Assembly (NCBI GenBank): GCA_905221615.1
Contig: CAJNDT010000581.1
Location: 27,501-91,500, forward strand
Origin: Symbiodinium sp. CCMP2592
Lineage: Eukaryota; Sar; Dinophyceae; Suessiales; Symbiodiniaceae
Direction: 5' to 3'
Length of the DNA: 64,000 nt
Shown here: one piece after another, positions 1 through 64,000 of the stretch
Numbering within the stretch: position 1 is the stretch's first letter
How the letters are laid out: the number at the start of each line of letters is the position of its first letter
The notes under the pieces: generated by a model
Told to the model about the DNA's origin: nothing
What the model saw: only the letters and a program-made list of their open reading frames with translations
Database searches by the model: none
Position numbers and translations under genes: made by a program

Positions 1-950
1 ACCCACACCACTAACCACCCACACACCACTCACCACCCACACCACTCACCACCCACCACCACACCACTCACCACCCCCACCACTCACCACCCACCACCAC
101 TCACCACCCACCACCACCCACCACCCCCACCAACCACCACCGCCCGCACCCACCACCACCCGACCCCCCCACCCACCACACCACCCACCACCCAACACCC
201 ACAACCACCACCCACCACCACCCACCACCCACCACCCACCACCCACCACCCACCACCCAACACCCACCACCACCACCCACCACCCAGCACCCACCACCCA
301 CCACCCACCACCCACCACTCATCACCCACCACCCACCACCAAGCCCCACCACCCCCCCCAACATGCACCCCCACCCCCCACCATCCTCCACCTCCACCCA
401 CACCCACCACACACACCCAAGCCACCAGCCACCACACCACCTAACGCCCACCAACCCCAACCACGTTCCACCACCTCACCCAACCCCACCCTGTCCACCA
501 TATTCCTCCCACGGGTCCATGGACCCGACCACACCCACCCGCCCTGCAACCCACCACCCACCACCCATCACAGCACGGCACCCACCACACGTTGCCCCAC
601 CCCAACAAGCCACACCAGCCACACCACCCACCAGCCAACACCCAACCCCACCCACCACACCCGCCACTCCTGGCACCCACCATGTGCCACCCCAGCACCT
701 ACACCCAACACCTGTGCACTCACCAACACCCACCCACCACCTGCCACCCACCAGCACCTGGACCTACCACCCTTTGCACTGCCACACCCACCACTTAAAC
801 ACCCAGCACGTGCACCCACGTCCACACCGCCAACACCCACCACCCATGCACCACCACCCACCCCACCCACCACCCACCCACCCACCCACCCACCCACCCC
901 CACCCACCCACCCACCCACCCACCCACCCACAGCCTCACAGCACCACCGT
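1..950. repeat. CCACC/CACCCA low-complexity tract
   Basis: Nearly pure C and A arranged as CCACC, CCACCC and CACCCA words, grading into a perfect CCCA run at about 860-930. Long open frames cross it on both strands only because the composition lacks stop codons; their products are monotonous Pro/His/Thr or Gly/Trp/Val strings. I see no gene here. It is followed at 975-1,010 by an AT/TATA-rich microsatellite and at 1,155-1,182 by a CA dinucleotide run. Confidence 0.9.
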
Positions 951-1155
951 TTCGAGATACCGACATATTTATGGGTGTATATATATATATATACATATAT
1001 ATGTATATGTATTGATTTTTTGATACATATATGTGTGTATACGTATAACACAGATGCCATTGTATTACATATTACAAAGCTCTTGGTGTCACATATGACA
1101 ATACTTCAATCACACAGACACACGCACACGATATCAAGATTGTCACATCATATGA

Positions 1156-1187
<32 letters not shown>

Positions 1188-1237
1188 AGTTGCCAGCACA
1201 ATCGATCATGTCCTTCCGGACCAGCTCGCAAAAGGCC

Positions 1238-1308
1238 AGTTCGCTTATCACAATCGGGCCGGAAGGCCACTTCGCTTATCACAATCGGGCCAGAAGGCCA
1301 CTTCGCTT
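1238..1308. repeat. 31-bp tandem repeat, 2.3 copies, upstream of first gene
   Basis: Two copies of a 31-bp unit (1,238-1,268 and 1,269-1,299) plus a partial third. The core is TTCGCTTATCACAATCGGGC followed by a GAAGGCC motif, and the copies differ at very few bases. The array ends about 140 bp before the first start codon. It could be a subterminal repeat of a DNA transposon or a promoter-proximal minisatellite; the sequence alone does not decide. Confidence 0.7.
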
Positions 1309-1449
1309 CCTCCTTGCTAGATTCACTAGCATGCATGCATGATAGGTATCATTTTTGCATTTGTTTTGGTGCACGCCGCAGCCAGCTAGCAACTCTCGGC
1401 GGAAGCCTTAACGCCCCCTTCGCTCCTTCGCTCTCTTCCTCTTGCCGGA

Positions 1450-2520
1450 ATGGCACCGAAGTCGGCGCTCCCCAAGACCGGCGCCAAGGCTGGGCCCAAG
1501 AAGAGGGCCCAAAGCCAAGGCCGGGCCCCCGCCTTGCCGACGGAGGACATCAAGAGGTTCAAGTCCTTCGTCCAGGCGGAAGCCAAAAGGGGAGCGAGGA
1601 AGAATGACCAGACGGACTCCTTGGCGGAAGCCTACGATCAGTCCGATCGGGAGGGCAAGAGGGAGATCCTGGAGAAGTGGTCGAACGACCGCTCCCTGGG
1701 ATGGGTGGCAGGCTACCTTCGGGAGAAGGCCTTCGTCCACTCGCAGGGATGCGAAACGCGCTCCTCTTGGCAGACGGAAGCTGCGATCTGTGCTCAGGAG
1801 GGTTTGGGCAACCTGGAGCACATTTCCGAGGACAACCGGAAGGTCTTGGACGAGCTGCTCAAGGACTACGAGGTTCGCGAGCACGAGATCCCGACTTTGG
1901 CCGCCCTTGGAATGAAGCAGTACCGGACCAAGAAGACCGAAGAGGTTGAAGCTACCGCGGAGCAAGACTCCGTTCGCCTCACCCTGAGCGCAACTGGAGT
2001 GGACAAGCCTGAGAAGGCCAGCAGCGGCAGCAGGAACAAGGGCAAGAACTCCAACACGACGCCCGTTCCGGGAGGTGCCCCTGGCGAGGTGGTGATCAAC
2101 TACACGGTCCTCTGCGAGAAGACCAAGAAGGAGGTGACCAAGTTGTTGACCCTCGTCCGGAAGGCCGCTGCAAGTGCGGGCAGAGCCACGGTGGAGCCTA
2201 AGGAGTTCAAGGAAGCCGTGAGGCAGGGGCTCAGGGTCGTCCAGGACGCAGCCGACAACGCCGAGGACTCGCTGGAGAACGTCACGTTCGACGAGCCCGG
2301 CTTGGAAGGCCTGCGGAAGCTCCTGGCGACACTGCAGGAGTCGCACGAAGCCTTCCTTGCGCTTCTGGCAAAGTGCTGTCCCAAAGCCTTGCCGAAAGCC
2401 AAGGCAAAGGCAAAGGCGGAAGCCAAGCCCGACGACTCCGCTGAGCCTGGCACTCCTGCTGACCCGCCCGCTGCTCCCGCGCCGGCTGCGCCTGCGGCTG
2501 CCAACGCTGAGGACAAGTAG
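1450..2520 (+). CDS. unrecognised basic/Ala-Lys-rich protein, 356 aa
   Basis: This is an intact, intronless 356-codon frame starting MAPKSALPKTGAK. The N-terminus is strongly basic (KKRAQSQGR, about residues 19-27), like a nuclear-localisation or nucleic-acid-binding tail. A helical, charged middle follows (about 35-180), then a linker rich in Ser, Gly and Lys, a second helical block (about 215-310), and a low-complexity C-terminus of KAKAKAKAEAK and Pro/Ala runs. I recognise no family. The codon use (many GCG-GAA-GCC strings) matches the two plus-strand genes that follow, and all three are open while most other genes in the window are interrupted. The block may therefore be an accessory gene of the same mobile element as the transposase at 4,530-6,772; that link is inference. 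The ATG at 1,450 is the first in-frame ATG after a C/T-rich leader. Confidence 0.75.
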   Translation: MAPKSALPKTGAKAGPKKRAQSQGRAPALPTEDIKRFKSFVQAEAKRGARKNDQTDSLAEAYDQSDREGKREILEKWSNDRSLGWVAGYLREKAFVHSQGCETRSSWQTEAAICAQEGLGNLEHISEDNRKVLDELLKDYEVREHEIPTLAALGMKQYRTKKTEEVEATAEQDSVRLTLSATGVDKPEKASSGSRNKGKNSNTTPVPGGAPGEVVINYTVLCEKTKKEVTKLLTLVRKAAASAGRATVEPKEFKEAVRQGLRVVQDAADNAEDSLENVTFDEPGLEGLRKLLATLQESHEAFLALLAKCCPKALPKAKAKAKAEAKPDDSAEPGTPADPPAAPAPAAPAAANAEDK

Positions 2521-3281
2521 CTCGAAGTAGCTTGAAGCCAGAGGCGACCCCCTGCCGGAAGGAAGCACAGCTGTCCCAGCACAAGCTTGCCAAGACAACA
2601 GTTCTTGCAGCGGTGTCGCTCTCTGTCCGCAGTCCATGCGTTTTGAGATCAGCCTGGCCTGCGTTTCAGACTCGCCGAGCCCATGCGTTTTGTGATCAGC
2701 ATGGAGCCTTTGGAGTTCTAGCTAGCAAAGCAGTTTTGACGGCAACCTCTCAGTCACCATAACCCGGTTTATGTGTCATGCAAATTTGCATAGGGTTTGA
2801 GGTTTATTGCTTAAGGGTTTAAGACTTTAAAAAACGAAGTTACTTTCAGTTGTTGCGTAAGACAAAACTTTCAAGGTTTCACTTGACATTATACTGGGTT
2901 CATGGTGAGTTGCGGGAGCACGAAAGCCTAGAAACGTTGGCTCCAAAAGCGAGCCTGCTTCAGGAACGAAGCACGAACGGAAGTGGCCTGCTGACGGCAA
3001 AAATCGAGAGCCGAAGCCTTGTAGCTGCAGCAGCTATCGATTTCGAGAAGTTGCAAGGCAATTTGTGCGAACCCATTGGGCGGAAACCCAATTACAGCGA
3101 AGGCAGTATGTGTGCTCTGTCTACTACGTAAGTTTGCAGTCGATGCGATTAGTTCTGGCTTGCATATTTCTATGCTGCCCAGCGTTGCCAGGTGGGAAAC
3201 GTTTCCAATGCTCGCTGTTTATGCAGCCGCATCTGAGACAAGTCCAAGCAGCCCCTCCCCCGCTCCTTACTGCTCGCCGCC
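2521..3281. other. spacer between first and second plus-strand genes
   Basis: No gene recognised. It contains a short imperfect duplication of CCATGCGTTTTGNGATCAGC at about 2,634 and 2,681 and an AT-rich stretch around 2,760-2,850. Short open frames here lack any familiar motif. Confidence 0.5.
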
Positions 3282-3941
3282 ATGAGCGCCTTCCAGTGCT
3301 GCATTTTGACCTTCGCCGAGTCCCAGGTCGAAGAGCCCGAGCGCCCCAAGTCCTTCCGCTTCTTCAAGCTCGGCGAAAAGACCACGCGGCAGCTCAACTA
3401 CATGATGGAGGCTTACGACCGCCAGTTTGATGAGCCGCGAGGCGAAGGTGCGGAAGCGCAGCCCGAAGGTGAGGTTGAGCAGCCGGAGGAGGAGGAGGAA
3501 GTGCCGGAAGGGGTCCGACGCTTCTACCGCCACAGCAAGGTGCGAGTGAGCTTTACCTACGCCCAGAACTACCACTTCAAGCTGAAGAAGACCACGGAAG
3601 TGGGCGGTCGCAGGGTGTTCATCTTGAAGTCCGTCTCGGGACAGATGACACACCTGTGGGTGGAAGTCCTGAGCAGCCGGGTCGTCCAGCTTTTTTTGAG
3701 GCCCACCCTGCAAGGGGTCCGGGTGACGGCCAGCACCCTGGCCGGGCGACAGCTGGCGGAAGCCAGGCTTCCACCAAGCTCGACGCTCAAGAGCGCCACG
3801 GCTACTTTGCTGGAAAGCATGGACGTGTCGAGTGCGGAAGCCTCCTTCGTGAAGTTTGTGCTTGGCTCCGAGGCTGCGGTGATGGACCGCCCTTTGCGCA
3901 GCTTGAGCACAGTCATCAACGACTTGCGGAAGCGTCGTTGA
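3282..3941 (+). CDS. unrecognised protein with acidic linker, 219 aa
   Basis: This is an intact 219-codon frame, start context GCCGCCATGAGC. The order is: an N-terminal segment with Cys pair CC at residues 6-7; a short basic/aromatic region (KSFRFFKLGEKTTRQLNYMM); an acidic linker around residues 52-76 (EQPEEEEEVPEG); then a predicted beta/alpha region with regular hydrophobic spacing (SKVRVSFTYAQNYHF; VFILKSV; THLWVEVL; VVQLFLRPTL). The C-terminus is basic (DLRKRR). No family is recognised. It lies 761 bp after the 356-aa gene and 588 bp before the transposase gene on the same strand. It has the same compositional style and no interruptions, so it may be a second accessory gene of one DNA transposon. 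Downstream of the stop there is a T-run (TTTTTTT at about 3,958). Confidence 0.7.
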   Translation: MSAFQCCILTFAESQVEEPERPKSFRFFKLGEKTTRQLNYMMEAYDRQFDEPRGEGAEAQPEGEVEQPEEEEEVPEGVRRFYRHSKVRVSFTYAQNYHFKLKKTTEVGGRRVFILKSVSGQMTHLWVEVLSSRVVQLFLRPTLQGVRVTASTLAGRQLAEARLPPSSTLKSATATLLESMDVSSAEASFVKFVLGSEAAVMDRPLRSLSTVINDLRKRR

Positions 3942-4529
3942 TGACTTTACGAAGGGGTTTTTTTAAGCTGTCAGGAATGACATGCATGGACTATAGATAT
4001 GTTCTATAGTACGAGTTTGTTTTGACAAGGTCGTGCAAACTCTAAATATAGTCCATGCACAATCCTGGCAGCAGGCATGCTGGAAGGCCCGAAGAGGCTA
4101 TAGCTGGCAGCAGGCATGCTGGAAAGCCCTGAAAGGGCAGCATGCCTTTGCCCAGTCGCGAATTTGTTTGGCAGCAACAGGAATGCCCAGAAGAGGCTAC
4201 CGCACAGGACGGCAGAGAACTTTGAAAAAAAAAGAGGCCTCCAACTGTTTCTGTGTGCATGGAACTGCTGCTTCAGCTATACGTGCAGAGGTTGCCACCA
4301 CCGACGTTGCTCACACGTCTCATGTCAGTTCACTTGTGCGCATGGCGTTGCATCAACCGCTGCAGCGCAGTGAAATCAAGCTTGCAGACATAGCCTGGAG
4401 GTCCGATGACAGATGCTTCAAAAACTATAAACAGAAATGCTTTTTAGCAAGTTCTTCAAGAAAGCATTTTTGAGACACATCTGCAATTTTTAGTGTAAGT
4501 CCCTGTTTACAGATATATAGGAATTCACC
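3942..4529. other. spacer with duplicated GGCAGCAGGCATGCTGGAA
   Basis: No gene recognised. A motif close to TGGCAGCAGGCATGCTGGAA occurs twice (about 4,068 and 4,107), each followed by an AAGCCC/AGGCCC word. Small open frames across it show no family signal. Confidence 0.5.
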
Positions 4530-6772
4530 ATGTCGAAGCGGAAGCTGCCGGAAAGCGAGACAACCGAGAGGGTTGCTCGCCACGCAGCCAGACGAGATGC
4601 TCCGCCGTCTGCCGTTCGCGACCTCGCTGGGGAGCAGGTGGACCCCAGAACAAGGAGGAAAGCGGAGAAGGCCGCCGTGGATGCTCTCTACGACTACGTG
4701 GAGATTCCGCGAGCTGCGGAAGCGGCGGGTGTTGCTGCGGAAGCGGCGGGCGGCGCGGGAGCGGCTGCCGCGGGAGCGGCTGCTGCGGGAGCTTCTGCCA
4801 CGGGAGCGGCTGCTGCGGGAGCTTCTGCCACGGGAGCGGCTGCGGAAGCAGAGCCGCTGAGGTACCCCGTCCTCAACGTCTTCAATGCCTGGGAAGCTTT
4901 GGCGCGGGAGTCGCCAGATTTCCAGCGTCTACTCCAGGCGAAGGCGGCAGGCGGAAGCCTCAGGCTCCGGTTTTCTGTTTATGGTGACGAGGTGACGCCC
5001 GGCAACCCGTTGGCGCCGGACAACCGGCAAAGGGCGTATTGCTTTTACATCAGCGCACTCGAGTTCGAGGAGTTCCTCCTGTCCGAGATGTGCTGGTTCG
5101 TGCTCACCGTTGTGCCCACTGTCACCATGAAAACCGTCAAGGCAGGATTGTCTGGCTTTGTACGATGTTTGTACCGCCACCTGCGATATCTGCAGCTGGG
5201 TGCCAATATCCAGCTCGGCGGAAGTCAGCTCTTCGTGCATGGTGCTGTTTCGCATTGCTTGTATGATGCAGCGGCTTTGCATGGAGTGCTGGGAAGCACC
5301 GGACAGTCAGGAAACAAGCCTTGCTTCCGCTGCGGCAACGTTTACAGTCGCTTCAAGAAGTTGCCGCCAGACGCTGACCGCCAAGGCCTGCGAACTTTGA
5401 ACGCCACGGAAAATCAGCTTCGCACTATGACAAATGAGCACATCTTCGAGGTGGTGGACCATGTCCTGGCGGCATCCCGAACCCAGCCGTCACTTTTCTC
5501 GTAAATGATATTTCGCAGACATGTGTTGTTTTTGCAGGGTTTTCCAAACAATGGCAACTGCTTATATATATAAGTGTATATATACATTAAATACATAGAG
5601 GCATTAACACGTTTTTGGGCTACGTGTGTTTGCCCACGGTCTTCGTCAGGAAAACCAAAGTCAAGCAACTTGTCACAGACGTTGGCTGGAATGCTCTGGA
5701 AGGAAGCTTGCTCACGGACGATGCTACTCGGCGCGAAGTGCCACCTTTGACGCACTACTTCGATCCCATGCATGTCTTCTTCGTGCAGGGACAGTTTTCC
5801 AGGCATGTCGGCTTTCTTTTGAAGGCATTGCAGAAGATGGGCTGGACCCCTGACCGCATAGCCGAAGCCTGCACAGATGATTCCATCAAGCACCGAAGAA
5901 GCACTCGCAAGGTCGGCCGGGCGCAATTTGCTCGCGAGCTGGGAGACAAATATTTCACTGAAGATGGAACTTGGAAAGTCTCCGCATCCAGCCAGCTTGG
6001 AGCTGCTCCGTTGCTTCACTTCCTCATTCGTTTCATAGTCTTTCCAACCGTAACTTGTCCTGACATGAAGAAGGAATTGCAGGCGTTTCTCCTTCTCGGC
6101 TCCGTCCTATCTTTGTGGATGCAGATCAAGTTCACTCCTTACGGTGAGACTGTGCGGAAGCACGCTGAATCTGCTGAAGCTCTGCGGAATCATGCGGAAG
6201 CATTGGCATGCCGTTTCCAGAACGCCATCAACGCCTACATTGCTGCTTTTCATGAGGTCTACGGCTTGGAGAAGATGAGGCCAAAAACACATTACATGCT
6301 GCACTTAGTGCAGCAGTACAGAGACCACTGTCGGATGCTGGATGCTTTCGTTCTCGAGCGCAAACATCGCGCCGCAAAGACCAAAATCGAGCATCTGTCC
6401 GGAAAGGGACACAATTCGGTGGTGTCCGTGCTGCACTCCCTTTGGAGTCTGCAGATTTCCGAAATCCGCGAAGCTCAACCCTTCGGTTTCAGTTGCGACG
6501 GAAATCGCTTGGATTCTGGGCCCTACAAGATTGAGCTTGGCCAAGTCGTTTGGTTTCCTTTGCACCGCAAAGCAGGTTTGGTGGAAGAAATTTGGCTGGA
6601 AAAGCAAATCATCTGGATCTCGGTCAAAGCGTTCATGGAAGTCAAGACAGAGCCTGGGTGTTTAGTGTTTGCAGAACCACTGCAAAGAATGCGAGCCTGC
6701 CTGCAGCAGCACCAATTCTTGCTGCCGCCTTGCTGGATGCTGGAAGGAAACTCTTTGACGATGTTGTTCTGA
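4530..6772 (+). CDS. DDE transposase (CACTA/KDZ-like), two exons, about 697 aa
   Basis: Two open frames (4,530-5,504 and 5,615-6,772) join cleanly if an intron at 5,501-5,649 is removed. The donor is GTAAAT and its TAA is the apparent stop; the acceptor is CGTCAG. The join keeps phase and gives 698 codons including the stop. The order is: basic N-terminus; Ala/Gly tandem-repeat linker at residues 64-106; GDEVTPGN (D153); YDAAALHG (D246) followed by a C265-x2-C268 knuckle; HYFDPMH (D362); RPKTHYMLH; and LERKHRAAK (E560). This ordered D/D/E set with CxxC and ERKH resembles transposases of the CMC/KDZ-Plavaka type that are common in dinoflagellates. It would catalyse cut-and-paste of its own element. 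It is intact, so possibly active. I could not identify terminal inverted repeats. The superfamily is tentative; being a transposase is fairly secure. Confidence 0.78.
5501..5649 (+). other. predicted GT-AG intron in transposase gene
   Basis: It begins GTAAAT and ends GTCTTCGTCAG. It is 149 bp, contains a TATA-rich stretch, and splits the codon after its second base on both sides. An alternative donor 12 bp upstream (GTCACT at 5,489) gives the same phase. Confidence 0.7.
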
Positions 6773-7513
6773 CTCTGCAGTGGTCGCCGCAGCGAGCGGT
6801 CTGAGGAAAAGACTGCAGCCAGTCCGGGGATGCATACTGCATGCACTCATGCGATGCTGCTGCCCTTAAGTCTCTATATGAGCTGGAAGCCTTGCACTCC
6901 CATGAGCCGGAAGGTTTGCATCTCTCTTTAAAGCAGTTGATATTTGCCGGACGTCTTGCGTGAGTAAATAGTCGCAGAAAGCTTGCGAGTAACTCGGAAA
7001 GTTTGCGCCTTTGTGCCTTTGTCTGCCATGGTGTGTCTTTGCGTCTCGATTCTTGTTGTTTCTCCGTTTCGTTATTTTAAACCTGTATAAGCTAACTTTT
7101 TCTAACTTATGTTAACTTATGTTATCTTTTTAGCTAACTTATTTAACCTCTTAGTATCATGTATATCTTAACTTAAGCCACACGCACTATCTTAGTCAGC
7201 GGTTCGGAGGGCTCGGTCTTCGCTCCGCCTCGGCCGACCGCTGCGCAGCGCGCTGGGCTTCTGGGAGCGACGCCCGTCTTCTTGCCGCCTTGCAGGGCGG
7301 CGGAGCCTCCCGCAGCAGTGTTCTCATCTCCGTTGCAGTCGGAGCTTGGTGCCGTTGGCCCACCACCAGCTCTGGCACGAGCTCCTTGCAGACGCTCGCT
7401 GGCAGGAGGCTCCTGAGCCGCCTCGTGCGTGAAGCGCGACCCGCCGCCGCAGAGTGCAGTTGGCACCGGGACATTCATTCGCAGTTGCAACATATTGCGT
7501 GAAGAAAGAGATT
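6773..7513. other. convergent spacer left of the retrotransposon
   Basis: No gene recognised. From about 7,080 to 7,170 it is AT-rich with repeated TTAACTTATGTTA words; 7,200-7,320 is GC-rich. This spacer separates plus-strand genes (left) from minus-strand elements (right). A minus-strand open frame from 7,670 to 7,173 starts inside the 3' LTR and is treated as an artefact. Confidence 0.5.
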
Positions 7514-7518
7514 GATGT
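7514..7518. other. target-site duplication, left copy (GATGT)
   Basis: GATGT lies directly outside the 3' LTR and is repeated directly outside the 5' LTR at 15,963-15,967. Five-base duplications are usual for Copia-type integrases. Confidence 0.85.
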
Positions 7519-7784
7519 TCTTGGTTATGAACCAGGTTGGGAGACGGCGTAGCGGTAACGATACTGAAATGTGATGGAACAGGACTCGAAAGATTTCTTC
7601 TTATCTGCATCGGAACATCGTCAAGACTGTTGTAATCGCTCGCCATCCCGGGGCCTCTAGGCTCATCCAAATCCGAACCTCAAAACAAGACCCCATCACC
7701 TTTCGCACATCTTGAGCCATCGATGTTGCGTGTCATCCTCTGCGCAGGGCCATGCACGCCTGCACAACACATGGCACACCTGCA
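7519..7784 (-). repeat. 3' LTR (266 bp)
   Basis: Direct repeat of 15,697-15,962 at an offset of 8,178. On the element's strand it begins TGCAGG and ends CCAAGA, so only the 5' end has the canonical TG; the far end lacks CA. The boundary is fixed by the repeat limits and the GATGT duplication. Confidence 0.93.
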
Positions 7785-7796
7785 CTCCTCCTCGCC
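7785..7796 (-). other. polypurine tract of the retrotransposon
   Basis: On the element's strand the bases just before the 3' LTR read GGCGAGGAGGAG, directly abutting TGCAGG. Position and composition fit the plus-strand primer site. It is short for a polypurine tract. Confidence 0.6.
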
Positions 7797-7946
7797 GAAT
7801 CTTCGCTCAGCGTGGATTGGGCGCACTTCGGGTGTGCCCAGCAAGAACATGCACAAATCTGAAGTTGGACTATTCCTTCGACCTCAGATGATAGATAATT
7901 ATGGCTCGGCACCAACCCATATCCAGGACCAGTGATTTGAGCACCT

Positions 7947-10900
7947 TCATACAACATTGAGCTTCTCTCTTGAGCTTTCCAGCTTGACTCGCGAAAGAGT
8001 CTTCGTCAATCCATCGGCCGGAATCAAATCTCCACTCATATGCAGCATTGGGATGCCATCATTCTTGAGGTGGTCTCTCAAGTAAGAACATCTCATACCA
8101 AAATGGCGCGTGCGAGTGGGCTGCACATACTCCGACCCCTTGGTCAGATTACTTACACAAGCCGAATTGTCCCCGTACAGCTCCGTGTCAACTCCTCTTT
8201 GCAAGAACTTGTCCAAGAACAGCTTCACTTGCATTCCCAGCTGATACGCCGTCGCCGACGCTTCAACCTCAGCTTCAAAAGCCGAATACGCCGTAAGGGA
8301 TTGGCGTTGAGTGCGGTAGGCGATGACATACCCGCCAAACTTTACCACCACACCCGTCCTTGATCGCGATGCCCCCGGAGCTAGCGATGCATCACCGAAG
8401 ATTGCGAGCTTTGCATCCTGAAGTTCGCCGCCGGCCTTGAAGAAGAGCACCTTATCCCTAGTCCCGGCTATGTACCTCCAGACTTGTGTAGCCAACTTGT
8501 ACGTCTTTCTCGGGTCCACCGTACTCATACATGACAAAGCCCCCACCGTTGCAAGCAGATCCGGTCTTGTCCTGAGCCCCAACCAGAAAAGAGAACCAAT
8601 CTCCGACTGAGCTCGATGCAAATCGGCACCATACGCATCATCACGAGGTGCCGGTTCCGCTTGTCCTTCCGCCACCTCTGGGAGATTAGCAGCTCCTCTG
8701 ACCGTTGTCCAGCCGCGCCGCTCCAACTCAGTATCTACCCAGTGGTGCTGATGCAGCGCAACACCCCTTTCAGTGCGTCTGAAAACCATTCCCAGAAACT
8801 GCAACTCTTGCCGGACTGGAACTTGCTTGTCACCCACCTGGACCTTTTCACCAATCTTCAACTCATCACTTGGCAAACACCCTTGAATCTTAATCTGCCA
8901 AATCTTCAACAGCACTTCTGCCAAAGCCTGACACAAAGCCACCGGTCCCACGATCAAGCCGTCATCAACGTACATGTCGAACACGCCGCAAAAGGACTGT
9001 TGCTCTCCCTGCTTTCTGATGGCCCACACACCGGACGAGATAGGATCAAGAAAATAGGTCACACCACTTGCATCCTCAAACGTCTTTCCATCCAACTCCT
9101 CATTCCGGCACAACTCCCAAAGCTTAGGTCCTTTACGCAATCCATACAACAATCGACGAAGCCTCCAGACCTTAGAAGGCTGCACCAATCCTTCTCTGGA
9201 TAGGACCTTTGGGGGCCTGACAAAAGTGGTGTCGTTGTCCATCTTCGCATTCAAAAATGCAGCTGTCACGTCAAGGACCAGTCCAGTCCAGCTCGGGTGA
9301 CTGGCAAGGCAAGCAGCGCTCCATCGGATATGTTCGATGGCCGGATTCGCACTGGCATTATCTGGATCATGACCAATCGTATTCTGCTCATAGTTCCCAC
9401 ACACCACAATCCGCGCTTTTGCCCTCCAAGTACTCAAATGATCGGTGGGATCGACTTCCACATCGCCCTCAAGAGGCTTTTTGGTCAGCACCACCTTGGA
9501 CGGTAACACCTTTGCTCCTGGTGGGATGTCGGCCTCATCCCACTCGTCGTAGATCTCCTTCGCTTGAAGCGTTTCCAGCTCCGGCCTTAAACCCTCATTC
9601 ACCCACTTCAGCTTCTCATCCGCCGGTGTTCGAGGGTCAGATAAGATCCTCGCATCAATCGTGTCGGTCACCAGCTGGGCAACCTTGACCTCCGCTCTGT
9701 TCATCTCTTGCTCAACCTCGTAAGGCAGAATCTTGTAGCGATCGACCTTGTCATCCGGCTTTGCCACCTTCTTGTTCCGAACGGCAGCTGCGAAGACCAA
9801 TGGCTCCTCCTCAGCGTGAGTATCCTCACAAGCCGAATCGATCACAACCAACTCCGGAACCTCAGCCTCAGGTCCTAATTCCTCCGGCACAGTGTCATGG
9901 TCATGCATCAGCAAACCATGTCCGAACATGCCGAACAATTGCAGAGCCTCTTCCGGCGTACGGTCCCAACTCCTTTGCTTGATCACCCTTTGAAGGTCCT
10001 CAGGGTCCACCGCCGGGCCTTCTAGCCGTTCCTCGACTGTTAGCAAGCCCTCTGGCGCATCCTGGCTCCAGACGACTCGGCCGTCACTGGCCACCCAGAC
10101 TCTCCGATCTCCCTCCGGATCCACTGAAGTTTTCCAGCGAACAATCGGTTTATCCAGCAGAACCGGCAATCTCGCCCGTTTGAGCTTCAGAACCCCACCT
10201 TCAAGAATCAAAACCCAGGCTCCATTTACACATGAAGTGCAGTGACCCACAAACACCCCATGCGATGCTCTCTCCTCGAAGTGATCTGCTCCTGGTCGCT
10301 GAAATGCCACGTGATCCCCCATTCTAGGTGTCCCTTTCGGTAGCGTCAGGTCCAGAGCACGCAGTCGTGACAGGAATGCTGCACTCTGAATGGCATACGA
10401 CCAAAAGGTGGGGCTAAGACCAGAATGCAACAGATCTCGAATGGTTGCTTGCTTAAGCGCTTGCACTCCTCTCTCAACCCTCCCATTTGACTGCGGCTGA
10501 TAAGGCACCGACTGGGTATGGAAGACCCCATGCCTCTGCTGAAGCTCCGCGAAAAGAGCAGCTTCAAATTCCTTTCCACAATCAGTATGCACCCGGAAAC
10601 ATGGTGGCACCTGCAACGAAGCAAGCTGAGCCATCACATACGCAGCTGCATCAGCTACGTCCTTTGCTGTTTTAGTCCTCGTTGGAACTGCATAGTACAG
10701 GTTCTTTCCCGTTGGCAGTCTATACACACCAATAACAGCATACTTCATCTTGTCAGCTGACTCGCAGTGAGGTCCGGAAACATCTAGCGACAGATTGGCA
10801 TATGTTTTCCCAGCCTCGTGAATCTGTCTATGCGGCCTGGATGCACCCCTTGCGCGGATGCACTTCTCACACTGCGGATCGTAGCATCCCTGCTTGCACT

Positions 10901-13900
10901 TCTTCATCAACTCTCGCAGCGCAGCTTCATACGACTCTAACCCGAACGCATCAAGTTCCCCTGGCCGCGTTAGCTCCACACCTTCCGGAGGAACTGCCGG
11001 TCCTTCAGAGGCCATGAACCCTCGCAGCTGACAACCCTCATCATCATCATCGGGGCAACGCGCGCTACTCGCGCCTAGACCCTGAATTCCTAAACCAACC
11101 CCGCTAGCGTCCTGGCAACCTCGTTCACCATGCGGCCGGCCCTGAACTGCACCATCATCCGAAATGCCCTGACCCTGATTGTTAGGGACCTCTTGGATGT
11201 TGTGACTTCTGCTCTCACTCACTGCTTCTAGCCTGCTGCTGCCGCGGGTGATGTTGCCTTTGTCTCTGTCACTCACTGCTTCTAGCCTGCTGCTGCCGTG
11301 GGTGATGTTGTCTGTGTCTCTGTCACTCACTGCTTCTAGCCTGCTGCTGCCGTGGGTGCTGCTGTTGCTCACTGTGTATGCTTTGCTGCCGCACCATCCA
11401 CTGCTTCCGCTGCTGACGCTCGGCTTCGAGCTCATCCTCTCATCCCAAAAACCAAACGCCTCCAACTTCAACAATAGATCGCTGGAAAGATTCTTGTGGC
11501 CCCTCGGAGTATATGCTACAGCAATCGCCCTAGTTCCATGGAACGGCTCTGTCCCATGAAGTCTGACTGCACCATTGAAGCGGACACTGCAGTGTGCAAC
11601 GTCATGCAATCTGCCAGCCTTCACGTTGCCGCTGTCATCCACCTCTCGTAGAACATCGTTGTGCTGTTCTCCTGGCAGACCTTCTATCCAGAGGCGTCCA
11701 CCCTGGAACTTGGTGATGCCGATGACCGCTGACTCCCTCTCCAAGCTATTCCTGTCTTTGTGCGGTTTGTAGACTACATTGATTGACACTGTGATGGACA
11801 GGAACTCCAAGCCCGGATTGTTCTGACGCACCATCTTCGTCAGCAACTTCGTCAACCAAGGATGTCGACATGTCTCAGCAGTCAGTCCGAGTACACCTCC
11901 ATGAACAAACAGCCCGAACACCCACACAGGAATCTTCTGGCCGTCACTTCCTGCAATGATCTTCTCACGGTCTGTTCTACGCTCAACTAGAGAGGCCAAC
12001 TGGATTGCCTCCCAAACCTCCTTGAACGACACCGTGCTCTGTTCACAAAGGTGCTGCGCATACTTCTCTCCGGCATCTTCCACCTGAACAGGTGCCGCTA
12101 AGCTACTCTCCTCCTCAAACCGTGTTTGCAATGCCTCTGATACTTCTGGATAGCTCAGAATTTGCACTTGCATCCCATCCACTGACGCTGCTCTCAAGAC
12201 AGTTCCCATGCCCTTGTACTTCCAAGCCTGTGCCAAGAGCTTCCTGATCGGACGAAAGTCGTTCCAAGTTATGTATGGCAACCCATTCTCTTCGTAGCAG
12301 TCAATGGTTACAGTGCCAGAGTCACTAGGGTATGTGATGCGAGGGCCTGAGGCATCCCAAACAAATGAGCCGCTAACGCCTCTGAGGCGCCTTACGCTCA
12401 GTATCCAGTCACTGTCAGGCTCCTGTCCGAGGATCAACTCGCCATCACGCGATCTAAAAGCTTCGACCACATCTCCGGAGGCTACAGCTACCTGCGTTCT
12501 TTTACATCGAGTCAACTGCAAACCCTCCCTAAATGGCCGAATGACTTCGTTGGCTCCAGAGTCAATCAGAACTCTGGGGAGTCCGCTGCCTCCGAAACCC
12601 TTGTGAACTGAAGCACCTACGCACTTCGCCTGGTCAGCGACATAAAACCTACCCTCATCTTCTGAAGAATCACTCCCCCTAGATGTTCGTCTCGTTGGCG
12701 GTGCCTTTGGGACAACTCTGCTACTGCGGACCCCAAGCAATCCACTCAAAGGTTCAAGCGACGACGATTGTGCACTCGAAGGTGGCATTCCCGGAGACAT
12801 AGGAATCGGTTCAGACACCCGTTCAGACTGACCTGGGTAACCCGGTGGCCTAGGAGCCTGTGGAGCCTCTCTTTGCACTCCGGATGATGAAGCGGGTGTT
12901 GCTGATGGGTTGATAGCCCTTCGAAGCCTTTCCCTAGCATCCCGGAGCTCCCATGAACCCACTACTGGCGGTATGCTACTCTCAGTCAACACCAGCATCT
13001 GCTCCCTACCGGAATCAATGTCAATCAAGTGAGTCATCACAACCGGTCTCAAAACCCCGTCAGCATACATACACAACCTCTGCAAGGCTTCAATGATATA
13101 CTGACCCTCTCCTATCTCAATGTTAGTCGCCGGAAGCTCGAAATCAATCTCTGACAAAGCCCACCAAACCCCAAGCGCAATCAAGGTTGGACCGTTCACA
13201 CGCTCGAAAGGGGCAATGGCATGCGTGATCACATCGTGCCCGGGACTCCAGACAGCATACTCAACAGGATCTAGCACAAGATACCAAAGGGGAGCCCTGT
13301 TGGGAGCTTGCTCAGCCCTCTCACGTACAATATCTTCTAGCTCTTCCAGCTGTGAACTACCATTGGACTGATTCTCAAGTGCCTCGCCTGTTGAATCACT
13401 AGATAAAGCCTGTCCAACTTCGGAGAGCTCTGACCCTTGGTCCGAATCGGATGGCTCAGACCTGCCACCCACTTCTCGGGCAGCATACACCATACTCTTC
13501 AAGCCTACACCCAAAAGCCCTGGGACAACAGCTGCCTTGGCTTCTGCTTTCGGCTTTGGCTTCGGGGCAGGCTTCGGATTAGGCTTAGGCTTGGGATTTG
13601 GTTCAGGTTTGCTCGGGGGTTCAGGTTTCTGGGCACCCTTGTCGTTGCCCTTGCCACCCTGTTTGCCATCGGCACTCTTCCCCTTACTTTTCCCAGATCC
13701 CTTATCCTTACCTTTACCCTTGGCCTGATTCGCCTCCCCATGGAAGAATGGGCAATCTTTGCCCCTCCAACATCCCCCTGGCTTAGCAAAGAAATGACAC
13801 ATCTGCCGACCCTTGCCCTTGGTTGCTGCCTCTGCTGCAACTACGATTTCACTACTCTGGGCCGCGCGTGCGTCCCGCACTTCTTGATCGGAGGCTAGCC

Positions 13901-15848
13901 TCCGACACTCGGTTTCGAGTAACAAAGCGTACCTTTCAAGCCCAGCCGACGAGGGAATAATCAAATCTGGTTGCATACGAAGTAAGTTGATCTTCATCCC
14001 CATCTGTTGGTTCCTTTTCTCTAGCGCTCGCACTAGGGAGTCTAACGCTGAAATGCCTTCGTTAGGCGCTTGCTCCGGCAACCCGAGATTGTGCGCCCGT
14101 TGGCGTGCAAGTTTCCATCGCCTCAAAGTTGTAAGAGCGCCCTTGAAATCCTGAGCCGTAGGGAGTTGTCTCAGGTATCTTTGGATTGATTCTAGCTCTT
14201 CCTTGCCTCCTGGAGCATATCTCTCATGTAAGCTTTCGAACATGAGCACACAGCGCACGTTCTGCGATGAAGACGTCTCCACCACAGGCTGGCGAACGGC
14301 AGTGGGAAGCTTCTGCAACAGCGTCAGCGATAGCCGCGTCTCCATTTCGGCGTCCGCACTAGCAATAGCCGGTAGCTGATCCTCAATCCCTGACAAACGC
14401 TTCTTTTCATATCTCAACCTCCCTGCTTCATAGGTCCTGTCAAAGAACTCGGCGAACTGCTGATGGATCGCTGCCAGCACAGTCCGCATCTCCACACGCC
14501 ACTGGTGGACAACCATGCCGATCTCCCACGGTTCCCCTCCTGCTGATAGGTCAAGCTTCGGGGCATCCTTCAACAGCTTAAACGCCGCCTGGTGGATTTT
14601 GACCTCAGGTGCCGAGTTAGCCTGCTTCATGTTCTCAGGCAACGGTGGTGGAGGAGCGTTCAGCCCCAAGCCGGGTGGAAAATTGCGCCCGACTGCATCC
14701 CACTGCTCGGCAACACCTGCACCCCACCAATCATCCTCGTAGTTCTCATTGCTATCCCCTGGGTTTTCTGGAGATAGAACATGATGGATCACAGGGGCTC
14801 CGGTGCGGTCCACATCGTGACCAGCATTTCCCAACCGAATTCCTTCTTCGGGATCCACCTCTAACTCTCGCTGGATAGTCGCATCCTGAATTCGCAGCTT
14901 TTCTACCAGCATTTCCAACCTCGCGACCCGATTTACCACCCATCTAGTGGTTTTCAAATCATCCTCATACTGGTCTCTCGCCTTCGCTGCCTCAGCCTGA
15001 GCCCTATCTAAGCTCCGCTTCAGCTGCTCAATCTGCTCTTCGCTGTTTGCTTGCTTCACCGTTGCCTGCTCCAATGCTGCCGCCTGCTTCTCAAGCATGG
15101 TAACAAGGAGCTGCTTCTGCTCTCCGGCCGACTGGCCGACAAGACCCTCAAGATCTCCACGCAATCCAGCCTGTGCCGCCAGAAAGGTTTCAAGTCTCTC
15201 CTCCAAGGAAGTGGTTTTCTGCCAAGCCTCGGCCCATTTGGCTTTCATGCCCGCTTCAAACTCTGCAAGAAGGCTCATCGTCCGCTCATGCTCCGAGGAT
15301 AAAAAGGCAAGTCTACTTTGATGATGCGCATCTCTCTGTTGTAGGGCTTGCAAAGTCTGCTGCAAACCCCGTATGGTTTCTCTATCTTCCATGGTGCCAC
15401 TTGCGGCCCTTTGGACACATTGTCCAAGCAGCTCGGAACGTCTCACCAGCTCATCGGCCAGTGCCTGCATGCCCTGTCGGATGTGATCAAGATCCGCCAG
15501 TTGTCCCAGCTCTAGATTCTGCAGCGCTTGCAGTCGCAACACCAGGTCTGCAGGAAGTACCACTTGGGATAAACTCCTGAAGACGACTGATCCGTCCGCT
15601 GCAATGTCTGCTGTAGATGCTGTAGCTGTTGTTTGCTGTCCTTGCTGCTGAGTGTTTGCGGAGATTTGCCCAAGGGGAGCCCTTGGGCTCATAACCTCTT
15701 GGTTATGAACCAGGTTGGGAGACGGCGTAGCGGTAACGATACTGAAATGTGATGGAACAGGACTCGAAAGATTTCTTCTTATCTGCATCGGAACATCGTC
15801 AAGACTGTTGTAATCGCTCGCCATCCCGGGGCCTCTAGGCTCATCCAA
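7947..15848 (-). CDS. Copia Gag-Pol polyprotein with inserted oxygenase-like domain, 2,633 aa
   Basis: It encodes the proteins for reverse transcription and integration of the element. Order by residue: coiled-coil Gag about 90-335; Gag core about 420-650; CCCH zinc finger about 684-703 (CHFFAKPGGCWRGKDCPFFH); Lys/Gly/Pro-rich basic stretch about 705-775; aspartic protease LIDSGAN (D1096); 2-oxoglutarate/Fe(II) oxygenase signature H1363-x-D1365, H1431 and R1440; three copies of an 18-residue HGSSRLEAVSD repeat about 1,493-1,545; Cys-rich pre-integrase CYDPQCEKC; integrase D1689, D1756, E1792 (35 residues between the last two); RT LVLDVTAAF (D2193) and YVDD (D2295, D2296); RNase H D2486 and YGDNS (D2560). 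No frameshift separates Gag from Pol. The first 50 codons lie in the 5' LTR; Met53, just after the primer site, is an alternative start. Confidence 0.95.
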   Translation of the reverse strand: MDEPRGPGMASDYNSLDDVPMQIRRNLSSPVPSHFSIVTATPSPNLVHNQEVMSPRAPLGQISANTQQQGQQTTATASTADIAADGSVVFRSLSQVVLPADLVLRLQALQNLELGQLADLDHIRQGMQALADELVRRSELLGQCVQRAASGTMEDRETIRGLQQTLQALQQRDAHHQSRLAFLSSEHERTMSLLAEFEAGMKAKWAEAWQKTTSLEERLETFLAAQAGLRGDLEGLVGQSAGEQKQLLVTMLEKQAAALEQATVKQANSEEQIEQLKRSLDRAQAEAAKARDQYEDDLKTTRWVVNRVARLEMLVEKLRIQDATIQRELEVDPEEGIRLGNAGHDVDRTGAPVIHHVLSPENPGDSNENYEDDWWGAGVAEQWDAVGRNFPPGLGLNAPPPPLPENMKQANSAPEVKIHQAAFKLLKDAPKLDLSAGGEPWEIGMVVHQWRVEMRTVLAAIHQQFAEFFDRTYEAGRLRYEKKRLSGIEDQLPAIASADAEMETRLSLTLLQKLPTAVRQPVVETSSSQNVRCVLMFESLHERYAPGGKEELESIQRYLRQLPTAQDFKGALTTLRRWKLARQRAHNLGLPEQAPNEGISALDSLVRALEKRNQQMGMKINLLRMQPDLIIPSSAGLERYALLLETECRRLASDQEVRDARAAQSSEIVVAAEAATKGKGRQMCHFFAKPGGCWRGKDCPFFHGEANQAKGKGKDKGSGKSKGKSADGKQGGKGNDKGAQKPEPPSKPEPNPKPKPNPKPAPKPKPKAEAKAAVVPGLLGVGLKSMVYAAREVGGRSEPSDSDQGSELSEVGQALSSDSTGEALENQSNGSSQLEELEDIVRERAEQAPNRAPLWYLVLDPVEYAVWSPGHDVITHAIAPFERVNGPTLIALGVWWALSEIDFELPATNIEIGEGQYIIEALQRLCMYADGVLRPVVMTHLIDIDSGREQMLVLTESSIPPVVGSWELRDARERLRRAINPSATPASSSGVQREAPQAPRPPGYPGQSERVSEPIPMSPGMPPSSAQSSSLEPLSGLLGVRSSRVVPKAPPTRRTSRGSDSSEDEGRFYVADQAKCVGASVHKGFGGSGLPRVLIDSGANEVIRPFREGLQLTRCKRTQVAVASGDVVEAFRSRDGELILGQEPDSDWILSVRRLRGVSGSFVWDASGPRITYPSDSGTVTIDCYEENGLPYITWNDFRPIRKLLAQAWKYKGMGTVLRAASVDGMQVQILSYPEVSEALQTRFEEESSLAAPVQVEDAGEKYAQHLCEQSTVSFKEVWEAIQLASLVERRTDREKIIAGSDGQKIPVWVFGLFVHGGVLGLTAETCRHPWLTKLLTKMVRQNNPGLEFLSITVSINVVYKPHKDRNSLERESAVIGITKFQGGRLWIEGLPGEQHNDVLREVDDSGNVKAGRLHDVAHCSVRFNGAVRLHGTEPFHGTRAIAVAYTPRGHKNLSSDLLLKLEAFGFWDERMSSKPSVSSGSSGWCGSKAYTVSNSSTHGSSRLEAVSDRDTDNITHGSSRLEAVSDRDKGNITRGSSRLEAVSESRSHNIQEVPNNQGQGISDDGAVQGRPHGERGCQDASGVGLGIQGLGASSARCPDDDDEGCQLRGFMASEGPAVPPEGVELTRPGELDAFGLESYEAALRELMKKCKQGCYDPQCEKCIRARGASRPHRQIHEAGKTYANLSLDVSGPHCESADKMKYAVIGVYRLPTGKNLYYAVPTRTKTAKDVADAAAYVMAQLASLQVPPCFRVHTDCGKEFEAALFAELQQRHGVFHTQSVPYQPQSNGRVERGVQALKQATIRDLLHSGLSPTFWSYAIQSAAFLSRLRALDLTLPKGTPRMGDHVAFQRPGADHFEERASHGVFVGHCTSCVNGAWVLILEGGVLKLKRARLPVLLDKPIVRWKTSVDPEGDRRVWVASDGRVVWSQDAPEGLLTVEERLEGPAVDPEDLQRVIKQRSWDRTPEEALQLFGMFGHGLLMHDHDTVPEELGPEAEVPELVVIDSACEDTHAEEEPLVFAAAVRNKKVAKPDDKVDRYKILPYEVEQEMNRAEVKVAQLVTDTIDARILSDPRTPADEKLKWVNEGLRPELETLQAKEIYDEWDEADIPPGAKVLPSKVVLTKKPLEGDVEVDPTDHLSTWRAKARIVVCGNYEQNTIGHDPDNASANPAIEHIRWSAACLASHPSWTGLVLDVTAAFLNAKMDNDTTFVRPPKVLSREGLVQPSKVWRLRRLLYGLRKGPKLWELCRNEELDGKTFEDASGVTYFLDPISSGVWAIRKQGEQQSFCGVFDMYVDDGLIVGPVALCQALAEVLLKIWQIKIQGCLPSDELKIGEKVQVGDKQVPVRQELQFLGMVFRRTERGVALHQHHWVDTELERRGWTTVRGAANLPEVAEGQAEPAPRDDAYGADLHRAQSEIGSLFWLGLRTRPDLLATVGALSCMSTVDPRKTYKLATQVWRYIAGTRDKVLFFKAGGELQDAKLAIFGDASLAPGASRSRTGVVVKFGGYVIAYRTQRQSLTAYSAFEAEVEASATAYQLGMQVKLFLDKFLQRGVDTELYGDNSACVSNLTKGSEYVQPTRTRHFGMRCSYLRDHLKNDGIPMLHMSGDLIPADGLTKTLSRVKLESSREKLNVV
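11213..11375 (-). repeat. 54-bp in-frame tandem repeat in Gag-Pol
   Basis: Three copies of a 54-bp unit encode HGSSRLEAVSDRD-type 18-residue repeats. They sit in the linker between the oxygenase-like segment and the integrase. The reading frame is kept. Confidence 0.85.
15681..15696 (-). other. primer-binding site, initiator tRNA-Met anticodon arm
   Basis: Directly after the 5' LTR the element's strand reads GGTTATGAGCCCAAGG. It is complementary to a TGGGCTCATAACC-type anticodon stem-loop of initiator tRNA-Met. Drosophila Copia and yeast Ty5 prime from the same internal region with a half-tRNA. The site lies inside the open Gag frame. Confidence 0.7.
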
Positions 15849-15962
15849 ATCCGAACCTCAAAACAAGACCCCATCACCTTTCGCACATCTTGAGCCATCG
15901 ATGTTGCGTGTCATCCTCTGCGCAGGGCCATGCACGCCTGCACAACACATGGCACACCTGCA
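15697..15962 (-). repeat. 5' LTR (266 bp)
   Basis: Appears identical to the 3' LTR at 7,519-7,784. It contains the first ATG of the Gag-Pol frame at 15,848, 114 bp from its start. Promoter and R/U5 limits cannot be read directly. Confidence 0.93.
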
Positions 15963-15967
15963 GATGT
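15963..15967. other. target-site duplication, right copy (GATGT)
   Basis: Matches 7,514-7,518 across the insertion. Confidence 0.85.
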
Positions 15968-17660
15968 TTTACTCAGACAATCAACAATGCGGTCCCGGTG
16001 CCAGTGACACCCGACGCGGCAGTTAAGGGAGGCGACTTGAGATGTGCGGTGGTTCAATGGAGTCCGCGAAAAGATGGCTTAGGAGGATCGATGTTGGCAG
16101 TGGCAGCACGTGGCAAAGAGAGAAGGCTGGCTGGCTGCAAAAGATCGGGCAGCGGCGAAGGCAAGCAGCGTGGACCATCGCAGGGCCAGTGTCGCCGGCA
16201 CGTTCGCCGGGCACCCCGGCTTCGTCGCTTGAGCGAAAAGGCGTGTGACGTCATGTCCATGACTTCAAAGAGCTGGCCGAAAAAGAAGCAGACTGCAACT
16301 GCAAAACAAGCACGGTCCAAAAAGGGCTACCGGTGCCTCCCAGTGAAGGTCGCCAAAGCCAGACAAATTGTATGTTCGAGGCTTAGTCCACAGAAGCCCG
16401 ACCAGATTTTCGCACTTTGTTGGAAAGGCACCGCAGGCCACAGTTGCATCATGTTACGCTGCATATTCGGCCGTGAGGTGGGGGGGAGGATGCGAAAAAG
16501 GTAGTTGGCGCGTGTTGTGGCACACGCACGCAGCAGGAGCCGGTCCAACGTTTGTCGGTTGCTTTGACATAAGGTTTTCCGCAGTTGCGGATTCGTTGGC
16601 CCGGAATCCCCATCAACTTTGGATTTCGGCGGCAAAAAAGTCTGACATGACTACAAGAAAACTTTCGTTGTTACACAAGATATTGATTTTCATGGCCGCA
16701 CCCACGTATCATCACTGTTTAAGAGGTTTCATGAACAACCGCCTGTGCTGGCAGTTGCAAACAGTGCGTGGAAAAGAAACATGCAGTGCCCTGTATTTTT
16801 TCAGTGTGGTACTATGGCTGTTGCGGCGCGGTCCCGGATTATATAGGGCTGCGCAACGGCAGGCGACGGCGCGTCTCGTCAGCAGTAGCAGCAGCAGCAG
16901 CGGCAGCAGCAGCAGCAAGGTCAAGGACACGGTTCAAGGAAGAGCCGTCGAGCGACATGGGGCCCCGCCGCGTTGGCGAGGTCCAACACCACGGGCCACG
17001 TCCGACCGGCCGCCGAAAGGCTGTCGCACGCCGAACACTGACCGACAGCGTGCATGCCGAGCATGTTGAATGAAGAATATGAAGACGAAGGCTCGATTCC
17101 AAAGATGCAAGCTTTGCATAACCGCGTAGGTACACATTTGTCCCCTTGACGGATGACATCGTTCCGCGCCGCGTGGGAGCTGGACAATGTCGGGTTCTGC
17201 GTGGCACCCGGCGACCCACGGACAAACTTGTGGATCGACAGGTGCAACCGACGCTACAAGGTGGTGAGCATGCCAGAAATGGTTGGGGCAGCGCGAGAAG
17301 CGTGATGCTGCCAGCCTTGGCATCGCTCGCCAGGCTCACAACGGAGCAGAAAACGCTGGCCAAGGTTCGAGTTTAGCGAGGCAACACGCACCTCAAGTTG
17401 GCGCAGCCACAGTACGGGCAAAGCGTTGGCAAGCAGCCCTGTACGCGACAAGAGTGATGCATCGTCATGGCCCCGTGCGTGCGTGGCTGAGAGGTCGGGG
17501 GGAAGGTGCGCAGCAAATGATCTGCGCGGGGCGACACACATAGCAAGAACGAGCCAATGGGTCCGGCAAGAACGAGACTTAGCAGCAGCGTGGCACATCG
17601 AACCCGGTTCGCCTCCTTCGCATGCATTGTCAGTCTCATCCCACAGCGACTCCGCCATCC
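15968..17660. other. no confident gene; retroelement-like tail and CAG run
   Basis: Several open frames on both strands overlap and none shows a recognisable motif. A (CAG/CGG)n-like run at about 16,880-16,918 gives poly-Ala on one strand and poly-Ser on the other. On the minus strand the stretch lies just downstream of the retroelement pieces at 17.7-18.3 kb and may be its decayed 3' region. Confidence 0.4.
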
Positions 17661-17665
17661 CCTCC

Positions 17666-18306
17666 CTACACCATAAAACCAGTAATCATGCGTCCAATGC
17701 ACACCGAGGAAACTAAGTCCACGCAGGATTTGGGGCGGGGCCGCCCCGCTAGGAGTTTGAGCCTATCAGTCGTGGATCTAGAGGCTAGTCTGGTGCCACA
17801 ATTCAAGCACCAAACTTGGCGATTGCCAAACTGCCAGTGATGCCATTGATGCGTGATTCGCCAAAAGTCTAGAAACTGTTGTCTTGTCACCGGTCGCGGC
17901 ATGTTGCGGCAAAAAAGGCTTGGCCTGATGTGGAATGGCCGATAGAAGGGCGGTCATGCGAGGAAAAGAGGTGTTGTTGAATGCGAAACCATTTTTGATC
18001 AGTCAACCGGTTTATATCGCGATATGTGGCATACAGAACCTGCTTATCCAACCACTTCGCCCTCTCTCCGGCAGCACTGGCTACATGCTGGTTGGAGACA
18101 TAGGCCCGGGTTGACTGGTCACCGAAGAGTTCCTTAAACGACCTACTATCGACATGAGACTTGACCCACATCGGATAGATCGGCCTGTCACGACTGCTAA
18201 CAACTTCCAACCGAAGATCGGCATGTAATGTCTTATGCTTGATTTTGCGGCTATGCAGCAGGCGCTTAAGGTTCTCTACGCGTCTTGCCGAGGTTAGAGA
18301 CAACAT
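17666..18306 (-). pseudogene. non-LTR retroelement relic: RNase H end and zinc knuckle
   Basis: The first frame (18,306-17,887) contains MWVKSHVDSRSF followed by a SNQHVASAAGERAKWLDK segment. The spacing matches the C-terminal half of a retroelement RNase H domain (VKSH plus the usual N-x-x-A-D-x-x-A, here with the Asp replaced). The frame then ends, and a second frame overlapping it by 16 bases (17,902-17,666) continues with HQWHHWQFGNRQVWCLNCG, a Cys-x2-Cys knuckle like those ending dinoflagellate non-LTR polyproteins. The frame change and the altered RNase H residue indicate a decayed copy. The family is inferred from the motif pattern only. Confidence 0.5.
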
Positions 18307-18599
18307 CCGCCTGGTTTGGATCGACGAAGCGACGACATCGACCGCTTCCCGAGGGCGAGAGGGCTTCGAGAGGGCTTAGTAACGAAGACGGGCCAAGGCT
18401 TCTTTTTGCTCGCAGCCCTCACTTCGGCGGAGGTTCCGCCGGGCACGCCGGAAGCGCCCCACCGGCGAAGTCCCAGCTCCCCACTGATGCTTGGCGCAAA
18501 ACAAGTCGAGGGCACGATGAACAGTGTGCAGGGCAAGATCTGGATAGGCCGTGACTGCTCTAAATGTAGATATACATGGAAGTCATAGAATTTAGGCAC

Positions 18600-19125
18600 G
18601 CTGCACCGATGCGATGTGCCAACTCTGTTACAGACTGCTGTCGAATGCGGCCTCTTACGTCCAAGTGGGAATCACCAACATCAAAGCCAGAAATCATTGG
18701 CGAAATGGCAATCGTAAAGATTCGAGTCTTCGCTGTGCCCAACAATGACATACCTAAGTCCAATTCAGCTTTCGATGACGCCAGCATGACAAGAGACTCA
18801 ATCCACAACGTAGCATAAATCTTTTGCAAAGCCAAAATATGTCAAATTGGTCGCGCCACCCAACTTCATGCCATGGCCGACCGAACGAGCCTTCCATGGC
18901 CTGATTGCGTGCTTGACGGTCTTAACCCGTGTTTCAACCCATCATCAAGCACGATAAAGCTGATGACGTCACTTTGGGTGTTTTTCCGCCGCACTCTTTT
19001 GCGACCACTCTGTGCAGACTACGTAAGCTAAACCTCTACTGCCGGGCCTCGCAGTCAGCTTGCGGGAGGTCGTTACTTTCTGTGAACAGCCCGCGCAGCT
19101 CTGACCCATTCTGGCACCGGCCCGT
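18600..19125. other. no confident gene
   Basis: A minus-strand frame at 18,835-18,560 lies upstream of the RNase H relic and could be part of the same decayed retroelement. It shows no diagnostic RT motif. The rest shows nothing I can name. Confidence 0.35.
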
Positions 19126-19126
19126 C

Positions 19127-19275
19127 GCCAGGGGGGGGGGATTAAAACCCGCTTTACAACCAGAATCCCTACTTTACAACCAGAATCCCCACTTTACAAC
19201 CACAGACACTGTTTTCCGTGTGAGAATCCCCACTTTACAACTGCCGATCGTGAGAACGCCCACTTTGCAACCCGT
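19127..19275 (+). repeat. array of a 20-bp repeat (GAATCCCCACTTTACAACCA), left arm
   Basis: It begins with a G run at 19,131-19,140. Four or more copies of an approximately 20-bp unit, GAATCCCCACTTTACAACCA, follow, the later ones diverged. The same array occurs in inverted orientation at 20,105-20,232. Confidence 0.8.
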
Positions 19276-19548
19276 CTACCCATGATCAAGACTTATTGGG
19301 ATTTCATGAGTTTTTTTACAACAAACCTACCTAGATTCCTAATAGTTTGTTGGTTCTTTGACCCCCTAAAGTGTTTTACGTGGTCTTCATTCGACCGTGG
19401 CCCCAAACTACTAAGATCTCGAACATCCCTAAAATTGCTTCGTCGCATGATATCTTTGATCTTTGTCGTCTGTGGGTGCTTCTGTGCGCCTGGCTGGAGG
19501 CAAAGCAGTAGTTGAGGGCTGCTCCGGATTATATGCACCCGAACCCTT

Positions 19549-19702
19549 GTTTAGAATATGCACCCGAACCCTGCGCCTTAAACCCTAAGCCCTAAACCCT
19601 TGTAAAGCCACTAGGTTTAGAATATGCACCCGAACCCTACGCCTTAAACCCTAAGCCCTAAACCCTTGTAAAGCCACTAGGTTTAGAATATGCACCCGAA
19701 CC
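19549..19702 (+). repeat. 66-bp tandem repeat with telomere-like CCCTAAACCC
   Basis: Two full 66-bp copies (19,549-19,614 and 19,615-19,680) and a partial third. Each contains CCTTAAACCCTAAGCCCTAAACCC, interrupted here as CCTTAAACCC and CCCTAAACCC words. CCCTAAA is the complement of the plant-type telomere unit TTTAGGG, also reported from dinoflagellates. An interstitial copy is likely; it is not a telomere end. Confidence 0.8.
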
Positions 19703-19931
19703 AAATGCATACCTGCGCTCTGGTGAGAAAAGAATCCGTTTCTAAAACTCATGTTTTCTTTCTGCTTTCCCCAATACAAACACACTCGGTCCGAGTTTGC
19801 CTGCAGGGAGTGGGTTGGATACAGCTTGACGGCCGCAAGTGCGTAAAGTGCAAACCACTATGCAACAACACGCTCGCTGAGGTGAGCATCTAAACAGTAT
19901 ATCATCGATACCAAACCCTCACGCGTCTAAA

Positions 19932-19935
19932 TAAA

Positions 19936-19966
<31 letters not shown>
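19932..19966. repeat. TA dinucleotide microsatellite
   Basis: A run of (TA)n preceded by AAATAAATAAA and followed by GTACACACACA. Confidence 0.85.
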
Positions 19967-19971
<5 letters not shown>

Positions 19972-20104
19972 CACATATCTATCGTGGTTTCGGGTTAAGA
20001 ACGCCCACATTGCAACCAACATCACTTTCCAACCTGCCTGGCTGCCGTAGAGGATGATGCTAGAGATTCTAGGCTTTGACGTTATCAGCTAATAGGGTTG
20101 TTAA

Positions 20105-20232
20105 GAAGCTTTCCCAACCGGTTGCAAAGTGTGGATTCCGGAAAGGCTCATGGGTTGTAAAGTGGGGGTTCTGGTTGTAAAGTGGGGATTCTGGTTGTAA
20201 AGCGGGGTACACGCGGGGGGGGGGGGGGGCAA
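20105..20232 (-). repeat. array of the 20-bp repeat, right (inverted) arm
   Basis: On the minus strand it reads CCCGCTTTACAACCAGAATC and continues with the same 20-bp unit seen at 19.13 kb. It is bounded by a homopolymer run of about 16 G on the plus strand (20,214-20,229). With the left array it forms an inverted pair enclosing about 0.8 kb. It also lies immediately 3' of the retroelement relic at 20.2-20.8 kb, so it may be that element's repetitive tail. Confidence 0.75.
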
Positions 20233-20234
20233 CT

Positions 20235-20784
20235 CGTGCAAGGAGGCAGCGAAGGCGCAGTGAGCAGAGACTGCAAGGAGGCCGGACCACCGGCGGCCTG
20301 AAGACGGCGGCGGCTTGGTGCCGCGCACGAAGGCGCAGGAATTGCACTGCCAACGTCGGTGCCGTCGGTGCCGATGACGACCAGGCCGCTCCGAAAGATC
20401 TGGTTGACGGCGAGTGTCGCCTGACGAATCCTGCGGTTTCATCCAAGAGCCATGGGTCATGGCCTCCGGCAGCTCTCAGTGCGAAGGGCACCTGCGGGCC
20501 TGGCCGAGCTTGGGGTACGTGTCAGCGGCGCGTCGCGCATCATCCGCAACTGGCACATCGAGGTTCATGTCGGCCAGTCGGACGTTACGAGCGACCCTTG
20601 CGCCGGCTTCGCGGCAAACACGCACGACGGCATGTTCGAAAGACACTGCGCTCGTCGACAGCACTCCGGAAGTAGCGCAGGCGGCGCGGTCACCGGTCAC
20701 CCAAAGCGTGGAGTTGCCCATGGCAGACGCACGCTGTAGGCAGATACTGCGACGCTTACTGTTACTGTGGCTGAAGCAAATCAT
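20235..20784 (-). pseudogene. non-LTR retroelement relic, C-terminal domain
   Basis: The minus-strand frame at 20,784-20,476 reads FEHAVVRVCREAGARVARN, then DMNLDVPVADDARR and TYPKLGQARRC. A different frame downstream gives AVQFLRLRARHQAAAV, and a third gives RRWSGLLAVSAHCAFAASL before a Pro run. In order, these look like the C-terminal region of dinoflagellate non-LTR polyproteins, which I recognise from general familiarity and not from a search. At least two frame changes are needed, and a stretch after VADDARR appears deleted. The frame runs out into the 20-bp repeat array. Confidence 0.5.
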
Positions 20785-20789
20785 TGGTT

Positions 20790-22600
20790 GCTGGTCTGAT
20801 GCAGTGGGCGAAGTCTACTCGGTTCCGTTCGAAATCCAGGCGCCGTCTGCCACAGATCCGGACGTCAGACACTCGCGCTGTGACGTGGCTAAAGAAACCA
20901 AAACAAACAAGCTCCTTTCGTCAGTTGCCGACTATTTCGGTTTCCAGGTAGTAGCACTTTGCTGCATGCGATTCGCTTGTGTCAGATGTTTAACACTCGG
21001 CAAAACACTTGGTTGGAAAGCTCATGCTTGCACGTGTGCCTCAGTTTGGTGATGCATGTCCACTACGAACCCATCTGTCAAGTCGCGAGATCTTGGTGAG
21101 AGGGCTTGCATATGCAACAGCCTCGATTTCAATCGCCGAGGTGTTTTCGCTTGTTCGTAACATGCGTAGCATTTGTATGTCTAATGGACTCTGCTCTGCC
21201 GGTCAATGCGCCTGGCGCTACTTTTTTGCACACCTGCTGACCGTGAACGGCTGTTGAAGGACCGAACCTCCTGACGTCGTGTGTGATGTCAAAAAAAGCC
21301 CCACCAGATGGAGCAACAGAGCTCGAGAGGGCGGTGTGAGGCCAGAAAGGTGGCAGGGTCCGCGGTGCGTCAGGTAGCCAAGTTGTAATGGTGCGATGGG
21401 AAGGAAGAAAATTGATTACGAGGCCAAACAGATCACAACAGGATTCCATAATCTAGAATCATCGATAGCTGATCTTGCAGCATGTGCACTGCAGCCCCTC
21501 CTTGAAAGTAGTGAGCCCGATACCATGGTTACCCAGAATAGTGAACAGTGTCCAGCACGACCGACGGTCAGTGGCACCTCGGCAAAGCCGGCCTTGGCCG
21601 CCACATTGGGACGCCGTGCCTCTGACACCTAGCTTTTCGAACAGCGCCAATCCCCAAGGCAACGGAGACAAATGCTACGTCACCGGTAAGCCTGGGAAAA
21701 GCCGCTTGTCTGTCAAAAAAAGCATGCTCGCAAGCGCGATCCCGACACCGGCAAGTGCGATCGCAGAAGTTGTCGACAAAGCCCAACAAAGGGTGTGACT
21801 TGCGGAAGCGTTTGCACGACGTCAAGCAACAAATCCGCTCAGACTCAGCCCTGGTTGCGAGCTTGCGAGCCGCGAGCACTCCGACCAAGCGGACGGTGCT
21901 CTGGGTTCACAACCCCACTGAGCATTCCCACAAACAGTGTGTCTCTGGCGAAAGTGCTGTCGAGACACACTTTGGAAGGTTTGAGCCTTGCAGTTTCGGT
22001 TGCGGTACTTTGGTTTGCACACAACGGCGCATTGAGCAAGATTCCAATCATTGGCAGGTGGCAGCTGCCCCCCTTGGCCTTTGCATTGCCCTTTGGTAGA
22101 ACACGGAACTTGTCTTGAATATCAGTAGTCTCCTTGTCAGTCCCTAACGATACAGATACATGTTAATACTTTAGTACGATTCTCCTGAGTTTCATGCGTG
22201 TGTGCGTGTGTGGAGAGGCGTCTGCAGGCAGGGGCATCATAGCCAACACACTTGTCTTTGCAAGCTGGATTAGAGCTGAGGCGCTGCTACATGATGCATG
22301 GATCGCGAGGCTTATATGCATGGATCGCGAGGCTTATATACATTCTCGTCATTCCGTTTTTCTGGGCGGTGATGGGCGCCCGTGTTGCGACGGGGCATGT
22401 GCAACAAGGTCGGAGTCGGAGGTACAAAGGTGCAATTCAAACGGCGGCGCTACAGCAATGTTTCCCCGAAATAAGAACATTCCGCTGACGAGATTCGAGG
22501 AGCGGCTTGCCAGCTTCAGGCAGTGCTGACCCACCAAGTGCTGCAGAAGTGAAACCAATCGGATGTGTCCCGGCCTGCCGTGATTATTTGAGGACCAGGG
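20790..22600. other. no confident gene
   Basis: Short overlapping frames only. There is a 23-bp direct duplication (GCATGGATCGCGAGGCTTAT) at about 22,297 and 22,320. Earlier parts of the retroelement at 20.2-20.8 kb might be here but I see no RT or endonuclease motif. Confidence 0.4.
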
Positions 22601-23121
22601 TCGGAGAGGCACGTCCTCATGTTTTGCTTGTGCGCTGCATTACGTAACTGGGCGGAGCCGAGGCGTGATGCCGTCAACCGAAACTTCGTTCATCCTACTG
22701 CAACGAACCAACCGAAAGCTGATGTTACGAGACAGGCCACCCGACCAGAATTTCCTGAGCGCCCGCGAACAGAAACTCTCCGGTCGAAGCCTCGGTGATC
22801 CTGGATCGGCTGCTCTGCTGTTTTCTCCCGGCGCGTTCTCGGATGCCCAGCTTTTAAAGTTGGACATCCGAGAATTTGGTGAACCGCTGAAGCTGGCGCT
22901 GTCGCCAAGCACAGAGGCCTTACGCTTCCCGGCCCTTCGGCCACTTTGGCTTCTCATGTCTCTTTTGAAGACCTGATCGATGAATATCTCTCGAGGTGCC
23001 AGCCCCCTCAACGGTGACTTGCATCTAAGGGCGCAGCAAACGAATCAGTCAAGCACGCTTGCTGCACCTGCAGGCTCGACACCCAAGCATCTACTCCAAC
23101 AGGCACAGAACTGTTTCTCTC

Positions 23122-26100
23122 AATGGGCACCCCAAGCGACGGTGATGTCTGGGTCAATTTCAGTGTGGAGCCGCTTTGTCGGCCTGGGGATGGAGAGTCC
23201 GAGCCCGCAGAGACGATGACTACGACTATGACAGATCTTGGATGCTTGCCCGAAGAACTCTTGCAACAGCTCGCGCAGCTTTGGCATTCGAGATCTTGGA
23301 TGGCTTGGCAGCTGAGAAAGAAAACTCGGCAGCAAAGCAACGCCCAATTTGCAAGATCGCCCAAGGGCCCCGGCGCTCCACCAACGAGCACGACATCGTC
23401 AATATGGTCGGCTTTCATCATCTGGTCTTCCAGGACCTGGGACAAGTGGATCCTCACGTTGACTAGACTCTTGCATCCTGCTCACAGCCTGTGATTCAGC
23501 CCCCGGCTTTCTGCACTGGCGCCATGGCTCGCCCGAAAAGCTCCGCCGCAGACTCCTCAAACTCTGTGCGAGTGACGACCTGGATTGTGCAGCAGCAAAG
23601 CCGGGTGCCCCAAAACCCCAAAACCACAGCCGAACTGCAAGAACTGTATAAGCCCTGCCAACTCTGCATAGTCCTATAGTTCATTGCTGATCATTGCACA
23701 TTACCAGATAAGCTGGGCACTGTTTCGGTGAGGTGCTCGTCGAAGCTTCCGCTGACTTCTGGGCTTCGGGCCAGCACCCGGTCGATTCCGTCACTGTCAC
23801 GACCTGGAGCTAGAAGACATTCAGTGTTCAGGTTGAGAGTTTGAAATAGAGGTTTAGGGTTCATTATGTTGCAAGGCCTATTGGTTTCCAGGGTTCAGGG
23901 GTTATCGTCCGCCGAAGGGCACAGGATACGAACGCTGCCTTTGTTCCGAAAGCTTTCTTGGGCCCACTCTCCAGGTTAACAGCACTCTTACACTCTTGCC
24001 TGCGCTCCCAAGTCCCCAGCAAATCGTCTCAGCTTTAGTCGCATTGCTTAACCTGGACATCAGCATTTGCGCTCATGCATGTGCAAAGCTTGATTGTTCC
24101 AGCATGGAGAGTCCGCTGCCTGATCTTGACAGCTTCTGCCAGGATGTGGAGTCCCGAGCTGTCACACCTCTCCTGCACAACTGCTGGCACGGTGCGTGCA
24201 TTGCATCACAGCAGAAACAAGTCCTTCGCCACGCCACCCGACGACACCGATGCTTCTTGGCGCTCCTAATGGAAGAGATGCTTCCGTTGCTTGAAGAGCG
24301 GTGGGTGTGGGGCTCCGGCCAACTTCGACTCCAGCAACCGCCGCATCCTCGGCTCTCTCCGGCCCAACGTGCCCGCGCATTCATCAGAGGCACCCCCCAG
24401 CCGAGGTGCTGGGTGTCGAAGTCCGAGCCGCCAAGGTGGTCGTCCCCGGAGACGCTGAGAACGCTCACCTCGCAAGACGTGTCTTGACTGCCCTCCCCGG
24501 GCGGCGAGGCCCGGCTAGGCCGCATGCCGCGTTCCCGTTCATGTAAAGCAGGGAGGTGTCCAAGGTGCCACCACCAATGTCGTAAACAAGAACCTGAGAG
24601 AGGACGATACCACATATTGCGCAACGCTGGCGGATTCCCCCGGTCTCTCCTCGGCTCCCGGCATGCCTCACACCCTCACCTCGAGGACAACGGAGCAGCT
24701 GAAACTCTTTTTGCCGGAGCGCCACCTTGGTGCAAATTGTAGGCCACCGCTGCCGCAGTTGGCTCCTGCAACAGCAGCTGTTGATTTGCGCCTTCTCTGA
24801 AACTCCATTCCTCCTGCAACATCTGCTGCATGTTGCGGTGCCATATTTGTGGACTCAGCTCTCCTCGACAACGCCTAATGTGGTACCGGTAACATTGCTA
24901 TTGCTGACCTCTGTCACATATGACGCCAAGGGCCCAGGCCTATCCAGGCCCAGGCCTTGCTTCAACAGCCAGGATTGCTTTAATGATAGGTCCGCCGGAT
25001 TCTGGGGTTTCCTGAATGTTGAGGTGACGACGGCACTCTGAATTTTCCACGTCTGTCTGAAGCATGTGCAGAGTTTTCCCTTCGAGCACTGCTAGCCCCA
25101 AGGCTCCTCGAGAATGCGCATGACCTTCATGCCGGCCCGCTCGAAGGCCTCCTGTGTTGCCTTGGAATCGCGGGCGCCAGTTTCCGCTTTGCCGCTGAAA
25201 GACAGCATCCCACCTTGGTTTCCGAGACGCCGAACTTGGCAGGGACCTGAGCGACCAAAGCTCTCCCAAAGCTCTCCCTGGCTGCTCGAGGTGAGGCTCC
25301 TGACACAAATCACTACTCGCGAGATGTCGAAACCTCGGCCAAAGCTCTGAACACTGCAAGCACTGCAAGCATGGATTGTCTGAGTGTCCATATAAGCTGC
25401 AAGCCCCGTGAGCCTCAGCGCCTTGCCAAGAGAATGGGAAATTGAGCGCCGCATGTGCCCCACCTTGCGTACTGCCAGCCGTGGGCCCACGGCCATGAAT
25501 GCTTCACATGCGATGAATCGGTGCAGCACGCGCCAAGGCTCGGACAAGTTCCGCGCCGACCTCAACAGGGGAAATCCACCTGCACTGCCAGCATGCTGGC
25601 GTTGGCGAGGGCTTCTGTGCGGCGCGGGTCGCCCCGAAATCCCTGCCTTTCACCACCGGCAAGCTCAACGGCAAACCCAGCCTGGACAGAGGCAACGGAG
25701 GGGCTTCAGCGAGTGGAGCCGGCGGTTCGTTTGCTTTGAATCTTGGGACGAGGCAGGACCACTCAGGTTGGCGGCGCTTGGCTCGTGGGACCCGGTGGTG
25801 AAATTGGCCGCCACCTCTTGTGGGGCAGGGGCAGGGCAGGGCTCAACTGGGGAATTAAACCTATGACATAAACGCCAATGGGCCGAACCAGGTCCTGCCT
25901 CTCTTTAAAAACAAGAGAGGCTCGGGCTTACTGAGCCAGGAAGACGGCCTTGCGTAAGCTTGGGACATCTAGACCTGGACCTTGCTGACCCCACCCGAAT
26001 CCCATTGAGTATCAGTGCGCTCAAAAACATATTCCAAAATTATCGAGTCTTTCTTTTTGTCGGATTTGTTTTTTGTTTCCTTTCTTCTTGTTTGTCTGAG

Positions 26101-28145
26101 GGTGCGGAGGGTACGAGGTGTGGAGGGGTGCAGAGGGTGTGGGGGGTGCGCGGTGTGGTCATAGGGATCCTTAGGGGTGTAGGGGGGAGGGGTGTAGGGG
26201 ACTATATTTCCTTAAATAGGCCTTATTAGTCCTTATTATGGGCCTTAAGGCCCCCTACCCCCCCTCCCCCTACACCCCTAAGGATCCCTATGATGTGGGG
26301 TGTGGAGGGTGTGGGGGTGCCACCATGCGCGCCTGCAATGCCGAATGCTGAGCGTGTGCAATGGACAATCCGGATGGCAATAGAAGCAAAAGTAAATGCG
26401 AGCATATAAACCATATAAACCCAATCATAAACTACTAAACAATATTATAAGGATAGAAGAATTGGCTGGAGAAGGATAGCCATATTCTGTCAAGCGCCTA
26501 TGACAAAGAGCACCAAGCAAATAAGGAGGCAAAACAAAAAGCATACAGCAAAGGGAAATAACTAAAGCACAAAGCAGCAAGCAAAGAAAGCAGCGAAAAC
26601 AAAAAACACACAAAGCAGATCACAACAACAGAAACAACAAGCAAATAAAGCATCGCAAAAGAAAACAGAAACGGACAACGAAAAGCAACAAGCAAAGCAG
26701 GCAGCCGGAAACAGACAGCAAAGGCGGAAGGATTTTTGTTCCTAACGCTGGCGGGATCTTAAACACGCCACCTCAACATATGATATCTTAAACAAGCACC
26801 CTAGTTAATTTGACGATGCAAGTTCATCAACACCTGAAGCCCACCAGGAGACCAGTGGGCAAACCCTGCTCAGGACCCCAGACAAGAGCCAACCTTGGGA
26901 GAAGGAAAACACCGGGACCCGAAAGCAAACACGAAAAACAGAACACCAGCAGCAACAAGCAAAGAATAAACAAGGCGCCTCAAGGCGCCAAGCAACGACA
27001 AGCAAGAGTACCCAGCAGCAGGCAGAAAGCAGAAAGCAAAAAACAAAAAACGTGTACACAAAAGCAGTCAAGCAGCAAGCAGAAAACACAAACAACAGAA
27101 AGCAATAACAACACACAAAAACAGCAAAATGGAACGAATAAGGACAGCAGCATGATTGTGCAGAAAGCAATATCTAAAAACAAAACGCAAGCAGCAGCAA
27201 GCAAGGAATAAACAAGAGTGCCAAGCAACGACAAGCAAGAGTACAAAGCAGCGGGCAGAAAGCAGAAAGCAAAAAGCGAGAAAACAAACGCTGTCAAGCA
27301 GCACGCAGAAAACCAAAGCAGCAGAAAGGAAAAACCAAGAAACAACAACCAATGCCACAAACAAAAAATGAAACAACAAAAACATCACCGGATCATTCTG
27401 TTTCCCCAACAACTCCGTATCTGAGAGCTCTTCCGACATCTTCCGACCGAGGCACGCGATATGCATGGTCGGCGGCTTCAGCAGAGACCTTGCGAGGCGA
27501 ACGAGGTCAAATGTGAGCTTGGATATTCGCGCAGCGTGTATGGTACTTTGCGCATATACATACATGCTTCCATGATATGTGTATGTGTACATATATAACA
27601 TCTACACCCACATAACACATGTGTAGATCCATAAATGCGCAGACACACACACACACACACATGCAGATCACGGTTGAGTGTCTGGAAGCCCGTCTGTCGC
27701 TTGGCCTCCCCAAGCCTGCGTCCGATAAATCGCTTGGCATTGAAGACAGTGTGTTGGGGGTACTGGCCTGGAGAGCAGGAATATCTGGTGGAGATAAGCG
27801 CGCGATCTGCCCTGAGCCTCGATTCGTTACGGCTCTCTCGCCGACCACAACCTTGCCGTCCGCCAAGAATGTCACAACAGACCTCGATCTCGGAAAGGAG
27901 AACTCATCCCGAAGCATGCAGAGGAAGCTTCATTGGCGTGCCACATGCAACAGTCTTAGCAGTCTGTGCTCCGAACGGCAAGAGTTGCTTGCCCGTGGCA
28001 TGGTCTGGTATGATGGAGATGGTCTGGCAACGACATGCGACAGAATTACACAAAGCTCACAGAAACATAAGGTAGCAGGGAGCACCCCATCTGTTGCTTT
28101 GAGTGCCACCACGGAGAAGGTTGTCCCCAGATCAATGCCAACCAC
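23122..28145 (-). CDS. Hsp70-family ATPase-domain gene, at least 9 exons
   Basis: Hsp70 motifs appear in the correct order on one strand, each in a separate short exon: VVGIDLGTTFSVVAL (28,145-28,085, first phosphate loop); SVVTFLADGKVVVGERAV (about 27,885-27,815); YPQHTVFNAKRFIGRRLGEA (about 27,763-27,661); ATQEAFERAGMKVMRILEEP (about 25,165-25,100); VLVYDIGGGTLDTSLL (24,593-24,534, second phosphate loop); VSVLSVSGDDHLGGSDFD (about 24,471-24,412); VRIHLSQVLEDQ and DDVVLVGG (23,457-23,375); SRMPKLRELLQEFFG (23,294-23,251, adenosine motif); and EIDPDITVAWGA (about 23,160-23,122). The intron 23,295-23,374 (GC-AG, 80 bp) restores VLVGGASRMP exactly. Nucleotide-contacting motifs are intact, so the gene may be functional. 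I found no substrate-binding domain, as in HSPA13/STCH-like proteins. Some exons (for example between 25.2 and 27.6 kb, and about 23.5-24.4 kb) are not located. Confidence 0.8.
26159..26292. repeat. foldback inverted repeat, G-rich/C-rich arms
   Basis: The left arm (26,159-26,200) starts TCATAGGGATCCTTAGGGGT and the right arm (about 26,240-26,292) is its inverted copy ending ACCCCTAAGGATCCCTATGA. The arms are separated by about 40 bp containing CCTTATTAGTCCTTATTATG. It lies in the large intron of the Hsp70-like gene. It could be a miniature foldback element. Confidence 0.8.
26410..27400. repeat. A-rich AAGCAGCAAGCAAA low-complexity tract
   Basis: About 1 kb of degenerate AAGCAGCAAGCAAAAC words. 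Open frames give Lys/Gln/Ser-rich strings on the plus strand and Leu/Cys/Phe-rich strings on the minus strand, typical of composition and not of genes. It occupies the largest intron of the Hsp70-like gene. Confidence 0.8.
27640..27662. repeat. CA dinucleotide microsatellite at an exon edge
   Basis: (CA)n on the plus strand, read as GTGTGT on the minus strand directly after the codons for NRDLH of the Hsp70-like gene. It may supply or overlap the 5' splice site. Confidence 0.75.
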
Positions 28146-28149
28146 CTCG

Positions 28150-31100
28150 ACGAGACAAAGTCATGTCGGAATCGGAAGCATCAAAGAGGCTCAGAGAAAC
28201 AGAAGCACTTACCTGCGGTCTTCCACGGAAGCCAAGTGCGGCCAAAATCGACGAAACCTTGGCAACACGAGCGTAAGCTTGCGGTTTCCCTCGCAAGACC
28301 GCTAGTGTAAGCGCATGACAAGGACCACCAAACCGCCAAGTGCCAGCAAGTACTGCGGAACAACAGACAAGCACCCATCAATTCAACTGGCTGCGGGGAC
28401 AAAACTGCCGTCCTGCATCAGCTTCCGTTGGGAACGCCCGCGCTGCTCCCAGAGGAAGTGGTTTCGCCCATCGTCGGCTGTTCGCACACTAGTCTAGCCT
28501 AGCAGCTAGCGAAATATTTGCAGTAGCTTTGGACGGGCGTTCGACGTTCATGATGCTCATCCCGAATCCCTTGGCGGCATGCGTCGACGTTCCTTCTCGT
28601 GGCAACAAGGGTCCAATGTGTCCAAAAAGAAGTGTTGACATGTAAATTTCTGAAGCAGTACTGGAGCCTGGACTCGGCAGAGAGGAGACCCAGCACAGCC
28701 TTTCCACGATGAAGGGCCCCTTGCCGTAGCACAGGCTCAGAGGCTCAGCTTCATCTAGATTGCCAGGGACGCTGGGCCACACTCGGTCTGCAGAGCATGT
28801 GATGCTGCGGCGACAAGAATCTGCAAACCACGGGATTGAACCACGTGATGCAAAGCCATACCAGGTTGCTCAATGTGCGGCCACGCAAAAACACCCAAAA
28901 ACGTACAATCGTCCGGCAAAGAGACCACCTACTTAGAGAGAGGAGCAAGTAGAAGCATTGAAAGCGCCGGACGCGAGTGTACACCCATATGAGCCCAGTT
29001 CTCAATGAAACGCCACTCGTTGGACAGTTGAACTCAGTAGTCGCAGTAGTCACAGTGGTCGTAACAGAGCAGTCTGCATCGTCGCCGTCGTAGTAGTAGT
29101 CATAGCCACATCCCGCCAAGCACTCTTTTCTAGTAATACGAGTATGGCTATGAAGCTATGATGTTATTTACACACACTTATCATCATCTAGGTCATATTC
29201 CTCACCATCTTCATACTCGTCGTCATGACCCTCACCATGTCAGTATGATAGTCATTATCACCATCATCACAATCACAAGCACCACCACCAGCAGCACCAC
29301 CATAACCATCATTGTTATTTGCTTGTCCTTGCTGGAGATGCTGCGAGTATTGAGATGAGAAACTCAGGAATTCAAGAAGCTGTTTGCGCACGGTGGATCA
29401 AAGCATTGTGCGGAGGAGTTGGGTCGGCTTCAAGTTGGCGGATGATGCTCAGGAAGGCTGTGTTCACGATGCATCCCAAACAAGTGCCTTGAATATGCCT
29501 GGGGAGAGACGCACCACAAATGGACTTTCTCACTGGTGAACTTGGATGAGCTGTGGCTGCGTAGAACAGCTTGACAGCCTGCAGCTCCGACAAAACATGT
29601 CAGTACAACCGACATGCAAAACGAGCCGGCAATGAAGTTGGGTAGAGTTTCGCAGCAAGAAAACGTCACAACCAGGCAACTGAGATGACGCCCCAACATC
29701 AACCAATCGTATCCAGTCGCAAGCTCCAAGCAGGAAGCAATTGTGCCACATGCTGCAAATGCAGCTCTTGGTAAGGCCATGCCAATTGGGGCTTGATAAT
29801 GTTGCAGCGGCGCGCGTGGATATGACGAATGGCATTAGCACTCAGCCCTTTGAACATGCTCATCAAGCCCCCGAGTCCCCGTTTTAGGGTCTCTTCTACA
29901 AGCTAAATTCGAGAAGTGTGAGATTCGCAAGACTCCATCCACAGCGATTCCCACTGGAAATGCGCAAAGATCAAAACAATGCTTGAAAACAGTGCCTGAG
30001 GGAGCACGCACGACACACAAGGTGGAAGTATCACACCTGCGTGCTTCAAACGGTTCGAGCACAAAGGCTTCCTCGTTAAAGTCACTAGCGAACATGAGCT
30101 GGCTCGGACTGGGACTGACTAGAAAGGTGCCAGTGCATGCTACGGCTCATGGGAATCGGTCCCAAGCCTCGTGCACTTGTAGAAACTAGCGCCGCTGTGG
30201 GGCTTTCACAACTCTGAAGCTTGGGCTCCGGCCCACCAGTCGGCTTCAGCACATCGGTTCAAAAAGATGGCCTGAGCACGAGCGAACTGCCTGCTACATG
30301 CAGCTAGCGTGACCCTAAACCCTAAACCTGCTAGATCCAATCCTCCCTTACAGAGCCTTTCTGAATCTTGAATTGGTCGCCTTCTTCGGAAGCTGGGTGC
30401 ACGTCTCGGGCATCTCCTGAGCTCTTGTCTGGCTTTAGTGGCCGATTCCATCATCTATCTTCTCAAATCTTATTCTCTGTCAACCCCTACATCACCTCAC
30501 GTATCTCCCACACTCCACCGCAGTACATCACTGCTGCATCATGCACAACTTCAAACTGGGCTTAACGGCATGCAAAGCCCCCGGCACCACGGTCATCGGT
30601 GGGATCGTGGCGACCAGCCGTCTCATTTGCGGCCTGCTCTGCCTGCACTGGAAAAACAACAAAGAACGTTATGCAGCAATTATCTTGAAAGTCGTGCACA
30701 ATCTTTCCCAACAAGCGTCTTGAAGCACAAACCCCGATGGCGACCGTCAGCCAATGCAAGGCACGCGCTGGGTTTTGAGCACAGGGATGCTGATTGGGTG
30801 GCGTTGTCATGCTTGAAGCCAGCATGATCTATGTTGGCACCGGGCCGCGTGCCATCACCAAGTCCTCAAGGCCCAAGCCTGGATGGCCAGACAGCATCGA
30901 ACATTCAAACCAAATCTTGCAACTGCCCGTGTGCTCAAGAAGGCCGCATCAAGGATCAAGCGTGCAAGGGACTCGAAAGATGGAGCTTGGCACGCTGTCG
31001 CTTGTGGCAATGCAGTACGGCGCGGCACTACACGACGGGACCAGCAGCGATAGCAGATTGGCAATGGCAAGCCTCGTATATGATTGGGATACAGCTTATA

Positions 31101-33580
31101 ATTTTAGTTCGGCATACTCGTAACGTTCATCCGAGTGCAGATTGCGCGGTCGTGGGCACGACGGCAAATCTGAGGCTGCTGCTTTTGCAAATCTCCACCA
31201 GCATCGTGTGGAGCTCTTCAACCTCGCCTCAGATCCGCCCCCTGCTTGCAGTCTGCGCATTGGGATTAGAGTGGCGGGATTGGCATGGACTGCAAGTACT
31301 TGCTTAGATTCCAAACATGCTTAAAGCTGCTTTTTGAAACACAACTACACCGAGAAGCCGGCTGGATGGCAGCTCCACAATGTCCTGACCAAGACTAAGT
31401 TTGTAGCCCTCCGCGTGCCGCTCCGCGTGTAAGGAACGGATCTCGCCTCGTCCTTGGCCGGCTTGGCCTGACAGACGGTGCTTAGCCGAGGTCTTGAAGC
31501 TCCTGCCCAGTCAGGCCTGCACCTCCTGCACCATATGCATCGGCAGCCCCAAGCCTGCGTGGCATGACGGAACATGACAGCACAAGCACAGGCAGCGAAC
31601 ACCTGAAGCCAAGTCGCTTTTGCCGATTGCCAGCATATCCTCATGTAGGGCATCCAACTCACCTTCCATCAGTCTAATGTTGACATATGTGACAAATGTT
31701 AACGTCAGAACCCTTAAGGGCCACACAGCTGAGGACACGGATCATGGCGTGGCAAGAACCTAGCACCAGAGCGGCTGATCTATTTCCAAATGGCGATAGG
31801 CTCCTGTTCAGAGGAGCACCAACAGGCTTGCCTGCTTCACAGTCTAGGCGCGAGAAGGAGGTCGACTTGAGCAGACTGCACAGCACATGCAGCCACCATG
31901 ACGAGGAACTGCCACGACCGAAATGACGTCCCAATCAGCGCACAGCATTGCGTGTAGTTCGACAAGAAACGTTTTCCATGGGCAATGGGCAGCAAACCAC
32001 TGCTCTGCAAAAATGTTGCAGCTCGACTGCGCAGGAACATCCGCGAATCGACATCCTATGCGCAGACACTGCAATCACTTAATTATGCTACCAGCCTTGC
32101 TGGAACGTGTTGAAAACTTGCCACAACTTCCTTCGGAAGGTCGTTCTATTCCTAATGCTACACCCGTCAGATCGCTCAGGCGAGCGCGCAGTTGAGAATT
32201 TGCCTAGGCACTGCGTCGTCAGATGTGTCAGGTCAGACAAACCATATATAAGGCACTCAAACTCCTAGGGGCCTGGCGCTTACATGCTCCACGTCTAGAT
32301 CTTGGGTGTCGGTGAAACCAGATCCTTGCCTTTGCTGAGCTGCAGAGAAGGCCAACATTGGCATGTTGACCGTGAAACTGCACATTTCCAGTCATCTGTA
32401 CGAGTTGTGGAGCTGCACCCGAGGGATGGAAGGGAGGTCTGCAGGAGCTGCCCACGACCTTGCCTTCGGAGTCGAACCGTAACCGCAATCTAAGCCAAGC
32501 GGCAGATGCAAGGCCTCGGATCACGCAGGAGCTCTCACAGCCCCCCCTCGGACCCAGAGCAGTTGAGAAGGAAGAGGGGCTAAAACGGCCAGGTCATCCC
32601 CAGAGCTGACGCTGTCATTGGCGCAGGTGTTCTGCACCCTTTCCTGGGCGCAGGGCACGACGAAAGGACTCAAGGCTTGAAAATGCTTTTCAGGCCAGTT
32701 GCGTTGCAGAGTCTGCGCAATTTTTGCATCCTGCTCCGCCTGCATGGAATGTCGGCACAGTGCGGTCATACTTCTTGTCTATCCACATCGAGCCTTTCTA
32801 TGCATTCTATTCGCTATGCGGCCATGCATATACTGATATGCTTGCTATACATGATGAATTACATGACACACACACAGAGACCGACCGTGGTGTACTCGTT
32901 GCTGTTTCGCTAACATCATTTGTCGGGGCCACGTACTAGTAGCGTTTAGAGATCTGGATGCCTGCCTTCTTTCCAAATCCTCCTATGCGTTAGTCCTCGC
33001 AGGCTCCTTTAATTCCAGGATTGAACTAAATCCGCATTCAGTATGCACTGTCTTTGCTTTGGGGAACACCACGACATAGTTGTTCGGTGCCTCGGACCTA
33101 CCGGTCGGTTCTCGATAACCGGGAGAAAGCAAGATGGCTCCGTTACGCCTGAAGCACGGATCAAAGACATCGCTTAGTAGTGTAGACTAGCACATCCCAA
33201 TAGACATGTGAGCTTCGGCGTGCGCTCAAGGGAATTTGGCTCCTTCATGTTGTGCGCCCGCGGGAGCTGAGTTGGAGTTCGGGCGGGCTCGAGGTCTGCT
33301 TTCTTCGAGACTGACGATTCTACCCCCCCTCTTTATGTCGTACATACGGTACCGTCAGAACCGAAGCATTGAGCGATTCTCGACTATCGAACTCAACTCG
33401 TCATCTTAACATCACGTCACCTTGAAACCCGAAGGGCAGAGTAAGGGTTTTTACAGGTTCACCTGCCTTGGCTTTCTTTTTCATCTTCTTCTTTTTCTTC
33501 CCCGTCTTCAGGTTCTCCCCGGAGAGCCAGGAGACGAATTCTTGCAGGTCCTGAGCACACTGAAACACGCAATCCTTAAG
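28150..33580. other. 5.4-kb gene-poor stretch
   Basis: No gene confidently recognised. A CAT/CAC/CCA triplet-rich tract lies at about 29,170-29,320. A minus-strand frame at 29,780-29,430 has hydrophobic segments (NFIAGSFCMSVVLTCFVGAA) and could be a membrane-protein exon, without further support. The 5' exons of the Hsp70-like gene may lie in 28,150-28,800. Another minus-strand frame at 32,736-32,521 (MQAEQDAKIAQTLQRNW) looks protein-like but is unplaced. Confidence 0.35.
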
Positions 33581-33683
33581 GGTACTGTAACGGTATATTA
33601 AAGTGTTTTGGTATATTATCGTATACTAGAGTGCATTGTAGTGCGATGGGGTGGGCTTTGAGATGCCTTTTCGGTGCAAACTG

Positions 33684-36108
33684 AGTATCAATGACTCCAT
33701 CGTTATTCACGTCAATCTCTGCGAAGATCCTTTTGAGAGTGACCTGACATTTTCCGAGTGTGGAAGCTTGGCGAAGAGCTCTCTTTCCGAGGGGGCGCAA
33801 TTCGGCTCTTTTGGCTTCAGAGGCCTCTGTGAACTTGGGGTTCACCTGCTTCAGAACCTGGCCCATCTCCTCTGTAGAAACCGTTCCATTTCCATCCTTG
33901 TCCTCAGCCAAAAAGCGACGCACAGCGAGGAAACATGGGAGCACATGGGAGATCAATCCGAGTGTCCCAAGCCAAGAAGGTGTCGACCTTTGCAGGGCAG
34001 CAGACGGGATGGAAGTCTCGGTCAGACTCCGAGGAAAGAACGAGCTGATCGAGGCCCCTGTCGTCACAATCCACGACCTCACAAAGTCAGCAACAAAGAG
34101 GAACCGCCTCCCCAAAACCCCCCCCTTTTGGGGAACCCTTGCTGGAGTCTGCTCTTTAGGCCCCAAGCAGTCACGTTCGAGGCCTGGCCATGGCGGCTTT
34201 GAAAGCGACCCCCGGAAGAGTAGTAAGAGTGCAGGAAAAAACAGAAAAAGGGGCCCCCCGGGGGGCCTGCAAATGGAGCGTGATGGGAAAGTGCTTGCTG
34301 TCCAGAGATGCAGTCTTGTCCTTGAGAATCTCTCTTAGAGCGATGGACTCTCCAGCCGCATTCGTGGCATGATATTTCAAGCCTGCGAGAAACGGCCAAC
34401 CGACATGAACCGACACTCAACGGTTGAATGTGGTGGGATGGCCTTCCTCCTCCTCTTTGAAACCGCGCCGTTTCAGGAGTTTGGAGACTTCGGATTTCCA
34501 GTCGTCGCTCCAGCTGATGTCCTCTTCCTTGGGAGACGAGCAGAGACAGCCAAAATTATTCGTCTCTGCCCAGATGCCTTCTTCTGCACCCCTTTCTGGT
34601 ACGTCTGTCTCCTGCAAGCTGAGACGAGCAAGACTAAGACTCAGCGGTAACTTCACTTTGCGCATGCTGCTGCCGAGCAACACTTGGTCCACGGTGGCCA
34701 AGTTGTCTGACACAAGCCATCCGATGTCCTGGTAGTTCACTTCGCCTCAGGACGAGGTGCCCTGGTGCCGTAGGGTCCCAGCCCCACAAGTTTAATGTCA
34801 AGGCAGGCCGCCGTCCCGGTCTTGGTCACATTTGCTGTACAATTCCTCCGCAACAGCTCTGGAGAAACCAGCCTCCATCCTTGCAAGTTCTGGCATGTCT
34901 TTGATATGCTGCTGCGACTGTCGTAAGCGGTTAGCGTCGTTGCTTGCAGGTTGTTCGCTCGACAGCATGACTGGTCAAACGGTCTTGGCGGTGTGGTAAC
35001 AACCGAAAAATGGAAAAGCCGTGACAGGCAAGCCTTGCAGCGGCAGCTGCCAGGCTTGCGCACCCCAAACCACCAAACAGAGTTCTTCCCAGGTTGCCTC
35101 GCCCTTCTAGCGGCCGTAACTGTGTCTATCCTGAAACCCCGCACCTCTCGAACGGGGTGCGGCACAGAAGCAACAGCTGAGATTTCTCTAGACTGCGAGC
35201 ACCGCCCACATTGAGGCGAGGAGCTTCTGTCTGACGAAATCTTCCTCACAAGGAAACATTAACGACACGGATCGCACCTCATGAAGCTTGGGAGATGAGA
35301 GTCGCATCCCATGCAGCCACGAGTCGCGACTGAAGCGCAGGCCTTTTTCTCTCTCCTCTTGTCTCCTTGCCTTCGCAAAGACGTTATGGCAGGTGACATG
35401 ATCCGACAAGATTCGATGCCTCTTCGGCTGCTTTGGCCTCTTCGGCATCTTTCCTGCACGGATTGCCCGTGCAGTGGGGAGACGAGTCTGAGCAGCAGCC
35501 CGGCGCCTGCTGCGGAACGCGGCGAGCCGCTCCTTCGAAGAAGCCGACACGGCACAGCTCAGACACCTCTTAACTCTTGCGGCCGTTGCAGAGCTCCTCG
35601 GTTTCGTGGATCTTTCGCTTGTTTTCGGCAACAGCCATGTCCAGCAACTGAGGGCGAAAGTCACCCGTCTGCCTGCGGCACGGGCTTAGGCCATGATCAC
35701 TGTTGGCATAGCTCCGACCCGACGGGTCACATCGTTCTACTCATGTCTCGGCCGCATGCGTTTGCCTGCCGTCGTGGCCGTTGACCCAACTCCAGAACTC
35801 GATGATGGAAAGCTCGCCATCCTCGGAAGCAGAGACAGAGAGGGAGAGAGCGAGAGAGAGCTTGTTTCGTCGACTCTTCAGTGTGACCGCCGCCGTCACT
35901 CCTTGTTCTTGTCGAACTGATCAATGAGGGTCTGAACGCTGTCTGGGCTGAAGCTGAGCGAGAGCAGAACCTGAAAAGCAGCTTGGCGCGAGACCCTCAT
36001 CTCGTTGTATGGCATCTTGGAGTTTTATCGCTGGGCAACTCTCTTCATTTCATCAGCATCGATTTTGCCGCTGTGATCAACATCCAGCAGATCAAAGATC
36101 AACTTGAC
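33684..36108 (-). CDS. EF-hand calcium-binding protein, split gene with in-frame TAA
   Basis: Four EF-hand loops occur in order: DVDHSGKIDADE in the exon starting at 36,108; DKNK joined to DGELSIIEF across a GA-AG intron at 35,822-35,901; DKDGNGTVSTEE in an exon near 33,920-33,830; and DVNNDGVID in an exon at 33,743-33,684 preceded by a CAG acceptor. Loop residues at positions 1, 3, 5 and 12 are acidic or polar as expected for Ca2+ binding, although the fourth loop is interrupted at its end by the exon border. A TAA at 36,025-36,027 sits in frame between loop 1 and loop 2 while coding similarity continues on both sides, so the copy may be a pseudogene or use an undetected splice. Whether a kinase or other domain lies in unassigned exons is unknown. 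Exons between 33.95 and 35.75 kb were not found. Confidence 0.65.
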
Positions 36109-36114
36109 CTCGCA

Positions 36115-38200
36115 TGGCGTCCGTCGCATTCGTGCAGTCCTGCAGTCCATGCCTGGGCTCCTCACCTCTTCACCTTGTGTTTGTGGTTCTCCCAGTGACA
36201 TCTTCCCGCGAGGGAGTCCTCGCTGAAGACGAAAACGAAAGCGGAGATTGTGGGCTAGCGGAAATGTCGAATCTCAGCCCGGCACCACCGCTATCGACTT
36301 GCAGCCATCGACAAGTCGAAAGATTGCTACTAGGCACAGCAGAGCTGTAGGCCAAATCATCGACGGAAGAAGCTGCGAAGACAGCTCTGTCGCCGGCTCG
36401 GCATTCTTGTCTCTGCACTCAGCTGCAGGAGCACTGCGCTTTGCGGGTCCAGAGCAAGTCGAGGTCTCAGCACCGTCACCACGGCATGCAACGTTGAATT
36501 GTGCAACTTGTCCGGGTCAACCGCGAGGCTCAGTGAGCAACGAGACCCGCCCGTGGCTAAACGCAAAACCTCACGTTGTGCGAAGTCACGAAGGCCAAGG
36601 GGATCTAACAAGCTGCCCACAAGCCATCAGCAGCACGACTCATCCAGCTAAGCTATGCCGAATTCGTGCATTCGATCTAATTCTGGAAATGGTGGGGCTG
36701 AGCTTCCATGCTTCAGGACCCGCAATCAGGGAACGGATTTGTATTTGATGCAAGGCAACGTGTTGCAAGGCAATCTACACGTGGCCGTCTTCTGGCCTTT
36801 CAGCTGCTCCGTTGCATATGCATGAATCTTCCTGTTTCTATTGCCTTGAGCGACAGGTCAAAAAAACTTGGACCTCGGATCGATGCCGCTCTGTGGCACT
36901 TCTAAGGAAAAGGTCAGCCAGTAGCTGTAGAAGGCAGCATCCGTCAACGGACTTCAAATGTTAAACGACTCCAGACCGTAATGAACTAGCACGGGAAAAA
37001 ATTAGACTGGCGTTTCCGGGCGCAAAGCATGCCCGTGGCATAGCGTGTTTGCAGCGCCAGAAACACCTGCAAACAGCAGTAGCCTGTGCAAGTTTGCGTG
37101 CCATACTGATGCACTTCAAAAGGCTTTCAGATCGAGTGCAAGAAGCTTCTTTCGGTCCAGCACTCCTTGAAGTGGACATGCTGTCGCTGGCAATCCGACC
37201 AAATCAGGGGCCAAATCGCTTCGCAGCTTGCCTGCAGGCATACCAACCACGCCAAAATCAACCCCAAGCAAGGCTTCAGCCTGAACGACCCCCTGCCTGC
37301 AGAAATGCCCGATCTCACTCGCAAGTCTGCACCAACCGGTACTGTAGCAATCTGATCTTGTTCCGATATCTCTCTGGGGGTAACTCCGGAATCGCTGTGC
37401 TGTCGGTGACCGAAACTTATGTCCACGGGCCGTCAACCAGCAAAGGATCCCGCAGTTTGTGTCTTGGAAGCCTTCTTAGAACTGGATTTCGAGCCTTCGG
37501 CAGCCTTCGGCAGGCAACGAGGTGCTTTCAAAGGATGCAAAGGATAGGTTGGCACGCTGTTGCCATCGCCTGCGCATCGGGGCCATCGGGCATCGGGCTT
37601 GCAGCCTTTGCACGTAAGAAGCGAGTCGCCTTGGAGCCTTCACGCTGTGAGAGGTAGCTGCCAACACAGGTCCTGGTGGCCGCTGGAGCGCGTCTGGAAA
37701 AGTTGGAAGCACCCCCCCTGCCTGCGCATTCAAGGCGGACTCTGTCCGGCCTCAAAACAACAGGCACAGGCACAAACAAAAGCCAGTGACATAGTGAGAC
37801 ACACACACAGACAGACCGACTCATCGATTACTTGGCACCTGGACTTGCTAATGCTTAGCTACATCTGTCCGACTAAGTGGCACAACTCACCACCTGGACC
37901 GTTTGCTAGTTTTGACCTTCGGATTTTGCCGAGTCCTCTCCTTCCTGCCGCGTGGCTTGTCTGGAGGAGTTGAGAAAACACATGTGACAAGAAAAGCCTA
38001 GTTCACTTCTCGCCACATGCGAGCATTCCACCATCCCTGATGCTGGAACCTACAGTCTAGGTCGCTGACACTGTTGCTCTACCTGCAGGATACATCTCCA
38101 CGGAAATAGGCGGTGATGGTGTAGTCACACTGCCTGCTCGACCGCCATCATAAGCAGCTTGACGTCCTTCTGCAACGGCTTCGCCTCAGCTCCGCCGTGC
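36115..38200. other. no confident gene between EF-hand and DUF4116-like loci
   Basis: Overlapping short frames only. 5' exons of the EF-hand gene may lie at the left end, and 3' exons of the DUF4116-like gene at the right end. I see no diagnostic motif. Confidence 0.4.
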
Positions 38201-38483
38201 TCTACCGGAGACTGGTCACCACAAGAGGACCTTGAAAGCCTTGAACTCAGGCACTGGCAGCATAATCCAATGCGAAACCATTCCGCTGTGCCGCCAAACA
38301 CATGAACTCTCGACTGGCTCGGAGCTCCTCAATGCGCAACGAGCTCCAACAAAAAGTGGCCCAGGCTCATCTGCTCTGCACTGCTCTGCCGCCTGGGGTG
38401 CGAAGGCGAGCACGGAAGGATCCCGCTCCAGAGCCTGCGACTTCCGGGCGGAAGGATTCGCAGAACGTCTGCTTTCCCTGCCT

Positions 38484-39165
38484 TCAGCCAGAGGCCCCAA
38501 TCACTTCGAAGGTCTTCCCCTCAGATATCCCGAGCATGTGCCAGGCCAGTGAGGCGTCTGCGCTGCCTGCGTAGCGAAGTCCGTGTGGCTGATGCTCCGT
38601 GACCTGCCTGGGACTGGGCTGCCGGGCGAAGAAGTGACTGTGACAGCCTGGCTGAGGATCCGACCCCATCACATACTTGTCGTTCCGCACCTCGCCGTGG
38701 CCACGTGTGACATGTGAACTGCTGCCAAGAACCTACCAGTATCGGATCGCAGGCCTCGGCAGCAGCAAAGGCCAGCACGGCTGCATCGCGTGCTGCGGCT
38801 GCCAGCACGATGCCAGGATCTGCCTGCAAGTCCTCGCACCGTTGGGCGTCAGAGCCCTGCAGATCTGACACACGACAAGAACCGAGCTCTCACAACGGCA
38901 GAGGACCTTGGATGCATGTCGCAAGGCACGGGCTTGGTTGGATACGGCAGCCATGACCTCAGAGAGATAAGTGACGTCGCCACAAAGAGTAAGCGAGAGA
39001 ATAAGGTTGACGCCACTTCGCGATCGTTTTGCAGTTCCTACAGCCGTAAAGTTGCAAACCATGTGGAGCAGTCCATGCTTGACGTCTGCTCCTCACATGC
39101 GTGCTCAAGAGAAGACCCATACTGCCCGACGGCAGCGAGGACCACGGCCTCTGGCATCCACAGCT
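38484..39165 (-). CDS. DUF4116-like repeat protein fragments
   Basis: At least four short minus-strand segments in different frames carry the DUF4116 pattern (charged start, VVLAAV, about 10 residues, then L-x-x-A): PEAVVLAAVGQYGSSLEHA (about 39,160-39,100); SEVMAAVSNQARALRHAS (38,963-38,910); EDLQADPGIVLAAAARDAAV (38,835-38,746); and VRNDKYVM (38,690) followed by QVTEHQPHGLRYA (38,606-38,565). A weak further copy (SVLAFAPQAAEQCRADE) is near 38,410. The function of this repeat is not established; it is expanded in algal and dinoflagellate proteomes. The frame changes may be introns or decay. Limits of the gene are unknown. Confidence 0.5.
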
Positions 39166-39169
39166 CACC

Positions 39170-39394
39170 GCAATGAAATCACCCTTTTGATGGCCAATGC
39201 CAAAGCTTGGCCACACCACGTCTCTTCTCACGCATCGGCCACAAACGCTGCAACTCCTTGCTTTCTCGGCTGAGCCTTGTTGGCCTTCAGGCTGCCGGAA
39301 GCATGCGCCAGCGCCGAACCAGCTTGTTCCACCTAGGAGCTCATAGTTGGAAGGATCTCCCACATTGTAAAATGCTGATTCTTATGGCAAATTC
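39170..39394. other. short unassigned stretch
   Basis: A minus-strand frame continues here from the DUF4116-like region and may hold an upstream exon. Nothing diagnostic. Confidence 0.3.
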
Positions 39395-39726
<332 letters not shown>

Positions 39727-39890
39727 GGCTTGCGCGCCTCCTGGCGTCTGGTAGTTTACAGGTGTTAGAGGGTCAAAAGTACCGGTGTTTACAGGGTTTT
39801 GTGGAAATTGCAGTTCAGTTACGTTTTCAAAAACTTTGCTTTATTAATAACTACACTTTTCGATGACGATGATGATGCTAATGATGCTAC

Positions 39891-39927
<37 letters not shown>

Positions 39928-40608
39928 GACGCTGAGAATGACAATGATGTGCATGTTATTGGAAGCCACTAGTAGGACTGAGGACTACGGCCACTAGTGC
40001 TACGACTAGGCCTACTACACTGCTGCAGAAAGGGCCTCAAGCCGCTTGTGCTAGTGCTAGTGCTACGACTTCTGGTAGTGGTACTGCTAGTAGGACTCCT
40101 AGTAGGACTGGTACTGGTACCTAGTAGTACTGTAGTAGTGCTACTATTAGTGCCAGCCAGTGCTAGTGCGACTGCTACTACTATTAGTGCCACTGGTGCT
40201 GGTACTGCTAGTGCTACTGCCACTGCTACTGCCAACACGCGAAAATCGAGCCACTGTGCGGGCCCCCCCCTCACGACCCCCCGCACCAGTGGAAGAAAAT
40301 CCTTCGAAAACACACGAAAATCGAGCCACACCGTGGGGATTGCGAAACCGGCAAAAATTGCGGTGAAGCATGTCGTGATTGACACCCCCACCATGCCCTC
40401 CCCTCCCAGTCGAACAAAAGCCCCCGAAAAACGCTGCAAAGTACCGGCACTGCCAGTGTTTTTGGCAACAAGAAGACCATTGCGGTCGACCATGTCGTTA
40501 TTAACCCCCCCCACCCACCCACCCCCCCACCCACCAACCCAAAACCTCCCCGAAACGCTTGAAAACAGCGGAAAACACCAGGCGCCAGGAGGCGCGCATG
40601 GCTACTAC
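39727..40608. mobile_element. putative non-autonomous DNA element (MITE-like)
   Basis: Its ends are inverted copies of a motif containing GCGCGCCTCCTGGCG (39,733-39,748 and inverted near 40,583-40,600), followed inward by similar CTGGTNNTTT bases. It appears inserted within a CTA-triplet array, parts of which continue on both sides. Inside are a GATGAT run (39,862-39,925), degenerate GCTAGTACT words (40,000-40,240), two copies of CACGAAAATCGAGCCAC (about 40,240 and 40,310) and a CCCACCC run. No coding sequence. Confidence 0.5.
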
Positions 40609-40685
40609 GACTACTACTGCTACCACCACCACCACCACCACCACGACTAGCGCTGCTACTACTACTGCTACTACTGCTACTACTG

Positions 40686-40736
<51 letters not shown>

Positions 40737-40751
40737 ACCCTACTACTGCTG

Positions 40752-40797
<46 letters not shown>

Positions 40798-40805
40798 AGC
40801 TGCTG
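40609..40805. repeat. CTA/CTG triplet microsatellite, right part
   Basis: (CTACTG)n and (CTA)n runs. It resumes the array seen left of the MITE-like element. Confidence 0.9.
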
Positions 40806-41548
40806 CTAGTGATACAGACACAGCTACGACATTGAGGTCATACGCAGAAACACTGCATTGTCATAGTCATAGACATCATCAGTTGTCGTCCTCGCCAACA
40901 GCATGGCCAATCAACACTAGCAACGCCAGGACCAATGTCGTCGGTGTCATCAGCATCTCGCAAATCAAGTCTGCTTTCATCTCTGTGGCCAAGCCGCAGC
41001 GCAAAGAACCACTTCCTGGCAGTCCTGCCTCGGTGCTTTACTTTCTTCAGGCTTGGACACCGAGATCCAACACTCTGGGAGACTCCTGGAATCTCATTGC
41101 GTCACTTCATAGATCAGCACTCTGGGTACTTGCAACAAGCAAAGGCGGCAGCAAGTCTGGTGAAGCAAACTTGAGAGAGTAGCCGTGTCTCTTCAGCACC
41201 TCACAACACGCAACGTGTCGCAGTAGCCTTCACTGCAAAGTGCCCGGGCGCGAGCAGTCATAGCAATCTCTCGGTCGTCTCGGATGTGTTCCGGAGCATT
41301 TCTGAACAGATCCTGTCGAATGCTAGGTGGAATCTGCCACCGCATCGGAGGGGTTCAGCACCAGAACTCGCCCTAGATTTATGGAACTTTGCATCGGTTG
41401 ATTCTACATGTGCGAGTATATTCTGGTATAGTACCGTGCAATACAGTACAGTCTAGTCTACTATAGGGTAGGGCAGAGTGAGGATAGTGTGCAGCATAGC
41501 GTGCAGTGCGACAACGAAGATCTCACACCAAGGCCCATAGATCCCTGG
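40806..41548. other. spacer with degenerate TAGTA tract
   Basis: No gene recognised. 41,410-41,500 is a degenerate tract of ATAGTA/ACAGTA pentamers. Confidence 0.45.
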
Positions 41549-42985
41549 CTAAAGCGGGGCTTCTTTTCCACAGGCTTCCGCTTCGGTGGCGTTATGTCTG
41601 CGTTTCGATCTTACAGATCGAAGTAGATCTTCCGTACAGGAAGTATCGAAGTTTCTTCCGCTGGGAGGACCGGCCCACTTCGCTGCTCCATCGCCGTGGC
41701 GGAAGGCAGGTCGGGAGGTGCCGCCGAAACTGGGCGCATGGGAGTCGGTGTCCGTGACCACCTGGAAGAATGGTCTGCGTGGCTCGGGGACTGCCTGGGT
41801 ACTCGAAAAAGCAGCTGATGTAGTCGATGCCGGTGGAAATCGAGACTCGGAGGGAGGGAAAATCCCTCCCAGTCGTGGTGTCGACGGCTGTCCCCATGTT
41901 GCTGGGGGTCTCGGATCATCACGGCCTCGTCGAGGAGAACGGCCTCGAGTCCGACCTTCGGCTATGTCTTCTCGAAGTTGAGCCGCTGCGTCGGAGCGGT
42001 CCCAGGCCTCGAAGTCGTAGTACTTCGAGAAGTTGGGGCCGAAGTTAAACTTGCGGATTTCGGTGTGTCGGAAAGTGGCCATCGGCTTCATGATCCACTC
42101 GCGTGCCTGGTCTCGATTGACCTGCTCGAGGAAGCCACCCTGGGATGAGTAGTGATACGGTGGCTCGTCCCGTCGGAGTTGTCGTTGTATCACGACAGCT
42201 CAGTTCATAGCAGCATCGAAGGTGAAGCCGTGTTGGTTCCAGCAGCGCTCGCCGTAATCGCAGCATCCCTGAAACCACTTGTGGCAAATCAGGTTGGGCA
42301 CGACCCACACTTAGTTGAGGAAGTCGGGGTGAAGATGTCGACAATTCATCATATTGCAGTTTTTGGACTCGAGAATTCGGGGACAAATCGTGCGGTGGAT
42401 CTGGGCAATCGGGACTCTGCTATCAGATCGGGCTGTTACGGGGTACATCGCTAACATCGAGGTTGGGACCGGAGCAGTGATGTTCATCGTCGTCCCTTCA
42501 CACAGGAAGTCGAACCAAGAGTCCGATCGTTGTTGAGCCATGGCTGGAAGATCACTACTCCAAATCGATGACTGTCGAAGTGGTAGGCTTAAGGTGCCCT
42601 TCGAAGTTTCGCTTTCGAGCTGGAGAGGCAGCGGGTTCGGGATTGACAGCTCCATGCCAAAATCATCGCGAAAAATCTCTGCCAAATGCTGATTATGCAA
42701 ATCGGTCTCATGTACAAGGAGAGCAGCTTCGGTGTCCGGGGGAAGAGGTACATGTTCAGTCTCGGGATATAGCGAAGACACAACGACCTCGAAGGGGATG
42801 GTCAGCGGCTCCTCGGAGTCGTCGCGGTTCGTGATGTGCAGGTAGAGGACGGCCTCGAGGTTGGGCGGCTTCAACAGGGTCGCCGCCAGGTTGACGATGT
42901 CGTCACCAGTTCTGCAACGAGATATCTGATCGACGGCCCTCCGTATTTGTCGTGACTGTCGCTTGTTCCAAGCACCCCAGGTCAC
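41549..42985 (-). pseudogene. tandem CCCH zinc-finger protein, two in-frame stops
   Basis: One reading frame runs 479 codons with a TAA at 42,311-42,313 and a TGA at 42,200-42,202. Before the TAA is a first finger C-x8-C-x4-C-x3-H (ICPRILESKNCNMMNCRHLH). Between the two stops is a second, canonical C-x7-C-x5-C-x3-H finger (CHKWFQGCCDYGERCWNQH). After the TGA comes a 214-codon Arg/Ser/Pro-rich tail. Tandem CCCH fingers bind single-stranded RNA in mRNA decay or translation control; that role is inferred. Keeping both fingers and a long tail in a single frame suggests either a recently inactivated gene or read-through. Both stops could come from one C-to-T change each (CAA to TAA, CGA to TGA). 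The true start is uncertain: the frame begins at GTG 42,985 and has a TAG about 75 bp upstream. Confidence 0.7.
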
Positions 42986-43309
42986 ATCCTCGGGTTTCTC
43001 GACTTGAAAATCTTCGAGAACTTGTCGCGACTAAATTCTTCGAGCGATTCCTTCAAACTGTCAACAACTGACAGAGAAGTCGTAGTGCTCGAAGTACTGG
43101 CCGCCAGCAGCGGTCGTAGTAGAACTCGAAGAACTGGCCGCCAAGAGCGGCTATGACCGAGGAGTGATCCGAGGGGGACTGAAACAAAATTTCTCAAGCT
43201 TTCGAAACTTATGCCAAAATGGCCACGGAGTGTGCATAAGTTCGAAGTGAATCGGTGAGTTAATCCCCTGACCGATTCGGTGTTAGAGTGAGTTAAGAAG
43301 TTGCCACTT

Positions 43310-43695
43310 CGCACAAACAAGTGTGTGCTACACAGTATAGCAAGGTAAAGTACAGCGGAGCGGTATGGTATACAATGCTGCACATTGCTACAATCGAGTT
43401 TAGTATGGTAGAGTATAGTACAGCACAGTGTAGTAAAATGCATTACAGTGCAGCATAGCCCGGTAAAGTACAGTACAATGCAGTATGGTACAGTAGAATG
43501 GAGTGGAGCAAAAAGGAAAAGGCGGCAAGTATAGTATGGTAAAGTAAGTATGGTATGGTATAGTATAGTAGAGTAGATAGCAGAGTAAAGTACACTACTA
43601 GTAGAGTTTAGTAGAGGATAGTATAGTCTGAGATGAGTATTATAAAAGAATACATCATAATATAGTACATTGCATCATGCATTGTATAATTTCTG
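43310..43695. repeat. degenerate GTATAGTA/GTACAGTA tract
   Basis: About 385 bp built from pentamers such as TAGTA, CAGTA and GGTAT, without an exact period. It lies just upstream of the CCCH gene; similar tracts are at 41,410-41,500 and 46,215-46,560. Confidence 0.85.
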
Positions 43696-43699
43696 CACT

Positions 43700-44088
43700 G
43701 AATTTCAACTACAATCGCCATCTGTAAAATATGTTATTCCGCGAAGTGCTTACTGACGGACCCTGTGAGGGTTGCCTGTCACGGCGGTCCCGAACCCCTA
43801 AAGCGTGCATGGGTCTCTCACGAGTGCCCGAGGTCTTCATGGGGTGCCTGAAAGCTTGAACAAGGTGGGGACGCGGGTCGGTATCATTGTATGCCGCATA
43901 GCTTAGATAAGAGTAGATTAGGGTAGGTTCGATTAGAAAAAGACTTGGGGAGGAGGGACTGGGACGAAAGCTAGAAGCGTTATCCAGCGAGGCGTTGCCA
44001 ACGAAGCCAAGCATGCATACATGTTAACGGCTCGGTTTTTTACGCAGAAGCGGCTAAATACAATAAAGCGCCTCATCTCAAATTTGGC
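43700..44088. other. spacer
   Basis: No gene recognised. It contains short frames only. Confidence 0.4.
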
Positions 44089-44090
44089 GG

Positions 44091-44280
44091 GGGCTGCAAG
44101 CAGCTCGTCACAATGACTCCCACCCGGCACTTCAAGAAAAGATTGTCGTCTGGATCTGCAAACAGTGCATCTGGCCAGGGCTGCAAGCAGCTCGTCAAAA
44201 TGACTCCCACCTGGCACTTCAAGAAAAGAGTGTCGTTGCCGGGGCTGCAAGCAGCTCGTCAATATGACTCCCACCCGGCT
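44091..44280. repeat. imperfect tandem repeat, three copies
   Basis: GGGCTGCAAGCAGCTCGTCA starts copies at 44,091, at about 44,178 and at about 44,241, each followed by a TGACTCCCACCNGGC segment. Spacing is 87 and 63 bp. It lies immediately 3' of the gene at 44,287-45,482. Confidence 0.8.
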
Positions 44281-44286
44281 TGCCAC

Positions 44287-45482
44287 TCACTGGCCCATCT
44301 CTGCCTCCTGCATTCGGCCGCCGTCAACCAAGCTGAAATGCCTGGCCGACCCACCCATGATGGGCGACGAATACAACAATAACGCCGATGAACGCATCAG
44401 ACCAACCGTGTGATCGAAGAAGTAGGTGCGTTCCAGCTGCAGCGACGCCTTGTGCAAAAGGCGTAGCCACCCTCCCTGAACCAGGAAGAGCTTGGCACCA
44501 ATGGCCCGCCTGAAGGAGATCGAGTTGGCGTCCGTGATCTCCTTCCCTGTCAGCGGGTCCAGCGGCTTGCACTTCCTCTTCGTGCTAGGAAGGCGTCGGT
44601 AAGCCAATTGATAACCACACAGTCCGGCCTGGCGGGCAAACTCTGGGAACGCCTCGATGTTGCTTGTGAGCGCCTGCATGCTTTCCAAAGTCGACGCTGT
44701 AAACAAGAAGCAAGAATCCTCAGCCACGAAGAACCACTCATGATCACTCAGTCCATGAATACTCAAACAGTGTAGGATGTATGGGAGCCCAAAAAAGTCC
44801 AAGCTGTTCGGGCTCTGTTTGCATTCTGCACCTTAAGACGTGCCATGAGGTCCGCGGCATGCTTGGATGTCGGATCCAACCCCCTCACCAAGTGAACATC
44901 CAAGCCCATGTCCAAGCATCGTTTCGCACAGATGTCGCAGTGCGTGTAGGCATCCGGATTGAAGCTGTGAAACATAAACAGGGTCGGCCTCTTGGCTGTG
45001 GCTGTCTGTACCTTAAAGCTGCGGATGGCCTCCATGATGTCTTCCTCCGGCCAGCATACAGCCCAAGCATCCGCCACAGTGCAGCCGAGGGCTTCCACGA
45101 ACGGCTTCCAACTGGCATGGATCTGCCGATCATCTATCTGGCAGAAGATAGAATCGGCCTCGGCAGCAGCGGCCTCAGCGGCAGCAGCCTCCCTTTCCGC
45201 CTGGGCCTCTGCCTCAACATTTTCTTCAAACCAGATGGAGCGCTTCCTCGGTTGGTTCTTGCTCTTTGCGGCAGGGGCCTCTGGCTCTGCAGACTGTCTA
45301 GATGATGAGGAGGGCTGCTCTCTGCCGGCCATTGCCGCATCAACTTCTTCCTTGATGTCTTGCATTTCTGCAGCCAGCTTCTCTGCCTTTGGCGGCCGTG
45401 CACGTCTCTGTATATGCCGCTCCTTTCGTGCAGCAATCTGCTCCTCCGTCACATTGCCCTCTCGGAAATCTTTGCGAGACAT
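44287..45482 (-). CDS. unrecognised protein in two overlapping frames, candidate -1 frameshift
   Basis: Start context CCACCATGTCT at 45,482. Frame 1 encodes 239 residues: a basic, coiled N-terminus (MSRKDFREGNVTEEQIAARKERHIQRRARP); a Ser/Pro linker; RKRSIWFEENVEAEAQAERE and an Ala/Glu helix; then a globular region (TLFMFHSFNPDAYTHC, DMGLDVHLVRGLDP). It would end at 44,763. Frame 2, in the -1 register, continues with LPYILHCLSIHGLSDHEWFF, VAEDSCFLF and a further 130 residues to 44,287. The overlap contains T TTT TTG (44,796-44,790) in the phase a eukaryotic -1 slippery site requires. The two halves read as one globular domain reminiscent of a glycosyltransferase-like fold; this is a weak impression. 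A one-base indel in the T run would give the same picture. The frameshifted product would be about 398 residues. Confidence 0.6.
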
Positions 45483-46214
45483 GGTGGCAGAATGGAGGGC
45501 AAAAAATTACACAACTTGTTTTGTTCAATCATTATGACTAGAAAAAGTTCTGTTCCAATGGCATTATGACACAAACTGCTACCCTTGACGTTAAGTAACT
45601 TACATGAACTTACATTGATTTACATATGAACCACACACTTAAAACTTACAGGCGGCACATGACCAAAGTGCTGTTGAGAGCTCTTCAGGAAACGGCGAAC
45701 ATTAGGATGCCCACGAGATACGGGTCGCTTCAGCTTCTGTTGAAAGAGGTTGGAGCAGAGCTGCATATGCACAAACATACCATAAATACATGTATATATC
45801 ATGCCTAGAAGCCAATGGCCTCGGGTCGGGCGCCCCAGATAGAACAAGTACACGACATCACAAGCATCGTTGGGAATGTCGTGGGTCCCTATCGGAGCTA
45901 GCAAGCGCACATCGCGAACATCATTGGAGGCGACCTGGAGCCCAATCCGAGCCAACAAGCCCGCATCACGAGCATCATTGGGAGCTTCTTGGGGCCAACA
46001 AATGCGCATCATGAGCATCATCGGGGAGCCGTTTTTCCACTCGGAAGCGGTCCGAAGCACCACATTCAAACACCCCAAAACGGACCCGGCGGGGGACCGC
46101 CGAAAACCAGCACCAGGTGGGGGATAGCCCCGAATACGCGCAAAAAATGCCCACCTGGCCGGTTGATAAGGAACTCAGCTAGCCACGGAGGCTAGCTTTC
46201 GTGATAAGTTTTTC
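45483..46214. other. spacer with GCATCATTGGGAG minisatellite
   Basis: At 45,856-46,025 there are about four diverged copies of a 43-58-bp unit around CGCATCACGAGCATCATTGG. Otherwise nothing recognised. Confidence 0.6.
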
Positions 46215-46560
46215 AATGTAGTATGGAGTATCGTACCGTACGGTGTAGTAGCCTTTCGTAGTGTCGCATACCATACTATATTACTATACTTTGCCATAAA
46301 ATACTACGGTATGGTATAGTTTAGTACAAGGGAAGAGATACCACCTGTGTGTTTTCGATTTTCCGGACACTGCGCTACATTACATCACATGTTTTTGTTT
46401 AGGTTCCAATCTCCGCTCGTGCTATATCTTTAGAGCTTTGTTGTGATATGCGGTAGCATAGTATCTTAATGCCACGATACTATGCTGTAATGTATTATCT
46501 TCATTCGTACTGTATTGTACTAAACAATAGCATGTTGTACTATACGGGGTTATGCTACAT
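46215..46560. repeat. degenerate TAGTA/TACTA tract
   Basis: Pentamer-built sequence like that at 43.3-43.7 kb. It lies between the gene ending at 45.5 kb and the quasi-RRM gene. Confidence 0.75.
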
Positions 46561-47837
46561 TATGTTGAGTTCTCTCCTGCTGTGTCGTAGGTAGGTGGGC
46601 CTTTCGTATGTACCTGTACGTAAACTGGTCGCATGTGTCGCGACGATTTAAAAGCCGGCTCTGGCTCCAGCATCGATTTTCGAACCAAGCCAAGCCGAGC
46701 ATTCAGCACTCCTAGTGAATGTATACATGGAAACACAGTTACATACAAGTAACAAGTATGTACATACATAGACACGTATGCGCATGCATACCTATCTGTA
46801 CGGACGTGTCAAAACGTATGCATACACGGGTCCGAGAGGACTCAGGACTCCTGAGGACAGATCCGTGTCTAGCCTGTTAATATTGTTGCCGGGTCGGCCC
46901 TCAGCGGATTATAGCATTCGCGCGCTCCCAGCCCACATGCAGTCACTGCCCAATCTGCTTTGCGCATGCTCCTCCGTCGGAGATTGTTCGAGAGTCCCAG
47001 CAGTCAACTGTTCTGATGGAACGATGTTGGGGCACACTCACAAGGCTTGTACGCAGCGAGCCTGCGGAAACTCTGATAATTGCAGGCGCTCTCGCCTAGG
47101 ACAGCGCAAAGCCAACAAGTGCCAGGAGAGACTGCAAGACCTTGATATCCTGCTGATTGCCAATCCCTGCATGATCGATGGGGTGGCCACCACTCCGCGA
47201 ACTCTGGATTCCGCACCAGAAGACTCAAGAACAAAGAGGCTTCAGGCTGCGCACCTGGACTTCTGCACTTGGCACGAAGAGACTGCAAGGTGGCCCTGTG
47301 GTAAGGCCAGTACTCAAGTCCTCCGTCTCCTGGACGGCTCAGCTGCTCAGCTCTGGGATGCTACAGTTATTCAGATGCATGTGTCTGGCAAGCAGAAAGC
47401 ACGACCCGAGGGACCAGGACAGCATCTTTTTCTGCAACATTCGCGCAACCCCTCCATCCCCTTGTTGAAATCGGCTTACATTAGATGTTGGTGTGACAAG
47501 TGTGGCTTGCCGCTCGTCGGGGACCTTCGCAAAATTGCTCAGCTGGGTGGCCAGGCTGACCATCGCGCTGTTCAGTAAACATGATGCTAGTACAATTGGA
47601 GTATGTGAAGCGGCTTTAGTAGCAGAACTGGTATAGCCGGCATAGTCTAATCAATAAACAACAGTGGTCATTGAAGCCAAAACAGGATGGTCACATGTCC
47701 CGTGGACTGTCCCAAGAGTCCCGGCTTACAGGAGCGGGCATGCGAAAAGCTCTCAGAAATCTAGACGCTGCAATGGGAGAGAAGGAATCCATCACCGGGA
47801 AAAGGAAATCGCGAACTTGCAGGATGCTCATCTGCAA
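46561..47837. other. no confident gene; one 266-codon plus-strand frame
   Basis: The longest frame (46,778-47,578, plus) has no family motif and begins in microsatellite-like ATGCATAC sequence. It runs against the strand of all neighbours, so I do not call it a gene. Downstream exons of a minus-strand gene are possible but unsupported. Confidence 0.35.
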
Positions 47838-49870
47838 CTAGATCTCACTGAAATCCTTGACGTCCCCCAAGGTATCCTCTGACTCTTCACCATAGACGAA
47901 TACTTCGATGTAGCGGTTCCCCACCCACTTGTGGTTCAGTGCCTTCTGGGCTGTCTCTGCATCCTTTCGGCTACGCATCTGGACAACGGCCTGTCCCGAA
48001 GGCCGGCCGTTTGCTTTCGGCAGAAGAAGGGCCGATCCGGGCTCGTCATGAATCAAATCTGCGACATCGTGTTGTGCAAAGAAGGCCAAGACATCCTGGA
48101 CGGTGACACTGAAGGGCAGGCCTCTCAGACGAAGCGCTGCGATGCCACTTTTGTCGTCCCTGTTCTCCTTGCCCTCGCTGAGCTCCTCCACAGCTGCGTT
48201 GCGGCCGGCAAAGGGGTGTGCCTGCGGATGAAGATGTGCATGGCTTCTCAAGGATGCGCCATCCGGAGCCTTGCTCTTCTTGGCACCTTTCTGCGCACCC
48301 TCTCCCCAGGACATGTTCGGATTCCACGGCGAGAAGGACGGCCATGAGTAGTCCGGCCAGCCACCGCCTGGTGGAAACTGGCTGAAGTCCAACATCGGCA
48401 TCATTGGGTCGTGCCCAGGGGCACCGGCATATGGCGGCCAGCCAACGTTGGGGAAGTTCTCCAGGTCTAGCGGGTTGTTCCCACGATGCTGTGCAGGGGT
48501 TCCCCAATCGCTCGGGGTAGCCATGCAGAAGTGGCTGTGAGCGGATGGAGCCTTCCCTGTTGGTGAGGTCATCCGCCGGTCTGGTGTCTGAGGCTCCGGA
48601 TTGGAGAGGTTGGGCAAGTTGGGGTTGGGGCCCAAGCCCCAACTCAAAGTCTCAGACCCCAGCATCGGAATCGAAGCCACTTCGGCACCTTCCTCAGGGA
48701 AGTCTGTATTCAGCCAATGCACCTTCTCACAGCCCTTAGGCCCATCAATCAGGAATTCGTTGGGGAAGCGCGCGAGGAAGTGCTTGAGGCCCAGGTTGGC
48801 TCTGCGAAGGTAGGCCCGGGACTGGTCCGAAAGTGCAATGCCTAACATGCTCAGCAAGATCTGCTGTCGATCCGGGCCGCTCATGTGAAGCCGACACTCT
48901 TCGAGAACTCTCTCCTTCTCCTCCTGGTCGCTGCAAGCGTCCATCACTGCCTCAGGCGAGAAAAGAAAGCTAGACCAGAATCTAGAAGCTCCGCCCCACA
49001 GAAAGAGAGAAAGAGAGACTGCGTGCGAGGCGCCGCGGCCAGGGTTGGCTCCTTGAGGAGATCGTCTGCCTTCCTCCTGCCACGGCGGTCGGCGCAGGCC
49101 AGGACCTCGATGTAGCGGTTCTCCATCTGCTTCTTGTGCAGCGCATCTCGGCACTTGTGGGCAGCCTGAGGCGAAACAAAAAACACTCGTGCAAAGCCCG
49201 AAGGCCGTCCATCGCGGTTTGAGAGAAGGCGGATATTGTCCCTCACCGGGCTGAGAAATCTCGCGTGATCTCCCAAGAAATTCATCACGTCAGCAATGGT
49301 TGCACGGAAGGGGAGGCCACGAAGCTGGACAGAGGAAGGGTTCAAGTTGTCGTCGTCTCCGACAATAGCATTTGCTTCCTTGGAAGTCAACCTGTTCTCT
49401 GTCTTTTCAATCTTGAGTCCATTAGGGTCTTCGCCTACGATCGGCCCCGGTCCGTTCAGCACAGGGCCAGGTGGTGCCGGAGCGGGAAGCGTCGGAACCG
49501 TGGAAGTGGTGTTCAGAGAGAGTTTCTCTTTCTCTGGCGGCCGCTTTTCTTCTGCGCTTGGCTTCTCTGCCTGTGGGAGCATTCCCACGGTAAGCATCAC
49601 TCGCTCCTCCCCTTTGGGTCCCGACACCTCGAAGATGCCGTAACGCTGCAGCCAGGTGACCACACCTTCTGCATCTGTCTTGGAGCGGAGAGGTGCAGGC
49701 AGCCTAGAAAGAATCTCTGCCAAGGGTAAAGACTGACCCGGACATTGGCTCAGGCTTTGTAGGAGCTTCGCCAGGATCTCACCTTCACTGGGCAGCTCAT
49801 CTCCCCCGCCCGAGAGCGAAGAGGCGTCCTTTTCAGGCTCGCCGGTCAAACGGCTCTGCTTGTCGCCCAT
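47838..49870 (-). CDS. quasi-RRM RNA-binding protein (hnRNP F/H, ESRP type), two exons, about 649 aa
   Basis: Exon 1 (49,870-49,034, 279 codons) and exon 2 (48,950-47,838) join in phase over an 83-bp GC-AG intron (48,951-49,033). The N-terminus holds a compact helical domain at about residues 30-98 (GEILAKLLQSLSQCPGQSLP, YGIFEVSG) resembling a winged-helix fold. RRM 1 is at about residues 180-260 (VQLRGLPFRATIADVMNFL, GRPSGFARVFF, RYIEVL). The Pro/Trp/Gly-rich middle (NVGWPPYAGAPG) is likely disordered. RRM 2 is near the C-terminus (LRLRGLPFSVTVQDVLAFF, GRPSGQAVVQM, RYIEVFVYG). LRGLPF with RYIEVF is typical of quasi-RRMs in hnRNP F/H and ESRP/Fusilli, which bind G-tracts and regulate splicing; the target here is unknown. 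No interruption seen. An upstream in-frame ATG at 49,888 is an alternative start. Confidence 0.85.
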
Positions 49871-50038
49871 TGCGTGTCGCCCCCGCAATGGTAAAACCCT
49901 GACTGCACCCCAATGCTGCCCCTTCCAGTACCAGTACCATCTATTATGTGCGGTCGCCTGAGGCGCGTGCTAAGAGCAAACTTGTGAAGTGCATGCTTCG
50001 TTTGTCTGTTGCACTGGCTCTCGCCAGGCCGACTGCAA

Positions 50039-53000
50039 GGAAAAAACAAGTTCTCGATGCGCCCACAGCTGCAGCCAGGATGCCATCAACCAACAAGAAT
50101 ACGGAGGATGCAGGCTGGTTCTTGCTGTCACAACTCGCTGCCAAGGGAACAAGGCAGAATCTTCCGGCCTTGAGCTCCTGAGTTCCAGAGAGGAGCCTCT
50201 GGTTGCGCCGGGGCCTCAGAAGCTGAGAATTTCTTACCTGGCTCCTAAAACCCAATGTTTTTGGGCTCCAGGCACGTCTGTGATCTCCTGCTGGCTCAGC
50301 TCTCAGCTAAACATCGCAAACTCATTACTTGCCCCAGCCCGCGACTCCTCCAAGGCGTTCATGACATCTCCCATGCACCAGCCTGGAGAGCATCGTCATC
50401 ACGCGTTATCGGGTTTCGCCTGGAGCGGCTTCACAGTCGGCCCCCGCCCTGCTGGCCATCGACCACCCAGGAGTCTCCACTCAGGCCATACACGGTCACC
50501 TGCGCGTACAGGACAGACACTCATTGATCATCCGCACCCGGCTTGCTTGCGGCCTTCACGGTCATGGTCTGAAGCTTGAGAGGGAGGCCGCGGGCTGTGC
50601 CGGGGAATGCCAGGATGCTACCAGAACCAAGCACCCTCCGATGAAACCGAAACGGCCAACGGTCAGCCAGTTCAAAGAGAAGCTGAGAATACATGCTGGC
50701 ATTGTGCAGTGCGAGAAGGAATGAGTTAAGATCTGCGAATGGAAACGTGGATGCGCGGGATGAGATCAAGCCCACATCCAGTCCAGGAGCCATGCAGTTC
50801 ACTTTCAAAGCTGTTCTGAAGCATTAAGCTCGCTCTTTTTCCAAGAAATGTCGGGCAACGGCAACTGACATCAGGCCACGGACGATGAAACTCCATCCGC
50901 AATGGCGGACCGCCCACCTTGCCTTCTTTACATATCTAACCTGGTGCTTGCCCAAACATGGCAATTGACCCGACTAGCACGATTCAATTTCTTCGCACGT
51001 GCAAACACTATGAAGCCAGCTTGCCAGAGCATCTCTGTGATGGGCGAGGCCACAACGACGTGTACCCAGAAAGTCCGTCGTTTTCGAGCAAAGGAGGTCC
51101 AACAGGGACTGTCGGACAGTCCCTGTTGGACTCCTTTGCTCGAAGACGACGGACTTTCTGGGTACCGCGCTACGAAGACGCTGCTAGGAGAGCTGGACAT
51201 TGCCAGCTTCGCCAAGCTAAAGGCTAGGCTTGCGAACTGGAGCTGCAAGATCTCCGTGAGGTGGCTTGTTGAACCACTGCTTCAGGCATTTCTGGAGGGG
51301 TGGGCATTCTGCCCAACGTCTTCGTTCCTTCGTGATGCACAGTCTTGCTTCGACCCTACACCTTGAGGCATGGGACCGAGAACGGCAGCCCCAGTCCGCA
51401 ACTAGAAACAACTCCATTGCAGGCATCAAGCAGTTACCATGAGCCTCACACCTGCTATCAGATGCTATCAGCAGGCTACATACATCTCCTCATCAGATTA
51501 TCTCGTAGTGCCTCACTTCATCGAGCGCTGACCTCGCATAGCTCTGGTACGGGAACCAAAGCTGCACGTTGTTTGCTACGGTGTTGGCAGCCCTCAATTC
51601 AAGCCTCTTTCGTCTGAGAGCTGGGCGCCCGCAGCAGCAGAGCTCGGTGATCTGAACAGCATCGACATCTACTTTGCTTTGTAAGATGAAAATGTGCCTG
51701 TGCCGAAAATGCTCAGGCTGAAGCCCATGCCCACCATCCCCATTCCTGCCCGCAGTGCATGTGCTCCTGGCCGGCAAAGGTTAAAAGAAGCTGAAGGCCT
51801 TAAATGAATACAAAGCTTGTAAAAACACCAAACAATCAGTTTGTAAACTCGGGAACACAAAAACTAAGCACCTCACACGACCTGCAAATCACTCCTCGCT
51901 CGCCGCGCTATCGGCTGCCTCGGCTGCCCTTGTCGCCTCCCGGACCGCGGAGCTTGGCAGGCTGAGCTGTAGTAACATGACATCCATTCCATACACTTCC
52001 ACCCAAATCGTGCGATTTCTCTTTCGCTCAAGACCAAAAACGGAACTGAAAAAGCAGGGCCGGGATGGTGTGAATTCCTCGCACTAGCTCAGCGACAGCC
52101 GGGGCATCCTAATTAATGGTTTCGTCTCCACCCGTCCCAGCATTGCTATGTCTCCCTTCTCCTATACACGCAGACTACACGGCAACACTTCCCAACCCCA
52201 CGGACTGCTACACCGAAAACCTCAACCCCCTTTGTACTTTACGTTGACTACACAGCAACGCAGCTCTACCCCATGAAGACTACAAAGGCAGACTCTGCAA
52301 CCCTACATAGCCATGTGTAACACACAGGTTCAAACGCTCATGACCAGAGGACTTCCACCGAACTTCCACGTGTGACTGCTTGCCCGTGAATGGGATTCAG
52401 GATTCAACACATCAATCAAGACAGCGGCCAGGACATTGTCGAATCAAGAACTCATTTTCTGCAACAGGTTCAACGTGTACAAGTACCAGCAGTTCAACAA
52501 GACGTACGATGGTTCGACCCTCCCTTGATTCCAAGACGGAGCTTTGGCCAAGATCCCACAGTGCGCATTCCATCCGACTTGATTGTTGTACCTCAATAAG
52601 ATAAGCAGTACATTCACGATCGAAATCGGGGAATCGCAATGGCAACTGGCCGGATCTTTCCAAGATGAAACTCAGGGAGACAAGCTGCAACAAGGGTGTT
52701 GAACCTGAATCCACAGCTGTGCTTTCGACTTTAAATTGGAATGAACCCTAGTTGGGCGAAACCACGTCGTGTGAGAAGAACAACTTCATCGGACCCGCTG
52801 ATGCGGAGCTCGCCTTTAGACACTCCAGGTATGCTCGCGCGAGGTCCCGTGTTGCCTGCTCGCTTCGAGGATGTCAGCTCATTCTCAAAGCATGGCTGTT
52901 TGAGTTGCTGGACGCCTGGGACACGGTTCCGCCTGACTTGGCCTTGATTAGGACAGCACTGACATGAAGACATGAACATGAACCATCAAAAAATGCACTC

Positions 53001-54437
53001 TGGGCGTCAGCATTGAAACTTCAATCGAAACTAAGGGATGCGCCAGCTTTTCGGCCCTGTCATCTCGGAACGCATGGAGCTCGTCACGGGGAAGGTCCAA
53101 CAACTTCTGATACTTTTCATGGTGCCTCCAGTCAACGCGACTTTCAATGCTGAGAGTTGCAAGGATCCAACACCGGCTACATGCCTAATTCACATACTGT
53201 GCAACCATCCAGCCTCCGCAAGTGTTCTGGAAGGAGCATCGCCTCATCCATTTGGGCTCTAGGATTGAGTTGCAGAGGCAAGCAAGTCCACGTGTCAGAA
53301 AGCGCTTGAATCGGCCCAGGGACGGCAAATGAGAGCAAAGTTGGCAAGGACTGCACACAACTACCTCGGCACGAAAGTGGCTCAGTGTTCAGGCACTGAC
53401 ATGATTGCAACCGGTCGCCATCCCTTTCATCCCAGCTCTATGCGAAGCACTTCAGAATCCTTGGGGGTCTTTCTTCGCTAGTATGTCCCACTGCGGAAAG
53501 AGGTCCGACAAACCCCCAAACACTTCTTGCATGAAATTGCCCCATCGGAGCATTCAGAACGACACTTCTTGCATGAAATTGCGCCATCGGAGCATTCATG
53601 AACGGCTCAAAACATTTATACCTGCAGCATGAGCTCGGCGGCAAGAGCCTGCATTGGAAACGCAGTCGAATCACAAGTCACGATGGCATCGATGCTGATT
53701 TGGGAATCTGACGTTCTCTAATTCAAGATCGTCGTGCATGCAGTTATCGGCCTCGCGGACAATCATACTCTGACTTTGACCACGGAACGTGTGGCGTGGC
53801 GCCGAGCGCCCTGCGCATTCGCGACCACCTTCAAGCACAACTGCTACAATTACAACGGTACCACAAGCTATTCATGTTGCCTGCATGCGAACCCCGTGAT
53901 GCCAAGAGAGTTGGAAGCACTTCCGCCTCCTTGACATGCCACAGTTTCATGTTAAAAGATTGCATCCGTCTGACATGGTCGCTTCCACTCAGTGCACCTG
54001 GCGCGGAATCCCATCGCGCCATTCCTAACTGTCTCCACGAACTTGCGGCAAGGCTTCTTCAGAAAATGTCCTGCCTCTTCGAGGGTACGTGCATCCGGGA
54101 TAAACCTGCCACTTTTAATCAACAACGCTGATGGGGCAGCAGTGCGGAGGCCAGCTGCAGGGCGGGGCACCGGAAGTTGCGCACTGCGCCTCCCGCGCAA
54201 TGCAACACCATTCTTAAGCCATCGTTCGACCTGGGTGACCACCGCAACGCAGACAGCAGGTTGACAGCTCATGGCAAAAACCATGTGCCCTGCCAGCCAA
54301 TGGTGCGAACGACAGCGAAGATGGTTTTCACCACAGCCAACCTCAGATCGAGCAGAAAACGATGCCAGCACTTGCAAGGCTTCACTCACTTCCGACCGAG
54401 GAGCGTGAAAAAGTCGTAGAAAGTCACACTGTCTCCG
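50039..54437. repeat. 4.4-kb tandem duplication, unit 1
   Basis: Matches 54,438-58,803 over its whole length with mostly single-base differences and a few indels (offset drifts between about 4,348 and 4,399 bp). No gene recognised inside. The longest frame (minus, 54,551-53,952) is interrupted by a one-base indel in the second unit, which argues against coding. It contains an internal 38-bp direct repeat (CTTCTTGCATGAAATTGC at about 53,524 and 53,563) and a hairpin not present in unit 2. Confidence 0.93.
51062..51165. repeat. 104-bp near-perfect palindrome in unit 1 only
   Basis: The left arm starts GTACCCAGAAAGTCCGTCGT and the right arm is its inverted copy ending ACGGACTTTCTGGGTAC. The arms are about 51 bp, differ by one substitution and one indel, and meet at ACTGTCGGACAGT. 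Unit 2 has only one, diverged arm at the matching site (about 55,445-55,520). Confidence 0.93.
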
Positions 54438-57400
54438 GAAAAAAACGAGTTCTCGATGCGCCCACAGCTGCAGCCAGGATGCCATCAACCAACAAGAATA
54501 CGGAGGATGCAGGCTGGTTCTTGCTGTCACAACTCGCTGCCGAGGGAACAAGGCAGAATCTTCCGGCCTTGAGTTCCTGAGTTCCAGAGAGGAGCCTCTG
54601 GTTGCGCCGGGGCCTCAGAAGATCTCAGAATCTCACCCTGCGGGCCCCAAAAACCAATGTTTTTGGGCTCCCGGCGCCTGTGATCTCCTGCGGGCTCAGC
54701 TCTCAGCTAAACATCGCAACCTAACTACCCCAGCCCGTGACTCCTCCAAGGCGTTCATGACATCTCCCATGCACCAGCCTGGAAAGCATCGTCATCACGC
54801 GTTATCGGGTTTCGCGTGGAGCGGCTTGACAGTCGGCCCCGCCCTGCTGGCCATCGACCACCCAGGAGTCTCCACTCAGGCCATACACGGTCACCTGCAC
54901 CCACAGGACATGCACTCATTGATCATCCACACCCGGCTTGCTTGCGGCCTTCACGGTCATGGTCTGAAGCTTGAGAGGGAGGCCGCGGGCTGTGCCGGGG
55001 AATGCCAGGATGCTACCAGAACCAAGCACCCGCCGATGAAACCGAAACGGCCAACGGTCAGCCAGTTCAAAGAGAAGCTGAGAATACGTGCTGGCATCGT
55101 GCAGTGCAAGAAGGAACTGAGTTAAGATCTGCGAATGGAAACGAGGCTTCGCGGGATGAGATCAAGCCCACATCCAGTCCAGGAACCATGCAGTTCACTT
55201 TCAGAGCTGACATTAAGCTCGCTCTTTTTCCAAGAAATGTCAGGCAACTAACATCATGCCACGGACGATGAAACTCCATCCGCAACGGCGGACCGCCCAC
55301 CTTGCCTTATTTACCTATCTAACCTCGTGCTTGCCCAAACATGGCGTTTGACCCGATTAGCACGATTACATTTCTTCGCATGTGCAAACACTATGAAGCC
55401 AGCTTGCCAGAGCATCTCTGTGATGGGCGAGGCCAAAACGACGTGGGAGCCGTGCAATGTTTGGCGGACAGTCCCTGTTTCGACCTCCTTTGCTCGAAAA
55501 ACGACGAACTTTCTGGTTACCCCGCTACTAGGACGCTGCTAGGGGAGCTGGACATTGCCAGCTTCGCCAAGCTAGAGGCTAGGCTTGCGAACTGGAGCTG
55601 CAAGATCTCCGTGAGGTGGCTTGTTGAACCACTGCTTCAGGCATCTCTGGAGGTGTGGGCATTCTGCCCAACGTCTTCGTTCCTTCGTGATGCACAGTCT
55701 TGCTTCGACCCTACACCTTGAGGCATGGGACCGAGAACGGCAGCCCCAGTTCGCAACTAGAAACAACTCCATTGCAGGCATCAAGCAGTTACCATGAGCC
55801 TCACACCTGCTATCAGATGCTATCAGCAGGCTACATACATCTCCTCATCAGATTATCTCGTAGTGCCTCACTTCATCGAGCGCTGACCTCGCATAGCTCT
55901 GGTACGGGAACCAAAGCTGCACGGTGTTTGCTACGGTGTTGGCAGCCCTCAATTCAAGCCTCTTTCGTCTGAGAGCTGGGCGCCCGCAGCAGCAGAGCTC
56001 GGTGATCTGAACAGCATCGACATCTACTTTGCTTTGTAAGATGAAAATGTGCCTGTGCCGAAAATGCTCAGGCTGAAGCCCATGCCCACCATCCCCATTC
56101 CTGCCCGCAGTGCATGTGCTCCTGGCCGGCAAAGGTTAAAAGAAGCTGAAGGCCTTAAATGAATACAAAGCTTGTAAAAACACCAAACAATCAGTTTGTA
56201 AACTCGGGAACACAAAAACTAAGCACCTCACACGACCTGCAAATCACTCCTCGCTCGCCGCGCTATCGGCTGCCTCGGCTGCCCTTGTCGCCTCCCGGAC
56301 CGCGGAGCTTGGCAGGCTGAGCTGTAGTAACATGACATCCATTCCATACACTTCCACCCAAATCGTGCGATTTCTCTTTCGCTCAAGACCAAAAACGGAA
56401 CTGAAAAAGCAGGGCCGGGATGGTGTGAATTCCTCGCACTAGCTCAGCGACAGCCGGGGCATCCTAATTAATGGTTTCGTCTCCACCCGTCCCAGCATTG
56501 CTATGTCTCCCTTCTCCTATACACGCAGACTACACGGCAACACTTCCCAACCCCACGGACTGCTACACCGAAAACCTCAACCCCCTTTGTACTTTACGTT
56601 GACTACACAGCAACGCAGCTCTACCCCATGAAGACTACAAAGGCAGACTCTGCAACCCTACTGTGTAACACACAGGTTCAGACGCTCATGACCAGAGGAC
56701 TTCCACCGAACTTCCACCTGTGACTGCTTGCCCGTGAATGGGATTCAGGATTCAACACATCAATCAAGACAGCGGCCAGGACATTGTCGAATCAAGAACT
56801 CATTTTCTGCAACAGGTTCAACGTGTACAAGTACCAGCAGTTCAACAAGACGTACGATGGTTCGACCCTCCCTTGATTCCAAGACTGGGGAGCTTTGGCC
56901 AAGATCCCACAGTGCGCATTCCATCCGACTTGATTGTTGTACCTCAATAAGATAAGCCGTACATTCAGGATCGAAATCGGGGAATCGCAATGGCAACTGG
57001 CCGGATCTTTCCAAGATGAAACTCAGGGAGACAAGCTGCAACAAGGGTGTTGAACCTGAATCCACAGCTGTGCTTTCGACTTTAAATTGGAATGAACCCT
57101 AGTTGGGCGAAACCACGTCGTGTGAGAAGAACAACTTCATCGGACCCGCTGATGCGGAGCTCGCCTTTAGACACTCCAGGTATGCTCGCGCGAGGTCCCG
57201 TGTTGCCTGCTCGCTTCGAGGATGTCAGCTCATTCTCAAAGCATGGCTGTTTGAGTTGCTGGACGCCTGGGACACGGTTCCGCCTGACTTGGCCTTGATT
57301 AGGACAGCACTGACATGAAGACATGAACATGAACCATCAAACAATGCACTCTGGGCGTCAGCATTGAAACTTCAATCGAAACTAAGGGATGCGCCAGCTT

Positions 57401-58803
57401 TTCGGCCCTGTCATCTCGGAACGCTTGGAGCTCGTCACGGGGAAGGTCCAACAACTTCTGATACTTTTCATGGTGCCTCCAGTCAACGCGACTTTCAATG
57501 CTGAGAGTTGCAAGGATCCAACACCGGCTACATGCCTAATTCACATACTGTGCAACCATCCAGCCTCCGCAAGTGTTCTGGAAGGAGCATCGCAGCATCC
57601 ATTTGGGCTCTAGGATTGAGTTGCAGAGGCAAGCAAGTCCACGTGTCAGAAAGCGCTTGAATCGGCCCAGGGACGGCAAATGAGAGCAAAGTTGGCAAGG
57701 ACTGCACACAACTACCTCGGCACGAAAGTGGCTCAGTGTTCAGGCACTGACATGATTGCAACCGGTCGCCATCCCTTTCATCCCAGCTCTATGCGAAGCA
57801 CTTCAGAATCCTTGGGGGCGCCTCACATCTGACTGTCTTTCTTCGCTAGTATGTCCCACTGCGGAAAGAGGTCGACAAACCCCCAAACACTTCTTGCATG
57901 AAATTGCCCCATCGGAGCATTCAGAACGACACTTCTTGCATGAAATTGCGCCATCGGAGCATTCATGAACGGCTCAAAACATTTCTACCTGCAGCATGAG
58001 CTCGGCGGCAAGAGCCTGCATTGGAAACGCAGTCGAATCACAAGTCACGATGGCATCGATGCTGATTTGGGAATCTGACGTTCTCTAATTCAAGATCGTC
58101 GTGCATGCAGTTATCGGCCTCGCGGACAATCATACTCTGACTTTGACCACGGAACGTGTGGCGTGGCGCCGAGCGCCCTGCGCATTCGCGACCACCTTCA
58201 AGCACAACTGCTACAATTACAACGGTACCACAAGCTATTCATGTTGCCTGCATGCGAACCCCGTGATGCCAAGAGAGTTGGAAGCACTTCCGCCTCCTTG
58301 ACATGCCACAGTTTCATGTTAAAAGATTGCATCCGTCTGACATGGTCGCTTCCACTCAGTGCACCTGGCCCGGAATCCCATCGCGCCATTCCTAACTGTC
58401 TCCACGAACTTGCGGCAAGGCTTCTTCAGAAAATGTCCTGCCTCTTCGAGGGTACGTGCATCCGGGATAAACCTGCCACTTTTAATCAACAACGCTGATG
58501 GGGCAGCAGTGCGGAGGCCAGCTGCAGGGCGGGGCACCGGAAATTGCGCACTGCGCCTCCCGCGCAATGCAACACCATTCTTAAGCCATCGTTCGACCTG
58601 GGTGACCACCGCAACGCAGACAGCAGGTTGACAGCTCATGGCAAAACCATGTGCCCTGCCAGCCAACGGTGCGAACGACAGCGAAGATGGTTTTCACCAC
58701 AGCCAACCTCAGATCGAGCAGAAAACGATGCCAGCACTTGCAAGGCTTCACTCACTTCCCACCGAGGAGCGTGAAAAAGTCGTAGAAAGTCACACTGTCT
58801 CCG
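54438..58803. repeat. 4.4-kb tandem duplication, unit 2
   Basis: Directly abuts unit 1. Junction words are CTGTCTCCG before AAAAAAACGAG at 54,437/54,438, and CTGTCTCCG again at the end (58,803). It lacks the palindrome of unit 1 and carries an extra approximately 18 bp near 57,820. Confidence 0.93.
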
Positions 58804-61180
58804 CAAGACACACCCAGAAGCCGGCCTAACGCAATCTCACTGCAAGACCTCCACTCATCCCATTGCAGTGCCGGCAAGTCCTCCACGGACTTTCTCTGCG
58901 ACGAACGCAGGCTGGATAATTTTGCTATCGCGTGCCTGGCGTCCGTTTTTGACAGCATACCAACTTCTAGGAATGCCTCGGGTCCAATAAGCAGTCCTGG
59001 ACAACTTTGATGCCATGCAAGCCATCGTCCATCAGAACAGCATAGCAGCTACCTGCTGAGATGATGCAATATCATTAATATGATGCAATCACACTTGAAA
59101 CAACGCGCGCCATCCCAAGACTCTGCCGCGCGCGGTGCCTGGAAGCTGTGGCATGTTGCACGGCAGCGCCTACAAGATCCAGAAATGGCAGCCTCGGCGG
59201 TGAGGTACACCAAACAGTCTGCGTAGCCCATGACAGCCTCACAGTAAATGTCACAAGAGAACTGAACTCCGAGGCATGCAGCACGCTTTCTCGTTTGCTG
59301 AGATTCCGACGCAACCAGCATCTGCTGCGACAGATGTCAGGCATGTCGAGAAAGTCAGGCTTGCCTTCATGCGGGATGCAAACAAAGCTGTGAAGCAGAT
59401 GTCAGATGGCTTTGCGGTTGTACCGTGATTCATGTGTGCGACCGTGCCGATGGCATCCCAAAAGAGCTCCTATAAAGCAAAGGATACGTTCGCTAATGCT
59501 ACTTTGTCGTGGTCGCTCGCCATCTAACAACGCAGGCACCTTGAGAAGTTGGCTTCGACGGTGCCACAGCTTCACGTCCCCAGCCTGTTGGTGAGCTGCA
59601 GTTCACAAACGATGCTCACCACGTTGACCAGTGCCTTGCCACCTGTCAAAACCAGCGTATTGTCCGGATGGGCAGCAGCCTTAGCAAGTGTTGGAGTCAG
59701 ACGCTGCGGCTGTGACAAACATGCACCAAGCCCATCTGGCCGAAGCGCACAACACAAGCCAGCATGATGCAAGACGCAGATGCACCTGGCAAAAACTTGT
59801 GCAATGATGACACAATGGACGGCAAACGCCAAGTTTGGAGTTCAACCAAACTGAAGCGGTATTTGGTTTCCGTGCTGTGGGATGCTTGTTCCAAGCCGCT
59901 TACGCGAGATGCGACAATCCGAGGCCCAGCATTAACCTACGAAGCGAAAACCCTCTAGCGGAAGAGAAATCAGAAACAAACGAAAATACCCAGGCAGCCG
60001 TGAGCAACGCACCAGCTTCGTTCCAGGAGTTTGTATGGCACCAATAGAAAAAGTTATTTGATTGGACAAGCCGGAACATGTAAAAGATGATGCCGATGGT
60101 CGGCTGTTCGGATTCCACACGGGCGGCAATTGGGATGGGACTTCAAAGTCTGAAGGAGGGTAGGCGTCCTAAGTTGCGTGGGCAAACGTCCCGTGCACGC
60201 GGGCTCGATGGAAGACCGCACTGTCTGCGCAGGTGTCATACCTACAAGCCGAAGCGCCCAGGGCTTGGAGAAGGCATTTGGTGTACTCTAACTGACATAC
60301 CCCAAATATGAGAACTGAATTTTTGCGAGGGGCCCGGACAAGCAGCCAGGGCCCAAGGCTCTGCGATGGCTGCTCATTCGAGAATCAATGCTGCAACATC
60401 CACAATGCCCTGCAGGCCACTGCATCCCAGAAGCTACGCGTGCTTGCCAGCATGCTTGGGAACGTTTGACACCCAAGCTAGTCGTCACGTTCGCGCAGAC
60501 ATCGCATCGCGTTCTGCAGCGCAAGTTGGGGTAACGCACTAGCACGCATGCTTGATGTGGCCAGCCCACGCGACTGACGTGAATTCCGAGCTTGTCATGA
60601 CTGATATGAAAACGTTTCACAAAAATGGTCGCGATGATGTTCAGCGTACAACCATCGCATGCACAGCAGATTTGCACAAACACTGAAAATTGGGAAAGAC
60701 TCAAAACCGAAATGCATGAACGAAAATTTAACTGCGTGTCTGCAATAATCTTTGCGCATGTCCGGCAACAGCATGTGACCTAGCATGTCTGATGCAAGCT
60801 GATGCACTCACAATGAGAACTTCGCGAGGGTATTGTGACTGCCGCCCTTCTTCAAACGAGTCGGGGCGACTGCAAGCTTTGGTGGTGTAGGATTCGGACC
60901 TTCTCGTCCACGCACCTCGCTGGCTGCTTGCAGGATAGCGCATACTCTCCACAGCTCCACAAACGCTTACGTGATCAGGCTCGTGCCCCAAGATTACGTC
61001 CGGCGGCAACGGCGCATACCTTCGGAGCTTGGCTTTGCATTCTTGCAACACGGCCTGGAACATCACTACGAAGGGCACTCAACGCACTGAACACCAGGGA
61101 CGACAAGCTCGTGGGCATTTCCTGTACTGCCAGAAAGTCTGTTTGGGTCTACGGCATGTGGCAGGCCATATTCTGCCTGC
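58804..61180. other. no confident gene
   Basis: Several protein-like minus-strand frames lie here (for example 59,832-59,572 with AKAAAHPDNTLVLTGGKALV, and 61,078-60,728 with MFQAVLQECKAKLRRY). They lie downstream of the WD40 exon and could be further exons of that gene. I see no clear repeat motif to confirm this. Confidence 0.35.
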
Positions 61181-61189
61181 ACCCAAGTC

Positions 61190-61409
61190 CCAGATCTTGA
61201 CGGTGCCATCTTGTGCGCAGGCAATCAACTTGTCGTGGTCCTGTCCAAAACAAACGCCTACCTGCGTGTGAAATTGCGATTCAGCCGGGTCCTCCGGATT
61301 CCATTTGCACATTGTGACACGTGAAGAATCCTGAATGACCTGACTCGACTGTCGAAAGCTGTTCGCCTGGAGACACCGCCATGCCTGGCCCCAATCCCAG
61401 ATGCTGAGG
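61190..61409 (-). CDS. WD40-repeat exon
   Basis: An open minus-strand segment reads LSIWDWGQAWRC, then CKWNPEDPAESQF, then VCFGQDHDKLIACAQDGTVKIWDLG. The last part is a textbook WD40 repeat end (DGTVKIWDL) and the first a second WD dipeptide (IWDW), so at least one full blade is encoded. WD40 propellers are protein-interaction platforms; the partner and full gene are not visible. A GC splice donor (GGTGCAG/GCAGAAT) could follow. Flanking exons are unassigned. Confidence 0.6.
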
Positions 61410-61449
61410 GGAAAAAACTCACAACGGTATCGAAACTTGGTATGTCTAA

Positions 61450-61980
61450 CAAACCTTGTCTAAAGAGTTCGGTACCAAGCCAAGACAGTTCAGGGGAATG
61501 AGTGCCTGCGTGCCTCCTTGTGGGTAGGCGGGCGGGCCACGAACGCTAACAGGTGTTGTTGAGGTCCGGACTTGTCACCCCAACATTGCTTGCTATCTCC
61601 CAACACATGTCTTTTCAAGCTTGAGGCCCCCTTGGAAACACCTGGTTTCAGGACTTAGGCGTTGCCGCCCAACATCTCCTTTTTGTTGACATTCACCCTT
61701 CGGCACATCTCCTCTTCCGGCTTAAGGCTTGCCAGCCAACACCACCCTTCAAGAATTCCGCTTGGAAACATCGATATTTGAGGCCTTTCGAGCTTAACGT
61801 ATGCCACCCAACATGTCCTTTTGTCGGGGTTTGGGTTTTTGGGTTTGCCACCATCTCTTTTTTGGGATGAGGGTCTGCCCCCCAACATCTCCTTATTAGG
61901 GTTCAGGGATAGGGTTTGCCAGGGTTTGCCACCCAACACCTGTCTTGTCACCATGCCACCTCTCGTTCAGTGTCATTCCC
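61450..61980. repeat. degenerate GCCACCCAACATCTCCTT repeats
   Basis: Six or more diverged occurrences of GCCACCCAACATCTCCTT-like words spaced about 50-110 bp, interspersed with GGTTTGGG/AGGGTTT words. A minus-strand frame with recurring KEMLGG reflects the repeat. Confidence 0.65.
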
Positions 61981-62830
61981 ATGTCGAAGCCTGCACCGCA
62001 AAAACTGAGACAGGAACGCGATGGCTCTTGCAGCGGTCAACGCAGTAGTCAACAAGATCGATCGTGTGGAGTGTGCCACCATGTGCTGGATGGGCCCCAA
62101 ATGCGCCTCAGCCCAAAATCACAGCTTATGGCCAGCAAGGAATCCTGCAACTCAGCGGTGTCTGTTCATGGCTTGCCTGAAACGCAAGCTGCCAGCGGAA
62201 GTCGTCACGTGCGTCGAAAACGTGAACCTCAAGCCAACATGCAAAGACGCCGAGATTCAGCAAGTAGCGATGCTGAGGATCCGACCAATGCTGCCGACGC
62301 AACAATCAACCACCGGTTCACAAGTGTTACTGGCCCGCCACCGACCTTAACATCATTACATTGCGCTCAATCCTGGTGTGGGCTAAATGTTTATCGCAGT
62401 GCCTCCAACAGCTTGCACAGCTTGCCATTCAGGAGAACCAGAGTGCCTGGCGACTTGCCTACTCCGTTGAAGTCACATCAACTTTTCGTGGTTCATGCTT
62501 CCCCCAAGGAACGCCGCCCGTCAATCAATGGAAAAAGTCACGTCAATGTGCTTCCCGCGAGTAAACGCTCGACATCCGAACCAAAACTTGGATTGTGAGG
62601 GCGCAACAACTTACGAATCCCCAAGTAAGCGCTAGTCACATCATGCCGTCGCACCGGTCAATTGCAGGTGTTTGTGCAACAGCTTTTGCACACAATCCCC
62701 ATGTAAACGCTGATATTCCATGAACTTATATGAGCGCAAGGACCAGTACCTCACTACTTCTACTGCATAGACAATAATCCCAATCGCTAAAGTCCAAGTC
62801 CTTGCAAACCTGTTTCCGTGTTCGAATCCC
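61981..62830. other. no confident gene; one 217-codon plus-strand frame
   Basis: The frame at 61,945-62,598 has a charged, Ser/Arg-rich composition (RRKREPQANMQRRRDSASSD) but no family motif, and it starts in repeat sequence. I leave it uncalled. Confidence 0.3.
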
Positions 62831-62869
62831 TAACTAACAGTGCGCAAGGAGGGGGCCGCGGCAGGGTCC

Positions 62870-63612
62870 TTGCAATCACCTGTTTCCGAAACTAACAGCG
62901 GGCCTGAAAGGATCATTCCGTGGCGCGTTTCAACTGTTTCCGCAACTAACAGCGGTCCCGAAGGAGCTATGAAAAAGACTATTTCGAGAGACACCATCAA
63001 CTGTTTCCGCAACTGACAGCGGTCCCGAGATGTCCCGAGAGAGCTATGAAACAGATCATTCCGTGGGGCATTTGAACTGTTTCCGCAACTAACAGCTGTC
63101 CAGAAAGAGCTATGAAACCGATCATTCCATGGGGCACTTGGACAGTTTCCGCAACTAACAGCGGTCCCGAGAGAGCTATGAAACCGATCATTCCGTAGGG
63201 CACTTGGACAGTTTCCGCAACTAACAGCGGTCGCGAGAGAGCTATGAAACCGATCATTCCGTGGGGCACTTGGACAGTTTCCGCAACTAACAGAGGTCCC
63301 GAGAGAGCTGAAACCGGTATAAACCGATCATTCTGTGGGGCACTGGGACTGTTTCCCCAACTAACAGCGGTCCCGAGAAAGCTATGAAACAGATCATTCC
63401 GTGGGGCATTTGAACTGTTTCCGCAACCAACAGCGGTCCAGAAAGAGCTATGAAACAGATCATTCAGTGAGTAGTTTCATTTCAGCGGTCGGTAAGGCAT
63501 TTGAACTGTTTCCGCATCTAACAGCAATCCCGACCGATCTATGAGACAGATCATTCAGTGAGGCCTTTCACCTGTTTCCGCAACCAACAGCGGTCCCCCA
63601 GGAGCTATGGAA
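62870..63612. repeat. 66-bp minisatellite, about 11 copies
   Basis: Each unit contains CTGTTTCCGCAACTAACAGC, then a GGTCCCGAGAGAGCTATGAA-like part, then GATCATTCCGTGGGGCA. Copies start near 62,880, 62,935, 63,001, 63,077, 63,143, 63,209, 63,276, 63,348, 63,415, 63,505 and 63,571. The most regular spacing is 66 bp, a multiple of three, so one minus-strand frame stays open over several units (repeat ALSGPLLVAETVQVPHGM). Confidence 0.93.
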
Positions 63613-63619
63613 AAACCTG

Positions 63620-63950
63620 TCAAAACTTCAAACTTGTGAAACTCGACAACTTACTACAAGATGGCGTTCGTAAGCTTCTTACGTCGGCTTGAACGATACC
63701 CGGTCGTAGATCAGTAAATACGGTTGAACGATACCCTCGGGTGTGATTTCATGCAACACACACAGACATGCACACGTTTGGTGCGACCGCAAAAGCCTTA
63801 AACCTGTAACACCCGAAAGGTTACTACACAAACGTGCTTTAAACCTGTAAAACGCGAAAGTTTACTACCCCAAAAGCTTTAAACCTGTAAGACGCGAAAG
63901 TTTGCAAAGGCTTTACACCTGTAAAACGCGAAGACGCACTACCCCTTTCT
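63620..63950. repeat. approximately 40-bp tandem repeat
   Basis: Units of the form CTTTAAACCTGTAAAACGCGAAAG followed by a TTACTAC-like end start near 63,796, 63,837, 63,877 and 63,911, with a diverged copy near 63,625. The AAACCTGTAA core is shared. Confidence 0.85.
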
Positions 63951-64000
63951 ACGTATTCAGAGACTCCAAAACCCCTTCATTAAGGAATCTATTAGGGCTC

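Follow-up and report, generated by a model that had tools for sequence, protein, structure and literature searches.

A putative TET/JBP-like Fe(II)/2-oxoglutarate dioxygenase domain in the Gag-Pol polyprotein of a recently inserted Copia retrotransposon of Symbiodinium sp. CCMP2592

TET/JBP enzymes act on DNA by oxidising pyrimidine methyl groups, and both animal TET and the JBP1/JBP2 proteins of kinetoplastids are encoded by host genes. In fungi, TET/JBP dioxygenases are carried by DNA transposons (Kyakuja, Zisupton, hAT, Helitron and others), and they are proposed to aid escape from methylation-based silencing (Kojima 2025, PMC12730594). An AlkB with m6A demethylase activity in vitro is encoded by Ty3/Gypsy elements of orchids, and the angiosperm screen of the same report found atypical domains only in Gypsy and not in Copia elements (PMC9289625). 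In Symbiodinium, DNA methyltransferases (DNMTs) have been described in LINE and DIRS elements (SymbioLINE-Dnmt and SymbioDIRS-Dnmt3), cDNA methylation being suggested by the authors for the DIRS-type Dnmt3 (de Mendoza 2018, PMC5890265). According to that paper, Copia elements carry no DNMT domain, whereas PMC12344493 places DNMT3 in LTR Copia and DIRS elements. Dinoflagellate DNA is described as rich in 5-hydroxymethyluracil, with an enrichment over certain repeat classes (PMC11071213), and thymidine hydroxylation is given as the JBP reaction (PMC11065753).

The locus presented here resembles the fungal transposons in that a TET/JBP-type oxygenase with an HxD motif and a distal His would reside in mobile elements and move between element types, but it differs from them by its fusion into dinoflagellate retrotransposon polyproteins and by its sub-threshold Tet_JBP scores. 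Like the orchid elements, it is an LTR retrotransposon with a 2OG-Fe(II) dioxygenase; the orchid AlkB is described as an additional ORF in one lineage of 25-kb Gypsy elements, whereas the present domain is TET/JBP-like, lies inside the polyprotein and occurs in Copia and DIRS-like elements. As reported for SymbioLINE-Dnmt and SymbioDIRS-Dnmt3, a DNA-modifying enzyme would have been captured by Symbiodinium retroelements and kept under purifying selection, and domain order is shuffled in DIRS as it is here; those enzymes are nevertheless methyltransferases, and the main text of PMC5890265 contains none of the words oxygenase, dioxygenase or TET. Transposon-borne 2OG oxygenases are already known, and the TET/JBP-like type in retrotransposons was not found in print in a literature search of openly licensed PMC papers.

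The window is the whole stretch of 64,000 nucleotides of Symbiodinium sp. CCMP2592 that was analysed (contig C581 of the 1.10-Gb assembly). It contains a complete retrotransposon with the following features.

7519..15962, minus strand: complete Copia LTR retrotransposon of 8444 bp (two identical LTRs around a single open frame, flanked by a target duplication)
15697..15962, minus strand: 5' LTR of 266 bp, identical to the 3' LTR
7519..7784, minus strand: 3' LTR of 266 bp, identical to the 5' LTR
7514..7518, no strand: left target-site duplication GATGT of 5 bp, flanking the LTR
15963..15967, no strand: right target-site duplication GATGT of 5 bp, flanking the LTR
15685..15696, minus strand: putative primer binding site GGTTATGAGCCC, immediately following the 5' LTR
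7947..15848, minus strand: Gag-Pol polyprotein ORF of 2633 aa from TTG (RVT_2 over the Pfam cut-off)
13740..13799, minus strand: CCCH zinc finger of Gag, residues 684-703 (motif and sub-threshold zf-CCCH match)
12249..12608, minus strand: protease region, residues 1081-1200 with D1096 (IDSGAN; region maps to relatives)
10269..10988, minus strand: integrase region, residues 1621-1860 with D1689 (sub-threshold rve match; maps in relatives)
8709..9578, minus strand: Copia reverse transcriptase region, residues 2091-2380 with YVDD at 2293 (RVT_2; map of relatives)
11196..11364, minus strand: 54-bp coding tandem repeat, in frame, in the linker just downstream of the oxygenase domain

The element was assigned to Ty1/Copia on the basis of its RVT_2 match (E = 1.3e-14; 54.9 bits for a Pfam cut-off of 31.6), the protease-integrase-RT order, the LTRs and the target duplication, the rve match itself lying below cut-off. 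No Pfam protease family matched the window polyprotein, and an ADGLTK motif was found close to its C-terminal end. The putative primer binding site is presumably complementary to the anticodon loop of initiator tRNA-Met. Another full-length copy on contig C749 is 99.34% identical over the 8444 bp and is flanked by the target duplication TAACG. The two copies are thus near-identical with different target duplications and represent two insertions of one recently active family; the oxygenase domain described below moves along with such transposing elements. Wording similar to the 54-bp linker repeat was also seen in proteins P0003 and P0010. Elsewhere in the window, 50041-58806 is a tandem duplication (period about 4.36 kb) whose matching stretches are 94-100% identical, and a low-complexity ACC / CCACCCA tract covers 1-931 and probably accounts for the strong GC skew seen over the first 2 kb. 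A 66-bp repeat of 2.3 copies with telomere-like CCCTAAACCC words lies at 19549-19702, and a 66-bp tandem array with a higher-order period of 206 bp at 63032-63469.

Between the protease and the integrase, an earlier note made from the sequence alone had claimed an oxygenase signature in an intact frame of a recent insertion. The frame is open between identical 266-bp LTRs and a 5-bp target duplication, and the residue numbers (D1096, H1363, D1365, H1431, R1440, D1689) and spacings given there are exact. The domain and its ligands are as follows.

11430..12074, minus strand: 2OG-Fe(II) oxygenase domain, residues about 1259-1473 (AlphaFold model, homologues, fold matches)
11760..11762, minus strand: H1363, first iron ligand (H in 22/22 distinct copies; codons CAC 10, CAT 12)
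11754..11756, minus strand: D1365, carboxylate iron ligand (22/22 distinct copies)
11556..11558, minus strand: H1431, distal iron ligand (22/22 distinct copies; exception L005 outside the count)
11529..11531, minus strand: R1440, presumed 2-oxoglutarate ligand (22/22 distinct copies; five Arg codons)

Numbered from the TTG, the motifs IDSGAN, PHKDRN, LHGTEPFHGTR and LSLDVSG start at residues 1095, 1362, 1430 and 1686, respectively. D1365 and H1431 are separated by 66 residues and H1431 and R1440 by 9. When the window polyprotein was shuffled, the loose motif H.D(55-80)H(8)R was present in 271 of 2000 sequences. This count, together with the absence of any significant match of the window domain to PDB sequences, would suit a chance motif in an unrelated linker. 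Since the motif alone is hardly above chance, the existence of a real domain was settled by conservation in diverged relatives and by the predicted fold; with the purifying selection described below, they leave coincidence a negligible probability.

The AlphaFold model of the window domain (pLDDT 84.5) is a double-stranded beta-helix. A fold search retrieved 111 PDB chains at E ≤ 0.001, with low TM-scores (TMq 0.23-0.42). The best 50 of these 111 chains were nearly all 2OG oxygenases, 8vni (mercaptosuccinate dioxygenase) and 8ag3 (vaccinia C16) being the exceptions. The segment is assigned on this model to the Fe(II)/2-oxoglutarate oxygenase fold, with a conserved ligand set and predicted catalysis. 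The best solved matches were TET, AlkB and PHD2. For a second model, the top match was AlkB in Foldseek and a bacterial 2OG oxygenase in VIA-align. In its predicted fold and ligand set, the domain would resemble JBP1/JBP2 and animal TET, and the HxDxxN wording is common to TET2 and many members of the family in the alignment; unlike these host enzymes, the window domain alone is not recognised by the Tet_JBP profile.

Conservation of the ligands was analysed in 22 distinct genomic copies from 21 loci, retained from 27 rows after removal of near-copies and fragments (L010 twice, L011, L012 and the main copy of L015). The four ligands are invariant in all 22 at a median pairwise identity of 27%, as are N1367 and W1387. 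The His, Asp, Asn and Arg codons at the invariant sites vary synonymously among these copies, which suggests that the residues as such are under purifying selection. In a 40-row alignment of proteins and genomic loci, where one row is a fragment without the core and several are near-copies (L009-L012; L015 and L018; the window and L013), H1363 was kept in 38 of the 39 rows with a letter at the site, D1365 in 39/39, H1431 in 38/38, R1440 in 39/39, and N1367 and W1387 each in 39/39. Protein P0014, in which H1363 is R and the distal His falls in a gap (two ligands lost), was included in this count. Excluded were P0013 and P0016 (both ending before the distal His, P0016 also having S at N1367), P0018 with its frame-broken core, P0015 as a near-copy of P0012, and the eight short loci L001-L008. 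Six of these eight short loci keep all four ligands by eye; in L005 the distal His is replaced by Arg, and in L006 the frame stops upstream of it. Seven further proteins were inspected, of which five retain all four ligands and two (P0022 and P0025) lack part of the core. When eight domains were aligned, H, D, N, GG, W, the distal H, G, R and Y were among the columns without variation.

A 2OG fold without catalytic activity, retained as a nucleic-acid-binding or structural module, would be compatible with the single copies that lack a ligand (P0014, L005). Such exceptions occur among decayed copies (L005, L006, P0014), and the invariance of the ligands in 22/22 copies while other positions have diverged makes this explanation very improbable, in a sample biased towards intact copies because the fetched loci were picked for long open frames. 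The oxygenase domain is under purifying selection: dN/dS was 0.10-0.17 in the domain versus 0.10-0.16 in the remaining polyprotein for the six of 55 pairs usable at pS under 0.65, five of them with saturating dS (above 1) and none including the window. The oxygenase of the earlier note is thus borne out by the beta-helix model, by the ligands kept in related elements and by the dN/dS values across copies. A chance motif, a dead passenger and a canonical Copia domain were rejected on the grounds of family conservation, predicted fold and purifying selection.

The family was then compared with Pfam. No relevant Pfam family, Tet_JBP included, matched the window's own domain, which is linked to Tet_JBP (PF12851) only via the family profile. 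The domain of L009, a locus found through a genome search with PF12851 itself, had Tet_JBP as its sole Pfam match (E = 6.2e-7, positions 73-162 of 164). Since a profile built from eight domains, the window's among them, recovers L009 at E = 1.4e-39, L009 belongs to the family of the window domain. Proteins P0012 and P0015 matched Tet_JBP at E = 0.0036 and 0.0034, respectively. The best Tet_JBP score, obtained for a relative in the genome search, was 29.6 bits (29.2 in a separate scan) and did not reach the curated cut-off of 34.9. As every score lies below this cut-off, the domain is named TET/JBP-like and is not filed as a member. When 23 members were searched against Pfam at E up to 10, eight matched Tet_JBP (best E = 5e-7), one the prolyl hydroxylase type 2OG-FeII_Oxy_3 (E = 0.027) and one the unrelated DUF746 (E = 4.5e-4). 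The AlkB model (2OG-FeII_Oxy_2) was absent among the 17 families listed, in a search where HMMER filters drop most weak matches. Comparisons with PDB sequences gave hints only: TET2 was the best match of the L009 domain at a non-significant E of 0.3, and ranked second, after a sensor kinase, for the 23-member profile (E = 0.13).

These data bear on the type of oxygenase. One alternative is a protein hydroxylase of the prolyl-4-hydroxylase or PHD type, acting on Gag or on a host protein; the likeness of the His-to-Arg spacing to that of HIF prolyl hydroxylases does not decide between this and an AlkB/TET-like enzyme. We regard it as quite unlikely, the AlkB/TET-like type being favoured by Pfam and, less clearly, by structure, as the earlier note had guessed, its substrate staying a matter of inference. 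An AlkB-like demethylase, which would strip methyl groups (m6A, m1A, alkyl lesions) from the RNA or cDNA of the element, deserves somewhat more credit and is a possible, if rather unlikely, reading. The His-to-Arg spacing of nine is shorter than that of E. coli AlkB, and the AlkB Pfam model is missing from the 17 families listed, whereas Tet_JBP matched 8/23 members. On the other hand, the AlkB and TET structures are tied within one Z unit, ALKBH5, FTO and NMAD-1 being close, and PMC9289625, cited above, reports a functional AlkB encoded by an LTR retrotransposon. With moderate confidence, we prefer to interpret the segment as an intact-looking TET/JBP-like Fe(II)/2OG dioxygenase in a recent Copia Gag-Pol, which would oxidise 5-methylpyrimidine in the nucleic acid of the element.

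The spread of the TET/JBP-like domain was explored in proteins and in the genome. Protein homologues included Symbiodinium Copia polyproteins at 63-65% identity, two proteins at 37-38%, three at 29% and nine shorter proteins; a search with P0009 added proteins of S. microadriaticum, S. necroappetens and CCMP2456. In the assembly, all 150 scored candidates matched the window query, giving at least 150 matches among 2685 loose first-look candidates, and four rows carry a stop inside the match. Tet_JBP gave four genome matches at E ≤ 0.001, none over cut-off and all of them copies of the pol of L033, in a six-frame, exon-by-exon search of 150 scored candidates out of 155, which a spliced host gene could escape. 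No significant match to the domain was present in PHROGs and no relative in an IMG/VR scan, and tblastn of the L009 domain against phages returned chance matches only (E of 7 or worse).

In the domain tree, the window branch forms one clade of 17 rows (support 98/96), and the order protease-oxygenase-integrase-RT is found in all 12 fetched members (L013-L022, L024 and L026). The oxygenase is located between integrase and RT in L028-L031, and ahead of RT, after a degenerate methyltransferase-like segment (E = 8e-7, 0.012 and 1e-4, respectively), in L023, L025 and L027. It is N-terminal in P0007, before rve and RVT_2. Proteins P0008 and P0009 contain RT, RNase H, oxygenase and a methyltransferase-like domain, P0008 ending in a tyrosine-recombinase-like region, and are read as DIRS-like by inspection, with no Pfam match for this reading. 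Inspection of L033:1-7301 likewise suggested a DIRS-like element whose pol is composed of oxygenase, methyltransferase-like domain, RT and RNase H, accompanied by one recombinase-like and one gag-like ORF. The architecture labels, set partly by eye (L032, P0017 and the integrase of L023, L025 and L027 were unmapped by program), change seven times on the domain tree versus a minimum of five, which is compatible with a few transfers or rearrangements. Diverged oxygenase ORF pieces were also seen at L015:9323-9874 and L028:9484-9897 (minus), at the edges of loci already holding a domain-bearing Copia.

The domain adjoining the oxygenase in some relatives is cytosine-methyltransferase-like. This assignment is putative and relies on PPC- and ENP-type motifs. 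None of the three methyltransferase-like segments matched the DNA_methylase/DNMT Pfam models, and three of four PDB profile matches were of DNMT2 type at non-significant E-values (0.85-1.4), an unrelated dehydrogenase ranking higher (E = 0.5). No such partner domain was seen in the window's element. In the Copia polyproteins of L028, L029 and L032, segments resembling degenerate methyltransferases were noticed by eye (GGPPG, SPPE and GQGRG replacing PPC).

In the mode of action that we propose, the TET/JBP-like oxygenase would be made with the polyprotein and probably cut out by the protease of the element. It would meet the RNA and cDNA of the element, either within the particle or at the integration complex, and would by analogy act in cis on the RNA, the cDNA or the new insertion, where a pyrimidine (5mC or thymine) would be oxidised at its 5-methyl group. 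Either host silencing would be undone, or the new copy would be given the hydroxymethylated look of host DNA. The oxidation of 5-methylpyrimidines in the DNA of the element is our best guess for the reaction, T or 5mC being the likeliest substrates because 5-hydroxymethyluracil is abundant in the DNA of dinoflagellates and JBP enzymes hydroxylate thymidine. A further proposal, which we hold to be unlikely, is that the retrotransposon oxygenases act as a writer of 5-hydroxymethyluracil, a modified thymine that abounds in the genomes of dinoflagellates. It is prompted by the fact that the only Tet_JBP matches of the genome (E ≤ 0.001) belong to one family, a DIRS-like retroelement in the one copy read, by the at least 150 matches of the window query and by the published enrichment of 5-hydroxymethyluracil over repeats.

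This retroelement family is large, diverged and recently active, and its TET/JBP-like domain occurs in more than one retroelement order of a lineage known for 5-hydroxymethyluracil. It offers a direct test of whether base chemistry, in the cDNA of selfish elements or in the genome of their host, is edited by the elements themselves.
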